The notes under the pieces: generated by a model
The model's input: the letters and a program-made list of their open reading frames with translations, nothing else
Told to the model about the DNA's origin: nothing
Database searches by the model: none
Origin: Moraxellaceae bacterium
GTDB lineage: Bacteria; Pseudomonadota; Gammaproteobacteria; Pseudomonadales; Moraxellaceae
Length of the DNA: 64,000 nt
Direction of reading: 5' to 3'
NCBI GenBank assembly: GCA_030680295.1
Contig: JAUXVU010000018.1
Location: 310,001 to 374,000, forward strand
Program-made: the position numbers and the translations under genes
Shown: positions 1 to 64,000 of the stretch, one piece after another
How the letters are laid out: every line of letters starts with the position of its first letter
How positions within the stretch are numbered: the first letter of the stretch is position 1

Positions 1-220
1 TGAACAGAAACATCACAACGCCTAGTTCGGCAAAGTGAATGATGGCGTCGGGGTCAGTGAAAATACCAAAACCAAAAGGTCCAATGATTAAGCCAGCGGT
101 TAAATAACCCAAGACAGCATCTAGCTTGAAGCGCTTAAAAATAGGTACCACAACAATAGCGGCTACTAACAGGGCAACAGCAGGCATTAATTGAACAGCA
201 GAGGATGCATCAGCAGCCAT
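1..220 (-). CDS. CPA2-type cation/proton antiporter, N-terminal part (runs off window)
   Basis: Only the first 73 residues are present; the gene continues beyond the left edge. The protein starts MAADASSAVQLMPAV and then shows two hydrophobic segments separated by KRFKLDAVLGYLTAGLIIGP, the conserved opening of KefB/KefC-like monovalent cation:proton antiporters (CPA2 family) of the inner membrane. An AGGG ribosome-binding site lies 7 bases before the ATG at 220. It lies downstream of the YcaC-like gene on the same strand, but a 9-bp hairpin in the 79-base gap suggests separate transcription or attenuation. Whether the full protein carries a C-terminal RCK/TrkA-N domain cannot be seen. The family call is strong; the transported ion is unknown. 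Confidence 0.8.
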   Translation of the reverse strand, partial: MAADASSAVQLMPAVALLVAAIVVVPIFKRFKLDAVLGYLTAGLIIGPFGFGIFTDPDAIIHFAELGVVMFLF

Positions 221-264
221 GTCAGAACCCTAGGCAGAGAGGAGAGTTTTCAACAATAACAAAG

Positions 265-290
265 CGGGGTTTGATTGGCACCAAACCCCG
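265..290 (-). terminator. Hairpin terminator after the YcaC-like gene
   Basis: Perfect 9-bp arms CGGGGTTTG (265-273) and CAAACCCCG (282-290) enclose an 8-base loop. On the minus strand the stem is followed by CTTTGTTATT, a weak T-rich tract. Its position just after the stop codon at 300 fits an intrinsic terminator. The imperfect T tract means some read-through into the antiporter gene is possible. Confidence 0.6.
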
Positions 291-299
291 GTCGGAAAA

Positions 300-932
300 T
301 TACTTTTCTGCAGTCAGTGTGAAATAGCTAGTCATCAAGTTACGGTAGTCAGGAATGTGGTTGGAGAACAATGTTCCCAAACCTTCGATGTCATTGCGCC
401 AGTCGCGGTGTAACTCGCAAGCTGCGCCAAACCATGTCATTAATTGAGCGCCAGCAGCAGACATACGGTCTAAGGCAGCGTCACGTGTCATTTCATTGAA
501 TGTGCCGGAAGCATCGGTAATAACAAATACTTCATAACCTTCTTCTAAAGCAGACAGTGTTGGAAAGGCAACACAGACTTCAGTGACAACACCAGCAATG
601 ATCAGCTGTTTTTTACCTGTTGCTTTAACCGCTTTAACGAAGTCTTCATTGTCCCAAGCGTTAATTTGGCCTGGACGAGCAATATAAGGAGCATCTGGGA
701 ACTGTTCTTTCAGCTCTGGAACGAGTGGGCCATTAGGACCGGTTTCAAAGCTGGTGGTCAAGATAGTAGGTAAGTTGAAGTACTTTGCGAGATCACCTAG
801 GGCTAATACATTGTTCTTGAATTTGTCTGGATCAATGTCACGAACTAAAGACAATAGACCTGCTTGGTGGTCGACCAAAAGCACAGCAGCGTTGTTTTTG
901 TCTAAACGATTGTAGCGAAATGGTTGTGTCAT
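300..932 (-). CDS. Isochorismatase-fold hydrolase, YcaC family
   Basis: This is a 210-residue cysteine hydrolase of the isochorismatase-like superfamily, closest in pattern to E. coli YcaC, a cytoplasmic oligomeric protein without a firmly established substrate. The opening LLVDHQAGLL supplies the catalytic aspartate and IIAGVVTEVCVAFPTLSA supplies the nucleophilic cysteine. I chose the ATG at 932 because GGAG sits 6 bases upstream; an in-frame TTG at 944 has no such site. It is transcribed divergently from a LysR-type regulator 109 bases away, the usual arrangement of a LysR target gene. Hydrolysis of an amide or enol-ether metabolite is inferred from family only. Confidence 0.85.
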   Translation of the reverse strand: MTQPFRYNRLDKNNAAVLLVDHQAGLLSLVRDIDPDKFKNNVLALGDLAKYFNLPTILTTSFETGPNGPLVPELKEQFPDAPYIARPGQINAWDNEDFVKAVKATGKKQLIIAGVVTEVCVAFPTLSALEEGYEVFVITDASGTFNEMTRDAALDRMSAAGAQLMTWFGAACELHRDWRNDIEGLGTLFSNHIPDYRNLMTSYFTLTAEK

Positions 933-1041
933 TTTGTGCTCCAAATGAGTTGATGGCCTTGGGACTAACCACTCTAAAAGCTATACAAACATCAGACAAT
1001 ATCGGTTAAATTGACCTCAGTGTTCTATTTGGGGAACAGTT

Positions 1042-1932
1042 GTGCATGATTTAAACGATTTGTATTTTTTCGTTCAAGTAGTGGATCACGGTGGTTTTGC
1101 AGCAGCAGGTCGAGCACTTGGTCAGCCAAAATCTAAATTGAGTCGACGTATTTCACAATTAGAAGATCGCTTAGGTGTTCGCTTATTGCAGCGCTCAACA
1201 CGGCATTTTTCTGTGACGGAAATGGGGCAGGCGTTTTATCAAGAGTGTGTGGCGATGCTGGTGCAAGCAGACTCAGCGTTTGAGCTGGTCGAGCGCCACC
1301 GCTCTGAACCGCAGGGCGTTATTCGCCTAAGCTGTCCAAATACCTTGCTCAACTATCGCGTTGGTCCATTGCTCAGCCGCTTTATGGTCAAGTATCCGCG
1401 TGTGCAGATTCACTTAGAAGCGACGAATCGGCGTGTTGATATGATTGCTGAAGGTTTTGATATTGCCTTGCGAGTTCGCTTTCCTCCACTAGAGGACAGC
1501 GATTTAGTGATGCGGGTTTTAGTTGAAAGTCCACAGCGTTTAGTCGCTAGCCCTGAATTGTTAGCATCCTATACAAGCGAATTAAATCCGGCGGATTTGA
1601 GTCGTTTGCCCAGCATGTCATGGGGTGTAGCAAATGACTATGCTTGGTGCATGGAAGGACCAGACGGTGCACAAGAGCAGGTGAGTTATAGGCCCCGTTT
1701 TGTCACAGAAGAAATGACGGCATTACGACAAGCGGCATTGGCGGGTGTGGGTGTGGTGCAATTACCACTAATGGTGGTTGATAAAGATTTGGCTGAAGGT
1801 CGACTGGTGAATATCTGCCCGGACTGGGTGCCTAGGTCTGGCATTGTACATGCCGTTTTCCCTTCGCGACGTGGTGTCTTACCAAGTGTCAGGGCGTTGA
1901 TTGATTTCTTGGCAGAAAATATTTGGGAATAA
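1042..1932 (+). CDS. LysR-family transcriptional regulator
   Basis: A 296-residue LysR-type regulator of standard length. Residues 1-60 form the winged helix-turn-helix DNA-binding domain (FAAAGRALGQPKSKLSRRIS, then LEDRLGVRLLQRSTR), and the remainder is a periplasmic-binding-protein-like effector domain. The start is a GTG at 1042, 8 bases or less after GGGGAA. It is divergent from the YcaC-like hydrolase, which is its likely target, and is followed by a CPA2 antiporter on its own strand. Members of this branch (CrgA/DhcR-like N-terminus) often sense small aromatic or electrophilic compounds, but no inducer can be read from the sequence. Confidence 0.9.
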   Translation: MHDLNDLYFFVQVVDHGGFAAAGRALGQPKSKLSRRISQLEDRLGVRLLQRSTRHFSVTEMGQAFYQECVAMLVQADSAFELVERHRSEPQGVIRLSCPNTLLNYRVGPLLSRFMVKYPRVQIHLEATNRRVDMIAEGFDIALRVRFPPLEDSDLVMRVLVESPQRLVASPELLASYTSELNPADLSRLPSMSWGVANDYAWCMEGPDGAQEQVSYRPRFVTEEMTALRQAALAGVGVVQLPLMVVDKDLAEGRLVNICPDWVPRSGIVHAVFPSRRGVLPSVRALIDFLAENIWE

Positions 1933-2010
1933 AAAACTGCAGTACCCGTTATGCTGAACTGATCTTGATATGTAAAAAAGTGGGAAATATAAAAGAGAAG
2001 GTATTTGTTG

Positions 2011-3159
2011 ATGAGTCCACTTTCTGTAATGACACTGGTTTTTGTCGCGTTACTTTTTTGCAGTGCTGTTGGTTTGGTGCTAAGGCGAGTGGGTGGTCCT
2101 ACCACCGTTCTTGAGATCGCTGTCGGTTTTATCATTGGTAACTGGTTACTGTCAGATGCTGAAATCGCAAATTTTCGCGGTATCGCTGAGTTGGGTACGA
2201 TTATTTTGTTTTTTTTTGTTGGATTAACTATTTGTCGCTCTACTTTACAAGGTGTTAGTCACCATTTAGTCCGAGTGGTCCCAATTGGCGCGATGATGCC
2301 AGTTATGGTTATGTTGATACTTTACCCTTGGCTGGGTTTAGAGCTGCCGGAGTTTGCTCTTGCCACAGCGGTAGTGATGACAAGCGGTGCAGGCATTGCT
2401 GCCCGTGTTCTAAAGGAAAGTGGTTACTTGGAGTCTCCATCCGGACGATTGCTTTTGACCACTTCTGTGATTGACGATATTCCATCTGTGCTCGCACTCT
2501 CTTTGGCCATGGCTTATGCCGTTGGGGGAGGCCTAATTCAGGCCGTCTTAGTGCCCTTAGTCGTATTGGTGTTTTTATTTTTTGCTCTTAGCCAAATTTC
2601 GCGTATCACCTTATTAGCTAGAGTATCCCCACTATTTCCATTAGGAGTAGCGGTAGTCGCTGCATGGATTACTGCTCAAGCCGGTTTGAGTGCACTTGCC
2701 GGTGCTTTTATGTCTGGTCTAATGCTCGGTGGCCTCTTTCGAGAGAAAGATACTGAATATATTCAGGCTCTATTGGACCTCTGTGTGCCTATCTTTTTCA
2801 TTTTTGTGGGAACACTGATTCCGTTTGAGGTGCTGACAAATCGTGAGAGTTGGATGACTGCAGGTCTAATTAGTTTGGCCACCGTGCTTACACCGTGGCC
2901 AGTTGCATTAGTACTGGGAAAACGCGCAAAACAAGAGGGAATTGACCGATGGCTAGTTGCCAGCGGAATGTTGTCACGAGGGTTGCCTGGTTTGGCTTTC
3001 GCCACTATTGCATTTACTGCTGAACTAATACCAGTTTCACTATTTTCGGCTTTAGTCATTGCCGTTTCGCTAACAAATGTCGTCGGTCCGATATTTATGA
3101 CTTTGCGAATGAATTGGCTTACTCGTAGAGATAAAAATAGTGCCACTAGACTGAGGTAA
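2011..3159 (+). CDS. CPA2-type sodium or potassium/proton antiporter, short form
   Basis: A 382-residue polytopic inner-membrane protein with about 11 to 12 hydrophobic segments. Conserved CPA2 features include GGPTTVLEIAVGFIIGNWLL near the N-terminus, TSGAGIAARVLKE and TTSVIDDIPSVLALS; the paired aspartates of the last motif match the ion-binding DD/ND site in TM5. There is no C-terminal RCK/TrkA domain, so this is the channel half only. The ATG at 2011 is preferred because AGAGAAGG lies 9 bases upstream; in-frame TTG codons at 2005 and 2008 are less likely. It follows the LysR gene by 78 bases. Ion specificity is not determined by what I can see. Confidence 0.85.
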   Translation: MSPLSVMTLVFVALLFCSAVGLVLRRVGGPTTVLEIAVGFIIGNWLLSDAEIANFRGIAELGTIILFFFVGLTICRSTLQGVSHHLVRVVPIGAMMPVMVMLILYPWLGLELPEFALATAVVMTSGAGIAARVLKESGYLESPSGRLLLTTSVIDDIPSVLALSLAMAYAVGGGLIQAVLVPLVVLVFLFFALSQISRITLLARVSPLFPLGVAVVAAWITAQAGLSALAGAFMSGLMLGGLFREKDTEYIQALLDLCVPIFFIFVGTLIPFEVLTNRESWMTAGLISLATVLTPWPVALVLGKRAKQEGIDRWLVASGMLSRGLPGLAFATIAFTAELIPVSLFSALVIAVSLTNVVGPIFMTLRMNWLTRRDKNSATRLR

Positions 3160-3160
3160 C

Positions 3161-3206
3161 TTGATTGCCTCAGCATCTTTTAGAGATCAGATACTGAGGC
3201 AATCAA
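3161..3206. repeat. Inverted repeat between convergent genes, possible bidirectional terminator
   Basis: Perfect 13-bp arms TTGATTGCCTCAG (3161-3173) and CTGAGGCAATCAA (3194-3206) flank a 20-base loop just after the antiporter stop. The next gene converges from the other side. There is no clear T tract on either strand, so it could be a Rho-independent terminator of poor quality, an mRNA-stabilising hairpin, or a protein-binding site. Confidence 0.5.
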
Positions 3207-3278
3207 TACATGTTGGATCATCAATTTAGTTTGGCGCATTAACAAAATAAGCCCACTTTTTAAGTAAGAGTCTTAAAT

Positions 3279-3917
3279 TTATTTGTTCGGTTGTGGGGTT
3301 AAACGCAGATAGGGTTTAACCACTGTATGGCCCTTCGGAAAACGTTCTGCAATTTCTGCAGGGTCTTGCAGCGAAGGAACAATCACCACATCGTCACCGT
3401 CTTGCCAGTTACCGGGGGTGGCGACTTTGTGGTACTCGGTCAATTGCAGTGAATCAATGACACGTAAGATTTCATTAAAATTACGCCCTGTGCTGGCGGG
3501 GTAGGTAATGGTTAGACGAATCTTTTTATCCGGGTCGATCACAAACAGCGAGCGCACAGTAAGCGTGGCGTTCGCGTTTGGGTGGATCATGTCGTAGAGC
3601 GTGCTCACTTTGCGGTCGCTATCAGCCAAAATGGGGAAGTTGACGATAGTGTGCTGCGTTTCGTTGATGTCTTTAATCCACTCATGATGTGAATCAACGG
3701 GATCAACTGATAAAGCAATCGCCTTGACATTACGCTTGGCAAATTCGTCTTTTAGCTTGGCGGTTAAGCCCAGCTCGGTGGTGCACACAGGCGTGAAGTC
3801 GGCAGGGTGTGAAAACAACACACCCCAGCTATCTCCAAGCCATTCATGAAACTTAATGATTCCTTCACTGGAGTCTTGCTCAAAGTCGGGTGCTATATCA
3901 CCTAGTCGTAAACTCAT
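3279..3917 (-). CDS. 1-Cys peroxiredoxin (Prx6-type)
   Basis: A 212-residue peroxiredoxin that reduces hydrogen peroxide and organic hydroperoxides. The peroxidatic cysteine is Cys45 in HPADFTPVCTTE, and the long C-terminal extension (residues about 160-212) is typical of the Prx6 subfamily rather than AhpC. The ATG at 3917 has AGGAAC just upstream; an in-frame TTG at 3944 would overlap cysA and is rejected. It starts 10 bases after the cysA stop on the same strand, so it is almost certainly the last gene of the sulfate transport operon. That placement links peroxide defence to sulfur supply, possibly through CysB-type control, which is inference. Confidence 0.9.
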   Translation of the reverse strand: MSLRLGDIAPDFEQDSSEGIIKFHEWLGDSWGVLFSHPADFTPVCTTELGLTAKLKDEFAKRNVKAIALSVDPVDSHHEWIKDINETQHTIVNFPILADSDRKVSTLYDMIHPNANATLTVRSLFVIDPDKKIRLTITYPASTGRNFNEILRVIDSLQLTEYHKVATPGNWQDGDDVVIVPSLQDPAEIAERFPKGHTVVKPYLRLTPQPNK

Positions 3918-3927
3918 GGTCTGTTCC

Positions 3928-4977
3928 TCATTGAGTGTTTGCAAATAAATGGGCGCGGATAGGGCGTAGCCACAATTTATGTCCGCTAACTAAATCACTA
4001 TCGCCCAATTCGTCGCGGCTAGAAAGCTCAATTTCCAGCAATTCGTTGCCATGAACTAAATCTAATTGCCAGCGTGGGCCAACGGCACGAATGTCTTTGA
4101 CCGTGACACCAATGGCACCCTCGGTATCATGATGTGACAGACTCCAGTCGCTAGGCCGCACATAGGCCGTGGCTTTACCGTTAGCTAAGCCCTGTGACGG
4201 TAAGCGCCAGCCTAGAATATTGGCTTCGCCATTTTCAATGCGTGCTGACAACTTACTGGTTTGACCTAAAAATTCGACAACAAATGGCGTGGCGGGTTTG
4301 TGATAAACCTCGGCGGGTGTGCCTACCTGCTCGATTCTGCCTTTATTAAGCACCACCACACGGTCCGCCACTTCCAAGGCTTCTTCTTGGTCATGCGTCA
4401 CAAACACCGAGGTAATGTGTAGCTCATCGTGCAAACGACGTAACCAGCGACGTAACTCTTTACGAACCTGCGCATCAAGTGCACCAAAGGGCTCATCCAA
4501 TAACAGTACTCGTGGCTCAACCGCTAAAGCGCGAGCCAGCGCAATACGCTGACGTTGGCCACCCGATAACTGACTAGGATAACGATCAGCCAGCCAATCG
4601 AGCTGTACTAGTTGCAGTAACTCATGAACCTTTTGCCGAATGATGGCTTCACTTGGACGGTGTTTACGTGGACGAACGCGCAAGCCAAACGCTACGTTTT
4701 CAAACACCGTCAGATGACGAAAGAGGGCGTAATGTTGAAACACAAACCCTACTTGGCGCTCACGCACAGGCGTTTCGGTGGTGTCTTCGCCATGAAATGC
4801 CAAACGACCGCTGTCTGGTGTTTCTAAGCCAGCAATAATGCGCAGCAAGGTGGTTTTACCGCAGCCTGATGGACCGAGTAGCGCTACAAGCTCACCGCTG
4901 CCAATGTCTAAGGAGACATCGTTTAACGCGTGAAACTGGCCAAAGTGTTTATGAATGCTGTTGATATCAATACTCAT
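3928..4977 (-). CDS. cysA: Sulfate/thiosulfate ABC transporter ATP-binding subunit CysA
   Basis: A 349-residue cytoplasmic ATPase that powers sulfate/thiosulfate import with the CysT-CysW channel. Walker A is GPSGCGKTT (about residues 35-43), the Q-loop is VFQHYALF, the ABC signature is LSGGQRQR, Walker B is [12 protein letters not shown], and the switch histidine is in [10 protein letters not shown]-terminal TOBE-like regulatory domain follows residue 240. It is the fourth gene of the operon, 24 bases after cysW and directly before a peroxiredoxin. Length and motifs match CysA throughout. Confidence 0.95.
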
Positions 4978-5001
4978 GATGAAAATTCCTTAAAAATCGT
5001 A

Positions 5002-5898
5002 TTAGGGTTGAGTGACTGGACCGGACTCTTGGAAGCCTTTACTAGCTGCTTCCAGTTCAGCGGCCATACGCCATTCCACATAAGACTTCACAGCCAGTGT
5101 CACCAAGGCCAGTAAGGCCAGCAGGGTCGACACAGCAAAAGCTGCCGTAAATAAATACTCGTTGTACAAAATTTCGATATGCAGCGGCATGGTGTTGGTT
5201 AAGCCACGGATATGACCTGAGACCACCGAAACCGCACCGAACTCGCCCATGGCGCGTGCATTACAGAGAATGACGCCATAAAGCAGACCCCATTTGATGT
5301 TAGGTAAGGTGACGCGCAGAAAGGTTTTAAAGCCGCTGGCACCGAGCGTAATAGCAGCTTCCTCTTCGTCTGAGCCCTGCGCCTGCATCAGCGGGATAAG
5401 CTCACGGGCAACAAACGGGAAGGTGACAAACAGCGTGGCTAAAATGATCGCGGGCACGGCAAATAATATTTTGATGTCGTTTTCGATCAGCCAAACACCC
5501 AGTGCGGTATGAGCACCAAAAATCAACACAAACACTAAGCCAGCAATGACCGGTGATACCGCAAATGGTAAGTCGATTAAGGTGGTTAATATTGATTTGC
5601 CACGAAACTCAAACTTAGCAATTGCCCACGCGGCGCAAATCCCAAACACCACGTTAATGGGTACGGAAATGGCCGCCGCTAACAGCGTTAGGCGAATGGC
5701 TGACCATGCATCCGGGTCATCAAATGCCGCTAAATAAGCCTGCCAACCATTACGTAATGCTTCGGTGAAAACGGCCACCAATGGCGCAAACAAAAATAAC
5801 GATAAGAAGGTAAAAAATACGGTAAAAAGCAGCACTCTTACCCACAGTGGATCTTGTAAGGCCTGGCTGCGTTTAGCGCTTAATGTGACGACGGCCAT
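5002..5898 (-). CDS. cysW: Sulfate ABC transporter permease CysW
   Basis: A 298-residue inner-membrane permease with six predicted transmembrane helices. The EAA loop that docks on CysA is visible as EEEAAITLGASGFKTFLRVTLP. Its ATG lies 2 bases after the cysT stop, with a strong AAGGAGG ribosome-binding site inside the end of cysT, indicating translational coupling. Together with CysT it forms the heterodimeric channel for sulfate and thiosulfate. The assignment to CysW rather than CysT rests on gene order and on the shorter N-terminus. Confidence 0.93.
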   Translation of the reverse strand: MAVVTLSAKRSQALQDPLWVRVLLFTVFFTFLSLFLFAPLVAVFTEALRNGWQAYLAAFDDPDAWSAIRLTLLAAAISVPINVVFGICAAWAIAKFEFRGKSILTTLIDLPFAVSPVIAGLVFVLIFGAHTALGVWLIENDIKILFAVPAIILATLFVTFPFVARELIPLMQAQGSDEEEAAITLGASGFKTFLRVTLPNIKWGLLYGVILCNARAMGEFGAVSVVSGHIRGLTNTMPLHIEILYNEYLFTAAFAVSTLLALLALVTLAVKSYVEWRMAAELEAASKGFQESGPVTQP

Positions 5899-5900
5899 GG

Positions 5901-6770
5901 TTATGCCTCCTTACCGGTGCGTAGGCGCACCCATGATTGCAAACTATTGATAATAAGTAATAAAACAAACGATACGACGAGCATGACGGCAGCAATGGCG
6001 GCGGCACCTTCGTAGTTGTATTGCTCTAATTGCGTCACGATTAGCAGTGGTGCAATTTCCGAGACATAAGGCATGTTGCCGGCAATAAAAATAACCGAGC
6101 CGTATTCGCCAATGGCGCGGGCAAATGCCAAGGCAAAGCCGGTAATCAAGGCGGGCAGAATCGCCGGGAAAATAACCGCTTTAAATGACTGCCAACGGCT
6201 AGCACCAAGGCTGGCTGCAGCCTCTTCAAGCTCGGCTTCAATGTCGGCTAAAACGGGCTGCACAGTGCGTACAACAAACGGCAAACTAATAAAGGTGAGT
6301 GCAACGACAATGCCGGTTGGGGTAAAGGCAACTTTGATGTCGTAATTGGCTAGAAAACTGCCAAATAAGCCATTTTGGGCATACAGCGCTGTTAGTGAAA
6401 TACCGGCAACGGCAGTTGGTAGCGCAAATGGCAAGTCGACTAGGGCATCAACAATTTTGCGACCGGTAAAGTCATAACGTACCAGCACCCATGCGACTAA
6501 AAAACCAAACACTGCGTTGATGGCGGCTGCAATAAACGCTGCACCAAAGCTGACGCGGTAGGCTGATAACACCCGCTCTGACAAGATTAGGGTGTGAAAT
6601 TCAGTCCACGTCATGCCGGTGGCTTTAACAAACAACAAGGCCAATGGGATTAAAATAAGCAGACTTAAGTAAGTAATACTGTAGCCCAGTGTCAGACCAA
6701 AGCCGGGGATGACCCGTTTAGGTTTGGCACTTTTGGTTGAGTTGCCAAGCTCGGCCGCATTAGCGGTCAT
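5901..6770 (-). CDS. cysT: Sulfate ABC transporter permease CysT (CysU)
   Basis: A 289-residue inner-membrane permease of the sulfate ABC importer. After a 20-residue hydrophilic N-terminus come six hydrophobic helices. The coupling motif is EEAAASLGASRWQSFKAVIFP-like (residues about 185-205). GGAG lies 8 bases before the ATG at 6770, and the gene starts 41 bases after sbp. It is the second gene of sbp-cysT-cysW-cysA-peroxiredoxin. Confidence 0.93.
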   Translation of the reverse strand: MTANAAELGNSTKSAKPKRVIPGFGLTLGYSITYLSLLILIPLALLFVKATGMTWTEFHTLILSERVLSAYRVSFGAAFIAAAINAVFGFLVAWVLVRYDFTGRKIVDALVDLPFALPTAVAGISLTALYAQNGLFGSFLANYDIKVAFTPTGIVVALTFISLPFVVRTVQPVLADIEAELEEAAASLGASRWQSFKAVIFPAILPALITGFALAFARAIGEYGSVIFIAGNMPYVSEIAPLLIVTQLEQYNYEGAAAIAAVMLVVSFVLLLIINSLQSWVRLRTGKEA

Positions 6771-6811
6771 AATTATGCTCCTTACAAAACCGGCCAGTGA
6801 TGATGTTTTTA

Positions 6812-7831
6812 TTAACGACGGCCAGCGCTGTAGATTTGGTCAAACAACCCGTTGTCACTAAAGTGTTTGTTCTGAGCTGCTTGCCAGCCACCAAAGTCTT
6901 TAATGTTTAACAGATCAACTCTCACAAACTGATTGGCATATTTAGCCGCAGCCTTAGGATCGGTTGGACGGTAGAAGTGCTTACCGGCAATGTCTTGGCC
7001 TTCAGGTGAGTACAAGTATTCCAAGTAAGCTTTGGCCACGGTTGTGGTGCCTTTACGTTTGGCAACGGCATCAACAACAGTGACAGGCGGTTCAGCCAAG
7101 ATGCTGATTGATGGCACAACAATCTCTAACTTGTCGGCACCCAGTTCACGTAAGGCCAAAAATGCTTCGTTTTCCCAAGACAAGAACACATCACCAATGC
7201 CGCGTTCGGCAAATGTAGTTAATGCGCCACGAGCACCGGAATCCAACACAGGTACGTTGCGATATAAGCGAGTAACAAAATCTTTTGCTTTGGCCTCATT
7301 ACCACCTGGCTGCTTCAGGGCATAACCCCAAGCGGCTAAGTAATTCCAACGAGCACCACCGGATGTTTTTGGATTAGGCGTAACCACAGATACGTTAGGT
7401 TTAACTAAATCATCCCAGTCTTTGATGTTTTTGGGGTTGCCTTTGCGCACTAGGAACACAATGGTCGATGTATAAGGTGAGCTAGCCTGCAGTAGGCGTG
7501 ATTGCCAGTCTTTGGGGAGGAGTTTGCGGTCTGCAATGGCATCAATGTCATAGGCCAATGCCAAGGTCACTACATCAGCTTGTAGACCATCAATGACGGA
7601 ACGTGCTTGGCGGCCAGAGCCACCGTGTGATTGACGAATGGTGACGTTTTGACCGGTTTTTTCTTTCCAGTGTTTGGCGAATGCTTGGTTGTAGTCTTGA
7701 TACAGCTCGCGTGTCGGGTCGTAGGATACGTTTAATAGCGTGACATCTTTAGGTGCTGCATGAGCTGGGGTGCCCACGGCCAAAAGTGACGTAGCGAGTA
7801 CTACGGCTACGCTAAAGTGTTTAATCAACAT
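6812..7831 (-). CDS. sbp: Periplasmic sulfate-binding protein
   Basis: A 339-residue periplasmic solute-binding protein delivering sulfate to CysTW-CysA. A Sec signal peptide covers residues 1-25, ending in THE-like cleavage context GTPAHA followed by [18 protein letters not shown], a hallmark opening of mature Sbp/CysP proteins. Conserved binding-region text such as [17 protein letters not shown] and [16 protein letters not shown] is present. GGAG sits 7 bases before the ATG. It is the first gene of the sulfate operon. Sbp and CysP cannot be separated with certainty, so thiosulfate binding is also possible. Confidence 0.93.
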
Positions 7832-8082
7832 GGTAAGTCTCCAAGAGTGTGTGTTAGCTCAAGGGCGACTTTATGCGAAGTTAATTGGTTTAAATAATAA
7901 TAAATATTCATATTGTTATTCTAAATGGATATATGAAACTCTGGTGCTAAATACCTCTTACTGGCAAACGGGGTCTTGTATCTCATATGCAAAAAACTGC
8001 TAAAGATATGAAATCAAATTATTTTACCGAATATAGAAATGACGGAATGATGCGCTGGTCAACCACTAGGAGTGATCCCATC
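7832..8082. promoter_or_regulatory. Divergent control region between sbp and an OprP-like porin
   Basis: These 251 bases separate the divergent sulfate operon and porin gene. The central part, about 7888-7940, is very AT-rich with repeated ATAA/TTAT-like elements. Such a region would fit CysB-type activation of sulfur genes, but I cannot assign a specific binding site or a convincing -10/-35 pair. AGGAG at 8068-8072 is the ribosome-binding site of the porin. Confidence 0.4.
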
Positions 8083-9459
8083 ATGTCGTTTAGTTACAGC
8101 CAATCCCCACGCGTTATTGCATTGGCCACTGCCATTGCTGCGGTGTCTACACCCGTCCAGGCCGACAGTACGCGTATCCAAGAGTTAGAACAGCGTCTAC
8201 TCATTCTTGAACGTAATCTTGAGTTAAAAGAAGAAGCTCAGATTGCCAAGGAGAAAGCAGCACCAGTCGTGAACGCAGGTGCAGGCGGGTTTTCAATTAG
8301 CAATGCAAAAAAAGATTATGAATTGAAGTTTAGTGCGGTGGGTCAGTTTGATTCACGCGTGTTTTTGGATGGTGCACGTGCTAACGGTGCCAAATTAGAT
8401 GACGGCTTTGTGACTCGTCGTTTGCGTCCAACCATTCAAGGTAAATTAGGCGATCTAGCTGAGTTTCGCTTCACACCAGAGTTTGGCGGTGGTGGTGTGG
8501 GTTCATCGGCTTCAATTGTAGATGCCTATGTTGATCTAAAATTTCATCAAGCAGCTTTGTTACGTGTTGGTAAGCAAAAAAGCGCGGTGAGTATTGACCG
8601 TTTGCGTTCAGGTGCAGCACTACCATTTGTTGAACGTGGTTTAGCCAATGAGTTAGCGCCTAACCGTGATTTGGGTGTGAGCTTAAATGGTCAGTTAGCT
8701 AAAAATACCGTGACATATACTGCTGGTATTTTTAACGGTGTTGCGGATGGACGTGATGTCACAGGCCGTGATGATTCAGGCAAAGAAGCACAAGCTCGTG
8801 TTTTCTTAGAGCCTTTTAAAAATGATGGCGACAGTGTGTTGCAAGGCCTAGGCTTTGGTGTTGCGGGTACTTATGGCACCAAAAAAACCTCAGCAGGTAA
8901 TACTGCGCTAGCGGGTCTGCCTCAATATCGTTCGTCGGGCCAAGAAAATTTCTTTACTTATGCGGCTGGTGCGGTAGCAGACGGCAAGCATAAGCGTGTT
9001 TTGCCACAGTTAAGTTATTACATCGATAGTTTTGGTGTGGTGGCTGAATATGCAGTTTCTGACCAAGAAGTTACTCGTCTAGGGGTGACCGAGTCAGTTA
9101 AAAATAAAGCTTATGACGTCACTGCAACGTATGTATTGACCGGTGAAAAAGCAAGTTATCGTGGTGTTCAACCAAATCAGCCGTTCACATTAAATGGCGA
9201 TGGTTGGGGCGCATTTGAGTTGGCTGCGCGTGTTGGTGAATTAAAGGTTGATGATGTTGCTTTTGCTAGCAACTTGGCAGATATCAATGCAGCCGCTAAA
9301 AAAGCTAACAACTATGGTGTGGGCCTGAATTGGTACTTAAATCGCAACGTTAAATTGTCCACTGATTACAATGAAACGAAGTTCCAAGGCGGGGCAGCAG
9401 GTGGTCAAGACCGTGAAACCGAACGCGCATTGTTTACACGCGTTCAGTTCACTTATTAG
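8083..9459 (+). CDS. OprP/OprO-type outer-membrane porin
   Basis: A 458-residue outer-membrane beta-barrel protein of the phosphate-selective porin O/P family. A signal peptide covers residues 1-27 (ending STPVQA before DSTRIQ). It is followed by a short coiled coil, STRIQELEQRLLILERNLE, typical of this family, then barrel strands ending in the aromatic terminus ALFTRVQFTY. The ATG at 8083 has AGGAG 10 bases upstream; the open frame extends 32 codons further upstream without support. It is divergent from the sulfate operon, so in this organism it may admit sulfate or another oxyanion rather than phosphate; that is inference from position. Confidence 0.82.
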   Translation: MSFSYSQSPRVIALATAIAAVSTPVQADSTRIQELEQRLLILERNLELKEEAQIAKEKAAPVVNAGAGGFSISNAKKDYELKFSAVGQFDSRVFLDGARANGAKLDDGFVTRRLRPTIQGKLGDLAEFRFTPEFGGGGVGSSASIVDAYVDLKFHQAALLRVGKQKSAVSIDRLRSGAALPFVERGLANELAPNRDLGVSLNGQLAKNTVTYTAGIFNGVADGRDVTGRDDSGKEAQARVFLEPFKNDGDSVLQGLGFGVAGTYGTKKTSAGNTALAGLPQYRSSGQENFFTYAAGAVADGKHKRVLPQLSYYIDSFGVVAEYAVSDQEVTRLGVTESVKNKAYDVTATYVLTGEKASYRGVQPNQPFTLNGDGWGAFELAARVGELKVDDVAFASNLADINAAAKKANNYGVGLNWYLNRNVKLSTDYNETKFQGGAAGGQDRETERALFTRVQFTY

Positions 9460-9499
9460 GGATTAAAAAGCTGTTATGTCCCCACAGCTGGTGACTGCA

Positions 9500-11047
9500 T
9501 TAACTCCGTCGAATTAAATAATCAAACGCTGACAGTGACGCTTTTGCGCCTTCACCAGTGGCGATGATGATTTGTTTATACGGCACAGTAGTGCAGTCGC
9601 CAGCGGCAAACACACCTGGCATTGATGTGTGACCCTTGGCATCCACTTCTACCTCACCACGAGGACTAAGGTTAATACTTCCTTTTAACCAGTAGGTATT
9701 CGGTAACAAACCAATTTGCACAAATACACCATCCACATCGAGCTGATGCGATGTCGAGCTTGTTCGGTCTTGGTAAGTCAGTCCCGTCATACGTTTACCA
9801 TCACCTAGAACTTCGGTGGTGAGTGCCGAGACAATCACGGTGACGTTGGCCAGGCTATGCAGTTTTTTCTGCAGTACCGCGTCGGCACGTAACTGGTTGT
9901 CGAACTCGATTAAGGTGACATGCTTCACAATGCCAGCTAAATCAATGGCGGCCTCTACACCGGAGTTGCCACCACCAATGACAGCAACATTTTTGCCTTT
10001 GAATAGCGGGCCATCACAATGCGGGCAGTAAGCCACGCCTTTGCCGCGATACTCTTGTTCACCCGGCACGCTCATTTCGCGCCAGCGTGCACCAGTGGCA
10101 ATCACCACAGATTTGCTGGTTAAACGACCGCCATTAGCTAATTCAATTTCAATTAAATCGTTACCCAACAGGGTTTTTGCCTGTTGATTGGTAATGATGT
10201 CCACGTCATAGGACTTGACGTGTTGCTCCATGGCTGACACCAATTTGGGGCCTTGGGTTTCTTGCATGGAAATGAAGTTTTCAATGCCCATGGTGTCGGC
10301 GACTTGACCGCCAAATCGCTCGGCTAATAAACCGGTGCGAATGCCTTTGCGTGCCGCATAAATAGCAGCCGCAGCGCCGGCAGGGCCACCACCAATGACC
10401 AATAAATCATAACTTGCACGGGCGCTGAGCTTTTCAGCTTCACGTGCGGCGGCACCGGTATCCACTTTGGCCAGAATTTCTTCCAAGGTCATGCGGCCTT
10501 GGCCAAATTCAGCGCCGTTAAGACGAACACTGGGCACGGCCAATACTTGTTTGTCTTCAACCTCTTGCTGAAACAGGGCGCCATCAATCATGGTGTTGCT
10601 GATGCCCGGATTTAACACGGCCATCAGGTTTAGCGCTTGCACAACATCCGGGCAGTTGTGGCAGCTCAGTGAAATATAGGTTTCGAAACTCAGACCTGCA
10701 GGCAAGGCACGGATTTGCTCTTGCACTTCTTCACTGACTTTGGGCGCATAACCACTAACTTGCAGCAGCGCTAAGACCAGTGAGGTGAATTCGTGGCCGA
10801 GTGGAATGCCAGCAAAGTGCACACCACTGGGCTCAGCATTTAATGCGTTAATCGTGAATGACGGACGACGTTCGTTGTCGCCATCACGACGCAGGCTGAT
10901 GCGATCAGAAAGCGTAGTGATCTCTGCTAGCAGTGCCATTAACTCAACAGACTTTGCCGAGTCATCAACACTGGCTACTAGCTCGATCGGATTAACCAAG
11001 CGCTCTAAATAGCCTTTCAGTTGCTGCTTAAGATTTGTATCTAACAT
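9500..11047 (-). CDS. ahpF: Alkyl hydroperoxide reductase subunit F
   Basis: A 515-residue FAD-dependent NADH:peroxiredoxin reductase that recycles AhpC. The N-terminal tandem thioredoxin-fold domain carries CHNC (Cys129/Cys132). The C-terminal thioredoxin-reductase-like part has the FAD motif [19 protein letters not shown] and the second redox pair CPHC (Cys341/Cys344). Length matches AhpF (about 520). It begins 25 bases after ahpC on the same strand, forming the standard ahpCF operon. Confidence 0.97.
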
Positions 11048-11072
11048 GATGCATCAGCCTTATTTCAGAATT

Positions 11073-11639
11073 TTAGATTTTGCCAACCAAGTCTAATGAC
11101 GGCGCCAATGTGGCTTCGCCTTCTTTCCACTTGGCAGGGCAGACTTCGCCTGGATGGGCAGCAACATACTGTGCGGCTTTCACTTTGCGCAGCAGTTCGC
11201 TGGCATCACGACCAATGCCACCGGCGTTGATTTCAATAATCTGGATTTTGCCTTCTGGGTCGATCACGAAAGTGCCACGATCAGCCAGACCAGCTTCTTC
11301 AATCAGCACACCAAAATTGCGTGAAATCACCTGTGTTGGGTCGCCAATCAGTGGGTACTGAATTTTGCGAATGGTGTCGGATGTGTCATGCCATGCTTTG
11401 TGGGTGAAATGCGTGTCGGTTGATACACCATAAATTTCAACGCCCATTTTTTGGAATTCAGCATAGTTGTCAGCCAAATCACCGAGTTCGGTAGGGCAGA
11501 CAAATGTGAAGTCGGCAGGGTAGAAAAAGACAACAGACCATTTGCCTTTCAGGTCGGCTTCGGTGACATCAACAAACTTACCCTGATGGTAAGCAGTGGC
11601 TTTAAACGGTAGTACTTCAGAATTGATCAGGTTTCTCAT
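11073..11639 (-). CDS. ahpC: Alkyl hydroperoxide reductase subunit C (2-Cys peroxiredoxin)
   Basis: A 188-residue typical 2-Cys peroxiredoxin. The peroxidatic Cys48 lies in [11 protein letters not shown] and the resolving Cys167 in GEVCPAKW. It reduces hydrogen peroxide, organic hydroperoxides and peroxynitrite in the cytoplasm and is recycled by AhpF encoded directly downstream. It is the second peroxiredoxin in 8 kb; the one at 3279-3917 is of the 1-Cys type, so the two are not duplicates. Confidence 0.97.
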
Positions 11640-11708
11640 GACACGTCTCCAGTAGTTGGTGAAGTGATCATAGAAAACTGATGGCGTTAGGTATAATTTA
11701 GTTTTTCT

Positions 11709-11721
11709 CTATTTACGATAG
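11709..11721. promoter_or_regulatory. Palindrome upstream of ahpC, possible peroxide-regulator site
   Basis: CTAT-TTACG-ATAG lies 70 to 82 bases upstream of the ahpC start. OxyR sites contain ATAG/CTAT half-elements, but with a different spacing (7 bases within each half and between halves), so this is only a partial match. It could be coincidental in an AT-rich stretch. Confidence 0.25.
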
Positions 11722-11731
11722 TTTTTATTTA

Positions 11732-13141
11732 TTAGATGCTTCCGCCGGGTGAAATTGGTTGCGCCAAAATCCACAGGCCAAAGACGGTAAATGCCATCAT
11801 CAGAAGTAGCATGGGGAGCTGGCTAAGCATGGCATGGCGTTGATTGCCAAATGTGCGCACCGCCTCTTCATGGGCAATGTACACACTGACAATATGGCCA
11901 ACTAAAATGAGGCCAACTTGGGTGTGCCAGACCAAACCTATATCGGGAATCGTCGGTGATGGCATGCGTTGGCCCTGATTCAATAGATCCCAGCCCAAGC
12001 CCAAAGGGTCTGACAGCAAACGTAGCAACTGACTGCCTTGGGTCAGAATAAGCGTGTAGTAATGGCTGATGTGATAAACCAGCACGATGGGTAGCAAGGA
12101 GTTGGCAAAACGCAGTGCCAATGAGTGCAGACTTAGCTGACTGTGGGTGAGCTTTTTAGCTAGCCATAAACACAAAAGGTAAATCGCTAAATAGAGCAGG
12201 GGGGAAAGCAACAAGGCCAGTGTTTCCCAAATCAAATGAAGTATTTTGAGTGTGGGATAGGCGGTCACAATATTGCTGCCTAACCATGGCTGAAGTAGGG
12301 CAAAACCATCTTGCCAAAATAATGTGGTCCAGCCTTGGGTCATGTGCAGACCATCAAATGCAGTTGATGACAGCATAAACAGAACAAAAATGACTTCACT
12401 TATGTGCTTGCTCTGATCTTGCAGCAGCCCTGCGAATGGCCAACGAAAAATGATGCGATTGTGCTGCCATGTGATGGGTGCAATTTTGCCCAGCATACGC
12501 AGAAAGACACTGAAAAATTCGGCGTGTTTAAACCATGCATCACGCCCAAAAGCCCAAGCACCGATCCCGTTGATGATGGTGTAAACCAATAGCATCTGCG
12601 CCAGACTGCGTGGTGTGACGTGGCCAAGTAATTCAATCCAAATAAATACCATGTAAAAAAACAATGCAGGCCAGCAGCCCCATTGTTCGCGATAATGCCA
12701 GCGACCTTGCCATTGCGGCGGCGTTAGGCAGCGCCATGGGTTGAGATAAACATAAACGTTGCCAATAACGGCTGTGAGGTAGGCAAACGCCAGCACAAAC
12801 CCTATCCAAAACAGCGTCATGTTGACGTTGAGATAGGGGTCACTAGGGCCAAAAAATCCTGCGGTTATGGTGAGTAATAGGGCAGCAACTGCACCTAGTT
12901 GCGCCAAGCGTATGACTACGTTTGCAGGTGAGTTAAGGTTAAGGGCTAGTTGTTGATTGGGCTTATTAGTTTGGCGTTTTGTGCTGACCCAGGCCGACAC
13001 AATAAAGGAGAGTAAAAGTGCGACAATGGCCGCCCAGGCGTACAACCAGAATGGCACGGGCAGGTTGTAAACTTTGCCAAAGGAGTGTGCCTGAGCATTG
13101 GCACTGCTAAGCAGCAGTGCCGCTAAACATAACCAACGCAT
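11732..13141 (-). CDS. Polytopic membrane protein of unknown function
   Basis: A 469-residue protein with a cleavable or uncleaved N-terminal hydrophobic segment (ending NAQAHS) and about ten to eleven further hydrophobic helices. The mature start AHSFGKVYNLPVPFWLYAW resembles membrane proteins often annotated as fenitrothion-hydrolase-like (FedB-like), which open with AHG followed by LPLPLW-type text; I hold this only loosely and do not infer hydrolase activity. Several histidines and tryptophans lie in or near membrane segments (for example HISHYYTLILTQG, VGHIVSVYIAHEEAV), which could bind a metal or haem. Its ATG overlaps the stop of the upstream lipoprotein gene as ATGA, so the two are co-translated. 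Confidence 0.6.
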   Translation of the reverse strand: MRWLCLAALLLSSANAQAHSFGKVYNLPVPFWLYAWAAIVALLLSFIVSAWVSTKRQTNKPNQQLALNLNSPANVVIRLAQLGAVAALLLTITAGFFGPSDPYLNVNMTLFWIGFVLAFAYLTAVIGNVYVYLNPWRCLTPPQWQGRWHYREQWGCWPALFFYMVFIWIELLGHVTPRSLAQMLLVYTIINGIGAWAFGRDAWFKHAEFFSVFLRMLGKIAPITWQHNRIIFRWPFAGLLQDQSKHISEVIFVLFMLSSTAFDGLHMTQGWTTLFWQDGFALLQPWLGSNIVTAYPTLKILHLIWETLALLLSPLLYLAIYLLCLWLAKKLTHSQLSLHSLALRFANSLLPIVLVYHISHYYTLILTQGSQLLRLLSDPLGLGWDLLNQGQRMPSPTIPDIGLVWHTQVGLILVGHIVSVYIAHEEAVRTFGNQRHAMLSQLPMLLLMMAFTVFGLWILAQPISPGGSI

Positions 13142-14697
13142 CAGCGACGGGTAGGTTTAGGTGCCGTTGGGCCGGCAGAGGCAGTGAACTCAAGAATCTG
13201 AAAACCTGAGCTATAACCGGCAATCCAAATGTGTCCAGTTTCGGGGCGATAACGAACGTAGGTGGGTACTGCATCCCAGCGTGAGCCGGAACTACCAAAA
13301 AACTCAGCCAGCGGCACAGTGGGTGTATTTGGGTTGGGTACCGGATGCCAATAAGCAATCTCAATGGGATTTGCAGGATCACGTATATCCCACACACGTA
13401 AGCCGCCGGTGTAGTGCGTGGTAAACAAGGTGGTGGCGTTGTTGACGTCGTCAAAACCAACATAGTGTGCTGAGTAATTTGCGACATCAACAATTGTATT
13501 GAGGCAGTTCTCTGGCTTATTTACCTCTAGACGAATTTCGGAGACCTGCACTGGATTGGTCTCATCGGTGATATCTAAAATGCGGCCATGCGCCCACGGA
13601 CATACGCCGGCGGTTGGCCACTCATCACTAGAGTACAAATAGGTGCGGCCGCCGTTACGGAACCAGCGTGCGGTATGTGATCCGGCATTCGGTGCAGCAC
13701 CGATTAAGGTGCTGGTCCAGCCTAAGAAACCTACTTGTGGTGGGGCGGGGGCAATCAACAAGGGGGCAACGGGTACTTCACGCTGATGGAATCCGCTGAC
13801 GTCAAAAATCGCCATGCCGTTTTGGCCAACAGCTGGGCCATTCGGAAGCCCCATGCCAAATGATATAAAGCCAAAGGTGGCTAAATACAGTCGTGTGCCT
13901 TCCGGGTTTAGGCCGCAGTCATGACCTGCTGGCGCAAACAACTGGATGACTTGTGGTTTTTTGATGTCATCTAAATTAATGACGGCATTGGTACTGGCAG
14001 AGCTTGTGGCATATGCCGTACGGCCATCATCACTTATGCACAGGGCATGGCCAAAAAATGGCAGCCCGATATCAATTTTGCCGATACCGCCAATGAGTGC
14101 GGGCAGCTCTGGCAAGGTAATGCCAATACCAATGTTAATGCTGGCGGCTAACACGGGTTTACGGCAGTCACTGGCATCGTAGACATCAAATGCTGTGCCG
14201 CCACCACGGGTGGCAACAATAATTTTGCGCGCTTGGTTTGCTTGCAGTGACTCATGCGGTGCCAGCATGGCGGGGCTTTGTAAAATATCCAGCAACACAG
14301 GGTTGCGTGGGTCAGCGGCATCAATGACGGCCATGCCATTGAGTGGGCTGAATTTGGGATCAACATAGGGCGAAGAGGTCGGGCCAAAAATTTGTCCAGG
14401 CGAGGTGGTGGTGACATAGGCACAGTCATCAATCCACGCTAATGAAAAATTGGCGCCACGATCTAAAATTGTGTTTTGACCGACTAACCGCAATCCTTTG
14501 CGATAACCTTGTGCCGAATTGCCATTCAGTTGTTCAGCTAAGGGAATTTGACCCTGTAAACCAGGCTCTAGTCTATCCACGTCGGTCGCTTTGGGGCTAT
14601 TAGAGTTGGCCGTGTTGTCATTTGATGAGCCGCTACCACACGCGGTGAGCAAACTTGCTAAGAGAAGTGCTGCGTAGGCAACGGCAGGTTTTGACAT
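13141..14697 (-). CDS. Lipoprotein with LVIVD-type beta-propeller repeats
   Basis: A 518-residue predicted lipoprotein: a signal peptide ends in the lipobox LLTAC at about residue 20, followed by a Ser/Asn-rich linker. The body contains repeated segments such as GMAVIDAADPRNPVLLD, GTAFDVYDASDCRKPV, GRILDITDETNPVQVSEI and GGLRVWDIRDPANPIEIAYW, the pattern of LVIVD repeats that fold as beta-propellers. I chose the ATG at 14697 with GGGG upstream over an in-frame TTG at 14709. It is translationally coupled to the membrane protein downstream, so the pair likely forms one envelope complex. No catalytic function is evident. Confidence 0.75.
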   Translation of the reverse strand: MSKPAVAYAALLLASLLTACGSGSSNDNTANSNSPKATDVDRLEPGLQGQIPLAEQLNGNSAQGYRKGLRLVGQNTILDRGANFSLAWIDDCAYVTTTSPGQIFGPTSSPYVDPKFSPLNGMAVIDAADPRNPVLLDILQSPAMLAPHESLQANQARKIIVATRGGGTAFDVYDASDCRKPVLAASINIGIGITLPELPALIGGIGKIDIGLPFFGHALCISDDGRTAYATSSASTNAVINLDDIKKPQVIQLFAPAGHDCGLNPEGTRLYLATFGFISFGMGLPNGPAVGQNGMAIFDVSGFHQREVPVAPLLIAPAPPQVGFLGWTSTLIGAAPNAGSHTARWFRNGGRTYLYSSDEWPTAGVCPWAHGRILDITDETNPVQVSEIRLEVNKPENCLNTIVDVANYSAHYVGFDDVNNATTLFTTHYTGGLRVWDIRDPANPIEIAYWHPVPNPNTPTVPLAEFFGSSGSRWDAVPTYVRYRPETGHIWIAGYSSGFQILEFTASAGPTAPKPTRR

Positions 14698-14778
14698 GGA
14701 TAACCCCAAAACGGTGTAATTATTATTGTGCGCAAATTATGAGCACTATTTTACACAGATTTGGGTTGTAATAGTTTT

Positions 14779-16221
14779 TTAGCTGCCATGGCCATTAGGT
14801 TGATGAACGGTCAGTGGCGACGGCCCCAAAATAGCTTTTAACAGCAGTCGATAACTGTCTTTATCTAATACGGGTGGCATGGGGGCTTGCGCTAGAGCAT
14901 TGAGTGCCTCTAAAGAGTGGGCAGTGCCCAACCAACACCAGTTATCCACTAAGTAGTAGGCACGCTCATTGGTTTTATGATTACGTTCCTCTAACGCCAC
15001 CATGCCCTGAAATGGCCAAGCCTTGAGTGCGTGCTCTTCAAGTACATCAAGTAAACGCTGATTGTGTGAGTTTATGCTTTCATTGCCATCACACAGCCCT
15101 TGGCAACGCTTCAGCTGTCGTGATGGGCAAGGTCGTTTAGCCATACGCTCCAGCCCCATGGCGTAATCACACAAGCCATGTTCCAGTGCCAGTTGGCGTA
15201 ATGGTTTGACGGTTGCTGCACGAGAGTTAAACAGCCCATACAGGCGTGTGCCGCTCCGTAACTCATGGCCACTAACAGCCTGTGGCATCAACAAACCTTC
15301 GTTATTGGCTTTTAGTGTGAGTGACACCAAGTTAGCTTGCCGACGCAGTTGACGGTTATGCAATGGTTGCAGGGTTTTGACATAACGCGCCTCTAGCAGC
15401 AATGCGCCCAATTCGCCCGCGGTGGCTTCCCATGTAATGCGCCGGACTTGTTGTGATAAACGTGCTTCCTTTGTGCTTTTTAAGTCAGCGGAGAAGTGGC
15501 TTAAGACTCGTGCACGAATATTTTTGGCTTTGCCAACATAGAGCAAATCGGCTTCGCCATGAAAAAAATACACACCGGGTCCTTCTGGCAGTTCGTCAGC
15601 CAAGGATTCATCAAGGTAGGCGGGGAGTGATGGCCGTTTACTCAATAGACTCACAGCTTGAGCAACGGCGTTGGCACCGTGGTGAATCTCTGCTTTAGAT
15701 AAAAACTCATAGACCACACGGGCATCATCCAAAGCGCGATGGCGCTTGTCTGCATGGATGCGGTATTGGCTCATGACCGCATCTAAGTTATGGCGTTGTT
15801 GTGTCGGGTTAAGTGCACGTGACAGCCGGACAGAGCACAGACTGCGCACTTGAAAGCGTAGGCCAATGCGCTCAAATTCAGCCTTTAGAAAGCCATAGTC
15901 AAAGCGTGCATTGTGGGCAATAAATAAACGCCCCTTGAGCAAGTCATGCAGGGTGCCGGCAAGATCAGCGAACAGTGGCGCATCCGCCACGGTGTCATTA
16001 CTGATGCCGGTAAGCTGGGTAATAAAAGGTGGAATTCGTAGCTGTGGATTGACCAATGATGACCATTCACGCACACCATGTTCATCCACCAAAATCACGC
16101 CAATTTCGGTGATGCGATCAACCAAGGCGCGCCCACCCGTGGTTTCCAGGTCGACAATGGCTAAGGGCTGGCTAAAGCCGCGCAGGGGATTTATCTGCTG
16201 TATCGGTGTTAAGGCATTCAT
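14779..16221 (-). CDS. Exonuclease (DnaQ-like) fused to GIY-YIG nuclease, Cho-like
   Basis: A 480-residue two-domain DNA repair nuclease. Residues about 15-180 form a DEDDh 3'-5' exonuclease like the Pol III epsilon subunit: AIVDLETTGG, FIAHNARFDYGFL and HRALDDARVVYEFL give the acidic and histidine residues. From about residue 215 a GIY-YIG domain follows (GPGVYFFHGEADLLYVGKAK), related to UvrC N-terminus and Cho. The UvrC C-terminal endonuclease and HhH domains are absent. The start is ATG at 16221 (a TTG precedes it). It is divergent from umuDC, 106 bases away, and could share SOS control from the LexA site there, although that site lies nearer umuD. Confidence 0.85.
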   Translation of the reverse strand: MNALTPIQQINPLRGFSQPLAIVDLETTGGRALVDRITEIGVILVDEHGVREWSSLVNPQLRIPPFITQLTGISNDTVADAPLFADLAGTLHDLLKGRLFIAHNARFDYGFLKAEFERIGLRFQVRSLCSVRLSRALNPTQQRHNLDAVMSQYRIHADKRHRALDDARVVYEFLSKAEIHHGANAVAQAVSLLSKRPSLPAYLDESLADELPEGPGVYFFHGEADLLYVGKAKNIRARVLSHFSADLKSTKEARLSQQVRRITWEATAGELGALLLEARYVKTLQPLHNRQLRRQANLVSLTLKANNEGLLMPQAVSGHELRSGTRLYGLFNSRAATVKPLRQLALEHGLCDYAMGLERMAKRPCPSRQLKRCQGLCDGNESINSHNQRLLDVLEEHALKAWPFQGMVALEERNHKTNERAYYLVDNWCWLGTAHSLEALNALAQAPMPPVLDKDSYRLLLKAILGPSPLTVHQPNGHGS

Positions 16222-16293
16222 CAATTAATGGTTTCGCTTTTTATGCGTTTTGCCAATTTGTCAAAACGATTCAGTTTTCAGTGTGTTGATTCA

Positions 16294-16321
16294 TTGACTG
16301 TTAGCTAAGTCACAATATACT
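16294..16321 (+). promoter_or_regulatory. umuD promoter giving a probable leaderless mRNA
   Basis: A -35 element TTGACT (16294-16299) and a -10 element TATACT (16316-16321) are separated by 16 bases. The ATG of umuD begins 7 bases after the -10 element, exactly where transcription would normally initiate. No Shine-Dalgarno sequence exists before the ATG. The mRNA is therefore predicted to start at or next to the A of the start codon. Confidence 0.7.
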
Positions 16322-16341
16322 GACCATATGAACAGTATATT
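16314..16341. promoter_or_regulatory. LexA operator overlapping umuD -10 and start codon
   Basis: Arms AATATACTG (16314-16322) and CAGTATATT (16333-16341) form a perfect 9-bp inverted repeat around a 10-base centre. The core TACTG-N10-CAGTA matches the E. coli-type LexA box architecture; the inner half-site reads CTGA rather than CTGT on the left and ACAG on the right. LexA bound here would cover the -10 element, start site and initiation codon of umuD. Confidence 0.85.
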
Positions 16342-16759
16342 CGCTCAATTAGTAGAAGTCCCGTCCAAACAGCCCTTGCCATTGTTTGATGGTCATGTGC
16401 CGGCGGGTTTCCCATCACCAGCTGCTGACTATGTGCAAAAGCGCATCGACTTAAATGAGCGCTTGGTGATGCATCCGGCGGCGACTTTTTTTGTCCGTGC
16501 GTCTGGTGAGTCCATGCACGATGTTGGCATCTTAGATGGTGCCATTTTGATTGTGGATGCAGCGCTTAAACCCACGTCTGGCGATATTGTGGTGGCGTTG
16601 GTGGACGGCCAGTACACAGTGAAACGACTGATTAAAACAGCGCAAGGTTTTGAGTTGCATGCGGCGAATCGATACATGGCATATCCCATTATTGCACCCA
16701 GTTCAGAGCTGCAAATTTTTGGTGTGGTAACCGCACATATTGTTGAGCACAGGCGCTAA
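16328..16759 (+). CDS. umuD: Error-prone DNA polymerase V accessory protein UmuD
   Basis: A 143-residue LexA/UmuD-type S24 serine peptidase that self-cleaves under RecA filament stimulation to form UmuD'. The predicted cleavage site is Ala26-Gly27 (VPAGFPSPAADYV; E. coli has Cys24-Gly25). The catalytic dyad is Ser62 (ASGESMHD) and Lys99 (YTVKRL). It shares high visible similarity with E. coli UmuD from FPSPAADYVEQR onward. umuC begins 4 bases after its stop. Expression is expected to be SOS-controlled through the LexA operator that overlaps the start. Confidence 0.96.
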   Translation: MNSIFAQLVEVPSKQPLPLFDGHVPAGFPSPAADYVQKRIDLNERLVMHPAATFFVRASGESMHDVGILDGAILIVDAALKPTSGDIVVALVDGQYTVKRLIKTAQGFELHAANRYMAYPIIAPSSELQIFGVVTAHIVEHRR

Positions 16760-16763
16760 CGTC

Positions 16764-18035
16764 ATGCCAGTGTATGCACTTGTTGATGCCAATAATTTCT
16801 ATGCCACCTGCGAAAAAATCTTTGCCCCGGAATTAATGGATAAACCCTTAGTGGTGTTATCTAACAATGACGGCTGCATCGTCGCACGCTCTGCAGAGGC
16901 AAAAGCGTTAGGTATTCCCATGGCCGCACCGATTCATCAGCATCGTCATTTTTGTCAGCAGCATGGTGTGGTCATTAAAAGCTCGAACTACACCTTATAT
17001 GGCGATATGAGTGCGCGCATGTTGTCAATTTTGCAAGACATGTGTCCGCGCGTGGAAAGCTACAGCATTGATGAGTCATTTTTAGATATGGCGGGTTTTC
17101 CCGACATCACCAAATACGCCTATGAGATTCGGCGCCAGCTGCGTCGGCAAGTCAAACTCAGCTGTGGTATTGGTATTGGGCCAACTAAAACCTTGGCAAA
17201 GTTTGCTAATCACATTGCCAAAAACCAATTGTATTGGGGTGGCGTCTTTAATGCGCTTGATCATCCCAGCGATATGCTTGATGCCTTAATGGCGCAATAT
17301 CCGGTGTCGGAAGTATGGGGAGTGGGGCGGCGTTTAACCGTGCGTTTAAATGCTGATGGCATCAATACCGTGTTGGATTTAAAGCACTGCGGCCCCATTG
17401 CTATTCGCAAACGCTACGGCATTGTGTTGGAAAAAACGGTGCGTGAGCTTAACGGTGAGTCCTGCTTAGCCATTGCCGAGGTGGGCGAGCCTAGACAACA
17501 GATTATGGCCTCACGCTCATTTGGCACAGTGACCCAAGATGTGGATGCCATTAAAACAGCTATTTGCCATCACGTGAGTCGTGCTGCGGAAAAACTGCGC
17601 CAGCAACACAGTGTGGCGCAGCATGTGTATGTGATGGTTCGCACCAACCCGTTTCGTGATCAGGATGTGCCTTATCGGCGTACTACGCTGGTGCCGTTGG
17701 CATATCCTTCAGCAGATACGGCTATTTTGATGTCGGCTGCTTTAGCGGGTTTGCAGCAGATTTTTAGGCCGGGTCTGAAATATCACAAATGCGGCGTCAT
17801 GTTGGGTCAGATTGCGCCAGTGGGGAATGTGCAGCCGGATCTTTTTTCGCCATCAGATGACCCTAAACGCCTTCGCTTAATGGCGTTGATGGATAACATT
17901 AACCGTGTGCATGGTAGCAATATGTTGCGTTTTGCCAGCTTGGATCTGAGTAATAGCTGGCGCATGCGGGCAGGGGGGCGATCACCGTGTTACACCACCG
18001 ACTGGCGTGCCTTGCCGGTGGTGTTTTGCCGTTGA
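16764..18035 (+). CDS. umuC: DNA polymerase V catalytic subunit UmuC
   Basis: A 423-residue Y-family translesion polymerase, matching the E. coli UmuC length (422). Catalytic motifs are YALVDANNFYATCEK at the N-terminus (metal-binding Asp8) and YSIDESFLDM (Asp-Glu pair). The thumb and little-finger regions follow. The ATG at 16764 is chosen because the protein then begins MPVYALVD like its relatives; the in-frame upstream codons overlap umuD. It forms pol V with two UmuD' subunits and is translated from the umuDC message. Confidence 0.96.
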   Translation: MPVYALVDANNFYATCEKIFAPELMDKPLVVLSNNDGCIVARSAEAKALGIPMAAPIHQHRHFCQQHGVVIKSSNYTLYGDMSARMLSILQDMCPRVESYSIDESFLDMAGFPDITKYAYEIRRQLRRQVKLSCGIGIGPTKTLAKFANHIAKNQLYWGGVFNALDHPSDMLDALMAQYPVSEVWGVGRRLTVRLNADGINTVLDLKHCGPIAIRKRYGIVLEKTVRELNGESCLAIAEVGEPRQQIMASRSFGTVTQDVDAIKTAICHHVSRAAEKLRQQHSVAQHVYVMVRTNPFRDQDVPYRRTTLVPLAYPSADTAILMSAALAGLQQIFRPGLKYHKCGVMLGQIAPVGNVQPDLFSPSDDPKRLRLMALMDNINRVHGSNMLRFASLDLSNSWRMRAGGRSPCYTTDWRALPVVFCR

Positions 18036-18057
18036 TGGTGCAGAAATAGCGTAGCTG

Positions 18058-18687
18058 TCATCGTGAGTCGATACCTACGTGCGATTGAGGCTCTGGGTTG
18101 GTTTGTAAGTAGGCTAAGATCATTTCAATTAGCCCATTTTCAATATCTTTTTCACGCCACATTGAGTTGTTTTGACTAATAAGGCGGACCATCGTGAAAA
18201 TTGTGCTGTTGACGATGATGAAAATCCGCACCTCAAGATCGTCGATAGGGTACTCACGATAGTATTTTAAAAAGTAGATACGTGAGAGTTCTAAAAAGTG
18301 TTGTTGTAGGGCATTAGCGACATTATCAGCTGGCAGTCGATACCAGTTTCTGGCGAGTTCAAGATAAAGCCCATTTCGCGAATTCAGCATGGTAAAGCCG
18401 AAATGGATTGCACCTGTGACAAGGTTGCGAAGTGAGCTTAGCTCGTTAATTGGGAGCTTTTTCAAGCCCACCCCAATGTCATCGGCCATCTTGTTCATCA
18501 GTGCTTCAATAAGCTCTTCTTTACTGCTGAAATATTGATACAGCGAGCCCACACTGACGTTGGCAAGCTCTGCAATCCGCGAAGTTGTCGTGAAATCTAA
18601 TCCTTTTTCGATGATACAGCGCTCTGTGGCATCGATTAGGGTGTCAATCATCTGCCGTGATCGTTCTTGCTTTGGTGACTTTCTCAT
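18058..18687 (-). CDS. TetR-family repressor, probable local regulator of the oxidation cluster
   Basis: A 209-residue TetR-family protein. The N-terminal helix-turn-helix is visible at about residues 25-60: FTTTSRIAELANVSVGSLYQYFSSKEEL. The C-terminal ligand domain is not assignable by eye. AAGG lies 8 bases before the ATG at 18687. The gene is divergent from the MpaB-family oxygenase, and the 87-base gap holds a 33-bp triple half-site operator that recurs at 23998-24030. That pattern makes it the likely repressor of all four flanking units. TetR regulators beside reductase/desaturase pairs (DesT of Pseudomonas aeruginosa, which senses acyl-CoA) are the closest known precedent. Confidence 0.88.
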   Translation of the reverse strand: MRKSPKQERSRQMIDTLIDATERCIIEKGLDFTTTSRIAELANVSVGSLYQYFSSKEELIEALMNKMADDIGVGLKKLPINELSSLRNLVTGAIHFGFTMLNSRNGLYLELARNWYRLPADNVANALQQHFLELSRIYFLKYYREYPIDDLEVRIFIIVNSTIFTMVRLISQNNSMWREKDIENGLIEMILAYLQTNPEPQSHVGIDSR

Positions 18688-18700
18688 TATTTAAGCCTTA

Positions 18701-18733
18701 AAAGCGAATTGAATGCGAATACATATTCGCATT
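18701..18733. promoter_or_regulatory. Operator for the TetR regulator, copy 1
   Basis: The site holds three half-sites: GCGAAT at 18704-18709, GCGAAT at 18715-18720 and the inverted ATTCGC at 18725-18730. The last two form a palindrome with 10-bp arms AATGCGAATA / TATTCGCATT (18712-18733). It lies between tetR and the divergent oxygenase gene. Read on the opposite strand, 23998-24030 is identical at 28 of 33 positions, including half-site spacing. Confidence 0.8.
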
Positions 18734-18774
18734 ATCGTCTGGAATGAACAACTATTTCAGTACGAGGAACAGTA

Positions 18775-20010
18775 ATGTTAAAGGCTCAGGCAAGACCAAT
18801 ACCGCTACGTGCTCGCCCGTTTGAAAAAACGCACGTTACAACCCCTGTATGGTTAAAACTAATCATAGGCCGTGAGTTGGCGCCTAGCCGCGAAGAGTAT
18901 AACCACGTGGTTGATGCGCTCTGGGATGGTGACTTTGCCATGGATAGATTGGTGGAGTGGATGTTCAAATATGGGCCAAAACAAGCTCGTGAACTTTTTC
19001 AGCAAGCGCTAGACGAGGGCTTGGAGTCAGTTGAAAACTGCCCTGAAGAATTGAGTGACTTTTTCAAAACATTAGATTCTCCGCCAGACTGGATTGATCA
19101 AAGCTTAATTCGAGAGGGAGCTCAATTTATTCACGGCACAGGCCTGACCTCGGCCTATGTTTTGCGTGACTTAGCGCTCATGGGTGGTTATCTGCTTTCA
19201 GGTTTTAATCAATCATTAGTGATGACAGGCGCACTTAATAATGGCACCTCACGTCGCGTAGCAGAAACCGGCAAATGGTGGATGGACTGTACCGAGCCTA
19301 CTGGCCTGAGTCGCTTTGGCGATGGCTTCAAGTCGACACTGCATGTCCGCTTAATTCATGGTTTAGTGCGCCGAAACTTAACCTCTAAAACCGAATGGGA
19401 TCACGAAAAATGGGGCCTTCCACTTAGTCAAATCGATATGGTTGCGACCTATTTAGGCTTTAGTGTGGTGATGTTAGGAGGCCTTCGTAAGCTGGGTATT
19501 CCAGTGGGTTCGCGTGAATCAAAGGCTGTGATGCACCTATGGGCTTATGCGTGCTGGCTTATGGGCGTAGAGCCTAAGTGGTTAGTCCAAACAGAGCGCG
19601 AAGGCGTGGTTTTACTGCAACACACGTTTATGACGCAGAGTCGCCCAGACTGGACTAGCCGAGAATTAGCACAAGCACTGGCTAATGAACCTAAAGAGCG
19701 CAGTTATAAGCATTTCGCCAGCGTAAAGCGGTGGCTTACCTACCATCAGCATCTCAGCATCAGCCAGTACTTCCTAGGTACTAAAAAGTTAGAGCAACTA
19801 GGTTTGCCCAATAACATTACCTCTTGGTATGCGGTGATTAGTACGCCACCGCGCTTTGTATTTTATGCCAGCTGCCGATTGATTCCTGGCTTGCATAAGC
19901 AGCAGCAAATTAAAGGACGCAAACAGCAACTAGCCACACTTGCTTCTATGTTTGGTGAGATGGAGCAGCGTGTGATCAAACCCGATGAGAAACACCCTGC
20001 ACATATTTAA
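18775..20010 (+). CDS. MpaB/Lcp-like oxygenase (DUF2236 family)
   Basis: A 411-residue protein of the oxygenase MpaB / latex-clearing-protein superfamily (DUF2236), whose characterised members are haem-b enzymes that cleave carbon-carbon double bonds of isoprenoid chains. Family-typical elements include DLALMGGYLLSGFNQSLV, RVAETGKWWMDCTEP and the histidine/arginine motif STLHVRLIHGLVRR, a likely haem-site region. GAGGAAC precedes the ATG. It is first in an operon with a P450, an SDR and a crotonase. The substrate is unknown; an unsaturated lipid or terpenoid is inferred from neighbours. Family call is good, activity untested. Confidence 0.8.
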   Translation: MLKAQARPIPLRARPFEKTHVTTPVWLKLIIGRELAPSREEYNHVVDALWDGDFAMDRLVEWMFKYGPKQARELFQQALDEGLESVENCPEELSDFFKTLDSPPDWIDQSLIREGAQFIHGTGLTSAYVLRDLALMGGYLLSGFNQSLVMTGALNNGTSRRVAETGKWWMDCTEPTGLSRFGDGFKSTLHVRLIHGLVRRNLTSKTEWDHEKWGLPLSQIDMVATYLGFSVVMLGGLRKLGIPVGSRESKAVMHLWAYACWLMGVEPKWLVQTEREGVVLLQHTFMTQSRPDWTSRELAQALANEPKERSYKHFASVKRWLTYHQHLSISQYFLGTKKLEQLGLPNNITSWYAVISTPPRFVFYASCRLIPGLHKQQQIKGRKQQLATLASMFGEMEQRVIKPDEKHPAHI

Positions 20011-20045
20011 GTGGTGCGAAATTAATTGGATCTTTGAGGATTATT

Positions 20046-21395
20046 ATGTTTCCACTCTATTTGTTTGAGTCACCCTCAGCACGGTATTTAAAAGATCATC
20101 TGCCAGGAGAAAGTGGCTTGCCGTTACTGGGTCACAGCATGGGTTTCTTATATCGCCCAATCGATATGGCACTTGAATTAGAAGCAAAACATGGATCTGC
20201 TTTTTGGGTATCAATTTTTGGCATGACGGCAGTCATGATGGTTGGGCCAGAAGCAAATCAACTGGTTTTACGCAATCAGGACGCTGCTTTTTCAAATCAC
20301 CAAGGCTGGGAATTTTTTATTGGTAAGTTTTTTAAGCGTGGCATCATGTTGTTGGATTTCGATGAACATCGATTCCATCGAGGTATTATGCAAGCAGCGT
20401 TTAAAAAGCCCGTCATGATGCAATATTTGCTGCGAATGAATCCGGCAATAAGTCATGGCATTGATCGTTGGAAACCTAGCAAGACATTCTATGTTCACCC
20501 TCATATAAAACAGCTGACCTTGGATATTGCGACTGATGTGTTTATGGGGGAGCGTTTGGGGCGTGATGCCAACCGTATTAATAAAGCCTTTGTCGATTGC
20601 GTATTAGCTGGTACAGCACTTATACGGTTTTCAGTGCCGGGTGGGCGTTGGCGTCGTGGATTAGAAGCAAGACGTGTACTGGAAGAATTTTTTCGAACAC
20701 GTATTGCTGACCGGCGTGCTAATCCCGGTGATGACTTGTTTAGCCGCCTATGCCTTGCAGAGGATGAGTCAGGCCAACGCTTTAGTGATGAAGATGTTGT
20801 GAATCACATGATATTTTTGATGATGGCAGCACACGACACAACAACTGTGACGCTATCTGCAATGTTTTATTTCTTGGCCAAAAACCCTGACTGGCAAGAA
20901 AAAGTACGCAAGCAATCTTTGGCATTAGATAAGTCATACCTAGACTACGAAGACTTGCCTGAACTTAGCCAACTGGGTCTTGTTATGAAAGAGTCACTAC
21001 GCTTGATATCTCCTGTGCATGGTATTCCGCGTCGGACAGTAAAAGAGGTGGAGTTTGGCGGCTTAAAAATTCCTGCAGGCACATTCATCATGGTCAGTCC
21101 TTTTGTGACACATCACATGCAGAAATGGTGGCCCAAGCCTGAGCACTTTGATCCTGAGCGCTTTTCTGATGAGCGCCAAGAGAACAAAAATCATCCGTAT
21201 CAATATGTGCCTTTTGGTGGTGGTGCACATATGTGTATTGGTCTTCATTTTGCCGAAATGCAAGTAAAAACCATAATGCATCAAGTGCTTAGAAAGTATC
21301 GATGGAGTGTTGCTGCAGACTATGAAATGCCAATTAACTTCACTACCTTACCTGGCCCTAAAGATAAATTACCGGTTCGACTAACGTGTTTGTAA
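20046..21395 (+). CDS. Cytochrome P450 monooxygenase
   Basis: A 449-residue soluble bacterial cytochrome P450. The oxygen-activation helix reads MMAAHDTTTVT, the ExxR motif is KESLR, and the haem-binding loop is FGGGAHMCIG with the thiolate ligand Cys397. The ATG at 20046 follows GAGGA; a TTG at 20034 in the same frame is less likely. The pattern resembles CYP51/CYP120-like enzymes acting on lipids, sterols or retinoids more than camphor-type P450s. No dedicated ferredoxin gene lies next to it; the reductase/2Fe-2S fusion encoded at 24151 under the same operator could supply electrons. It is second in the four-gene operon. Confidence 0.93.
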   Translation: MFPLYLFESPSARYLKDHLPGESGLPLLGHSMGFLYRPIDMALELEAKHGSAFWVSIFGMTAVMMVGPEANQLVLRNQDAAFSNHQGWEFFIGKFFKRGIMLLDFDEHRFHRGIMQAAFKKPVMMQYLLRMNPAISHGIDRWKPSKTFYVHPHIKQLTLDIATDVFMGERLGRDANRINKAFVDCVLAGTALIRFSVPGGRWRRGLEARRVLEEFFRTRIADRRANPGDDLFSRLCLAEDESGQRFSDEDVVNHMIFLMMAAHDTTTVTLSAMFYFLAKNPDWQEKVRKQSLALDKSYLDYEDLPELSQLGLVMKESLRLISPVHGIPRRTVKEVEFGGLKIPAGTFIMVSPFVTHHMQKWWPKPEHFDPERFSDERQENKNHPYQYVPFGGGAHMCIGLHFAEMQVKTIMHQVLRKYRWSVAADYEMPINFTTLPGPKDKLPVRLTCL

Positions 21396-21415
21396 TAACA
21401 AAGGAATCGTAGTCC

Positions 21416-22291
21416 ATGAATAAAAAAAACAACTCCCGTACCGTCTTCATTACCGGTTGTGATACGGGGATTGGTAACGCTACTGCATTGTATTTTCAGC
21501 AACATGGTTGGAATGTTTCGGCAACTATGTTGAATCCTGCAAATGAAACGACGCTCGTAACGTTGCCGCATGTGATATGCCCCAAATTAGATGTGACCGA
21601 TAAGGCCAGTATTGACGCAGCTATTACTGAAACGTTGCAAGAATTTGGACATATTGATGTCGTAGTAAATAATGCGGGATATGGACTGATTGGTGCATTT
21701 GAGACACTGAGTGATGAGCAGGTCCGTCGTCAATTTGATACCAATGTTTTTGGCTTAATGGATGTTTGTCGTGCGGTATTGCCGTACTTTCGTCAACAAA
21801 ATAGTGGAACGCTGATCAATGTATCGAGCATGGTTGGTCGCATTCCATTGCCTTTATATAGTCTCTATAACGCGAGTAAATTTGCTGTTGAAGGCTTTTC
21901 TGAAGGCCTAATTTATGAGCTTGAGCCATTCAATATTCGTATTAAGTTGATTGAGCCCGGATCCGTTAAAACCGCTTTTTTTCAAGGCTCAAGTGATCGA
22001 GAAAACAGCACTGGCGAAAATGCCTACATAGCATTCAGCCAAGCTCAGTTAGCGGTAATGGACGAAATTGGTGCGAATGGCATTTCGAAAGAAACGGCTG
22101 CCGAAACCATTTTTAAGTCGGCAATAGATAATAGCAGTAGAGTTCGATACTCCGTAGGTATGGATGCCAAAGTGCTGATGGCCGCGCGTCGGTTGTTGCC
22201 AGATCCGGCCTTCATCCGGTTGATCAAAATCGGTTTAAGTCCATCATTATTTGCCAGCGCTCGGCGTCGGCTTTATCAGTTCCAGCGATAA
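21416..22291 (+). CDS. Short-chain dehydrogenase/reductase (classical SDR)
   Basis: A 291-residue NAD(P)-dependent oxidoreductase with a Rossmann fold. The cofactor motif TGCDTGIG is at about residues 14-21, NNAG follows at about 88, and the catalytic Ser/Tyr/Lys set is NVSSMVG with YNASK. The C-terminal extension after residue 250 is basic (ARRRLYQF). It is third in the operon, 20 bases after the P450, with AAGGAA before the ATG. Oxidation of an alcohol produced by the P450 or oxygenase is a natural role, inferred from context only. Confidence 0.92.
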   Translation: MNKKNNSRTVFITGCDTGIGNATALYFQQHGWNVSATMLNPANETTLVTLPHVICPKLDVTDKASIDAAITETLQEFGHIDVVVNNAGYGLIGAFETLSDEQVRRQFDTNVFGLMDVCRAVLPYFRQQNSGTLINVSSMVGRIPLPLYSLYNASKFAVEGFSEGLIYELEPFNIRIKLIEPGSVKTAFFQGSSDRENSTGENAYIAFSQAQLAVMDEIGANGISKETAAETIFKSAIDNSSRVRYSVGMDAKVLMAARRLLPDPAFIRLIKIGLSPSLFASARRRLYQFQR

Positions 22292-22306
22292 TATTGAGCT
22301 TATTTC

Positions 22307-23080
22307 ATGAATGATTTCACGTTAAATATAGATAGTCCTGTGGCAGCAGTGCGTCGTATTTCTTGGTCGCGCCCAGGCAAACACAATGCATTTACTTCAG
22401 AGATGTATGAGGCTATTTGTGAAGCTGTTTTGGCCGCCGGTACTGATAGTGCTGTGCGTGTGCTTTGGCTTACTGGCGAGGGTGGACATTTTAGTGCGGG
22501 CAATGATCTGGCTGAGTTTGCAAATGCGGAACTTAAATTTCCAGACGCGCCAGTCTTTCGACTATTGAAGGCAGTTTCGACTTTTACTAAGCCGTTAGTG
22601 ATGACGCCATCAGGCTCTGCAATTGGTATTGGTACTACATTGTGTTTGCACGCTGACTTTATATACTGCCAGCGTGATATTCGTTTCCAAATGCCATTTG
22701 TTTCGTTGGGGTTATGTCCAGAGGGCGGGTCTAGTTTACTAATCCCTCGCTTGGTTGGGCAGGCTAGAGCAATGTCATGGTTACTTTTAGGCACACCTAT
22801 CTTGGCTGATGAGGCCTTAGCGACAGGTTTGGTTAATGCGGTCAGTGAAACGGCAGAGCAATTAGAGCAAGAAACAATCGCTTTAGTGACTCGACTTGCT
22901 GAGTTACCAACAAATGCAGTGATTACCGCAAAGCGATTGATCAAAAGCCACATCAATGTACCGATGCAGGCGACGCTGCACACGGAAGGTATGCATTTCA
23001 CCGAACTACTCACCGGGTCTGATGTGCAGGAAGCAATCGCTGCATTTCGAGAGAAACGTAAACCGCGTTTTAATCAGTAA
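22307..23080 (+). CDS. Enoyl-CoA hydratase/isomerase (crotonase family)
   Basis: A 257-residue crotonase-fold enzyme acting on CoA thioesters. The oxyanion-hole elements are visible as GGHFSAGNDLAEF (residues about 56-70) and the second segment GSAIGIGTTLCLHADF. The acidic residue in PFVSLGLCPEGGSS matches the isomerase/hydratase glutamate position. It is last in the oxygenase operon, 15 bases after the SDR, and converges on the next SDR with 19 bases between. Presence of a CoA-ester enzyme suggests that the pathway substrate is, or becomes, an acyl-CoA. Confidence 0.9.
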   Translation: MNDFTLNIDSPVAAVRRISWSRPGKHNAFTSEMYEAICEAVLAAGTDSAVRVLWLTGEGGHFSAGNDLAEFANAELKFPDAPVFRLLKAVSTFTKPLVMTPSGSAIGIGTTLCLHADFIYCQRDIRFQMPFVSLGLCPEGGSSLLIPRLVGQARAMSWLLLGTPILADEALATGLVNAVSETAEQLEQETIALVTRLAELPTNAVITAKRLIKSHINVPMQATLHTEGMHFTELLTGSDVQEAIAAFREKRKPRFNQ

Positions 23081-23099
23081 CTGTCGGCCATTTACACGA

Positions 23100-23945
23100 T
23101 TAAAAAGTACCGATGTAGAAGTCGCGCTGAATTTGGTGAGCGTTCTCGGGCATATTGGCATAATGATCAAAGTCAGTTTCACCCAATGAACGCAGGACGT
23201 CCTCATCAAGCCAGTTGACGGTATCTGCAAAATGCTCACGCTGAGACAGCAGAGCAAAAGCAGCGTCGGCCATAATTAGCGGTTTGCGTGAAACTGCTAA
23301 TGCACTTTCACCTGCAGCAACACCTATAGCGGCAGTAGCAATGAGTGTCGCTGGCCATAATGTACGAATAGCGATATTTTTCCCTTTGAGTTCCTGTGAT
23401 GCGCCAAGGCTGAGTAATGTCATGCCATATTTGGTGGATGTGTATGGGGCAAATGCACCTAACCAACCGGGGTCAAGATTAATCGGCGGGCATAGATTAA
23501 TGATTTGGCCTTGGCTCTTTTCAAGGTGCGGCAAACATTCTCGCATGGTAATCAGCGGTGCTCTGGTGTTTAAGGCATGCATCAAGTCATAGCTCTTCGT
23601 ACTCGTTAACGCGAGTGGTGTAACGCCTAAATAACCTGCGTTATTAATGAGCACATCAATACTGCCAAAGTGGTTGTAGGTATCGCTAATGGCTTTGACT
23701 AACTGTGCTTCTTCTCGAGCATCAACAGCTAAGGGCAGGGCTTGACCACCGGCAGAAATGATTTCTTCAGCGACTGAGTGAATAGTGCCGGGCAGCTTAG
23801 CGTGTGGTTTGTCCGACTTTGCGGCAATAGCAATATTGGCACCTTCCTTTGCCAGTCGTAAGGCGATTTCTCGACCAATCCCACGACTACCTCCGGTCAT
23901 AAAAACCGTCCGATTACGCCACTGATTATTGCTAGAAACGCTCAT
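23100..23945 (-). CDS. HSDL2-like short-chain dehydrogenase
   Basis: A 281-residue SDR. Cofactor motif TGGSRGIG, the segment AAKSDKPHAKLPGTIHSVAEEI, and NNAG are characteristic of the hydroxysteroid-dehydrogenase-like protein 2 branch; the SCP2 sterol-carrier domain of longer relatives is absent. The catalytic Tyr/Lys is in YTSTKYG, but the usual active-site serine region reads NLCPPINL, as in that branch. GGAG lies 7 bases before the ATG at 23945, which I prefer to the ATG at 23963. It is divergent from the reductase/desaturase pair and shares operator copy 2. Substrates of this branch are poorly defined, probably fatty-acyl derivatives. Confidence 0.88.
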   Translation of the reverse strand: MSVSSNNQWRNRTVFMTGGSRGIGREIALRLAKEGANIAIAAKSDKPHAKLPGTIHSVAEEIISAGGQALPLAVDAREEAQLVKAISDTYNHFGSIDVLINNAGYLGVTPLALTSTKSYDLMHALNTRAPLITMRECLPHLEKSQGQIINLCPPINLDPGWLGAFAPYTSTKYGMTLLSLGASQELKGKNIAIRTLWPATLIATAAIGVAAGESALAVSRKPLIMADAAFALLSQREHFADTVNWLDEDVLRSLGETDFDHYANMPENAHQIQRDFYIGTF

Positions 23946-23997
23946 GTGTTTACTCCGAGACATCAGAAAATACGAACTACTGAAGAGTGGCCAGACT

Positions 23998-24030
23998 AAT
24001 GTGAATGTTTATTCGTATTCAATTCGCATT
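23998..24030. promoter_or_regulatory. Operator for the TetR regulator, copy 2
   Basis: Half-sites GTGAAT (24001-24006), ATTCGT (24011-24016) and ATTCGC (24022-24027) repeat the order and spacing of the site at 18701-18733 on the opposite strand, with 28 of 33 bases identical. It sits in the 205-base gap between the HSDL2-like gene and the divergent reductase/desaturase operon. The rest of that gap shows only AT-rich promoter-like sequence. Confidence 0.78.
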
Positions 24031-24150
24031 AAGCAATTTTTTAGCTGTGGCACTGTACTTAAAGCACAATAAAATCTTGACGGATAATTAGCTCAGTGTT
24101 AAAGCTCGATTAGCAAAGTAATAATTTACTCCACTAAGAAGAGATATATT

Positions 24151-25269
24151 TTGCAAACTCAAAACAGCGCTGATCATAAAAAAAGTCTGTTCGAGCGACT
24201 ATCGATAATTACCGATATGTTTGCTTATCCTCTCAAAACTTCCCATTACGTTGAACTAGTTAACCCGCTTTGGACCACCCATAAAATGCAGGCGCAGATT
24301 GTGTCTGTTTGGGATGAGACGAAGGATGCGCGAACGATTACGCTAAAGGCGGGTGCTAACTGGCGTATGCATCGAGCGGGCCAGCATGTGCGCGTCGGCA
24401 TTCCGGTCGATGGCATGCATTATACGCGAACCTACACCATCTCTTCCCCGCCTGAGCGTGATGACGGTTGTTTCACCATCACTGTAAAAGTCATTCAAGG
24501 CGGCCGTATATCGCGCCATATTGTTCGCAATCTTAAGGTTGGCGATTTTATTCCTGTGGGTTTGCCGCAAGGGGAATTTTACCTGCCAGATGCATCGCCT
24601 ATTCAGCCGCTCTTTATTACGGCGGGCAGTGGTATTACACCGGCGATGAGCATGATTCGTAGCCTCATTGCCCAGGAGCGTTTGCCAGATACGGTGCATA
24701 TACATTATGCGCCTCACGAGTTTGATGTGATTTTTGGTAAAGAGCTGCTCAAAATGAATGCTGAGCAAAAGTATTACCACTTGCATGAAGTGCATACGCA
24801 GAAGTATGGCGAGGAGCAGCGAGAGCAGTGCCACTTTAGTGTGGAGCAGCTCGAGCGCTTTTGCCCAGACTGGAAGGAGCGGGACTGTTATGCCTGTGGT
24901 CCAGCACCGCTATTAGCAGCGCTTGAGGCTACGTGGGAAGCGGCGGGATTATCGAGACGTCTGCATATTGAGCGCTTTCGTGCTGAGCTGGCCGTTATTC
25001 CTACTGACGCTGTCGGTGGAAAGGTCACTTTTGCCTCTAGTGGTATTTCAGTAAATGCCGATAGCGGGACGAATTTGCTGCGTATTGCCGAGGATGCTGG
25101 ATTAAACCCTCCGCATGGATGTCGTATGGGGATCTGTCACACCTGCAACACCACCTTGAAGTCTGGCTGTGTGCGAGACATGCGCAGTGGCAAGATTTTG
25201 AATGAAGTGGGTGCGACGGTGCAGACCTGTGTTTGTGCCGCAGCAGGTGACTGTGAGCTTGACCTTTAA
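24151..25269 (+). CDS. Ferredoxin reductase with C-terminal 2Fe-2S domain
   Basis: A 372-residue flavoprotein electron-transfer chain in one polypeptide. Residues about 45-150 form the FAD domain (RTYTISSPPE), residues about 155-270 the NAD(P)H domain (ITAGSGITPAMSMIRSL and YACGPAPLL), and the C-terminus is a plant-type 2Fe-2S ferredoxin with CRMGICHTC and the distal TCVC cysteine. The start is TTG at 24151 with AAGAAGAG upstream; the next ATG would remove conserved sequence. It is 18 bases before a fatty-acid desaturase, the same arrangement as desC-desB of Pseudomonas, so it most likely feeds the desaturase and possibly the P450. Confidence 0.92.
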   Translation: MQTQNSADHKKSLFERLSIITDMFAYPLKTSHYVELVNPLWTTHKMQAQIVSVWDETKDARTITLKAGANWRMHRAGQHVRVGIPVDGMHYTRTYTISSPPERDDGCFTITVKVIQGGRISRHIVRNLKVGDFIPVGLPQGEFYLPDASPIQPLFITAGSGITPAMSMIRSLIAQERLPDTVHIHYAPHEFDVIFGKELLKMNAEQKYYHLHEVHTQKYGEEQREQCHFSVEQLERFCPDWKERDCYACGPAPLLAALEATWEAAGLSRRLHIERFRAELAVIPTDAVGGKVTFASSGISVNADSGTNLLRIAEDAGLNPPHGCRMGICHTCNTTLKSGCVRDMRSGKILNEVGATVQTCVCAAAGDCELDL

Positions 25270-25287
25270 CAAACTGGAATAACCATT

Positions 25288-26475
25288 ATGGCAACTGTTA
25301 AGCGCTTACCGGTCGACCTAACTGATGCTCAGATTGATGAGTTCGGGCGTGAAATTGACCTGATTTATGATGAGGCGATTGCTTCTCGCGGCGCCAAAGA
25401 TCGTCAATACATCCTTAGGATAATTCGTACCCAGCGAAGTATGGCGTTGGGTGGCCGTATTCTGATGTACATCGGTTTGTTTTTCTTGCCAGCGTGGCCT
25501 CATGCCTTTGCAAGTTGGAGTGTGAGCCTAACGATCATCGGCTTAGGTGCTTTGTCTTTAGGCTTTGCCAAAATTCTAGAAAACATGGAAATTGCCCATA
25601 ACGTGCTACATGCACAATGGGACTGGATGAAAGACCCAGAAATTCATTCAAGTACCTGGGAGTGGGATACCAGTAGTCGCTCAGACCGTTGGATGCATTC
25701 ACATAATGTCGTCCATCACACATGGACCAATGTGATTGAAAAAGACTTAGATGTTGGTTACGGCATCATGCGGGTGACGCCAATGCAAAAATGGCATCCG
25801 TATTATTTATTGCAGCCGTTTGTATTCATTTTGCTGATGCTGAATTTTGGGCTTGGGATCTCTTTTCATGAGCAAGCAATTGATGACGCCATGAAAGGTA
25901 AAAAGAAGATTAGTGAACTAGGACCATTATTAAAAAGTATTGGCCAGAAGATTTGGGGCATGTTTCGCAAAGACTACATTATGTGGCCGGGCGCTGCTGC
26001 CTTGGTGGCCATTCCAATTTCTACCGTCATACCGGTTTCGCCATTAATGGTGTTTTTTCTGGTCGCCGGTGCGAATGCAATTGCCAATGTGATTCGTAAT
26101 ATTTGGGCATTTGTGATTATTTTCTGCGGACACTTTCCTGAAGGTGTCTACACCTTTACACCGGACCAGGTGGAAGGAGAATCAAAGGGGCAGTGGTATT
26201 TACGTCAGTTGTTAGGCTCAGCCAATATCAAAGGCGGTCGGCTATTTCATATTTTATCTGGCAACTTAAGCCATCAAATTGAGCATCATTTATTTCCAGA
26301 TCTTTGTAGTAACCGCTACCCCGAGGTTGCGCCGCGAGTGCAAGCCGTGGCCTCTCGTTTTGGCCTGCCTTATAACAAAGCGTCAATCTGGCGTCAGTTT
26401 GGTAGTACTTGGCTGAAAAATATTCGGCTAGCGTTTCCCGGCGGCAAGATGCCGCCAGAGATTGCAAGAGCGTGA
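25288..26475 (+). CDS. Membrane fatty-acid desaturase (acyl-CoA or acyl-lipid type)
   Basis: A 395-residue integral membrane di-iron desaturase. The three histidine boxes are HNVLHAQ, HSHNVVHH and HQIEHHLFPD, and hydrophobic segments flank them. The HQIEHH form is typical of front-end and DesB-like bacterial desaturases. It is co-transcribed with the upstream ferredoxin reductase. Introducing a double bond into saturated acyl chains would alter membrane fluidity or create the substrate for the double-bond-attacking enzymes encoded in the same regulon; the second idea is inference. Confidence 0.92.
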   Translation: MATVKRLPVDLTDAQIDEFGREIDLIYDEAIASRGAKDRQYILRIIRTQRSMALGGRILMYIGLFFLPAWPHAFASWSVSLTIIGLGALSLGFAKILENMEIAHNVLHAQWDWMKDPEIHSSTWEWDTSSRSDRWMHSHNVVHHTWTNVIEKDLDVGYGIMRVTPMQKWHPYYLLQPFVFILLMLNFGLGISFHEQAIDDAMKGKKKISELGPLLKSIGQKIWGMFRKDYIMWPGAAALVAIPISTVIPVSPLMVFFLVAGANAIANVIRNIWAFVIIFCGHFPEGVYTFTPDQVEGESKGQWYLRQLLGSANIKGGRLFHILSGNLSHQIEHHLFPDLCSNRYPEVAPRVQAVASRFGLPYNKASIWRQFGSTWLKNIRLAFPGGKMPPEIARA

Positions 26476-26511
26476 GCTCGTCGTCGTGGTTTTTATTACG
26501 GCAAGACTGGC

Positions 26512-27114
26512 TCACATGCCGTTTATAAACTCTGCTGAGTCAAAGCGTATCGTCGTTCGTAAGGGACGCATGGCTTGAGCATATTGTACTAACACCTCCA
26601 ACGCCCAGTCGGCACGAGCGCGGATACGTGCATCGGGTTCGTCGACAGCGTTATCACCATTGAGTACCTCGCCCACATGGCGCACGATAAGTTGTTCAGG
26701 CAAGTAACACAGTCGGCAATTTTTGTAGCTGGAAGCACGCAGCTCACTTAGTGGATAGGCTCCACCAAGGCCCGCTGATACGCCCACCAATAGCGCTGGT
26801 TTGTGCCCTAGTTCACGACGCCCAGCATAGATAAAAAAGTTCTTTAACGCCGGGCTGGCCATGCCGTGCCATTCAGGGCTGATCAGCACGACACCATCGG
26901 CCTCACGCAGCAGAGCGGCATAGTTGGCCCAAGTGCCGCTAGCATCTTCTGCCGGCCACAAGGGTAATGGCGTGGCCCCAAGATCAATCAGGCTAAGGTT
27001 TTCTGCTGTGCAGTAGCCCAGCTCGAGCAGGCGTTGGCGCAAGTAAGCGGCGACCTTGGCCGATTGGCTGGACGGCTGGCTGGAACCAGCCACTAACACT
27101 AACTTCAGGCTCAT
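26512..27114 (-). CDS. NAD(P)H-dependent FMN reductase family protein
   Basis: A 200-residue flavodoxin-like protein of the NADPH-dependent FMN reductase family. The N-terminal phosphate-binding loop is VAGSSQPSSQSAKVA, and the flavin/active-site segments VLISPEWHGMASPALKNFFIYAG and VGVSAGLGGAYPLSELR match the family (normally PEYN... and GxxGG). The histidine in place of the usual asparagine in PEWHG is slightly unusual. Its start overlaps the stop of the upstream hydroxylase gene by four bases (ATGA), so the two form an operon and it may supply reducing power to that enzyme or act as a quinone reductase. Confidence 0.85.
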   Translation of the reverse strand: MSLKLVLVAGSSQPSSQSAKVAAYLRQRLLELGYCTAENLSLIDLGATPLPLWPAEDASGTWANYAALLREADGVVLISPEWHGMASPALKNFFIYAGRRELGHKPALLVGVSAGLGGAYPLSELRASSYKNCRLCYLPEQLIVRHVGEVLNGDNAVDEPDARIRARADWALEVLVQYAQAMRPLRTTIRFDSAEFINGM

Positions 27115-27953
27115 TGCTTGGTTTTCTCAGTTTTCGTTGATTGACGGGTACGGACCAAAGGCCAAAACAACTCGTGTTGCCAACTGACAGGACTTAGGTT
27201 TTCCACGCCAAATGACGGGGGCCTTCGACGTGTGATTTTGGCAGTGCCATATAATATGTCCCAAAAGAATAGCAGATTACCAAAATTACCCTTGTAGTGA
27301 GTCACGCCATCATCAGCGTTTTGGCCGTGATGGGCAGCATGGGTTGATGGCGTCGAAATAGTGCGCTCCAACAGCCACATTAGGGGTTTCAGCGCATGAA
27401 TTTGGTAGAGCTTGTCATCCCAAGCGACACTGCTATGCGCAGCAAAAATTACTGACATCTTAATGATTAGATAAACGTAATAAACCTCGGCTAAGCCTAG
27501 ATAAATGAGTGTCCCAGACAACCAGATGCTGGGCATCAACAAGTAGTAGAAGCTGTTATTGCGGTAGACGATGCGGATGCTCATGTACGGCGCAGAATGG
27601 TGCGCACGGTGCAGGGAATATAACCATGGCACTCGGTGTGCCATGCGGTGCCACCAGTATTGCATCATGTCGTCGAACAGCAAAAACAGTGCGAAACCGA
27701 CCAACCAAGGCAAGCTACTAAGGGTGTCGCGAGCATTTGGCACCCATATATTAAGTAGTGTGTCGGTTAGAAAGAGCACTAGCGGGAACGTCAGACCCAG
27801 CAGCAAGCTTGAGCCGAATACTTCAATGGCGATATCACGCCATTGGCCCTTGGGTTGGCGGAAGCAGCCGTAGATCAGCTCCAGCAGGACAAATCCAAGA
27901 AAGATTGCACCAACCACAAGTGCGGGGTTGTTAGTGAAGGTTGTTGAGTTCAT
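27111..27953 (-). CDS. Sterol desaturase/fatty-acid hydroxylase family protein
   Basis: A 280-residue membrane di-iron enzyme of the fatty-acid hydroxylase superfamily. Several hydrophobic segments surround the histidine clusters WWHRMAHR, LHRAHH and HAAHHG, which match the HxxxH/HxxHH pattern. The ATG at 27953 is preceded by GAGG at 5 bases; an in-frame TTG at 27974 is less likely. It is coupled to the FMN reductase and divergent from an AraC-type regulator 72 bases away, which probably controls it. The substrate could be a fatty acid, carotenoid, sterol or alkylglycerol; position beside the lipid-oxidation regulon suggests a lipid. Confidence 0.87.
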   Translation of the reverse strand: MNSTTFTNNPALVVGAIFLGFVLLELIYGCFRQPKGQWRDIAIEVFGSSLLLGLTFPLVLFLTDTLLNIWVPNARDTLSSLPWLVGFALFLLFDDMMQYWWHRMAHRVPWLYSLHRAHHSAPYMSIRIVYRNNSFYYLLMPSIWLSGTLIYLGLAEVYYVYLIIKMSVIFAAHSSVAWDDKLYQIHALKPLMWLLERTISTPSTHAAHHGQNADDGVTHYKGNFGNLLFFWDILYGTAKITRRRPPSFGVENLSPVSWQHELFWPLVRTRQSTKTEKTKQ

Positions 27954-28025
27954 GTTAGCCTCGACAAGGCCCAATAGAGGTACTGGGCGACAGTCTTATA
28001 AGAAGCTAAACCGGCCTGAGGCGAC

Positions 28026-28976
28026 ATGCGCGAACTGGACAAAAATCCCCGAGAACTGGCCAAACTTCCTGTGCAGCGTTTTCATCGTGGCCCGCTTGGC
28101 CGTGTCCTTGAACGCTTTTTACAAAGTCACGTCAGCATCTCGTCAGATTTTAGCCTAGTTGCTTTGGAGCAACTTTGGCTAGCGGCCGTCAAACACGATC
28201 CAGCAATCGGCTTGCATTTATTTACCCAATTTACCCCTCAGGATTGGCACGTTTTAGTCCATCTTGGCCAGTACTGTGCCAATGTCGCTGAAGCTAATCG
28301 TTGTTGGGCGCGTTATGCTAGCCTAGCTTCGGATACCGACCAAGTACGCATCATTGAAGAGTCAGGCTGTATGGGTGTTGAGCTTCAGATTGATGCGCCG
28401 CCGCAACTGGCTCGCTTTTTAGCTGAGCATTATACGGTGATGGCAGTGACCCAAATGCGCCTTGGCACTGGCCAGCCGCAGCTGCAAGTTGCTGCGCAGT
28501 TTCGTCATGCGCGACCGGATTACCATGAGCTTTATAAACCTTGGTTTGGCGTAGATATTAAATTCGGTGCTGATCGTAATCTGTTGCTGTTCGATTCAGC
28601 CACGCAAGCTTTGCCAATGCGTAACCGACATGCTGGTATGGTCGAGGTGATTTGTCAGGAGCTGGATCGTCGTTTGGCTCGGCAACATCAGCTTGGTGGC
28701 TGGGCTGATAAAGTCGCAACCAGTGCCCGTCAAGCGTTGCAGCAGGGGCTAGTGCCGAGTCTAGAGAGCGTGGCAGAAAGTCTGCACCAGAGCCCACGTA
28801 CTTTGCGTAGGCGTTTAGAAGAACAAAATCTTAGTTTTCGCCAAGTGCTTGATATGTTGCGTGCTGAATTAGAGCAGCAATATGAGTTGCAAGGTTGTAG
28901 TCGAGCGCAGATCGGCGAGTTGCTAGGTTATAACGACACTGCTGCCTACCTGCATGCACGCAAACGCTGGTCATGA
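28026..28976 (+). CDS. AraC-family regulator with shortened C-terminus
   Basis: A 316-residue regulator with the N-terminal arabinose-binding-like domain of the OruR/GbuR type (residues about 20-200) and a C-terminal AraC helix-turn-helix pair (SLESVAESLHQSPRTLRRRLEE, then RAQIGELLGYNDTAAYLHARKRW). The protein stops right after KRWS, whereas relatives normally continue with about ten residues ending in a Pro-x-x-(Phe/Tyr)-Arg motif. Its stop is one base from the converging yaeQ stop. It is divergent from the hydroxylase/FMN reductase operon, its presumptive target. The short end may be tolerated or may weaken DNA binding. Confidence 0.85.
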   Translation: MRELDKNPRELAKLPVQRFHRGPLGRVLERFLQSHVSISSDFSLVALEQLWLAAVKHDPAIGLHLFTQFTPQDWHVLVHLGQYCANVAEANRCWARYASLASDTDQVRIIEESGCMGVELQIDAPPQLARFLAEHYTVMAVTQMRLGTGQPQLQVAAQFRHARPDYHELYKPWFGVDIKFGADRNLLLFDSATQALPMRNRHAGMVEVICQELDRRLARQHQLGGWADKVATSARQALQQGLVPSLESVAESLHQSPRTLRRRLEEQNLSFRQVLDMLRAELEQQYELQGCSRAQIGELLGYNDTAAYLHARKRWS

Positions 28977-28977
28977 T

Positions 28978-29511
28978 CTAACGCAAAGTCACTGCATCAA
29001 TCTGCGCACTTCGCTCGCCATCACTTAACCAAAGCTGACCATCTTGCACGGTGCACTGCAGCTTCATGTTTTTCTGTACAAAAGCGGCGAGGGGGGTATC
29101 ACCTTGCACGACCAGTCGTTGCACAATCAGATTGTTGGCGCGCTCTAGCTTTGCTGTGATGCCTTCCCACCAGATTGGTGTGGAGTTGCCGTAGCTGAGG
29201 ACTACAACCTGTCGTGAGCGGCCACATGCTTTCATGACGCGCTTGTCATCGGGCTGGCCCATATCAATCCACAGATCAATCGTACCCGTCAGGTCTTTCT
29301 GCCAGAGGTCTGGTTCGTCAGGCTCACTTAGGCCTTTGGTGAAAGTGAGGTCTTCATGCGCATATAGAACAAACGCCAGCAGGCGCAGCATCAAGCGCTC
29401 ATCGTTTTCAGAAGGGTGCTGTGCAAGCGTAAGGACATGGTCGGCGTAGTAACCGCGATCCATGTCAGCGATGTTGAGTTCGGCTTTGCAAACGGTGGCT
29501 TTCAGAGCCAT
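28978..29511 (-). CDS. yaeQ: YaeQ family protein
   Basis: A 177-residue protein matching E. coli YaeQ in length and pattern (MALKATVCKAELNIADMDRGYY at the start, then DLWIDMGQP). YaeQ has a fold resembling PD-(D/E)XK nucleases and was originally described as a suppressor related to RfaH, but its molecular role is not settled. It converges on the AraC-type gene with a single base between the stops. The tRNA-Lys terminator lies upstream on the same strand, so yaeQ has its own promoter. Confidence 0.93.
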   Translation of the reverse strand: MALKATVCKAELNIADMDRGYYADHVLTLAQHPSENDERLMLRLLAFVLYAHEDLTFTKGLSEPDEPDLWQKDLTGTIDLWIDMGQPDDKRVMKACGRSRQVVVLSYGNSTPIWWEGITAKLERANNLIVQRLVVQGDTPLAAFVQKNMKLQCTVQDGQLWLSDGERSAQIDAVTLR

Positions 29512-29546
29512 TGGGTTTCTCTTTGGTTAGTTTATATTTTCCAAGC

Positions 29547-29585
29547 CAAAAAAAAGGCTTCCTTTCGGAAGCCTCGTTTTTGTCC
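29547..29585 (-). terminator. Intrinsic terminator after tRNA-Lys
   Basis: Stem AGGCTTCC (29555-29562) and GGAAGCCT (29567-29574) closes a 4-base loop. On the minus strand the stem is followed by eight T residues, a textbook Rho-independent terminator. A T run also follows on the plus strand, so it could work in both directions. Confidence 0.92.
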
Positions 29586-29604
29586 GCTAAATCAGCGGTT
29601 TAAA

Positions 29605-29680
29605 TGGTGGGTCGTCCGGGATTCGAACCCAGGACCAATTGGTTAAAAGCCAACTGCTCTACCAGCTGAGCTAACGACCC
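29605..29680 (-). tRNA. tRNA-Lys (anticodon UUU), CCA encoded
   Basis: The 76-base minus-strand sequence starts GGGTCGTTAGCTCAGCTGG and ends with the complementary acceptor GACGACCC plus the encoded ACCA. The anticodon loop is CTTTTAA, giving UUU. The T arm carries GGTTCGAATCC. It reads lysine codons AAA/AAG. A promoter and terminator flank it, so it is a single-gene unit. Confidence 0.98.
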
Positions 29681-29703
29681 ATGCTTGTGAACAAGCGGGG
29701 CGA

Positions 29704-29732
29704 ATATTACGAATTCATGTCTGCTTTGGCAA
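29704..29732 (-). promoter_or_regulatory. Promoter of tRNA-Lys with GC-rich discriminator
   Basis: On the minus strand TTGCCA (29732-29727) is separated by 17 bases from TAATAT (29709-29704), followed by CGCCCCGC. A GC-rich discriminator downstream of the -10 is typical of stable-RNA promoters under stringent (ppGpp/DksA) control. The predicted start near 29697 gives a leader of about 17 bases before the mature tRNA. Confidence 0.7.
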
Positions 29733-29791
29733 GCAGAAATCCTAAAAAAGTGGCGTTTAGGCTCGCGTTGGTATGTTTAGCGATCAATTGT

Positions 29792-31303
29792 TTATTGATT
29801 GACCGCTGTTTCATGACTATTACCCAAAATGGCACGCACTTCGGCTTCATGCCAGTTATGTGCTTTGCGCTGTAATAGCTTGGCCACACATTTCTGCAAG
29901 GTCATGCTGATTTTAGACTGCACACGAATCTGGTCAATTCTTGGCCACGTAGCGCGTTCACCTTGTTGACGGAACCACACCACGGATTCTTTAGTGGGGT
30001 TTTGCAGCATATGGGCATAGTGCTTACGGGTATAACGAGTCGGTGCAATAGTGGCATCACCATAGTAACTTTGCGAAATCATGGTGTAGACATGGTTTAG
30101 TGACTGACGCAGCGCCTCGTTGCGGCTGTTATCGTGGATTACTTGTAGTGTGCCCATGCCTAAGAGTCGAGCCTGAGCTTTCAGAATGCGACGAGGCAGC
30201 GAGGTGATACGAGCGCGCTCAATACGGCGTGCTTCAGACTCCATCAGCGGCACAATGTGGGGATTTACTTGGCTGGCGATAAAGTAGTTCACGTTATACA
30301 ACCGCATTAAGCGACGACGAGGCATGTCGCTGCGCATAGAGCCGTCTACCCAACGCTCAAGGGGCATATAGGGCTTAGCTGTGCCATCAGCTGATTTTGC
30401 TGACAGTGTGACGGGCGGGAACAATACTGGCACCGCACAAGAAGCAAGCACCGCACTCCATACCAGCAAGTAAGGCGATGTCAGCTCATTCATTAAGCGA
30501 GATTTTTGGTTGGCACCAACGGGTGAAATGCTGACGTTGATGTGACGACCTGTTTTTGCGAAGGCCTCTTCAAAGCTCAAGTCACCTATGTTTTGGCGAA
30601 TAAATGTCTCTAATTGCTTTTGATTAGCAAAACCACGACCTGCAAAACCGTCACGTAACTTATTCCAGCTCCATGCATGCTTGTAGAGTGCATCGCCTTC
30701 ATAAAAGTCAGTCATTTCTTCGCGGGTATGACAGCCAATCATTGAAGCGACCAGTGAGCCGGCGCTAGAGCCAGAGATAACACTAGGAAGCAAACCTTGA
30801 TCGTCCAATGCCTTACACACGCCGACATGAAACATACCTAAGGTAGCGCCGCCAGAAAGCTGCAGGGCAGGTTGGCCAAAACTCTTCAAGATGTCTTCAA
30901 ACAGCGCCAACTTAGCGTCGTTGCTTAAATGTTCGATATTGGCGTCACACAAATAATCTAAGCTATCGCTAACTTCATCAACAAAGTCTTCGATTAAGCG
31001 TTTGGTGCCGACATGTGCGCGGCCATAAAGCAATGGATTGCCCATATTGCCAAGGTCATGATGCAGACCTTCGCGTAAGGCACGAATCAGTTGCTTATGA
31101 TCTTTAGACTGACGCCATTGGCGAAGTTGTAGTAATCGTTCGCGCAGCAGCTCATGGTGATAAGTGCTGGATGCTGTTTCAATTTTCCATAAGTCCAAAC
31201 CGGTTAGCGCGTCTAGCTCTAGCGAAATTTCTCGCCATTCTTCGTAGGTTCGAGCGTTATCACGAGCGGCATAGAGTTGGCTAAGTTTCATATTGCGGGC
31301 CAT
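29792..31303 (-). CDS. Patatin-like phospholipase with DUF3336 N-terminal region
   Basis: A 503-residue patatin-family lipase. Residues about 1-140 match the DUF3336 region that precedes the patatin domain in fungal and bacterial relatives. The patatin domain has the oxyanion loop LSGGATLGMFHVGV, the nucleophile serine in GSSAGS and the catalytic aspartate in WVDGSM, forming the Ser-Asp dyad. No signal peptide is evident, so it probably acts in the cytoplasm or at the inner face of the membrane on phospholipids or triacylglycerol. Related yeast proteins are triacylglycerol lipases. It stands alone between tRNA-Lys and a strong terminator. Confidence 0.9.
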   Translation of the reverse strand: MARNMKLSQLYAARDNARTYEEWREISLELDALTGLDLWKIETASSTYHHELLRERLLQLRQWRQSKDHKQLIRALREGLHHDLGNMGNPLLYGRAHVGTKRLIEDFVDEVSDSLDYLCDANIEHLSNDAKLALFEDILKSFGQPALQLSGGATLGMFHVGVCKALDDQGLLPSVISGSSAGSLVASMIGCHTREEMTDFYEGDALYKHAWSWNKLRDGFAGRGFANQKQLETFIRQNIGDLSFEEAFAKTGRHINVSISPVGANQKSRLMNELTSPYLLVWSAVLASCAVPVLFPPVTLSAKSADGTAKPYMPLERWVDGSMRSDMPRRRLMRLYNVNYFIASQVNPHIVPLMESEARRIERARITSLPRRILKAQARLLGMGTLQVIHDNSRNEALRQSLNHVYTMISQSYYGDATIAPTRYTRKHYAHMLQNPTKESVVWFRQQGERATWPRIDQIRVQSKISMTLQKCVAKLLQRKAHNWHEAEVRAILGNSHETAVNQ

Positions 31304-31391
31304 GTGTTAAAGCATCCAGACGAAATAGGCCTAAACTTTACCATGACTTAAAGGGACTTTTGTCTTATTAACGTTCACAAAAGGTAAAAGC

Positions 31392-31427
31392 AAAACGCCC
31401 CGACACGAGGGTGAGCCGGGGCGTTTT
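31392..31427. terminator. Bidirectional terminator between DUF1329 gene and patatin gene
   Basis: Perfect 11-bp arms AAAACGCCCCG (31392-31402) and CGGGGCGTTTT (31417-31427) enclose a 14-base loop. The stem supplies its own A and T runs at both ends. It lies 38 bases after the DUF1329 stop on the minus strand and would end that operon. Confidence 0.9.
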
Positions 31428-31465
31428 ACCGTTGTGATGACCCTTAGGTCATCAACCTACGAGGT

Positions 31466-32827
31466 TTAGCGGGTACCAGCGCGACGCAAGCCGTTAGGCG
31501 AGAAGTCAGCGGCGGTGCGTTTGATAGGCACATAAACGCTGCGCTCATCATTACGCAGACCCATGGCTAAGTAGCGGCCAGACTGAAGGTCGTGATGCAC
31601 CTCCACGCTAGGCGCTTGCATAGGAATATCCGCATAGTTGATGTTGTGTTGCTCGGACACGCGCCACAGCTGGCCACGTGCATCGTACTTGTCTTGCACC
31701 ACATTCATCCAAGAGTCTTCATCAATATAGAAAACACGCTTGGTGTAAATGTGGCTAGTACCCGGCTTCAATGTTGCTTCAACTACCCATACACGGTGCA
31801 GCTCGTAGCGGGTAGTGTCGGGGTTTACGTGACCGGCTTTCAGCACATCTTTCATGCTGACGGTGTTGCCGCTAATGGTGTAGGAGTTGTATGGAACATA
31901 CAGCTCTTTCTTACCAACTAGTTTCCAGTCGTAACGGTCAGTAGCACCGTTAAACATCAAGAAGTCATCGTTAGTACGTAGACCATCTGATGCAGTGCCT
32001 GGATTGTCATAAGCTACGTTTGGTGCCAAACGTACACGACGCTGACCTGGGTTATAAGTCCAAGCGTTACGTGGTGTTTTCACTTGGTCGGTGAACTCAT
32101 GTACCAACAGGATTTGACCTGCTAGACGAGCGGGAGCTGTAATCGACTGAAGGAAGTTAAACAGTTTTCCTTGTTCGATTTCGTTTGGTTTTTTCTCCAA
32201 ACTGCCGTAGTGAAACTCGTACTCATATTCAAAACGAACCGGTGTGTAGTTGCCATCACGTGTAACAGCAGCTTGGCTCCAGTTTGTGGCATAAGCCTCA
32301 CCACGATAACGTGTTAAGTGGTTCCAAATTACTTCCAAGCCATTTTGAGGAATGGCGAATGGAATGCCGCCGGTTGTGCCAACAATGCCGTTACCGCCTG
32401 TTGCCAAGGTGGCTTTTGTAGCGTTAGCGATGGTTTGGTCATAGTGGCCTTTAGGGAATGATGCAGTACGACGAGTTTCGTACACATTCATTTTCCACGT
32501 AGGGTACTTTTTCAGCAGTGCGATTTGGCCCGGGCTTAACTGATCTTTGTATTGATCAGCATTGGCGCCAGTAATGGTGAATTTCGGCTTGTCGCTGGCA
32601 AACGGGTTAGGGTAATGGCCGCCTGTTTTAAAGCCTGCTCCAGGACTGGTTAAACCACCATTCCAAGCAGGAATGGTGCCTGCCGCGTTACCGGCTTTTT
32701 CAGCGCCCATGGGCGTTAAGCTATTGCCCAATTTAGCGGCTTCTGAAGCGCCAACAGCGGCCATGGCGGGGGCACTGAGCACAGCCATGATGGCTGCGCT
32801 AAGAACGGTTTGGGTGAGATTTTTCAT
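31466..32827 (-). CDS. DUF1329 family envelope protein
   Basis: A 453-residue protein with a Sec signal peptide (residues 1-23, ending APAMAAVGA). The body matches DUF1329, a periplasmic or outer-membrane-associated family with a LolA-like half-barrel, almost always encoded beside a DUF1302 protein. Characteristic segments include GTIPAWNGGL and RRVRLAPNVAYDNP. GAGAGAAC precedes the ATG and the gene starts 26 bases after the DUF1302 stop. The pair is often linked to lipid or sterol-like compound transport with an RND/MMPL exporter and a BNR-type protein; those partners are not in this window. Confidence 0.9.
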   Translation of the reverse strand: MKNLTQTVLSAAIMAVLSAPAMAAVGASEAAKLGNSLTPMGAEKAGNAAGTIPAWNGGLTSPGAGFKTGGHYPNPFASDKPKFTITGANADQYKDQLSPGQIALLKKYPTWKMNVYETRRTASFPKGHYDQTIANATKATLATGGNGIVGTTGGIPFAIPQNGLEVIWNHLTRYRGEAYATNWSQAAVTRDGNYTPVRFEYEYEFHYGSLEKKPNEIEQGKLFNFLQSITAPARLAGQILLVHEFTDQVKTPRNAWTYNPGQRRVRLAPNVAYDNPGTASDGLRTNDDFLMFNGATDRYDWKLVGKKELYVPYNSYTISGNTVSMKDVLKAGHVNPDTTRYELHRVWVVEATLKPGTSHIYTKRVFYIDEDSWMNVVQDKYDARGQLWRVSEQHNINYADIPMQAPSVEVHHDLQSGRYLAMGLRNDERSVYVPIKRTAADFSPNGLRRAGTR

Positions 32828-32853
32828 GTATTAAGTTCTCTCAAGTCCGTGGA

Positions 32854-34650
32854 TTAAAATGCGTAGCTGACGGTAGCGGCAATGAAGTCGCGATCGGCCA
32901 AAGCTTGGTTTGTAGAGCGGAAACCTGTGGATGTCTCACCAATTGTTTCACCAGCAAAAAAGTTGGTGTAAGACAGATCTGCCGATATACGGTTTTGATA
33001 ATCTGCAGAAATACCTATCGTTGCAGATTGAGTATTTTGCGTAAATGTTGGACTGGTACCTCTTAAATCATGCTGGAATGCAACACGCGGTGACAAGTTA
33101 ATGGCGCCAATTGCGTTTGGGTAAGTTGCGCGTACTAGTGCTCGATAGCCGTAAGAGTTTTTAGTAAAGATCCCTAGGTCTGACGAAACAGCATTGGCGC
33201 CGTTGGTTGCCAGTGGCGTTGTAAAGTCAACACCCGTGCCGTTGAAGTCGATACCATTTGGTAAATCTAGGTATGTATAACCAGCCTCACCAACTGCAAC
33301 AATTTGAGAGGCACCCAAGTAACGACCTAAAGTTTGTGTTGCAGTCATTTGCAATTGATGCATTTTGACGCGCTTAAAGCCTTGGATTTCGGTGTTGCGC
33401 GGAAGAACACCTATCCCAGTATTAAAAGGACTGCCATCCAGCCCTAACAAGGCATTAAGAACGTTGTTGGCAACCAAGTTTAACGGTTGATTTGGTCTAT
33501 ATGAGTATTCACCTTGTAATGCAATACCGAGTGGCCCAAGAGTATTGAAACTTAAGCCATATAATCGAACATCTTCAGCATACTCAGCAAAATAGCTTGA
33601 AGTTTGAGCGCGAACCACCGGAACCAAAGCAGGATTACCACCTGCGGCAGCTAAATCGGCAGCAAGGTCAGCGTTTGATGTTGTTCTACCTGCAATCAGC
33701 GGTGCTTGATTGTGATAATTCATTGCATAAAGTCCAAACTCAGTGTTGTTGAGTTCGGGCACTAGAAGGCGTGTTACAATTGCATATTGACCAGTATGCT
33801 TGGCAAACTTGTCTTGACCTCTAGTAATCCTTGCTGGGCTATTTTCAGGGGCCGCACCTGCTTGAATTAATACTTTTGAACCACCAGGTGATAAGAAGTC
33901 ATTAGTACTGAAAAATGAACCATTCGGCTCGGGGCGTGACTCTCTAAATTGGAACTTATTAATAAGTTCGATGCTCATGTTATCGGTAACATCAAAGGTT
34001 ACTTGTAGCATTTGAGTCGGCAAGAATGCTTCTTTCAGTTCGGCACCCGGTGTTCTTAGTTTTGCAACATCAACAGGATTTAGTGCATTTAAACCATTAG
34101 GAATAAATGTACTTTCACCTAAACTAATAACTTGCTTACCAAGACGAACACCTAAATTACGATCAAGTACTGTGAACTTGCCGCGCACAAACGCATCATA
34201 AATTTCGTAATCATGACCTAAACGATTTCTGAGGGTTCGTTGGTCTGCAAGGTTAGGATCAAAATCTTTGTTTTGAATGGCATGGTCATAAAAGGAGCTG
34301 ACCCGAAAAAAAGCACCAAAATTTTTGTAATTTAGATCTAAGTCATTAGAAACGCGGAAAATTGATGACACCAAATCACCACGATCATAGTTGGCATTAC
34401 CGTTGTCATAGTTAGCACTGTTACGGTCACCGCCTTTTTGTCTAGCGACTAGCCGTGGATCTTGTCCTGTGACTCGCCACAAAGCGCCGTATGAGACGGT
34501 GGTATCAAAACTACCCGTCACTTCGCCATCGGCAAATTCAAACTGAACGGCATGTGCTGGTGCCATGCCAAACGTAGCGGCAGCAACTGCCAAGCTAAGT
34601 AAAGATCGTTGCAAAGTAACGCGCGGCGTCACAGCAGCTGATTTTTTCAT
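32854..34650 (-). CDS. DUF1302 family outer-membrane protein
   Basis: A 598-residue predicted outer-membrane beta-barrel. The signal peptide ends MAPAHA before VQFEFADGEVTGSFDTTVSYG, the standard mature start of DUF1302 proteins, and the C-terminus ATVSYAF fits a BAM-recognised last strand. GAGGG precedes the ATG. It is the first gene of a two-gene operon with DUF1329. The family is abundant in Pseudomonadales and implicated in uptake or export of hydrophobic compounds, but its function is not settled. Confidence 0.9.
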   Translation of the reverse strand: MKKSAAVTPRVTLQRSLLSLAVAAATFGMAPAHAVQFEFADGEVTGSFDTTVSYGALWRVTGQDPRLVARQKGGDRNSANYDNGNANYDRGDLVSSIFRVSNDLDLNYKNFGAFFRVSSFYDHAIQNKDFDPNLADQRTLRNRLGHDYEIYDAFVRGKFTVLDRNLGVRLGKQVISLGESTFIPNGLNALNPVDVAKLRTPGAELKEAFLPTQMLQVTFDVTDNMSIELINKFQFRESRPEPNGSFFSTNDFLSPGGSKVLIQAGAAPENSPARITRGQDKFAKHTGQYAIVTRLLVPELNNTEFGLYAMNYHNQAPLIAGRTTSNADLAADLAAAGGNPALVPVVRAQTSSYFAEYAEDVRLYGLSFNTLGPLGIALQGEYSYRPNQPLNLVANNVLNALLGLDGSPFNTGIGVLPRNTEIQGFKRVKMHQLQMTATQTLGRYLGASQIVAVGEAGYTYLDLPNGIDFNGTGVDFTTPLATNGANAVSSDLGIFTKNSYGYRALVRATYPNAIGAINLSPRVAFQHDLRGTSPTFTQNTQSATIGISADYQNRISADLSYTNFFAGETIGETSTGFRSTNQALADRDFIAATVSYAF

Positions 34651-34681
34651 GTGTAACCCTCGTAATTGTTTTTGTTATCAG

Positions 34682-34726
34682 TTGGTGTGCACCAAAAGAC
34701 TTCGTAGTTAAACCACGTTGGTGCAC
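34682..34726. promoter_or_regulatory. Repeated TTGGTG/GTGCACC elements in the divergent promoter region
   Basis: TTGGTG-TG-CACCAA (34682-34695) is a 6-bp-armed palindrome, and a second partial copy TTGGTGCAC lies at 34718-34726. They sit 32 to 76 bases upstream of the DUF1302 start on the minus strand, a position suited to a dimeric regulator controlling the DUF1302/DUF1329 operon. The rest of the 242-base gap to the M16C gene shows nothing else I can name. Confidence 0.4.
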
Positions 34727-34892
34727 GAGTGAAAAGTCGACGTTTGTTGTATCCGACAGGCGGTCGGGTTAGCAGAGCGAATGGAACATTAGTTACAAAA
34801 CGCGTACAAAGATGAAGCATGTGCTTTGGCTTTTACTGCTGGGGTAGCCATAATAAGCAACTGATTTATTTGACACAGTCTAGGAGCATGTT

Positions 34893-37805
34893 TTGCCCAC
34901 ACCTCATCACTCGGCCTTTGAATCCATACGTGAACTACATATTTCTGCACTAGACACCACGCTGTATGAATACCGTCACAAAGTAACTGGTGCACGTCAT
35001 TTGCACTTGGCGGCGGAAAATAGCGAGAACGTATTTTTGGTGGCATTTAAGACCATGCCCGAAGACTCAACAGGGGTGGCGCATATTTTGGAGCACACTG
35101 TGCTCTGTGGTAGTGCGCGTTACCCTGTGCGTGATCCTTTCTTTTTAATGCTGCGTCGTTCGCTAAATACTTTCATGAATGCATTTACGGCCAGTGATTG
35201 GACGGCCTACCCATTTGCCAGTCAGAACAAACAAGACTTCGATAATTTGTTGGGCGTGTATCTTGATGCGGTGTTCTTTCCACATTTACATGAATTGGAT
35301 TTTGCTCAAGAAGGTATTCGTATCGAAGCGGCGTCGAAAGAGCCTGATGCGGCATTGGTCTATAAAGGTGTGGTCTATAACGAAATGAAGGGAGCAATGA
35401 GCTCGCCGCACACCACCTTAAATGAGCGTGTAAATAGCTATTTATATCCAACCACCACATACCATAACAACTCAGGTGGTGACCCTGCGCATATTCCAGA
35501 CCTAACGCATCAGGCACTCAAGGCTTTCCATCAGCGTCATTACCATCCGGGCAATGCCGTGTTTATGACTTACGGTGATGAGTCCGTCATCAGTCTACAA
35601 ACTCGCTTTGAAGAGTTAGCGCTGCAGCACTTTGATGGCCCTGCGAATGCAGTATTAGGTCGTGATGAAAAACGTTATGTCGCGCCAGTTCGTGTCGAAG
35701 AAGCGTATGCGCCAGAGTCAAACGAAGGACCACAAACGCATCATGTGTTGGCCTGGTTATTAGGGCCAGCGGCTGATGTTAAAGCGCGTTTTGAGGCCCA
35801 TTTATTAAGCGGTATTCTGTTAGAGAATTCCGCCTCACCATTGCGTGCAGCGTTAGAGCAAACAGAGCTTGGTCAGTCGCCTTCGGCATTAATGGGTTTA
35901 GATGATCAGAATCGTGAAATGGCCTTTATGTGTGGCTTGGAAGGCTCGGAGCCAGAACATGCCGCAGCCTTTGAAGCGCTAGTGATGGATGTGTTGCAGC
36001 AAGTGGTTGAGCATGGTGTGCCGCAAGATCAAGTCGAGGCTGTGCTGCATCAGTTTGAATTGTCGCAGCGTGAAATCGGTGGCGATAGTTATCCCTATGG
36101 TTTGCAGCTGGTGTTGAATGGTTTAAATGCCGTGCTGCAAGAAGCTGACCCAGTAGCACTCTGGGATATTGAGCCATCCTTACAAACGCTACGTTTAGCG
36201 ATTCAAGATCCGGGTTATGTGCCGGCACTGGTGCGTCGTTTGTTGATCGATAATGCCCATCGTGTGCGTGTCACTTTACGTCCTGATGCTGAATTAAGTG
36301 CGCGTAGAGATGCACTAGAAGCCGCGCAGCTGGCAGCAATCAAAGCCAAACTGACAGCAGACGATCTGCAACAGTTAAGCCAGCGTGCAGAAGCCTTGGC
36401 TGAGCGCCAGGCGCAAGAAAATGATTTGAGTTGTTTGCCTAAGGTCACCCTGGCCGATGTGCCCGCCAAGCTGAGATCATTGGAACCCACAAACGTAAGC
36501 ACTAGCGTGATGCCGGTGACCAGCTTTGCTCAGGGCACCAATGGTTTGTTTTATCAGCAACTGATTATTGATTTGCCTGCGTTGACGACACGGGAGGCTC
36601 AACTACTACCTGTGTATACGTCCCTATTTGCCGAGCTAGGTGCAGGTCAGCATGACTATTTAACTATGCAGCAGCGTCAGTCAGCGGTCAGTGGCGGTTT
36701 GCGCATGAGTATGTCAGCGCGTACCTCACTGTTAGACAGTAATTCTGCCCAAGCGCACTTGGTATTAAGTGGCAAGGCGCTGTCGCGTAATGAAGCAGAT
36801 TTTCAAGCGCTGATGGCGGATAGTTTTGGTGGTTTACGCTTTGATGAAGATGCCCGCATTCGCGAACTGCTGGCGCAATTAAAAGCACGTTGGGAGTCCA
36901 GCGTGACTGGGCAGGGTCACCAACTGGCGGCATCTGCAGCAGCGCGTAACTACAGTGCTTTGGCATCATTTCAACAACAGCAAGGTGGCTTGTTTGGCAT
37001 TCGTTTTATACGCCAGCTAAATCAGCAAGTCAGTGACGCTGCGCAGTTGCAGTCCTTGCAAGCAGAGTTAAGTGCATTGCATCAGCGCATTATGTCAGCG
37101 CCACGCCAGGCTTTATTAATTGCTGAGGCGGACACGTTGGCTCAGCACACACTAGATGCGCATTGGTCAGCACTGCCAGCAGTATCGGATCAATTCTCTG
37201 GCATGAATTGGCAAGCGGCTAGTCGTCAGGTGATTAATGAAGCATGGCTGACGCAAACGCAGGTGCAATTTTGTGCCAAAGCCTATCCTGCTGTGGCGTC
37301 TGATCATGCGGATGCCCCAGCACTGATGGCCTTGGGTGGTTTCCTGCGTAATGGCTTTTTACACCGTGCTATCCGTGAGCAAGGTGGCGCTTATGGTGGC
37401 GGGGCAGGTTATGACGCCAATGCCTGTGCTTTCCGCTTTTTCTCCTATCGCGATCCGCGCCTAGCCGAGACCCTGCAAGACTTTGATGCCAGCATCGATT
37501 GGTTGCTGTCGACCAAGCACAAGCCGGATCAGTTAGAAGAGGCGATGTTAGGTATTTTTGCTGACATGGATAAACCGCGTTCACCCGCGGGTGAGGCTCG
37601 TCAGGCATTTCACAATGCCTTGTATGGCCGCACACCCGCGCAGTGTCAGCAGCTACGCGAGCGTTTGTTGGCAGTCAGCATCAGTGATTTGCAACGTGTT
37701 GCTGAGCAGTATTTGCTGCCAGCCACTGCCAGCACCTCAGTGATTGCGCCTAGCCCCAAGGCAGAGGTGGTCTCTGCCTTGGGGCTGACTGTGCAGACAC
37801 TATAG
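34893..37805 (+). CDS. M16C family zinc metalloprotease (PreP-like)
   Basis: A 970-residue protease of the insulinase superfamily, subfamily M16C, which forms a closed two-half chamber and degrades peptides. The inverted zinc motif HxxEH is His64-Ile-Leu-Glu67-His68 (HILEHTVLCGS), with the distal glutamate in VVYNEMKGAMS. Length agrees with PreP/falcilysin relatives (about 970-1000). No signal peptide is seen, so it is probably cytoplasmic. The start is a TTG at 34893 placed 6 bases after AGGAG; an ATG at 34888 is out of frame. Its 3' end contains a 15-bp hairpin, and its stop directly abuts the converging lipoprotein stop. Confidence 0.93.
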   Translation: MPTPHHSAFESIRELHISALDTTLYEYRHKVTGARHLHLAAENSENVFLVAFKTMPEDSTGVAHILEHTVLCGSARYPVRDPFFLMLRRSLNTFMNAFTASDWTAYPFASQNKQDFDNLLGVYLDAVFFPHLHELDFAQEGIRIEAASKEPDAALVYKGVVYNEMKGAMSSPHTTLNERVNSYLYPTTTYHNNSGGDPAHIPDLTHQALKAFHQRHYHPGNAVFMTYGDESVISLQTRFEELALQHFDGPANAVLGRDEKRYVAPVRVEEAYAPESNEGPQTHHVLAWLLGPAADVKARFEAHLLSGILLENSASPLRAALEQTELGQSPSALMGLDDQNREMAFMCGLEGSEPEHAAAFEALVMDVLQQVVEHGVPQDQVEAVLHQFELSQREIGGDSYPYGLQLVLNGLNAVLQEADPVALWDIEPSLQTLRLAIQDPGYVPALVRRLLIDNAHRVRVTLRPDAELSARRDALEAAQLAAIKAKLTADDLQQLSQRAEALAERQAQENDLSCLPKVTLADVPAKLRSLEPTNVSTSVMPVTSFAQGTNGLFYQQLIIDLPALTTREAQLLPVYTSLFAELGAGQHDYLTMQQRQSAVSGGLRMSMSARTSLLDSNSAQAHLVLSGKALSRNEADFQALMADSFGGLRFDEDARIRELLAQLKARWESSVTGQGHQLAASAAARNYSALASFQQQQGGLFGIRFIRQLNQQVSDAAQLQSLQAELSALHQRIMSAPRQALLIAEADTLAQHTLDAHWSALPAVSDQFSGMNWQAASRQVINEAWLTQTQVQFCAKAYPAVASDHADAPALMALGGFLRNGFLHRAIREQGGAYGGGAGYDANACAFRFFSYRDPRLAETLQDFDASIDWLLSTKHKPDQLEEAMLGIFADMDKPRSPAGEARQAFHNALYGRTPAQCQQLRERLLAVSISDLQRVAEQYLLPATASTSVIAPSPKAEVVSALGLTVQTL
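37752..37786. terminator. Long hairpin inside the 3' end of the M16C coding region
   Basis: Perfect 15-bp arms AGCCCCAAGGCAGAG (37752-37766) and CTCTGCCTTGGGGCT (37772-37786) enclose GTGGT. It lies 17 bases before the M16C stop codon and 20 bases beyond the end of the converging lipoprotein gene. There is no T tract on either strand. Between convergent genes with no spacer it probably serves as a shared transcription stop or mRNA 3'-end stabiliser. Confidence 0.6.
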
Positions 37806-40511
37806 TCATAACGCAGGGCAGTCGCCTAACGGTGTGCTGCCCTGGCGTATCCAGATTGGTGCTGATGCCGCCACAATACGGTTGTCATCACGATTACGTA
37901 TGCGTAAGAAGTACCATTCATTTTTGTCAGTGACAGTGACTTCAAAATCACCTTGACTGCTGTTGGCTGACAACAAAGGCGTGTACTTCTCACTGTTGTT
38001 GGCAGTTGACGACATTAATTCAACGGTAACGCCTTTGCTTAACGGATTGGTTTTTCCCGGACGTGTGCCAACGGCATAGCGCAAATTAACCTTGCTGTTA
38101 GCTGTGACGAGTCGTGAGCCCATGGGTGACTGCTGACCAGAGTGATCCGCAAAAAACTCTAGCCGAACATCATTAAAGTTCTGAGCCACGGCATACACGC
38201 GTCGTGCTAACAATGCTTCTTTAATATCGTCGGCAGAGCGTGTGCGAGCAATAGCCACTGTTTTGGGCAACCTGGCAGCGCCCCAATCTTTGTCGTGATG
38301 ATCTTCAGATCCAAAAGGTGCTAAATACCAGCCTTTGTCCAAGGCATAACCCATCCATGAACCACGGACACCGTCGGTGTCGTACTCATCACCTTTGCCA
38401 AAAACTTCAACACCTACTACGCGATAATCAGCGCCGGGAATATAGCGGAAGTCATTAAAGGTATAGGCGGGGTCACCAAATCCTATGGACTCTAATGGAC
38501 CATGAAGCATGTCTTCGCGACCAGGATGATTAAATACTAAGACGCCATCATTACCGCCGCCAAAGCGGGAAGGATACATAAACCACTGCCAAAATAGGTC
38601 CATGCTTATTAGGTAGCCGGGCCCTGTTTTGGCGTTGACCAAGTTGCGTGAGAACAACACATTGGCATGACCAAAGCGGTCAGAAGTCCATTCAAATCCA
38701 CGCAATGCGGTAAAGCCTGGCGTTGTTTCTGCTTTGGTCTGCTCTAGTGTTGCGCTCCATTTACGGAAGTTGTCGGTAATTCGCTCAGGGTCTGATAGCA
38801 GACAGCCTAAGGGGTTGCCATTGGTGCAATTGCTTGTGTCGGGTAAGGTAATTGGTAGTCGAGCGTTGTCTGAGTGATCCGTTGTGGTAGCAAAGTCAAA
38901 GCCACGCTCTTTTACTTGACGATAGACATCGGCAGGACGAGTAAAAGCCGCACCATCTGAGTAGGCGGTGTGATTATGCCAAGAGCCCCAAAAATGTGAG
39001 TAATTCGCGCCATCTTTCGGAGTGCAGATGCCTGCCGAATCAACAGCGGGAAGAAGCGCCAGTTCACCTCTAGCCAGTTGTGCCAATAAGCAGGGTTCGG
39101 CTGTAGGATTAGAAAAGCAGGTGGTGTAAGTATCACCTGCCAATAAGCGATTGAGCGGACTAAGAATGCAGCCGCGGGCAAACGGGTTTCTAATACATTC
39201 ACTCAGTCCCGGCTCACGTGAGTTGGCGGCTGGCTCCACACGAACTTTGACTACTCGTTTGTCAGCTTGTGCAGGCAGGGTGCCGGCATCACGCACTTGA
39301 ATTATAAACCCGTATTCGCCAGCTTCAGTCAGCTGCACTTCGGCATTAGCGGTATTCGCAAATAAAATACCAGTTTGCGCACCGTCTTTTTGTGTCCAGC
39401 GATAGTCAATGGGGTGGCCTTCTGTATCTTCAGCTGTAGCCGATAGCAGAACACTTTCACCAGGTCGGGCAGGCTGAGGATTGGCTGATGCACTAATGAT
39501 GCGTGGTGCTGTATTAGGACCTGCTTCCACTAATACTTGGACCTCGTCATGACTGCTGGCGCCTTGGTTGTCCGTGACAGTTAAGCGAAAGAAGTCGATG
39601 CGTGTGATGGGGGCCGGGTCGTAACTGATATCAAGCAGGCATTTATCATCTAGATCTTCTAAGACTTGTCCCTGCTCATCTAAGCGCTGCCATAAAAACG
39701 ACGCGATGGAGCCGTCAGGGTCTAATGACTCGCAGCCATCAAGTTTGACGCTGCCGGGTGGGGTGATGCGTTGATTGTTACCAGCACGCGCTTGCGGTAT
39801 TTGATTTGATAAGACATTTCTGACCAGTACATCAGTGGTAATTAAGCGACTTTCACCCGCGCTATCCGTTGCCGTGAAACGCATTTTAAGCACGGTATCT
39901 TGGTCAACTTGTGGTGCTGTAAATTCCACCGTATTTTCATCACTTTTGCCAATAATGCTTAAGCTAAGTGTGTCAGTGGCTATGGCCTGCCATTGCACGC
40001 GCTGAATGGACTTCTGGTTTTGTGCCTGAGCATCACCAATCAGTGTGTTACTTGTTCCTTCATTAATCGTGATGCTAGACGGTGTGACGGACACAATTGG
40101 CAGGTTGCCTTTGTTGGGATCCTTGTTAGTCACTTTGAGTGCTAGCGTTTGTCTTGCGCTAGCCCCACGCTCATCTTGCACGGTGACTTGTAAAACAATG
40201 TTTTCATCCTTGTCGACAAATGGCGCTACTGCCTCATAACGATTGTCGGTGATTTCTGCATTGAGTGGATGCACACTACCTAAGTCGTCTCGCCATGAAA
40301 AACCAACAGTCCCTGAGCTACCAGACTGCTGTGCTGTGACGACGAATTTGCTGCCCTCAGTAATGTCTTCTGGTGCTTGAAAGCTGATTTGAATATTGCT
40401 TTCACTGGGTGAGCCTTGAACCGGCGCGCTTTGTTTGGACTCATTACAGCCTGACAAGTAGAAACAACTAAGCAGAACTGATAGCGTCAGTCCGCGGAAA
40501 ATGAAAAGCAT
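37806..40511 (-). CDS. Lipoprotein with Ig/PKD-like domains and a PHP-type phosphoesterase domain
   Basis: A 901-residue predicted lipoprotein (lipobox LSGC at about residue 22). Residues about 40-440 contain at least four beta-sandwich modules of the PKD/Ig-like type (for example GSVKLDGCESLDPDGSIASFLWQ, then SVLLSATAEDTEGHPIDYRW). A cysteine-rich linker follows. Residues about 535-800 form a PHP-like metallophosphoesterase domain in the DUF3604 style, with metal-ligand motifs WHNHTAYSDG, TTDHSDN, NHPG and GSEDHHDKDWG. The C-terminus is another beta-rich module. It presumably sits on the periplasmic face or cell surface and hydrolyses a phosphoester, but no substrate is evident. It converges on the M16C gene without a gap. 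Confidence 0.82.
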   Translation of the reverse strand: MLFIFRGLTLSVLLSCFYLSGCNESKQSAPVQGSPSESNIQISFQAPEDITEGSKFVVTAQQSGSSGTVGFSWRDDLGSVHPLNAEITDNRYEAVAPFVDKDENIVLQVTVQDERGASARQTLALKVTNKDPNKGNLPIVSVTPSSITINEGTSNTLIGDAQAQNQKSIQRVQWQAIATDTLSLSIIGKSDENTVEFTAPQVDQDTVLKMRFTATDSAGESRLITTDVLVRNVLSNQIPQARAGNNQRITPPGSVKLDGCESLDPDGSIASFLWQRLDEQGQVLEDLDDKCLLDISYDPAPITRIDFFRLTVTDNQGASSHDEVQVLVEAGPNTAPRIISASANPQPARPGESVLLSATAEDTEGHPIDYRWTQKDGAQTGILFANTANAEVQLTEAGEYGFIIQVRDAGTLPAQADKRVVKVRVEPAANSREPGLSECIRNPFARGCILSPLNRLLAGDTYTTCFSNPTAEPCLLAQLARGELALLPAVDSAGICTPKDGANYSHFWGSWHNHTAYSDGAAFTRPADVYRQVKERGFDFATTTDHSDNARLPITLPDTSNCTNGNPLGCLLSDPERITDNFRKWSATLEQTKAETTPGFTALRGFEWTSDRFGHANVLFSRNLVNAKTGPGYLISMDLFWQWFMYPSRFGGGNDGVLVFNHPGREDMLHGPLESIGFGDPAYTFNDFRYIPGADYRVVGVEVFGKGDEYDTDGVRGSWMGYALDKGWYLAPFGSEDHHDKDWGAARLPKTVAIARTRSADDIKEALLARRVYAVAQNFNDVRLEFFADHSGQQSPMGSRLVTANSKVNLRYAVGTRPGKTNPLSKGVTVELMSSTANNSEKYTPLLSANSSQGDFEVTVTDKNEWYFLRIRNRDDNRIVAASAPIWIRQGSTPLGDCPAL

Positions 40512-40614
40512 ATCGACCCACCTTTATTTTTAACTTCGTTATTGTTGGTGTCATTTGTTACAACTGTATTATTTTTAGCGGCAAACGTGAAGTTTTTTAC
40601 AGGAACCCCTTTTT

Positions 40615-41412
40615 ATGGCGACAAAAGCCCAAATTCATTTCAGTCATGCCAATGGCTTTCCCGGTGAGTGTTATCAACGCATGTTGGATCCACTGCGCCT
40701 GCATGCCAGTGTTTATGCGCCATCGCTTTTGGCGCATGACGCACGATTTCCAGTTAATGCGGGATGGACCAATATTGCTGATGAAATTGCCGACTCTGTT
40801 CGCACTCACTGTTTGCCGGGCACTATTGGTATTGGTCATTCCATGGGGGGGCTATGTTCATTAATTGCCGCACATCGACATCCGGGCTTGTTTTCTGCAT
40901 TGATTTTATTAGATCCGCCGGCGCTGATTGGTTGGCCCGGTTTGATGATGGGTATGGCAAAAGCGACTGGCCAAATTGACAAAGTGACACCGGCGGGGCG
41001 TAGCAAACATCGTCGTGACCGCTGGCCAAGCCAGCAGGCAATGGCCGAGAACTTAAGCGGTAAAACGCTTTTTAAAGGTTTTCATCCTGATTGTTTTAAA
41101 GCGTATGTGGAACATGGCACTGAGCCATTTGAGGGCGGTGTGCGCCTACGTTTTAGTGTTGAAAATGAGGTGGCCATTTTTCGTAATGGGCCATGGCACT
41201 TGCGTAATTGTCGATCGTTCTTGGGTATTCCGGGCGCAATTATTACTGGTACTAGCAGCGAGTTTTTACACTTGGGCACCCATGCTAAGTTGGCAAAACA
41301 ACAAGGCTTTGAGTATGCACAAGCAGAGGGGGGGCATATGTTTCCATTGGAAAACCCGGACGCAAGTGCTGAGCAAGTCATCACCTTACTGCAAAAGTGG
41401 CAGCTGCTGTGA
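40615..41412 (+). CDS. Alpha/beta hydrolase
   Basis: A 265-residue alpha/beta-hydrolase-fold protein. The oxyanion region is HANGFPGECYQ, the nucleophile elbow is GHSMGG, and the late histidine is in EGGHMFPLENP; the acid is probably in GIPGAIITGTSSEF-adjacent sequence. No signal peptide is present, so it is cytoplasmic. AGGAA lies 8 bases before the ATG. Its stop overlaps the start of a second alpha/beta hydrolase (TGATG), so the two are co-translated. Substrate unknown; the HANGFPG opening is common in uncharacterised proteobacterial esterases. Confidence 0.88.
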   Translation: MATKAQIHFSHANGFPGECYQRMLDPLRLHASVYAPSLLAHDARFPVNAGWTNIADEIADSVRTHCLPGTIGIGHSMGGLCSLIAAHRHPGLFSALILLDPPALIGWPGLMMGMAKATGQIDKVTPAGRSKHRRDRWPSQQAMAENLSGKTLFKGFHPDCFKAYVEHGTEPFEGGVRLRFSVENEVAIFRNGPWHLRNCRSFLGIPGAIITGTSSEFLHLGTHAKLAKQQGFEYAQAEGGHMFPLENPDASAEQVITLLQKWQLL

Positions 41413-42290
41413 TGGTGGAAGTCATCACATTCACCTTGCCTCATGGGCGGGGTCAAATTGCGGCTAAACATTGGTTTAAAGATCAATCCGGCATGCCGAT
41501 TTTGGCCGTGCATGGTTGGTTAGATAATGCCGCCACATTTGATCGATGTTTTCCCGATATTAAAGGTCACCCCATTTATGCCATGGACTTAGCTGGTCAT
41601 GGTCTCAGCAGTCATCGTGCGGCCGGCATGCGTTATCACAATGCCGAGTTTTTAGATGACATCTTGGCGGTGATGGATGTGATCAGCCCAACGGAGCCCA
41701 TTATTTTACTGGGCCATTCTTTGGGTGCTGGTCTACTCATGTTAATGGCCGCGCTGTTTCCACAACGCGTTAGCAAGTTGGTGTTAATTGAGGGTTTGGG
41801 TCCACTGAGCGCCAATCCTGCCGATATTGTGTCGCAGACTCGTGACGCCATGCTGCGCTATCAACAGTTATCAACGGATGTACGTCCGATTAAGTCTATT
41901 GAAGTGGCCACGCAAGCACGTATGCAAGGCATGACAGGGGCGTTGAGCCGTGATGCGGCGCAGTTGTTACTGCAGCGCGGCATACGCCAGCAAGATGACG
42001 GCAGTTATGTGTGGAGCACAGATAAGCGTTTGCGCCTACCTTCGTTGATGCGTTTTTCAGAAGAGCAGGTGGTGAGTTTTATCCAAGCCATTACCGCGCC
42101 CGCATTATTGATTATGGGGGATAAAGGCATGTTGGTTATGGCAGCATCATCACCACAGTATGCGGCGCGAATTGGTTTTTTTAAGAGCCTGCAGCAGGTG
42201 AACTTGTCCGGCGGGCATCATCTGCATTTAGATGAAAGCCCGCGGCAAGTGGCCCAAGCGATTAACGCGTTTCTAGGTTCGAAAGCTTAA
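41412..42290 (+). CDS. Alpha/beta hydrolase, second of a coupled pair
   Basis: A 292-residue alpha/beta-hydrolase-fold enzyme with AVHGWLDNAATFDRC (oxyanion hole), the nucleophile motif GHSLGAG, and the catalytic histidine in SGGHHLHLDE. The segment MDLAGHGLSSHRAAG is typical of the family. The ATG at 41412 overlaps the stop of the preceding hydrolase; an upstream in-frame GTG at 41397 is possible but unlikely. The gene overlaps the converging monooxygenase gene by four bases. The pair could process esters made by the neighbouring Baeyer-Villiger-type enzyme, an inference from position only. Confidence 0.88.
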   Translation: MVEVITFTLPHGRGQIAAKHWFKDQSGMPILAVHGWLDNAATFDRCFPDIKGHPIYAMDLAGHGLSSHRAAGMRYHNAEFLDDILAVMDVISPTEPIILLGHSLGAGLLMLMAALFPQRVSKLVLIEGLGPLSANPADIVSQTRDAMLRYQQLSTDVRPIKSIEVATQARMQGMTGALSRDAAQLLLQRGIRQQDDGSYVWSTDKRLRLPSLMRFSEEQVVSFIQAITAPALLIMGDKGMLVMAASSPQYAARIGFFKSLQQVNLSGGHHLHLDESPRQVAQAINAFLGSKA

Positions 42291-43819
42291 GCAGTTAGGG
42301 CCATTTTCAGTGTCTTTAAATGGTCGCCTAGTGTAGCTTTTTGCGTCTTGCCGTTGGCGGCAACCAGTTTAAAGTCGGCTGGATTAAAGCGCGCTACACG
42401 AATGCGATACTCAAAGTTAAAGCCAGGGTAGAGCGTGTTGTTACGACCATTAGGGCTTAAGTACCAGCTATCACAGCCTGATTTCCACACGGTGTGTTCG
42501 CTGCGTTTATCCATCATGTCGACAAAGCGTGCTTCAGCTTCTGGCTTTACCTCAATGTATTTCAGCTTGTTTTGCTGGCGTAACAAAATGCCTTGGCAAA
42601 CGTAGTCAATTTGCTTTTCAGCATAAGCAATGACCGATGTGTGGCCGGGGCCGGTAAAAGGGCCAACCAAGACATACATATTGGGGAAGCCGGTGGTGCT
42701 TAAGCCATTAAACGCTTCGGCGCCATCTTTCCACTTTTCGGCTAATTTTTGGCCATTGATGCCGGTGATATCAAACGGTGCACCTGTGCTACGCACGGTA
42801 TAACCAGTCGCGTAGATAATTACATCCAACTCATGATGCACGCCGTCATTGGTCTCAACACCCGTTTCGGTGATGCGCTTAATGCCCTGATCTGCCAATG
42901 TGACGTCATCGCGTTGCATGGTGGGGAACCAGTCACTGGATACCAATACACGCTTGCAGCCAAACTTAAAGTTAGGGGTTAGGCGAGCGCGTAAGGCGTC
43001 GTCTTTGACCTTTTTACGCAGATAGCTACGAGCAATTTTCTCAGGCTGAGCCTTAAATGCGTCATAACGCAAAATCAAAAATGGCGCGGTCAGTTCGTTA
43101 AACCAGTATTGGCCTAAGCGAGGTGCCAACATGGCGGCGGGTACGCGGCTGTAAACGGACTTTTCGCGATCACTAATGGCACGGTCTGGGCGCGGCATAA
43201 TCCAGTTTGCGGTGCGTTGGAACACGGTTAAATGGCTGACTTTATCGGCAATGGCTGGGCCAATTTGCACGGCAGTGGCGCCAGTGCCAATCAAGCCTAC
43301 ACGTTTGCCTGTCAGGTCTACGGAGTGGTCCCAGCGTGCGCTGTGAATGCTAATGCCTTTGAATTGGTCACGACCTTCAATAGCAGCGGTGTTGGGCTCG
43401 GCAAATGGGCCGGGTGCTGCAACGACATTATGTGCTTGTACTTCGCGGCCATCTGCAATCTGTAGTGTCCACAGTCCGGTATCTTGATCGAATTGAGCAG
43501 CGGTAACGGCGCTGTTAAAAACCAAGTGTTCGTACATGCCGTATTTTTCTGCGCAATGACGAATGTACTGGTGGATTTCGCCTTGTTTGGCATAAATGTG
43601 CGACCACTTGGCGTAAGGCTCAAAAGAATATGAGTACAGCGCGGACTTCACATCACAGCCGCAGCCTGGGTAGGTGTTGTCGCGCCAAGTGCCGCCAACA
43701 TCGTTAGCCTTTTCAAAAATTTTGAAATTTTTGATGCCTTGTTTTTTAAGCTGAATGCCCATGCCTAAGCCGGAAAAACCACTACCGATGACGGCTACTT
43801 CAAGAACTTGCTGGTTCAT
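42287..43819 (-). CDS. Baeyer-Villiger-type flavin monooxygenase
   Basis: A 510-residue FAD- and NADPH-dependent monooxygenase. The FAD motif VIGSGFSGLGMG is at the N-terminus, NADPH motif LIGTGATAVQIG at about residue 175, and between them lies FKGISIHSARWDH, the Baeyer-Villiger fingerprint FxGxxxHxxxW(P/D). ATGYTVRS near residue 340 is a further family mark. It would insert oxygen into a ketone to give an ester or lactone. Its ATG overlaps the stop of a TetR gene (ATGA), forming an autoregulated two-gene operon. Substrate unknown. Confidence 0.92.
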   Translation of the reverse strand: MNQQVLEVAVIGSGFSGLGMGIQLKKQGIKNFKIFEKANDVGGTWRDNTYPGCGCDVKSALYSYSFEPYAKWSHIYAKQGEIHQYIRHCAEKYGMYEHLVFNSAVTAAQFDQDTGLWTLQIADGREVQAHNVVAAPGPFAEPNTAAIEGRDQFKGISIHSARWDHSVDLTGKRVGLIGTGATAVQIGPAIADKVSHLTVFQRTANWIMPRPDRAISDREKSVYSRVPAAMLAPRLGQYWFNELTAPFLILRYDAFKAQPEKIARSYLRKKVKDDALRARLTPNFKFGCKRVLVSSDWFPTMQRDDVTLADQGIKRITETGVETNDGVHHELDVIIYATGYTVRSTGAPFDITGINGQKLAEKWKDGAEAFNGLSTTGFPNMYVLVGPFTGPGHTSVIAYAEKQIDYVCQGILLRQQNKLKYIEVKPEAEARFVDMMDKRSEHTVWKSGCDSWYLSPNGRNNTLYPGFNFEYRIRVARFNPADFKLVAANGKTQKATLGDHLKTLKMALTA

Positions 43820-44496
43820 AGTGTTGTACTCGTGGGGGTTTGAGGTGTTGCCAACAGAGGCAAAACACGGGTTAACACAGTCGGTGGCATGCTCAATATG
43901 AGTCCGCCGAGTGTGAATTTAGTGCACATTTTTGCCGCCTCATGCGGCGTCGGGGTGTTCTCTAACAACATGCGATGCGCTAACTGCAGCACCATGCCAA
44001 ATGTCGCATCGGCAAAGTCTCTTGGATTTGTGATGGTGATAAGTCCAGCTTGATTGCCAAGCTCAAGGTCCTTACTCATTTCATTAGCGACTTGGTTGCA
44101 TAGCTGCCAGAAGTGGTCATCCATGCTGCCGCTGCTGGAAAAGCCAGAGCGAAAAAGGCCTAGGCTGATTTCGCGATGCTGATAAAACGTGTCAAAAGCA
44201 ATTTCATAAGTGCGCTGCACGCCCATAACCATGTCAAGCGGGGAGCGCATATTCATTTGGCGTCTGGCCTGCAGGATGTTGTCATGCATGGCACTAAAGA
44301 TGCGCTCAAAAATAATAAGGAATAACTCTTCCTTATCTTTGAATTGTTTGTAAAAAGCGCTGATGCCAGTGCCGGCTGCTGCAGCAATTTCGGCAATCTG
44401 CGTGTTGGCTACGCCTTTTTCAGAGAACAGCTTAGTGGCCGAATCGATAAGATTTTGGCGGGTTTCAGCAAGTTGCTCTAGGGTTCGTCTGGCCAT
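43816..44496 (-). CDS. TetR-family regulator of the monooxygenase operon
   Basis: A 226-residue TetR-type repressor. The helix-turn-helix region is GVANTQIAEIAAAAGTGISA followed by FYKQFKDKEELFLIIFE (about residues 28-65). The C-terminal ligand domain is unassigned. It is the first gene of an operon with the Baeyer-Villiger-type monooxygenase, overlapping it by four bases. A palindromic operator 20 to 42 bases upstream of its ATG suggests autoregulation and induction by the monooxygenase substrate. Confidence 0.92.
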   Translation of the reverse strand: MARRTLEQLAETRQNLIDSATKLFSEKGVANTQIAEIAAAAGTGISAFYKQFKDKEELFLIIFERIFSAMHDNILQARRQMNMRSPLDMVMGVQRTYEIAFDTFYQHREISLGLFRSGFSSSGSMDDHFWQLCNQVANEMSKDLELGNQAGLITITNPRDFADATFGMVLQLAHRMLLENTPTPHEAAKMCTKFTLGGLILSMPPTVLTRVLPLLATPQTPTSTTL

Positions 44497-44516
44497 TTTG
44501 GCGCATCCATCTAAAC

Positions 44517-44538
44517 AATTGGAATAATAATTCCAATT
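44517..44538. promoter_or_regulatory. Palindromic operator upstream of the TetR/monooxygenase operon
   Basis: Perfect 9-bp arms AATTGGAAT (44517-44525) and ATTCCAATT (44530-44538) flank a 4-base centre; a further half-site AATTGG follows at 44539-44544. Size and position fit the binding site of a TetR dimer controlling its own operon. Confidence 0.75.
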
Positions 44539-44563
44539 AATTGGTCTGCTGTCAAGTCATGGA

Positions 44564-44590
44564 CGAAAAAAAGCGACCCGAAGGCCGCTA
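44564..44590 (-). terminator. Intrinsic terminator after the channel gene
   Basis: On the minus strand GCGGCC-TTCG-GGTCGC forms a 6-bp stem (one G-U pair) with a stable TTCG tetraloop, followed by seven T residues. It lies about 30 bases past the channel stop codon at 44621. Confidence 0.85.
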
Positions 44591-44620
44591 AAAGGGGAAC
44601 ACTAAAGTTATCGATGGAGG

Positions 44621-46078
44621 TTACTGCTTATCAATTTTATCCAACCAGCGTGACATTAAGCGGCCGGCAGCTTCGCGGCCACCTAGGCCAAACGATAGGG
44701 CAAAAGCGACTGCAATAGCACCTAAGGTCAAGCCAAACGCAAGGTTCACAATGGAGTCGGCAATGCCCATGGCACGTAAGCCCATGGCCAGCACTAAACC
44801 AATAATGAGCACACGTACAATATTGGCAAGCCAAGTGGCTTGGCCATCATTGCTGCGTGCTACCACGGTGGCCAGAAGATTGGCTAACCAGAAGCCTACC
44901 ATCAGAATCACGGCACCTAAGAGTAGATCGCCACCAAACATAATGAAGGCGGAGACAATGTCTCTGACTTGCAGCATGTTTAACTGGTTGGCCGCCTCAA
45001 CAGTGGCAAATAACATGGCGAAAAACAGCAGTAACTGACCCACTAAGTTCGACAGCTTAAGGTTGCCCAACAGTTGTTGCATGTTGATTTTTTCAGGTAC
45101 GCCATCTAGGCCTGTGCCGGCCAAAAAGCTACTGACGATGCCAGCAATAAAGCGAGCCACAATGTAGGTGATAAGTAGGATCAGTGTGGCAGCAATGATG
45201 GCGGGCAGTGCCGAAATCATTTGGTGCAGCATGCTGATGGCGGGTTCTGAAACGGCGGCAATATTGAGTGCATCCAGTGCCGAAATAATGACCGGTACAA
45301 AGATGACCAGAAACACCACAGTACCAATCAGTTTAGGAACATTGGTGGCCTCATTTAAGCCAATACGTTGCAGACCTGATTGCAGTTGGGTGGCATCAAG
45401 CAGGTTGGTGACAATGCCGCGTACAATTTTGGCAATGATATAACCCACAATCGCGATGATGGCGGCGGCAAAAATATTAGGTACGAAGGTCAGCATGTCT
45501 TCTACCATAAATTGCAGCGGCCCCATCAGTCCCTCAAGACGCAGAGTGGACAGAATCATCGGTAAAAACATGAGTAAAATCAGCCAATAAGCGACTTGGC
45601 CAATGCTGTTGCCAATTGGCGGCATGTCGGCATCTGCACTAATACGCTCATCCAAGCTGGTCGTTGCAAGTATGCGGGTGAGGGCGGCACGAACGATGGA
45701 GGCTAGAACCCAGCCAACGATTAGGATGACTGCGGCAGCGACAATACGTGGTAGGAACACCATGACTTCATTGAGCATGTTGGCGAATGGTGCAGACACA
45801 CTTAACAAGTTAAGCATATTGAAGCCGGCGACTACCGCCACTAACAAGATAAACCAGAACACAATGCGTTTAATGATCAGCTCGACATCGGTACTTGCGC
45901 CAGTGGTGCTATTGATTTGGTTATTTAGTTTAAGTGAGCTTAAAACTCGCCCGGTTAAAGCGGAAATCGACAAGGCCACAATCCAGCCAAGCAATAACAG
46001 TAGCACTGCCCCAATAATGGCTGGCAGCTCGCCGCTAAACGACGACTGCAAGGTATCCTGCAGGGAAAAGTTGTCCAT
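44621..46078 (-). CDS. TM-helix-repeat mechanosensitive channel family protein
   Basis: A 485-residue inner-membrane protein with about ten to twelve hydrophobic helices built from repeated units of the conserved TM-helix type (for example LPRIVAAAVILIVGWVLASIVR, FVPNIFAAAIIAIVGYIIAKIVR-like, LPAIIAATLILLITYIVARFIAG). The C-terminal unit LTLGAIAVAFALSFGLGGREAAG resembles the glycine-rich pore region of MscS-related proteins, but the cytoplasmic MscS cage domain is absent. GAGGAG precedes the ATG. It is a single-gene unit with its own terminator. A role in osmotic response is family-based; gating has not been shown for this subtype. Confidence 0.85.
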   Translation of the reverse strand: MDNFSLQDTLQSSFSGELPAIIGAVLLLLLGWIVALSISALTGRVLSSLKLNNQINSTTGASTDVELIIKRIVFWFILLVAVVAGFNMLNLLSVSAPFANMLNEVMVFLPRIVAAAVILIVGWVLASIVRAALTRILATTSLDERISADADMPPIGNSIGQVAYWLILLMFLPMILSTLRLEGLMGPLQFMVEDMLTFVPNIFAAAIIAIVGYIIAKIVRGIVTNLLDATQLQSGLQRIGLNEATNVPKLIGTVVFLVIFVPVIISALDALNIAAVSEPAISMLHQMISALPAIIAATLILLITYIVARFIAGIVSSFLAGTGLDGVPEKINMQQLLGNLKLSNLVGQLLLFFAMLFATVEAANQLNMLQVRDIVSAFIMFGGDLLLGAVILMVGFWLANLLATVVARSNDGQATWLANIVRVLIIGLVLAMGLRAMGIADSIVNLAFGLTLGAIAVAFALSFGLGGREAAGRLMSRWLDKIDKQ

Positions 46079-46175
46079 GGTGACTCCTCGGGTAATCAGT
46101 AGTGCTCAATTACCCTAGAGACGAAAACATGGCGTGTAAACCCAAGGTGGGCTATGAATAGGCTGAGTGGTAGTG

Positions 46176-46205
46176 AAACTAAGACCCAGCGGCGGGCCTT
46201 AGTTT
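46176..46205 (-). terminator. Hairpin after folE
   Basis: Arms AAACTAAGACCC (46176-46187) and GGGCCTTAGTTT (46194-46205) pair over 12 positions. The single plus-strand mismatch becomes a G-U pair on the minus strand, favouring minus-strand RNA. It lies just after the folE stop; the downstream T tract is poor beyond the stem's own TTT. Confidence 0.65.
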
Positions 46206-46215
46206 GTTTAGCTAA

Positions 46216-46755
46216 CTATTTGATGAATGAGAGAAACTCATTACGTGTTTGCGGATTTTGACGGAAGTCACCCAGCATGACGGAGGTGACTGTAGTGGAG
46301 TGTTGCTTCTCCACGCCACGCATCATCATGCACATGTGTGCGGCGTCAATAACAACTGCCACACCACGTGCATTAGTCACTTCTTGAACTGCGTCAGCAA
46401 TTTCTTTAGTGAGGTTTTCTTGAATCTGCAGGCGACGCGCATACATATCTACAATGCGCGCTACTTTAGACAAGCCTAAAACCTTGCCAGAAGGTAGGTA
46501 AGCCACATGAGCTTTGCCAATAATAGGCAATAAGTGATGCTCACATAGTGAGTACACTTCAATGTCTTTAACTACCACCATTTCGTCGTTGTCTGACGGG
46601 AAAACGGCATTATTAACAAGTGTGTGTAGGTCCTGCTCATAACCACGACACAGATACTGCATGGCTTTGGCGGCGCGTTTGGGGGTATCGAGCAGGCCAG
46701 GACGGCCCAGGTCTTCACCAACAGCGCGGATAATGTCCGCGTAGGCGTTTTCCAT
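46216..46755 (-). CDS. folE: GTP cyclohydrolase I
   Basis: A 179-residue type I GTP cyclohydrolase, converting GTP to dihydroneopterin triphosphate, the first step of folate (and pterin) synthesis. Zinc ligands are visible in [10 protein letters not shown] and the distal HMCMMMRG; the catalytic and substrate elements [10 protein letters not shown] and [10 protein letters not shown] are intact. The length is slightly shorter than E. coli FolE (222), as in many Pseudomonadales FolE2-like short paralogues of the FolE family. It is followed by a hairpin and preceded by the Smr-domain gene on the same strand. Confidence 0.95.
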
Positions 46756-46824
46756 GATTTGTCTCGTACAAGTGAATGAACTGCGAACCCTAACGATTTC
46801 TGAGCTCGCGGTAAAGATGACAGA

Positions 46825-47481
46825 TTAGCGAGTTGTTTCCTGACGATGGCGTTTCAAGAGAACTAATACGGCACCGGTGCCGCCATCACGGGGTGGCGCA
46901 CTGCTAAACGCAATCACGTCTGGCAGCTGTTTTAACCAGCCATTCACGCTGGTTTTTAGCAGTGCCTGACCATTGATATGGCCTTTGCCGTGTACAATTT
47001 TAATGACTTGCAGACCTTCACGTTTAGCCTCATCAATCAATTGTAAAACAGCTTCACGAGCTTGCTCGATGGTGCAGCCGTGCAGGTCAACAGCACCACG
47101 CCAAGGCAGGGCGCCTGTGCGTAGTTTTTCAAACTGACGCAGCTGCACACCACTGCGTTGAAACGCGAGTGTTGCCTCGGCATCAACGGGCTGCATAAGG
47201 GCCACGGTGTCAGAAATAGCGATTTGCTCCCGCTCAATGCCACCCTCTGCGTTAGCTCGGCGTAGTGCAGTCAGTGCATCCACTTTGCGAGGCTTATTCG
47301 GGCGAGGCGGCGGAGGTGGTGCTTGGCTAGGCTTAACACCTTTTAAGGCTTTGGCTAACAGTTGCTCATCAGACAACTCTTCTTCAGCATGTTTAACTGC
47401 CACCACGTTTGCTGGCTTAGGTGGTTGGCTGGCCTGTGCTTTCAGTTGTCGCTTTAATGCATTTAAGGCTGGATCTTTCAT
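46825..47481 (-). CDS. Smr-domain protein
   Basis: A 218-residue protein with a charged, proline-rich N-terminal half (PPPPPRPNKPRK at about residues 56-67) and a C-terminal Smr domain. The domain shows VDLHGCTIEQAREAV and VIKIVHGKGH, the DLHG and HGxG motifs of the nuclease-like MutS2 C-terminal (Smr) fold. Stand-alone Smr proteins such as YdaL and SmrB have RNA or DNA endonuclease activity; SmrB cleaves mRNA at collided ribosomes. This protein's similarity is to the YdaL/SmrA-type arrangement. It lies upstream of folE with 69 bases between. Confidence 0.88.
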   Translation of the reverse strand: MKDPALNALKRQLKAQASQPPKPANVVAVKHAEEELSDEQLLAKALKGVKPSQAPPPPPRPNKPRKVDALTALRRANAEGGIEREQIAISDTVALMQPVDAEATLAFQRSGVQLRQFEKLRTGALPWRGAVDLHGCTIEQAREAVLQLIDEAKREGLQVIKIVHGKGHINGQALLKTSVNGWLKQLPDVIAFSSAPPRDGGTGAVLVLLKRHRQETTR

Positions 47482-47582
47482 GGCGGCTTCCGCGCAAAGA
47501 CTGTGCTTCTAGTATAAAATCAAATGATTAAGCAGATGTTGCTTGTTCTTGCTTGTTTAATCCATTGTGGAGACTTTATTTC

Positions 47583-48539
47583 GTGCAGACGCAACCCTCA
47601 GCCGTTGAGCTAAGTGATCATCAGTTAACAGAGGCTGTGGCCGAACTACATACCATTCGTGACTGGGTTCGCTTTTGTGTTAGCTGTTTTCGTGGCTGTG
47701 ATGTGCATTTAGGTCATGGTACCAGTGATCCATTTGCTGAAGCGACAGCATTGGTCATGCAAACGCTGAACTTAGAATGGTCTGCAGATGCGGAAATTTT
47801 AGATGCACGAGTTTTGCCAAGTGAACGCCAGCGTATGGCTGACTTGTTGCGCCGTCGTGTTAATGATCGTGTGCCCTTGGCGTATCTGCTTAATCTGGCC
47901 TACTTTGCTGGCCTGCCGTTTTATGTTGATGAGCGTGTGTTGGTGCCGCGTTCGCCAATTGCTGAGTTGATTCATAACGGCTTTGAGCCATGGTTAGGCC
48001 AAGAGCCACAACGTGTGCTGGATATGTGCACGGGATCAGGCTGTATTGCCATTGCCTGTGCAACGGCATTTGAAGATGCCTTGGTGGATGCGACTGATAT
48101 TTCATTAGATGCCTTGTCAGTGGCGGCAATTAATATTGAACATCACGACCTACAAGAGCGTGTGCACTTGCTGGAATCGGATGTGTTTAGCAAGCTACCG
48201 GGTCAGCGTTATGATCTTATCGTCAGTAATCCACCGTATGTGGATGCTGAAGACATGGCCGATTTGCCGGAAGAATTTCTGCGTGAGCCTGAATTGGGTT
48301 TGGCAGCAGGGGCTGATGGCCTAGATATCTGTAAGCGTATTTTGGCTGAAGCGGCTGACTACCTGAGTGACGATGGTATTTTAGTGGTGGAAGTAGGCAA
48401 TTCGCAGTGGGCCTTGGAGCAAACTTTCCCTGATGTGGCCTTTGAGTGGGTAGAGTTTGAAAACGGTGGTCAGGGCGTGTTTGTGCTAACTGCCGCCGCG
48501 TGTCGAGAGCATCAAGCATTATTTGAAAGCGCGATTTAA
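47583..48539 (+). CDS. prmB: 50S ribosomal protein L3 glutamine methyltransferase
   Basis: A 318-residue SAM-dependent methyltransferase of the HemK/PrmB type, modifying a glutamine of ribosomal protein L3. The SAM motif is VLDMCTGSGCIAIACA and the catalytic glutamine-binding motif is SNPPYVD. The N-terminal helical region (DWVRFCVSCFRGCDVHLGHGT) distinguishes PrmB from PrmC. I chose the GTG at 47583, with GGAG 10 bases upstream, over a TTG at 47553. It precedes aroC by 22 bases, the arrangement seen in E. coli and Pseudomonas. Confidence 0.95.
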   Translation: MQTQPSAVELSDHQLTEAVAELHTIRDWVRFCVSCFRGCDVHLGHGTSDPFAEATALVMQTLNLEWSADAEILDARVLPSERQRMADLLRRRVNDRVPLAYLLNLAYFAGLPFYVDERVLVPRSPIAELIHNGFEPWLGQEPQRVLDMCTGSGCIAIACATAFEDALVDATDISLDALSVAAINIEHHDLQERVHLLESDVFSKLPGQRYDLIVSNPPYVDAEDMADLPEEFLREPELGLAAGADGLDICKRILAEAADYLSDDGILVVEVGNSQWALEQTFPDVAFEWVEFENGGQGVFVLTAAACREHQALFESAI

Positions 48540-48561
48540 CAGAATTAGATGAGAGTGCAGC

Positions 48562-49671
48562 ATGGCGGGTAATACGATAGGTCAGGTTTTTACAGTCACC
48601 ACCTGCGGTGAGTCCCATGGGCCTGCCTTGGCGGCTATTGTTGATGGTGTGCCGCCCGGCATTGCATTGACAGAAGCTGACATTCAAATTGATCTAGACC
48701 GTCGCAAGCCCGGCACGTCGGCATTTTCTACCCAACGCAAAGAAGAAGACGTGGTGCGTATTTTGTCCGGGGTGTTTGAGGGCAAAACGACTGGCACACC
48801 GATTGGTTTGTTAATTGAAAATACCGATCAGAAATCGAAAGACTACGGCAATATTGCCGAGACTTTCCGTCCTGCCCATGCCGATTACACCTATACCCAT
48901 AAATTTGGTTTTCGTGACTACCGTGGCGGTGGTCGTTCCAGCGCCCGCGAAACAGCTATGCGTGTGGCTGCCGGTGCCATTGCCCGTAAGGTATTAGCAG
49001 AACAGTTTGGTGTCAGCATACGGGGTCGCGTCACTCAAATTGGTCATGTTAAAGCGCAGACCTGTGACTGGGACTATGTTGGCCAAAACCCGTTTTTCTG
49101 TGGTGATCGTGAAGCAGTAACGGCCATGGAGGCGCTAGTGTTGTCCATGCGCACTGAGCATTCCAGCATTGGCGCTTTGGTAGAAGTCTTTGCCAGTGGT
49201 ATGCCCGTAGGTTGGGGTGAGCCGGTATTTGATCGTTTAGACGCCGATATTGCGCATGCCATGATGAGCATTAACGCGGTTAAAGGCGTGGAAATTGGTG
49301 ATGGTTTTGCGGTGGTTGAGCAGCGCGGTGAAACACATCGTGATGAACTGACCCCTGAGGGCTTTTTAAGCAATCATTCTGGCGGTGTGTTGGGCGGTAT
49401 TTCCAGTGGCCAAGATCTGATTGTACGTATTGCGCTGAAGCCAACATCCAGCATCACCACACCCGGCCGTAGCATTACCGCCGCGGGTGAAGCCACGGAA
49501 GTGGTAACAAAAGGGCGCCATGACCCCTGTGTTGGTGTGCGTGCCACGCCGATTGCAGAGGCCATGTTAGCCATTGTTTTGCTTGATCATGCGCTGCGCC
49601 ACCGCGGCCAAAATCATGGCGTGCAATGTGCAACACCCGTTATTCCAGCTCAGGCGCCGAGTGTTAAATAA
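48562..49671 (+). CDS. aroC: Chorismate synthase
   Basis: A 369-residue enzyme converting 5-enolpyruvylshikimate-3-phosphate to chorismate with reduced FMN, the last common step of aromatic amino acid synthesis. Signature regions are [18 protein letters not shown] at the N-terminus, [30 protein letters not shown] in the middle (quoted in part: [13 protein letters not shown]) and [18 protein letters not shown] near the end. Length matches the family. It lies between prmB and an MFS gene in one operon. Confidence 0.98.
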
Positions 49672-49683
49672 CGGTCAGCGTCT

Positions 49684-50847
49684 GTGACCAGCCCCTTTTT
49701 GCGCTTAGGCGCATTTTATTTTTTCTATTTCGCTGTTATTGGCGGTTTTCAGCCCTACTGGGGGCTGTACCTGCAAGGGCAGGGTTTTAGCCCTGCCGCC
49801 ATTGGCGAGCTGATGGCCATTGTCATGGCCACTCGTATTATTGCGCCTAATTTCTGGGGTTATATTGCCGATCACACTGGCAAGCGTTTGCAGCTTGTGC
49901 GTTTTGGCGCCTTTATGATGCTGCTGGTATGGCTAGGGGTGTTCTGGGCGCGTGAGTACTGGTCGTTGGCCTTGGTGCTGCTGGCGTACGGTTTTTTTCA
50001 GAACGCAATTTTGGCGCAGTTTGAAGCGGTCACCATGGCGCATTTAGGGGCGCGTCGAGAGCGTTATAGCCTGATCAGGTTGTGGGGCTCGTTGGGTTTT
50101 ATTGTCACGGGTACCGGCCTAGGTATCTTATTCGATCATATTTCAGTCGACAGCCTGCCGATTTGGCTATTGGCTTGTGCCTTGGCGACGTGGCTTTCAT
50201 CACTGCTGGTGCCTGACATCAAAACACCTAAGCGTCATGAAGCTAGTGACGGCCTGTGGACTATCTTAAAGCGCCAGCCGGTTTGGGCGTTTTTTCTAGC
50301 GCATTTCTTGCTGCAGTTTTCACATGCGCCTTATTACACTTTTTACAGCATTCATCTCGAAGAGCATGGTTATTCTCGCACTGAAATCGGCTGGTTGTGG
50401 GGTGTAGGGGTGTTGGCCGAGATCTTGTTGTTTTTAGTTATGCATCGTTTTATGCCGTGGCTTGGTGAAATGCGGCTGATGTTATGGAGTCTGTTGTTAG
50501 CGGGCATGCGCTGGTTAGTGATTGGTTTTATGGTGGATAGTCATGTGGCTATTTGGTTGGCGCAGCTGCTGCATGCCGCCAGTTTTGCCACCTTCCACGC
50601 TGCTGCGATGGTGTTAATTTATCGCCACTTTGGGGATGGTCACCAAGGCCAAGGTCAGGCGATTTACAGCATGTTATGGGGTATGGGTGTGGCCATTGGC
50701 TCGCTGTTAACGGGCATGGTGTGGGCCGCATCGACCAGTGCTTGGGTGTTTGCAGCGGCGGCACTAATGTGTTTGTTGGCGTGGATTGTGTTGATGGCTG
50801 CCAAGCAAACGCCGACTAGTCTTCTTCGGCCAAATCACTTAGCCTAA
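49684..50847 (+). CDS. MFS transporter, phenylpropionate-permease-like (HcaT type)
   Basis: A 387-residue inner-membrane transporter with 12 predicted helices. The opening FYFFYFAVIGGFQPYWGLYLQ and the segment RLWGSLGFIVTGTGLG are typical of the LacY/HcaT-like branch (PucC/nucleoside-proton symporter relatives) annotated as 3-phenylpropionate permease. The GTG at 49684 starts the protein 12 bases after aroC; ribosome-binding is weak, suggesting coupling to aroC translation. This gene commonly follows aroC in Pseudomonas, where its substrate has not been proven. Confidence 0.88.
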   Translation: MTSPFLRLGAFYFFYFAVIGGFQPYWGLYLQGQGFSPAAIGELMAIVMATRIIAPNFWGYIADHTGKRLQLVRFGAFMMLLVWLGVFWAREYWSLALVLLAYGFFQNAILAQFEAVTMAHLGARRERYSLIRLWGSLGFIVTGTGLGILFDHISVDSLPIWLLACALATWLSSLLVPDIKTPKRHEASDGLWTILKRQPVWAFFLAHFLLQFSHAPYYTFYSIHLEEHGYSRTEIGWLWGVGVLAEILLFLVMHRFMPWLGEMRLMLWSLLLAGMRWLVIGFMVDSHVAIWLAQLLHAASFATFHAAAMVLIYRHFGDGHQGQGQAIYSMLWGMGVAIGSLLTGMVWAASTSAWVFAAAALMCLLAWIVLMAAKQTPTSLLRPNHLA

Positions 50848-50878
50848 CCAGTCCTTTTGAAAGTTGCGGAGTGTCTTT

Positions 50879-51292
50879 GTGAGTGCGTCAAATAGTCCTG
50901 AAATTACTGTGTCGAGCTTAGATTTAGTGCGTTTAGAGGCGCTACTTTCTCGTTCCGACGTGAGTGGCAGTGAGGCGGGGGATTTGCTGCAAACAGAGTT
51001 AGATCGGGCAGAAGTTTTGCCGCCAGAAAAAATGCCACCAGATGTCGTTACAATGAACTCAATAGTCGTGTTTCGTATTGAGCAAACAGGTGCCGAATTT
51101 GAGCGTACGCTTTGTTACTCATCACAAACTGCTGAAAACGCTATATCAGTCTTGGCACCCGTTGGCATGGCTTTATTGGGTTTGCGCATTGGTCAAACGA
51201 TCGACTGGCCGGGCCCAGATGGTCGTATTTTGCAGGTAACAATCACAGGTATCCGTTATCAGCCCGAACGAGCAGGTGACTTGTCGCGTTAA
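50879..51292 (+). CDS. rnk: Regulator of nucleoside diphosphate kinase, GreA/GreB C-terminal-like
   Basis: A 137-residue Rnk protein. The C-terminal half has the FKBP-like GreA/GreB domain (VVFRIEQTG, SVLAPVGMALLGLRIGQTIDW), and the N-terminus is a short coiled coil instead of the long GreA one. Rnk binds RNA polymerase in the secondary channel and influences nucleoside diphosphate kinase levels. The GTG at 50879 has GGAG 7 bases upstream; the in-frame TTG at 50864 overlaps that site. It is the last gene of prmB-aroC-MFS-rnk. Confidence 0.87.
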   Translation: MSASNSPEITVSSLDLVRLEALLSRSDVSGSEAGDLLQTELDRAEVLPPEKMPPDVVTMNSIVVFRIEQTGAEFERTLCYSSQTAENAISVLAPVGMALLGLRIGQTIDWPGPDGRILQVTITGIRYQPERAGDLSR

Positions 51293-51298
51293 CTCAGA

Positions 51299-52156
51299 TT
51301 AGTGTGCGTGCAAATCGGCTTGAATCACGCGCACTAAATTGGCCCCTCGAACACGACAAGCAGGCAGTGCATCCGCAAATTGACGTGGTGACCACAACTT
51401 GGCCTGATGAAAGCCGGCTTTTTTCAAGGCGATCTCCGCCATGGCTTCGCTGTCAAAATGTAAATGCACACGTCCTCGGACAAAACGAGACAGCATATTC
51501 ACAAAGGTTTTGCTGGCCGGCAGATTGCCCAACGTGCCTAGGTGAATGTCGGATAGGTATAAAGCATAAGGAAACGGCTTGATGGCTTGGGCAAAACGAG
51601 CCCACATGCCGGTTACGGTTTCTGTATCAAAATAGTTAATCAAGCCTTCGGTGATAATGGCGATTCCGTGTTGTTTGTCTAGACTACTCACCAAGTGTTG
51701 CAGACTGTCTTCACCACTATCACTCAGGGCATTTATGGCCACTACTTGATGGTTGTCACGTAGCAATCCACCTTTTTCTAGTAGCTGCTGCTTATGTGCG
51801 GCCATGCCCGGTAAGTCAGCCTCGATATAGTTTATCTTGCTGCCATATTGTTTGCAGAATCGCCAGCCTCTTGGCGATATTCCCGCTGCAATCTCAATGA
51901 TTTGTGTGACTTTCCCAGAATTAATAGCAGCATGAAGTTGTTTATCGATAATGCTATGACGGGCCAATAAAAAGGACTCCATAGTGGGTCCTTTCAGGGA
52001 GCGTGATAAGGCCATGGGCAGGCGCAGTGCATTATAAAAAACACGGCCTTGCCAAGTCTTAAAAGCCGGATGTGATAAGTGATGCTGTAACCAAACTGCA
52101 CCGGTGTAATAAGCCGTTGGGCTGATTTGCTCGGGTTTGTCGTTATTGTTTTCCAT
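51299..52156 (-). CDS. Class I SAM methyltransferase, LCMT/PPM-like
   Basis: A 285-residue protein with a SAM-binding motif QIIEIAAGISPRGWRF and the motif IEADLPGMAAHK; IITEGLINYF after strand 4 is characteristic of the leucine-carboxyl-methyltransferase/PPM family, which includes bacterial O-methyltransferases on polyketides and small molecules. No substrate can be deduced. It converges on rnk and is divergent from the sensor kinase gene. There is no signal peptide, so it acts in the cytoplasm. Confidence 0.8.
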   Translation of the reverse strand: MENNNDKPEQISPTAYYTGAVWLQHHLSHPAFKTWQGRVFYNALRLPMALSRSLKGPTMESFLLARHSIIDKQLHAAINSGKVTQIIEIAAGISPRGWRFCKQYGSKINYIEADLPGMAAHKQQLLEKGGLLRDNHQVVAINALSDSGEDSLQHLVSSLDKQHGIAIITEGLINYFDTETVTGMWARFAQAIKPFPYALYLSDIHLGTLGNLPASKTFVNMLSRFVRGRVHLHFDSEAMAEIALKKAGFHQAKLWSPRQFADALPACRVRGANLVRVIQADLHAH

Positions 52157-52248
52157 TTACGCATCCTGTGATGAATACAAACATAAACCCTACATCCCGC
52201 TGTTTTAATTTAGCTACGATGGCTGTATTACACATGGAGTATAGACAG

Positions 52249-53532
52249 ATGAATGGAATTGCCAACTATCCAATAGAGCCTATGAAGGAAGAGACTGCGC
52301 AGCTACGTGAGCGTATTGCCGAACTTGAGAATCAGTTATCAAGTCAGCAGCTAGAAACTGAAATTGCAGACTTGCAAATGCTGCGCGCTTATAACTTCTT
52401 GCTCAGTATTTATAACGTAGTGCCGGGTCTAATGTTATTGGTTGATGATCGCGGTGTGATTCGACGCGCTAATCAAGAAGCAAGTCGAATTTTGGGCTGC
52501 AGTGAACAGGCGCTTCCCGGCCATTTATTGACAGACTTTATGGCGGGTGCAAAGGCGGAAGTTCAGGCCTTGTTGCAAAATCCGGATCATCGCGCGATTC
52601 GGCGAGAGGTCGAATTTAATACCGCTGCAGGCGACTATTTTCCGGTGCTGTTAAGCATGCGAGCCACCCGCAGTGATGATGAAGACCGTGTGCATTTGGT
52701 GGTGATTGGGTTGGATTTGCGTGAGCGTAAACAACTCGAGTTGAGTTTACGTCATGCCCAAAAGCTGGAGTCAGTAGGGCAGTTAACTGCGGGTATTGCG
52801 CATGAAATCAACACCCCTATGCAATACATCGTTGACCATATGGGCTTTCTTGAAGAAGGGCTGACTCATCTAATTGAGCTAGTTCAATTCGCTAATAAAA
52901 TTATCTTACCAACCCAAGAAAAAGCTTGGCAGTTAGAGAAGTCGGCGGCTGACTTTGAGTTTTTTGCTAGTCGAGTCCCGAAAGCTATTGACCGAATAAA
53001 TGACGGCGTTAAACGAGTCGTTGATATTGTCAGTGGCATGCGTGCGTTTGCACACCCAGGTGTGCGTCATGAAATGTCTGATTTGAATGCCTTGATTGAA
53101 AGCAGCCTACTATTAGCCAGTAGTGTGCATCGCAATGTCGCAAAAATTGATCGTGTATTAATGCCTTTGCCTCAAGTTCCCTGTATTCCTGGCGATATAG
53201 GTCAGGTATTGGTGAATTTGGTGAGCAACGCCTGCCATGCCATTCGTGAGTTTTACGGCGATCAGGAGCAGGGCGTTATACGCCTGAAAACGGGCGTAAG
53301 CGATGATGGTGAGTCAGTGTTTCTGATTTGTGAAGATAACGCCGGTGGTGTTCCAGACTCAGTGCAGCATCGCATTTTTGATCCATTTTTTACCACTAAG
53401 CGTGTTGGTGATGGGTCAGGACAGGGTTTAAGTATTTGCCAAAACATTATATGCACACGCCATCAGGGCAATATTCGCTTCGAGCCAGTATTGCCTCATG
53501 GTGCGCGATTTATCATTACCTTGCCGCTGGGA
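52249..53532 (+). CDS. PAS-domain sensor histidine kinase, soluble
   Basis: A 428-residue kinase without a transmembrane segment. A leading coiled coil (ETAQLRERIAELENQL) is followed by a PAS domain (about residues 60-165, LLVDDRGVIRRANQEASRILG), then the HisKA region with phospho-acceptor His185 in GIAHEINTPMQYI, and an HATPase domain (VLVNLVSNACHA, DNAGGVP, GSGQGLS). GGAG lies 10 bases before the ATG at 52249; earlier ATGs at 52168 and 52234 lack such sites, so the start is uncertain by up to 27 codons. It is three bases upstream of a response regulator and surely phosphorylates it. The input is probably intracellular. Confidence 0.88.
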
Positions 53533-53538
53533 TAAACC

Positions 53539-54735
53539 ATGAACAGTCCGCTGTCTTTGCAGTCACCACAAATTTTATGCATTGATGACGATCCGGACTT
53601 ATTGGATGGCTTAGCGTTGTCTCTTCGGCGTTTGGGTGAAGTGCATACTGCGCCAGATGGTGATAACGCCTTGATATTAGCGGCCCAACTACCGCGTTTG
53701 GCCGTGGTGGTGTGTGATATGCGTATGCCGGGCCGCAATGGTGCGGAGGTGCTGAGTGCATTTAGTGAACAACACCCAGAAGTGACGCGTATTTTGTTAA
53801 CGGGTTATGCAGACATTCCATCAGCGATTGCAGCCGTTAATCAAGGCAACTTGTTCCGATTCTTAAGCAAACCGGCTTCGAATGATGTGCTGCAAAAAGC
53901 GGTGTATGACGGCATTAAACAACATCAATTAGTGATTGCTGAGCGGCAATTATTAACACAAACCCTGCGTGGCAGTGTCGAGGCCTTATCAGAAGCCCTA
54001 GCGATGTCGAGCCCTGCAGTATTCGGTCAAGCTAAGCGGGTAGCAACTTTGGTGAAGGCCTGTGCTGAAGAACAATACGGCCAATCTGATTGGATGATGG
54101 AAAGTGCAGCCTTTTTGATCAACCTAGGTTTGGTGGGTCTACCCACCGAGGTGCAAGAAAAAGTCTTAGAGCGACAGCAGCTGGATTTGGCCGAAAAAGA
54201 ACTGTTGGATCAGGCGCATTTACGCACCATGCACTTGTTAACCAATATTCCGCGCTTAGAGCTGTTGCGTGATTTACTTCGTTTTATTCAGCCCAAAACG
54301 GGTGGGCAACTTGAAACCCCGACGGATCAGCATGGTTTACTGCGGGAAAAGGCAGCTTTGATTCGTGCCATTATTGTGTATGTGTCTTATGAGTCCTCTG
54401 GTCAAACCATGCCTAGTGCGCTCAGTAAAATCATGCAAAAACATCAGTTGTCGGAACGTTTACTAGCGGTGATTCGTAAGCAGGTGGGTGAGAGCCTACT
54501 GGTCGACTGCCAAGTGAGTTTGCCCATTAACTTGCTGCGTCCCGGCATGATTTTGAACAAAGCACTGTATACCCCGTCCGGCATTATGGTGGCTCCCGCC
54601 GGATATCAAATCATGGAAGGCTTCAGCCTGCGCTTGATTGCGCTATTACCGAAAGCAAAAGAACAACTTTATTCTGTTCGGATTCCCTCACACATGGCAG
54701 AGTACGCATCATTATTGAAACATGAAGGCGTCTAG
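53539..54735 (+). CDS. Response regulator with degenerate HD-GYP-like output domain
   Basis: A 398-residue response regulator. The receiver domain (1-125) has CIDDDPD, phospho-acceptor Asp60 in VVVCDMRMPG, Thr88 and Lys111. After a linker, residues about 145-290 follow the HD-GYP layout (LRGSVEALSEALAMSSPAVF, then AAFLINLGLVGLP), but the histidine of the GHS-like position is Gln164 and the HD pair is Ile194-Asn195; the GYP loop is absent. It should therefore not hydrolyse cyclic-di-GMP and may act as a binding or scaffold protein. It is in an operon with the kinase and an alpha/beta hydrolase. Confidence 0.8.
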   Translation: MNSPLSLQSPQILCIDDDPDLLDGLALSLRRLGEVHTAPDGDNALILAAQLPRLAVVVCDMRMPGRNGAEVLSAFSEQHPEVTRILLTGYADIPSAIAAVNQGNLFRFLSKPASNDVLQKAVYDGIKQHQLVIAERQLLTQTLRGSVEALSEALAMSSPAVFGQAKRVATLVKACAEEQYGQSDWMMESAAFLINLGLVGLPTEVQEKVLERQQLDLAEKELLDQAHLRTMHLLTNIPRLELLRDLLRFIQPKTGGQLETPTDQHGLLREKAALIRAIIVYVSYESSGQTMPSALSKIMQKHQLSERLLAVIRKQVGESLLVDCQVSLPINLLRPGMILNKALYTPSGIMVAPAGYQIMEGFSLRLIALLPKAKEQLYSVRIPSHMAEYASLLKHEGV

Positions 54736-54740
54736 TTATT

Positions 54741-55601
54741 GTGATCGAATGTACAGCGGTTGCGTTGACTGCAGCAGATGGTTATGAATTGGCTGCAAAA
54801 CGTTATGTAAACCCTCAAGTGACTCAGCGTGCCCGCCTGTTGATTGCGGGTGCCACTGGCGTGCCGCAAGGTTTTTATCGTCGTTTTGCTGAGTTTGCCG
54901 CTGAGCAAGGCTTTGATGTCTTGACCTTAGATTATCGTGGCATTGGTGATTCAGCGCCTGAGTCCCTTGTTGGCTTTAATATGGATTACCGTGATTGGGG
55001 TCGTTATGACCTGGCAGCAGCGGTGGCTGCTCATCACTCTGAGTCTATGCCTTTGGTCGTGGTGGGGCACTCGTATGGCGGTCATGCCATTGGCCTGCTG
55101 CCAAATCATCAGCTTATTAGTGCGGTATATACCTTTGCCACAGGTGCTGGCTGGCATGGTTGGATGCCTTTGTTGGAGCGCTGGAAGGCATGGTTTATGT
55201 GGAATGTGCTGGGGCCTGTGCTGACGCGAAAGTATCAATATCTTCCTGGACGTCGTTTAGGCCTAGGTGAAGACATGCCGTTGGCAGTATTTGTGCAATG
55301 GCGACGCTGGTGCAGTTACCCAAACTACTTCTTTGGTGATCGTGAGCTGCCTGACTTAGCCCAGCAGTTTGCGGAAGTGAAGTTGCCTTTTGTTGCGGCC
55401 AATGCCACTGATGATTGGTGGGCGTTGCCGCGTTCACGAAATGCTTTTATGACTTATTACCGCAATGCGCCGATGATTGGTTTGGATATTGAACCTAAGC
55501 AAATTGGCTTAAAGCAAATTGGTCATATGGGCTACTTTAGACCACAGGCTCAGTCACTTTGGCAGCCAGCGCTAGACTGGTTGCTGCAGCACGCCAAGTA
55601 G
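54741..55601 (+). CDS. Alpha/beta hydrolase in the two-component operon
   Basis: A 286-residue alpha/beta-hydrolase-fold protein (serine aminopeptidase S33-like). The oxyanion region is IAGATGVPQGFYRRF, the nucleophile elbow is VVGHSYGGHA, and the late histidine is in KQIGHMGYFRP. The start is GTG at 54741, 5 bases after the response regulator stop, so it is co-transcribed. A short direct repeat (PKQIG then LKQIG) precedes the catalytic histidine. No signal peptide. Substrate unknown; the family includes uncharacterised acyl hydrolases common in Pseudomonas and relatives. Confidence 0.85.
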   Translation: MIECTAVALTAADGYELAAKRYVNPQVTQRARLLIAGATGVPQGFYRRFAEFAAEQGFDVLTLDYRGIGDSAPESLVGFNMDYRDWGRYDLAAAVAAHHSESMPLVVVGHSYGGHAIGLLPNHQLISAVYTFATGAGWHGWMPLLERWKAWFMWNVLGPVLTRKYQYLPGRRLGLGEDMPLAVFVQWRRWCSYPNYFFGDRELPDLAQQFAEVKLPFVAANATDDWWALPRSRNAFMTYYRNAPMIGLDIEPKQIGLKQIGHMGYFRPQAQSLWQPALDWLLQHAK

Positions 55602-55618
55602 TAAATATAACTTGGCGT
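55591..55618. terminator. Hairpin terminator at the end of the two-component operon
   Basis: Perfect 9-bp arms ACGCCAAGT (55591-55599) and ACTTGGCGT (55610-55618) overlap the last codons of the hydrolase gene and its stop. A TTTT run follows within 10 bases on the plus strand. It lies between this operon and the converging receptor gene. Confidence 0.65.
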
Positions 55619-55642
55619 ACTGTCGCTTTTCCCCGTTAGCTT

Positions 55643-57868
55643 TTAGAACTGATAAACCACATTAATAGCTGCAGTGCGTCCTGGTTGGCTAAACCGGCCG
55701 ATGCCCGGATCTTCGCTGTCACGACCACGCACATCTCCCCATGACCAATGCTGCTTATCATTTAGGTTATATAGGCCGGCATTCACCGTCAGTTGTGGTG
55801 TTGCCTGCCACCAGCCTTGAACATCAGCAGTGACAAAGCCCGGGCTTTTAAACTGTCCATTGGCTAAGCGGAGTCGGCTGGCTTCGGTGGCATCAATGCG
55901 ACGTTTGCCTTCGACTGCAGTCACAATGAACTCAGCCCCATGTTTTTCATCGTTGGCTTTATAACCCAGTCCAATAATGCCTTTTAGTGGGTCAACACTG
56001 TTCAACGGTTGCTTAAGTCCCTTATCTTGGCCTCGTGCATACGCCACGCTAGTACGGGCGTACATTCCTTGCGGCAGGCCTAGCTCATCTAAAAACACCT
56101 CTGCTTTAAGCTCAGCACCATGAATATCAACACGATCCAAATTTTGCTGTTGGAAGGTCAGTAGTTGTCCCGGACCGGTTGGCGCAATAGCGACTTGCTC
56201 AATAAAGTCGTTATAACGATTTGAGAAGAGTGCTGCAGCAAGACTTCCGAAGCGTGATTTATTACGAACACCCAACTCGAGACTATGACTGGTTTCGGCC
56301 TTTAGTTCATAGTTCGGAATGTTCTGGTAACCATGTGCTGGATTACTAAATTCACCAAAAATATCAATAGCCTGTGGCGCTCTAAAGCCAGCGGCATATT
56401 GACCGTATAGGTCGGTATTTGCTGTCAGGGCATAAACAATACCGAGCTTAGGCGACAATGCTGAATCACTGTACTGCGGTGGATTAGGCTCGGCACGATT
56501 TGCATTTAAATAGTGCTCAGTGACCTGTGGCTTTAGGCGGTAGTGGTCATAACGCAGTCCCGGCAGAAATGACCAACGTCCATAGTTAATTTGGTCTTGG
56601 ATAAACGCGGCAACAGAAACGGTATTGGGGTCAGGGAAGTCACTGAGTGGAAAGGTTTCCGTGCCAGGGGCGGGTGGTACGGGTGCGCCGGTGGCATTAA
56701 CGACTTCGCTGCCATTACGTAGATTTTTATTTTCCAGACGTTTTAAGTCGAGTCCATAAGTTAGTTGATGTTCGCTACGCCCCCACTCAAATGCTTTGTC
56801 GAAGTGCCCGGTGATGGTCCACAAATCCTCTTCGTATACTGAGTCGCGTTGTCGCAGACGCTCTTGTCCAGCGAATACTCGTTGCTGTGTTAACTGTTGA
56901 TCGGTTTCACTGCGTTGATGGTTAATTTGCCAGCTGAGCTGATCAGCCCAGCCTACATTTAGTGGCAGTTGGTGTTGCAAGCTAATGCGTCGACGTTGTG
57001 TTTTGTCATCACTATCAGACGTGCGAATGGCGGCAGTGTCGCTATATTCATTCAATAAGCGGCTTTTCACTTTGTCATCAAAGGCATCAAGTGTGAGTTG
57101 AAGTCTTCCGCCATCGGCAGTATTCCAACCCAGTTTGGCCAGAATGTTTTGGCTTTCTGCATCGGCAGGATTTGCTTGTTCGCGTTGTGCGCCAATACCA
57201 CCGCGACCACCATGGCTGCGTACTTCATCAGCTGTTCGCTGGCCAGCATGCAACATCATATCGAACTGGCCCTGTCGGGCCGCTACGGTGGCACTGCGTT
57301 GCCAGCCGTGATCGTGACTGTCATAACCCGTTTTTAAGCGCAGAGCGCTGTTTTGACCATCTTTGAGGTAGTCGGCGGCGTCTTTGGTAATAAAACTTAC
57401 CGCACCACCAATGGCATCACTGCCATAGAGTGAACTGGCCGGGCCTCGAATAATTTCGACCTGTTTAAGGGTGTCAACATCAATGTAGTTACGTTGTGAC
57501 GACTGAAATGGGCCAAAGCTAAAGGCATTTGCAACACTGACGCCATCCACTTGCGTTAGGACACGGTTGCCGCCAATGCCACGGATAGTAAAACCGGTCT
57601 GACCAAAACGACTGCCGGTACCACTGACTGAAACGCCTGGCTCATACCGCGTTAAATCGACAATCCGATTGATATTGCCGCGATCAATGTCTTGTTCAGT
57701 CTGCACACTGACGGTGGCCGGCACTTCATCGAGCGTTTGTGCTTGTTTGGTGGCCGTCACGGTAATGACATCAAACTGACTGGTTTGCCGCTCATTGGCA
57801 TGAACAGTTGAGGCCATCAGCAGGCTAGCGGCGAGCAAAGTGAGTGGGTAGGGCGGGCGGTGTAGCAT
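55643..57868 (-). CDS. TonB-dependent haem/haemoglobin receptor
   Basis: A 741-residue outer-membrane receptor. The signal peptide ends STVHA before NERQTSQFDVITVTA, where DVITVTA is the TonB box. The plug domain follows (residues about 45-160, RGIGGNRVLTQVDGV), then a 22-strand barrel ending in the aromatic terminus AINVVYQF. GFRAPQAIDIFGEF followed by IPNYELKAETS corresponds to the FRAP/NPNL region of haem receptors. It is divergent from tonB-hmuSTUV with a Fur box between, so it is iron-repressed and supplies haem to HmuTUV. Haemoglobin versus free haem specificity cannot be judged. Confidence 0.93.
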   Translation of the reverse strand: MLHRPPYPLTLLAASLLMASTVHANERQTSQFDVITVTATKQAQTLDEVPATVSVQTEQDIDRGNINRIVDLTRYEPGVSVSGTGSRFGQTGFTIRGIGGNRVLTQVDGVSVANAFSFGPFQSSQRNYIDVDTLKQVEIIRGPASSLYGSDAIGGAVSFITKDAADYLKDGQNSALRLKTGYDSHDHGWQRSATVAARQGQFDMMLHAGQRTADEVRSHGGRGGIGAQREQANPADAESQNILAKLGWNTADGGRLQLTLDAFDDKVKSRLLNEYSDTAAIRTSDSDDKTQRRRISLQHQLPLNVGWADQLSWQINHQRSETDQQLTQQRVFAGQERLRQRDSVYEEDLWTITGHFDKAFEWGRSEHQLTYGLDLKRLENKNLRNGSEVVNATGAPVPPAPGTETFPLSDFPDPNTVSVAAFIQDQINYGRWSFLPGLRYDHYRLKPQVTEHYLNANRAEPNPPQYSDSALSPKLGIVYALTANTDLYGQYAAGFRAPQAIDIFGEFSNPAHGYQNIPNYELKAETSHSLELGVRNKSRFGSLAAALFSNRYNDFIEQVAIAPTGPGQLLTFQQQNLDRVDIHGAELKAEVFLDELGLPQGMYARTSVAYARGQDKGLKQPLNSVDPLKGIIGLGYKANDEKHGAEFIVTAVEGKRRIDATEASRLRLANGQFKSPGFVTADVQGWWQATPQLTVNAGLYNLNDKQHWSWGDVRGRDSEDPGIGRFSQPGRTAAINVVYQF

Positions 57869-57932
57869 CGATTTTCTCCTGATCAGTGGGTGTGGGTAAC
57901 GCTGCGGACAATAATCTGCTTGACTTGTAAAT

Positions 57933-57951
57933 GCAAATCATTCTCAATTGC
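57933..57951. promoter_or_regulatory. Fur box between the haem receptor and tonB
   Basis: Read on the minus strand, the 19 bases GCAATTGAGAATGATTTGC match the Fur consensus GATAATGAGAATTATTATC at 13 of 19 positions, including the core TGAGAAT-ATT. A wider inverted repeat AAATGCAA (57929-57936) / TTGCATTT (57948-57955) surrounds it. It lies 65 bases from the receptor start and 27 from the tonB start, able to repress both directions. Confidence 0.8.
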
Positions 57952-57977
57952 ATTTGTCGAGTTAATGAGGCTGACCA

Positions 57978-58577
57978 ATGCGTGTCTTGGTTTTTTGTTT
58001 GGGGTTGTCGCTGTGCTTGCATGGAGGTTGGCTGATGTTGTCGAAGGCATCAGCTTCTGTGCCTGCTGTGGCCGCGATAAGCCTGACCGACATGCCTAAG
58101 TTGCGTATTAGCGAGCACGTTAAAACAAAGCCACTTACTGCTGTGGCACCGGCAAAAAAATCGCAACGTGTGCATAACACGCCTGTGGTGGAGGCAGAAA
58201 CGGTCGTAGCATCGGCGCTAATAACGGAGAGTGTTCCGGCAGGGCCGGTACAGTCGTCATCGTCAGAGAAAACAGCAGCAGACCTACGTATTGAGAGTCA
58301 GGCGCCGCGTTTTCGTGCACTACCAACACCCCCGCAATATCCGCAGTTTGCAAGGCGACAGCAGCAAACGGGTGTCGTCGTATTAGCGGTGTATTTGGAC
58401 GCTAAAGGCCAGCAAGAGCGCCGACAGATTATGAAGTCTTCCGGCTATCAGTTGCTGGATCAGGCCGCAGAAAAAGCGGTATCACGCTGGCAATTTCTGC
58501 CAGAAATTCATGCCGGTTCGGCAGTGCCAAGTCGTATCGAAATACCCATTCAATTTGCATTAAGCAATCCATCTTAA
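57978..58577 (+). CDS. tonB: TonB-family energy transducer
   Basis: A 199-residue TonB protein with an N-terminal signal anchor (residues 1-27), a spacer not especially proline-rich, and a C-terminal TonB domain (residues about 110-195). The conserved YPQFARRQQQTGVVVLAVYLDAKG and VSRWQFLPEI segments are visible. It transmits proton-motive force from ExbB-ExbD, encoded two and three genes on, to the haem receptor. Being inside the haem locus, it is probably a dedicated system. ATG at 57978 lies next to the Fur box. Confidence 0.92.
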   Translation: MRVLVFCLGLSLCLHGGWLMLSKASASVPAVAAISLTDMPKLRISEHVKTKPLTAVAPAKKSQRVHNTPVVEAETVVASALITESVPAGPVQSSSSEKTAADLRIESQAPRFRALPTPPQYPQFARRQQQTGVVVLAVYLDAKGQQERRQIMKSSGYQLLDQAAEKAVSRWQFLPEIHAGSAVPSRIEIPIQFALSNPS

Positions 58578-58608
58578 GTAGCCAATCGTTGTTTAAAGGA
58601 GTCATTTT

Positions 58609-59688
58609 ATGAAAGCAGAGCAAAAGCAATTCCAAAACACTGCACAAGACTTGTATTTGTCATGGCAAGCATTACGTGAAGAGCAGCCTAAGTTACGTGC
58701 GCGTGATGCCGCTGGTCGCTTGGGCGTGAGTGAGGCAGAGCTCGTCGCCAGTCGTATAGGTATTAATACGGTTCGACTGACTTCTGATTGGGCAAATTTG
58801 CTACCGGCATTGGGTGGTCTTGGCCGAGTCATGGTGTTAACGCGAAACGAGCACTGCGTTCATGAGCGCAAAGGTGTTTATCGTGAGGTAACGGTAACTC
58901 GTAGCGGAAAAATGGGCCTCGTTGTTTCTCCTGATATTGATCTACGCATGTTTTTGTCCGGTTGGGATAGTGTGTTTGCTATTACTGAAGAAACGGCCAT
59001 GGGCACACAGCGCAGCATCCAAATATTTGATGCTGACGGAGTGGCAGCACATAAAGTATTTCTTACCTCGACTAGTGATTTAGCGATTTGGGAAAGTTTG
59101 ATTTCCTATTTTCGTGCGTCAGAACAAAACTACCTAAAGCCAGATGTTCAGCCGGTTCATACGTTGGCAGAGCGGCCAGATCATTTGGTGGATGTGGCTG
59201 GTTTGCAACAAGCCTGGGCTGGCTTAAAAGACACCCATCATTTCTTTGCCATGTTGCAGGCGCAGGGCGTGAGCCGCCTACAAGCCTTACGCCTAGTGGG
59301 CAAGCAATGGGCTGAGCCGCTTGATGTATCAGCACTGCCGGCAATATTTGAAGGGGCTGCACAAGCTCAGGTGCCGATCATGGTTTTTGTCGGTAATCGT
59401 CACTGCATCCAAATTCATAGCGGCCCTGTGCACAACCTACGCTGGTTAGGGTCTTGGTTTAACGTATTAGACCCGGACTTTAATTTGCATTTGCAAACGG
59501 CGGGCATTCATCAGGTATGGCGTGTGCGTAAACCGGGCGATACCGGTTTAGTGACAAGCTGGGAAGTGTTTGATCAGCAAGGTGATGTGATTGTGCAGTT
59601 GTTTGGCGCTCGCAAACCCGGCATCCCTGAGCGTCGTGATTGGCGTGAACTGGCGGAAGCAGCTCCAGCTTTGGAGCCAGATGTATGA
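58609..59688 (+). CDS. hmuS: Haem-degrading/trafficking protein HmuS/ChuS family
   Basis: A 359-residue cytoplasmic protein built of two similar halves (residues about 35-170 and 205-345), as in HemS/ChuS/PhuS. It binds imported haem and passes it to haem oxygenase or degrades it. Duplicated motifs are GRVMVLTRNEHCVHERKG and PIMVFVGNRHCIQIHSGP. The second half carries NRHCIQIH, a candidate region for the proximal haem ligand. It overlaps exbB by four bases. It is not fused to anything, and length agrees with the family (340-360). Confidence 0.93.
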   Translation: MKAEQKQFQNTAQDLYLSWQALREEQPKLRARDAAGRLGVSEAELVASRIGINTVRLTSDWANLLPALGGLGRVMVLTRNEHCVHERKGVYREVTVTRSGKMGLVVSPDIDLRMFLSGWDSVFAITEETAMGTQRSIQIFDADGVAAHKVFLTSTSDLAIWESLISYFRASEQNYLKPDVQPVHTLAERPDHLVDVAGLQQAWAGLKDTHHFFAMLQAQGVSRLQALRLVGKQWAEPLDVSALPAIFEGAAQAQVPIMVFVGNRHCIQIHSGPVHNLRWLGSWFNVLDPDFNLHLQTAGIHQVWRVRKPGDTGLVTSWEVFDQQGDVIVQLFGARKPGIPERRDWRELAEAAPALEPDV

Positions 59689-60320
59689 TCAACTTGGCTG
59701 CATTTGGGCCGCTGTTATGGCCTTTAGCAATTTGCTCCTTAATTGCCCTCGCATTGGTGTTGGAGCGGCTGTGGGTGTTTATTGGCCTGCAGCCGGTCAG
59801 TGCTAAATCGGTGGCGGCTGCTTTGAGTCAGTGCCGTGACTGTGAGCAAAACGGCTGCCAGCAACGAACTGAGGTGGCGCATACCGGTGTTGCCTTGCTG
59901 CTTCAACATCGCTCGTTGTCTGTCACACAGCGTGAAGAGGTAATGGGTTGTTGGTTGCAGGCAGAGCAACATCGGCTAACACGTCATTTGCGTTTGTTGC
60001 AGTTAATTGGCGTGTTGGCACCCATGTTGGGTTTGTTGGGTACGGTGTTAGGGCTGGTTAATATGTTTGCTGATATTGCCGGCCAGGATCAGCCGGTGAC
60101 CCCAGCATTATTGGCTAATGGTTTGTGGCAGGCCTTGTACACCACGGTATGGGGGCTGGCGATCAGCATTCCAGCCTTGGCAGCAGGGCAAGGGTTTGCA
60201 CTGTGGGCTGAGTATTATTTGAATGCGGTCGAACGGGTATTAAATCGCTGCCAATTAGCCTTGGCCGGTCTTGATACGGAAGCCGTCACCAAGCCATCCA
60301 TACGCTGGGTGACATCGTGA
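59685..60320 (+). CDS. exbB: ExbB/TolQ-family proton channel subunit with a cysteine motif
   Basis: A 211-residue inner-membrane protein with three hydrophobic helices (about 8-34, 105-130, 145-170). The conserved MLGLLGTVLGLVNMF and LWQALYTTVWGLAISIPALA segments are standard for MotA/TolQ/ExbB. In the cytoplasmic loop, SQCRDCEQNGCQQ places Cys50, Cys53 and Cys58 close together, which is not usual for ExbB and could bind a metal or be redox-active. Overlaps hmuS and exbD by four bases each. It works with ExbD and TonB in the same operon. Confidence 0.93.
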   Translation: MINLAAFGPLLWPLAICSLIALALVLERLWVFIGLQPVSAKSVAAALSQCRDCEQNGCQQRTEVAHTGVALLLQHRSLSVTQREEVMGCWLQAEQHRLTRHLRLLQLIGVLAPMLGLLGTVLGLVNMFADIAGQDQPVTPALLANGLWQALYTTVWGLAISIPALAAGQGFALWAEYYLNAVERVLNRCQLALAGLDTEAVTKPSIRWVTS

Positions 60321-60733
60321 TTCGTCGACGAACTTCTGCGCCGCAACAAACACCATGGTTGCCAGACTTGATGCCCTTACTGGACGTCATTTTTATTGTT
60401 TTGGTGTTTTTCCTGCTGACAGCACAAGCCCCGTTGCGGCAACTGCCCATTGCGTTGTCTCAGTCTTCTGCCGCTTTACCAGCATTAATGCCACCTACGC
60501 AGCGTATCGAGCTGACCTTGTTGGCTAATGGTGCATGGCAAGTTGACGGTGCCGAAGTTGGGTCTTGGGCTGCAGTAGAACATCAGCTGGCTGAGCAGGA
60601 TATGAGTCAAATGGCCTTAACGGTGATGACCGATAGAGCCGCGCCTTTGGCGTCGTTTATGGCGTTTTTAGTGTGGTTAAAACAGCAACCTTTAAACGAT
60701 GTCGATATTGTTTTGGAGTCAACTCATGAGTAA
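60317..60733 (+). CDS. exbD: ExbD/TolR-family protein
   Basis: A 138-residue inner-membrane protein with one transmembrane helix (about residues 20-42). The proton-pathway aspartate is in LMPLLDVIFIVLVFFLLT. The C-terminal periplasmic domain follows. It starts with GTG at 60317, overlapping the exbB stop, and its end overlaps hmuT by 8 bases. With ExbB it forms the proton-driven complex that energises TonB. Confidence 0.94.
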   Translation: MIRRRTSAPQQTPWLPDLMPLLDVIFIVLVFFLLTAQAPLRQLPIALSQSSAALPALMPPTQRIELTLLANGAWQVDGAEVGSWAAVEHQLAEQDMSQMALTVMTDRAAPLASFMAFLVWLKQQPLNDVDIVLESTHE

Positions 60734-61631
60734 GTCAACGCAACGTTTGCCACTTCTAAAAGCATCGATTAGCGCAGCATGCTTAGTTTTTAGCGTTTAT
60801 GTGTCAGCTGCTGATGCGCGCTGGATTAGCACGGGTGGGGCCATCAGTGAGTGGGTTGTAGCACTGGGCGGTGAGGCAAACTTGGTGGCTGTAGATACTA
60901 CTAGCCGTCATCCCGAGAGCTTAACCAAATTGCCCAACGTGGGGTATCAGCGCCAGTTGTCGGCTGAGGGTGTGCTGGCATTAAGGCCTGATGTTTTGCT
61001 GGTGACAGACGAGGCGGGGCCACCGCCAATTTTGCGTCAGTTACGACAGGCCGGTGTGCGTATTGAGCAGTTTGATGCATCACCTAATTTGGAGCAGTTA
61101 GGGCAAACCGTGTTGCGTTTGGGGCAGTTGATGGGGCGTCAGCAAGAGGCGATCAATCAATGGCAGCGCTACCAAGCTGCTATGCAGGTTCAGCAGCAGC
61201 GTGTTGCCAGAATTCAGTCCAGCAGAAAACCTGCGCGGGTGTTGTTATTGCTTAGTCATGCCGGTGGCAATTCCATGGCAGCTGGCAAAAACACCTTGGC
61301 CAACTGGTTAATTGAGCAGGCTGGTGGGGTTAATGTGTCGGCTCATGAGGGGCATAAGGCGATTTCTCAGGAACTGCTAACAGCACTGGATCCGGATGTG
61401 ATTATTGTTGCGGACCGGCAGCTACGTGACAACAAGGCCATCAGCTCCTTATTGGCTCAGCAACCTATTTTGGCCAATTTGCGTGCGGTCAAACAACAGC
61501 GTGTGATGTTGTTAGACACCAGCTTATTGGTGGGTGGCTTAGGCCCACGTTTACCGCAGACCTTGGCGCAGTTATCCAGTCAGTTTTATCCCACCGCCAT
61601 GCAGTCAGCCAGTCGTGGGGCTAATCCATGA
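60726..61631 (+). CDS. hmuT: Periplasmic haem-binding protein of an ABC importer
   Basis: A 301-residue periplasmic haem-binding protein of the cobalamin/haem family. The signal peptide spans residues 1-28 (ending YVSAAD-like cleavage before RWISTGG). The conserved opening GAISEWVVALGGEANLVAVDTTS and VLALRPDVLLV are typical of HmuT. The ATG at 60726 has GGAG 8 bases upstream and lies inside the end of exbD; an ATG at 60699 is less plausible. It passes haem from the receptor to HmuUV. Confidence 0.92.
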   Translation: MSKSTQRLPLLKASISAACLVFSVYVSAADARWISTGGAISEWVVALGGEANLVAVDTTSRHPESLTKLPNVGYQRQLSAEGVLALRPDVLLVTDEAGPPPILRQLRQAGVRIEQFDASPNLEQLGQTVLRLGQLMGRQQEAINQWQRYQAAMQVQQQRVARIQSSRKPARVLLLLSHAGGNSMAAGKNTLANWLIEQAGGVNVSAHEGHKAISQELLTALDPDVIIVADRQLRDNKAISSLLAQQPILANLRAVKQQRVMLLDTSLLVGGLGPRLPQTLAQLSSQFYPTAMQSASRGANP

Positions 61632-62659
61632 CCTATCGTGTGTTTATGTTGTCCATGCTGGCGTTGGTGCTGCTGCTTTCCATGTTGGCAGCATTGATGT
61701 TGGGCGCGGTGAGTTTACCCATGATGGACATGCTGCACGGTTTGCAGCGGCTGTTTGGTTTTGCGGTTAACAGTGACGCGGCGCAACGTGCCGAGTTGAT
61801 TTTGGGCCAAATACGCCTGCCTAGATTAATGATGGGGGTGCTGGTGGGGGCGGTATTGGCTGTTTGTGGTGTGGCCATGCAGGGCTTATTTCGCAACCCA
61901 CTGGCTGACCCTGGATTGGTGGGAGTATCCAGTGGTGCTGCCTTGGGCGCGGCCATTGCCATTGTTGGTTTGGCCAATATGGGGCAGGTGGCTGAAGCCT
62001 TGTCACCCTATATTTTAGTGCTGTCTGCATTTCTAGGCGGTCTGCTGGTGACCATGGTGGTCTATCAGTTAGCTCGTCGCGATGGTGAAATTCGTTTAGC
62101 TACCATGTTGTTGGCTGGCATTGCATTAAATGCCTTAGCCGCCGCAATGATTGGTCTTTTGACGTATTTAGCTGATGACGCCACCTTGCGCAGCCTGACC
62201 TTTTGGAATTTGGGCAGCTTAAATGGTGCAACCTATCAACGGCTTTGGCCATTACTGTTTATCACCCTGTTTATTGTGTTCTGGATTCCACGGCGGGCTA
62301 AGGCACTGAATGCCTTGTTATTGGGTGACTCCGAGGCTAGACACTTGGGTGTCAGAGTGGAGCGATTAAAGTTAGAGCTGATTGCCTGCACTGCCTTAGG
62401 TGTTGGTGCGGCGGTATCGGCGGCGGGGCTTATTGGTTTTATTGGCCTAGTGGTGCCCCATCTGATGCGTTTGTTATTAGGGCCGGACCATCGTTATTTA
62501 ATTCCAGCCTCGGCACTGGCCGGTGCTGCTCTGTTGTTGATTGCGGATGTGTTCGCGCGTCTGGTGTTGTTACCGGCTGAGCTGCCTATTGGCATTGTGA
62601 CGGCCTTAATTGGCGCACCATTTTTTCTTTATTTATTACGGCGGGAGCGATTGTCATGA
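61628..62659 (+). CDS. hmuU: Haem ABC transporter permease (FecCD family)
   Basis: A 343-residue inner-membrane permease with about ten hydrophobic helices. Family motifs are RLPRLMMGVLVGAVLAVCGVAMQGLFRNPLADP (in part: GVAMQGLFRNPLADPGLVG) and AAGLIGFIGLVVPHLMRLLLGPDHR. It overlaps hmuT and hmuV by four bases, showing translational coupling. It forms the channel of the haem importer with HmuV. Confidence 0.95.
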   Translation: MTYRVFMLSMLALVLLLSMLAALMLGAVSLPMMDMLHGLQRLFGFAVNSDAAQRAELILGQIRLPRLMMGVLVGAVLAVCGVAMQGLFRNPLADPGLVGVSSGAALGAAIAIVGLANMGQVAEALSPYILVLSAFLGGLLVTMVVYQLARRDGEIRLATMLLAGIALNALAAAMIGLLTYLADDATLRSLTFWNLGSLNGATYQRLWPLLFITLFIVFWIPRRAKALNALLLGDSEARHLGVRVERLKLELIACTALGVGAAVSAAGLIGFIGLVVPHLMRLLLGPDHRYLIPASALAGAALLLIADVFARLVLLPAELPIGIVTALIGAPFFLYLLRRERLS

Positions 62660-63423
62660 TGTCGGTCGAGTCGTTGTTTTTGTCGCGCGGTGGTCGACCA
62701 GTATTAAGCCATTTGAATTTCTCCTTGGTATCCGGTGAGGTGTTGGCTGTACTGGGTCCCAACGGCGCCGGTAAAAGCTCTCTCTTGGCGGCATTAAGCG
62801 GAGAGATTAAACCGGACGCCGGTCATATCCGGTTGCTGGGTCACGCACTTGCGGCATGGTCTGATTTGGATAGAGCCAAACAATTAGCTGTGCTGCCACA
62901 AAGCCCAACCTTAGGTTTTGGCTTTAATGTGACGGAAGTGGTGTCGATGGGACGATTACCACATGCAACCGGTATTCGTGTTGATATGGAAATGATTAAG
63001 CAGGCCATGCAGGCAGCAGATGTGATGCATTTGGCGCAACGCAATTACCTGTCGTTATCCGGTGGTGAGCGCCAGCGTGTGCATTTGGCTCGGGTATTGG
63101 CGCAGTTAGGCGAGGGCGAGACAGGACAGGTCTTATTACTAGATGAACCAACGGCCATGTTGGACCCCACACATCAGCACGCGTGTTTGCAGGCAACTAG
63201 AGAGCTTGCACGGCGAGGTGTTGCCGTGTTGGTGATTTTGCATGACTTAAACTTGGCGGCACGATATGCCGATCGAATTATGTTGCTTAAACAGGGTCAG
63301 TGTCAGAGTTTGGGTTTTGTTGAGGAGGTATTAACAGAGGCGCAGTTGGCTGATGTTTTTGACTTGCCAGTGTTGATCACTAAACACCCTTTGCGTGGGC
63401 ATCCGGTGGTGATGGCTAGATAA
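62656..63423 (+). CDS. hmuV: Haem ABC transporter ATP-binding protein
   Basis: A 255-residue ATPase energising HmuU. Walker A is GPNGAGKSS, the signature LSGGERQRV, Walker B VLLLDEPTAMLD and the switch histidine in ILHDLNLA. The Q-loop is LPQSPTLGFGF. Last gene of the Fur-controlled haem operon; 63 bases separate it from the next gene. Confidence 0.95.
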   Translation: MMSVESLFLSRGGRPVLSHLNFSLVSGEVLAVLGPNGAGKSSLLAALSGEIKPDAGHIRLLGHALAAWSDLDRAKQLAVLPQSPTLGFGFNVTEVVSMGRLPHATGIRVDMEMIKQAMQAADVMHLAQRNYLSLSGGERQRVHLARVLAQLGEGETGQVLLLDEPTAMLDPTHQHACLQATRELARRGVAVLVILHDLNLAARYADRIMLLKQGQCQSLGFVEEVLTEAQLADVFDLPVLITKHPLRGHPVVMAR

Positions 63424-63486
63424 AGATCTTGTCAGACAATCCAAATGCCATTATCGTGACCACCAAGTCATTTTGGAGTCGCTTTA

Positions 63487-64000
63487 ATGCCGTCAATTGT
63501 TAATCGTGTTAAGTCACTGCCGGGTTTAACTGGCCTTCGTTTGCTGGGCAAAGTTTTATCGCTGCCACGTCCTTTAGTGTTGTTAGGGCCAGACTCTGCC
63601 ATACGTCTGTGTGGCACGATGGCTGATCAGGGCTTTCAACGCGTATTGATTGTCACCGATGAGGTCTTGCATAAACTAGGCGTTGTTGCCCCTTTGCAAG
63701 AGGCACTGACTGCGCGTGGTGTTAGTTGTTTTGTCTTTGCTGAAGTCACGCCAGACCCCACATTTGACGTAGTAGATGCGGGTTTGCGTCAACTCAAAGC
63801 GGTTAATGCCGATGCCTTATTAGTAGTGGGTGGTGGTTCGGCGATTGATGCTGCCAAGGTGATGTCACTGTCAGCGACGACGGGTAAAAATCCTCGTGAC
63901 TTGGTCGGTGTGTTAAAGGGTCGTAAACCCGGTTTGCCCATGTTTGTTGTGCCATCAACTTCGGGCACAGGCTCGGAAGTCAGTGTGGCTGCGGTGATTT
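63487..64000 (+). CDS. Iron-containing alcohol dehydrogenase, N-terminal part (runs off window)
   Basis: The gene starts at ATG 63487 and is open to the window end (171 residues seen). The Rossmann-like N-terminus has LVLLGPDSAIRLCG and RVLIVTDEVL, followed by TPDPTFDVVDAG and the cofactor motif VVGGGSAIDAAKVMS, then VPSTSGTGSEVS, the last two being diagnostic of group III iron-dependent alcohol dehydrogenases. The metal-ligand histidines lie beyond the window. It follows hmuV by 63 bases with no terminator seen, but functional linkage to haem uptake is unlikely. Confidence 0.9.
   Translation, partial: MPSIVNRVKSLPGLTGLRLLGKVLSLPRPLVLLGPDSAIRLCGTMADQGFQRVLIVTDEVLHKLGVVAPLQEALTARGVSCFVFAEVTPDPTFDVVDAGLRQLKAVNADALLVVGGGSAIDAAKVMSLSATTGKNPRDLVGVLKGRKPGLPMFVVPSTSGTGSEVSVAAVI

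Follow-up and report, generated by a model that had tools for sequence, protein, structure and literature searches.

The DesT-DesC-DesB system of Pseudomonas consists of a TetR-family regulator, a FAD/NAD/2Fe-2S reductase and a PF00487 desaturase, and the consensus of the DesT-type operator is GTGAACAnnTGTTCAC. The PF09995 family cuts C=C bonds much like ozonolysis, and is relevant to biocatalysis, to rubber and terpenoid breakdown and to hydrocarbon turnover; to our knowledge, few of its members have a known substrate. For Lcp, a passage of one article reported the Arg, Thr and His haem residues to be essential or almost essential (PMC6311187), and the abstract of another described the enzyme as secreted (PMC4877957). 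An excerpt of a third article presents Nro1, the nitrile rubber oxygenase of Gordonia, as an MpaB-family protein for which the authors propose C=C cleavage, and cites Purwani et al. 2024 for a bacterial class of haem enzymes that cleave alkenes (PMC12724181).

We analyzed a window of 64,000 nucleotides from a Moraxellaceae bacterium (contig JAUXVU010000018.1, positions 310,001 to 374,000). At 18058-26475, the eight genes were confirmed to belong to the families named in the initial annotation, through ORF positions and Pfam calls that were all above curated cut-offs (Table 1); going by strand and spacing only, they would form four transcription units. What the DNA shows directly is the operator, how it is linked to tetR, which genes it faces and which families the enzymes belong to. 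We consider it fairly probable that the locus, with the reductase-desaturase pair left aside, is a TetR-repressed regulon which would hydroxylate an unsaturated lipid or isoprenoid, cleave its C=C bond and shorten it.

Table 1. Genes and operators at 18058-26475 of the window.
Feature	Positions	Strand	Evidence
tetR, 209 aa, presumed local repressor	18058..18687	-	Pfam TetR_N 2e-16; TetR fold; divergent from mpaB
Operator/promoter 1, 31 nt, three half-sites, facing mpaB	18704..18734	+	29/29 specified positions
mpaB-like haem oxygenase (PF09995, MPAB_Lcp_cat), 411 aa	18775..20010	+	Pfam; R161, T165, H195 as Lcp; Glu164
Cytochrome P450, 449 aa	20046..21395	+	Pfam p450; near mpaB in 16/35 loci
sdr1, short-chain dehydrogenase, 291 aa	21416..22291	+	Pfam adh_short; mpaB neighbourhood in 13/35 loci
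Crotonase-family protein (enoyl-CoA hydratase/isomerase type), 257 aa	22307..23080	+	Pfam ECH_1
sdr2, short-chain dehydrogenase, 287 aa, target of operator 2	23100..23963	-	Pfam adh_short; NCBIfam PRK08278 subfamily above cut-off
Operator/promoter 2, facing sdr2	23997..24027	-	26/29 specified positions
FAD/NAD/2Fe-2S reductase, 372 aa, putative regulon member	24151..25269	+	Pfam FAD_binding_6+NAD_binding_1+Fer2
FA_desaturase family protein (PF00487), 395 aa, putative regulon member	25288..26475	+	Pfam FA_desaturase

The operator is a directional motif of 31 nt with three half-sites, overlapping a -35-like TTGAAT. In its own 2.6-Mb genome the pattern occurred at two places only, operators 1 and 2, and the longest inverted repeat within 17900-26600 (34 nt, 85%) connects exactly these two. 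With a matrix built from 17/31 non-window site rows, operator 1 scored 55.7 bits and operator 2 scored 45.4 bits, against 12.2 bits for the next-best place in the window (operator 1 reversed) and a maximum of 14.4 bits in 2.56 Mb of simulated sequence. The tetR gene and the oxygenase operon are thus tied to a second unit, sdr2, by one operator type, as the initial annotation had claimed. It had also assigned this operator type to all units, including the reductase-desaturase genes, which needs correction: both sites are real, but site 2 is on the minus strand and directed toward sdr2, and we rejected it as a promoter element of the pair. A plain 18-nt palindrome was rejected as the operator definition, because it was weak against shuffles and the reversed control and the 31-nt motif discriminated far better: it gave two window sites (18714-18731 with 0 mismatches, 24000-24017 with 3), a number that 4/100 shuffles also reached, the reversed control at 2 mismatches gave 2 matches per strand in the own genome vs 1 true match, and reversed matches were found in 5/16 genomes searched. 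The consensus promoter scan was uninformative, since it gave 10 sites vs a shuffle mean of 14.5 (sd 4.4).

With as many as 3 mismatches allowed, the 31-nt motif was found in 23/390 genomes of the order and its reversed control in 0/390. All 22 other operator-bearing genomes carry a single copy, placed between divergent tetR and mpaB and facing mpaB; the second copy, facing sdr2, was found among the 390 in the window genome only. A conserved operator therefore lies within the promoter region shared by regulator and target in 22/22 genomes, as is typical of a TetR-type local repressor, and this layout is kept in L129, even though its TetR and MpaB show no more than 37-38% identity. A search of 13 named relatives yielded 15 sites, spread over 10 of the genomes (reversed control 0/13), with 8 sites upstream of mpaB and 7 upstream of other genes. 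The latter were P450, sdr2 (directly downstream of a tetR operator in L172), a flavin monooxygenase and an OYE/FadH-type reductase, and also the multigene sets ferredoxin reductase-desaturase-thiolase, Fe-alcohol dehydrogenase-thioesterase-aldehyde dehydrogenase (in UBA8513) and SDR-thiolase. These dehydrogenases, thioesterase, thiolase, monooxygenase and reductase behind the operator fit the earlier idea of oxidation and shortening.

The regulator and the operator appear to change together. The half-sites vary in concert, all three in L042, L043, L052, L076 and L077, and the two direct ones in L047 and L074; at the mpaB promoter of L041 the first half-site is missing (21/29 positions). Residues of the TetR helix covary with the operator, TTNH with an AGT first half-site and VDIAS/VNIAS with non-GCG half-sites, where each label changes a single time in the tree. 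An exception is the Fe-alcohol dehydrogenase site of UBA8513, which has the AGT first half-site, and neither TetR found in that genome has TTNH. In L042, mpaB-p450-sdr1 are 63-69% identical to those of the window, but TetR is only 34% identical and the operator is changed.

The co-occurrence check proposed in the initial annotation was run on 35 relative loci, within 9 kb of mpaB. The identity thresholds were chosen by us (50% for P450 and for the reductase and desaturase of window type, 45% for SDRs and 29% for tetR). Left out of the 35 are L054-L057 (distant mpaB), L058, which shares its contig with L043, and L012-L040, which are short. Several of the contigs stop less than 9 kb from mpaB (e.g. 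L042, L051, L153), and L045 and L053 are apparent near copies. We found tetR in 32 loci (including L050, with 29% identity and on the far side of mpaB), p450 in 16, sdr1 in 13, sdr2 in 4 (L045, L046, L048 and L053, downstream of mpaB or mpaB-p450) and crotonase in one, with 33% identity. tetR was missing in L046, L051 (contig starts inside mpaB) and L073. Because P450 is missing in 19/35, sdr1 in 22/35 and crotonase in 34/35 loci, the gene set of the window is not a fixed pathway. The linkage of tetR, mpaB, P450 and SDRs stood up in the relatives, but not with distant mpaB homologues, nor for the reductase-desaturase pair. None of the window partner genes was found in L054-L057 (mpaB 38-41% identity), and tetR was found in only 3/11 of the short loci L030-L040 (mpaB 35-43% identity); for the most part, mpaB homologues at this distance lack such neighbours.

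As to the pair, its membership in the regulon was not borne out: no pair of window type (at least 50% identity) was near mpaB in the 35 loci, and the 31-nt operator was ahead of 0/14 orthologous pairs, which are conserved in relatives away from mpaB. The divergent pair may or may not share the TetR control. It is possible, though rather doubtful, that it is a true member, whose desaturase would make the double bond cut by MpaB or whose reductase would feed the P450. Operator 2 lies in the intergenic region common to sdr2 and the pair, but its direction is opposite to that of the pair, and 123 nt separate it from the reductase start codon. In UBA8513 (L181/L041), a ferredoxin-reductase-like gene comes immediately after the operator, together with a PF00487 desaturase and a thiolase, and a PF00487 gene of this type was near mpaB in 9/35 loci; however, the UBA8513 desaturase is of a different subfamily, and as a query it did not match the window desaturase at E 1e-5. 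The orthologous reductase was found in 14 other genomes, 11 of which (counted by eye) also carry the operator somewhere, but 10 of these 11 belong to one family (f43), where 13/17 genomes listed have the operator anyway, so kinship may explain the co-occurrence. A DesT-like box was found before 9/14 orthologous pairs (12-13 of 14 positions; at least 270 nt upstream in 4 of the 9), whereas the best match to the DesT-type operator in 400 nt upstream of the window pair was 9 of 14 positions. The lack of this box agrees with membership of the window pair; the parallel to DesT drawn in the initial annotation was not supported.

As to DesT, the TetR model matched structure 3lsj with Z 16.5, on a par with many TetR folds. 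The acyl-CoA-binding FadR, DesT and FasR structures are among its matches, as would suit a role in membrane-lipid homeostasis, with TetR, like DesT, responding to how saturated the acyl-CoAs are, and with oxygenases that mend or clear damaged unsaturated acyl chains instead of serving growth. We regard this role as unlikely: EthR and YvdT tied with these fatty-acyl regulators in the same comparison, which therefore yields no ligand, the genes behind the operator in relatives suggest catabolism (thiolase, aldehyde and alcohol dehydrogenases), and contig C6 of this genome carries two more reductase-desaturase pairs, of which one showed DesT-like boxes in a scan without control. The sequence likeness of the window TetR to solved TetRs lies mainly in the HTH part (best 60 of 69 matches). 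Filing this TetR as DesT was rejected.

The mpaB product matched PF09995 at 75.3 bits (cut-off 23), as one of seven matches in this genome, and no NCBIfam model at E 0.001. Its fold is that of Lcp (5o1m, Z 29.9, rmsd 3.4, 334 residues aligned), and it also matched t-anethole oxygenase (8s1j, Z 17.6, rmsd 3.8, 264 residues). R161, T165 and the proximal His, H195, were aligned with Lcp R164/T168/H198 (5o1l/5o1m) and were invariant in 16/16 aligned sequences; all 16 also have Glu (Glu164) at the place of the distal Lys K167 of Lcp, therefore the chemistry may differ from Lcp. The distal Lys is a feature of Lcp and may not be required in the wider family, so Glu164 bars only the name Lcp.

The best solved relative of the window P450 was CYP120 (2ve3), followed by taxadiene 5-alpha hydroxylase and CYP51 chains. 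This order would suit a steroid, carotenoid or apocarotenoid rather than an acyclic lipid as the substrate, as would the recurrent PF00487 gene, which weakly resembles CrtR beta-carotene hydroxylase, and a thiolase fragment downstream of an SDR (L182), which has a steroid thiolase model among its matches. Such a substrate seems improbable to us, since the NCBIfam likenesses are far under curated cut-offs and the family that a P450 resembles does not determine its substrate.

In the regulon that we favour, TetR would repress both tetR and, divergent from it, the mpaB-p450-sdr1-crotonase operon through operator 1, which would cover the mpaB promoter, and sdr2 through the second copy, and it may be released by the lipophilic substrate or its acyl-CoA. 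The P450 would hydroxylate an unsaturated lipid or isoprenoid and the MpaB-like oxygenase would cleave its C=C bond oxidatively, perhaps in this order; the SDRs would interconvert the resulting alcohols, aldehydes and ketones, and the crotonase would feed beta-oxidation. We found no description of such a regulon in titles and abstract openings of the open-licence PMC literature. Tentatively, and with less confidence than for the regulon itself, we might speculate on a previously undescribed catabolic regulon of Pseudomonadales defined by this operator, whose desaturase or P450 would make an isoprenoid or unsaturated lipid ready for C=C cutting by a bacterial MpaB/Lcp-type haem oxygenase; each lineage would use the 31-nt switch for its own choice of oxidative and beta-oxidation genes, and the regulator would be swapped together with its switch, as a unit, between otherwise similar operons. 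An unusually long conserved switch tying oxidative genes to a presumed repressor may mark an undescribed breakdown pathway of several environmental bacteria. Conservation of both regulator and operator offers a way into PF09995, as a compound relieving TetR should be near the substrate, and the operator lists the partner enzymes genome by genome.

Compared with known systems, the window resembles DesT-DesC-DesB in having a TetR-family regulator and a FAD/NAD/2Fe-2S reductase adjoining a PF00487 desaturase, but its operator is of another type and its TetR is found together with mpaB rather than with the desaturase. The trans-anethole oxygenase of Stenotrophomonas maltophilia, which is named for its alkene substrate, has the same fold as the window enzyme, but shows 10% identity and has a solved chain of 300 residues vs 411; we take 8s1j to come from Purwani et al. 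2024. Lcp (5o1l/5o1m) and fungal MpaB (PF09995/DUF2236) are alike to the window enzyme in fold, domain and R/T/H haem residues. However, the identity to Lcp is 17% in the structural alignment, the window enzyme has Glu where Lcp has Lys, and unlike both, it is encoded in a P450/SDR operon behind a TetR-linked operator. Nro1 is also an MpaB-family protein, but in the excerpt describing it (PMC12724181) it is a membrane-bound actinobacterial enzyme with its own K71 at the place of Lcp K167, where the window enzyme has Glu.

All eight genes that the initial annotation had placed at 18058-26475, as a TetR-controlled oxidative lipid/isoprenoid regulon, were found, together with an operator common to both divergent intergenic regions. 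Gene orientation and spacing point to four transcription units: tetR, mpaB-p450-sdr1-crotonase, sdr2 and reductase-desaturase.

Genes and putative operator sites of the region
Feature	Position	Strand
tetR	18058-18687	minus
operator site 1	18704-18734	plus
mpaB-like (PF09995)	18775-20010	plus
P450	20046-21395	plus
sdr1	21416-22291	plus
crotonase	22307-23080	plus
sdr2	23100-23963	minus
operator site 2	23997-24027	minus
FAD/NAD/2Fe-2S reductase	24151-25269	plus
PF00487 desaturase	25288-26475	plus

A UmuD/UmuC-like gene pair, recognized by eye at 16328-18035, adjoins tetR. Past the desaturase (26512-28976) are genes for an FMN reductase, for a fatty-acid/sterol hydroxylase (PF04116) and for a regulator of AraC type carrying an Arabinose_bd domain; at loci L047 and L074, genes resembling this hydroxylase and AraC regulator (27-30% identity) are found close to mpaB as well. 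The window genome (G000, 2.6 Mb) contained seven PF09995 and ten PF00487 matches, for its size an apparently large complement of enzymes that oxidise lipids or hydrocarbons. Its P450 paralogue (58% identical; G000:C36:487254-488540, loci L148 and L149) has no mpaB context, and an operator search of that locus at 3 mismatches found none.

No inverted repeat within 17900-26600 was longer than the one formed by the two operator copies (34 nt, 85%). Through alignment with relatives, we found a 31-nt directional element, GCGAATTGAATGCGAATAnnTATTCGCATTA, in which a palindrome is preceded 11 nt upstream by a direct half-site copy; the intervening TTGAAT resembles a -35 element for the gene that follows. 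Site 1 faces mpaB; site 2 faces sdr2. The 18-nt palindrome alone would not convince as proof of an operator, because its two window matches were also reached by 4 of 100 shuffles, and at 2 mismatches the window genome gave 2 reversed-control matches against 1 true match per strand. A matrix built from 17/31 non-window rows of the operator alignment scored the window sites at 55.7 and 45.4 bits; the next-best place had 12.2 bits, and the maximum in 2.56 Mb of simulated sequence was 14.4 bits.

A search of 390 genomes of the order, allowing up to 3 mismatches over 29 positions, found the operator in 23 and gave no match to the reversed control. Each of the 22 genomes other than the window's carries one copy, between divergent tetR and mpaB and directed at mpaB (22/22). 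The regulator-operator-oxygenase link is stronger than the sequence-only first reading could show. Among 13 named relatives, 15 operator places were found in 10 genomes (reversed control 0/13); eight precede mpaB, one of them (L175) with no visible tetR. The genes behind the other seven were a P450 (L179) and an sdr2 (L172), each adjoining tetR, a flavin monooxygenase (L171), two divergent genes (L182/L184), one for an OYE/FadH-type enzyme and one for an SDR with a thiolase behind it, and, in UBA8513, a reductase followed by desaturase and thiolase (L181/L041) and an Fe-alcohol dehydrogenase followed by thioesterase and aldehyde dehydrogenase (L183/L041). Their common theme may be that a hydrophobic chain is oxidised and shortened. 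Additional tetR-mpaB pairs with their own operator were located in two genomes already having one, UBA8513 (G390, C29:165534, L176) and G401 (C149:37865, L170).

TetR and operator probably form a unit. At L129/L153, 27 of 29 operator positions are kept although TetR and MpaB are only 37-38% identical. All three half-sites depart in concert from the common form in loci L042, L043, L052, L076 and L077, and the two direct half-sites do so in L047 and L074. At 7 distinct loci a TetR helix with TTNH accompanies AGT in the first half-site, and at 3 of these VDIAS/VNIAS accompanies non-GCG half-sites; the exception is the UBA8513 Fe-alcohol dehydrogenase site, whose first half-site is AGT while the TetRs seen there (L041, L176) have no TTNH. 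Since one change per helix label suffices on the TetR tree, this covariation is suggestive that TetR and operator belong together and does not count independent events. L042 stands out: it shares 63-69% identity with the window in MpaB, P450 and SDR1 but 34% in TetR, and has a different operator. This contig, with an mpaB-p450-sdr1-desaturase operon, is filed as a Pedobacter MAG, reflecting either mis-binning or transfer.

The expected co-occurrence held for part of the gene set. Within 9 kb of mpaB at 35 loci (author-chosen identity thresholds; some contigs end sooner), we counted tetR in 32, p450 in 16, sdr1 in 13, a CrtR-like PF00487 protein in nine, sdr2 in four, a ferredoxin-reductase-like protein in three and crotonase in one; the window-type reductase and desaturase were each found in none. 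Outside these 35, loci L054-L057 (mpaB 38-41% identical) showed none of the partner genes, and tetR was visible in only 3 of the 11 short loci L030-L040 (mpaB 35-43%). Judged by gene content, the module is thus a property of the closer mpaB clade.

Membership of the desaturase in the regulon is weaker than claimed. A reductase orthologue (E 1e-140 or better) was present in 15 of 381 genomes, one of them the window's; in the remaining 14, no operator was found within 400 nt upstream, the best places matching 14-19 of 29 positions. In 9 of the 14, those 400 nt contained a DesT-like palindrome (12-13 of 14 positions, scored against what we take to be its consensus), four times at least 270 nt away; it was absent from the 400 nt upstream of the window pair, and the proposed DesT-DesC-DesB parallel is therefore not supported. 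Eleven of the 14 genomes have the operator elsewhere, a co-carriage which favours the desaturase link but may reflect kinship: ten of them belong to one family (f43), where 13 of 17 listed genomes have the operator anyway. The window pair may or may not be under TetR control, an idea still encouraged by the UBA8513 operator-reductase-desaturase arrangement. Two further reductase-desaturase pairs exist on contig C6 of the window genome (identity to the window's 40-41% for the desaturases and 28-32% for the reductases). One (G000:C6:767637-768437, L168), preceded by two DesT-like boxes that matched 13 and 11 positions out of 14 in a scan without control, is a candidate DesT-type locus; the other is near C6:282-284 kb (L167).

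The overall interpretation is thus partly borne out, in its regulator-operator-oxygenase core. In the most likely mechanism, TetR would occupy the mpaB promoter and be freed by a lipophilic ligand; the P450 and MpaB-like oxygenase would thereupon functionalise an unsaturated chain and cleave it, and the SDRs and crotonase would hand the products on to beta-oxidation. Regulator, switch, targets and enzyme families are backed by sequence; we infer the ligand, substrate, step order and even the sign of regulation.

The AlphaFold model of the mpaB-like protein (mean pLDDT 87.1) matched latex clearing protein, Lcp, over 334 residues (Z 29.9, rmsd 3.4) and t-anethole oxygenase over 264 residues (Z 17.6, rmsd 3.8). 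In PMC12724181, C=C cleavage in nitrile rubber is proposed by its authors for a Gordonia MpaB-family enzyme, and Purwani et al. 2024 is cited for bacterial haem alkene-cleaving oxygenases. Three Lcp residues that PMC6311187 describes as essential or almost essential, R164, T168 and H198, correspond in the alignment to R161, T165 and H195 of the mpaB-like protein. The distal Lys of Lcp is replaced by Glu in 16/16 mpaB-like proteins; by simple motif scan the R..ET...H pattern also occurs in two of the six paralogue loci of the window genome (L004 and L006), and the Glu form is therefore not limited to this operon.
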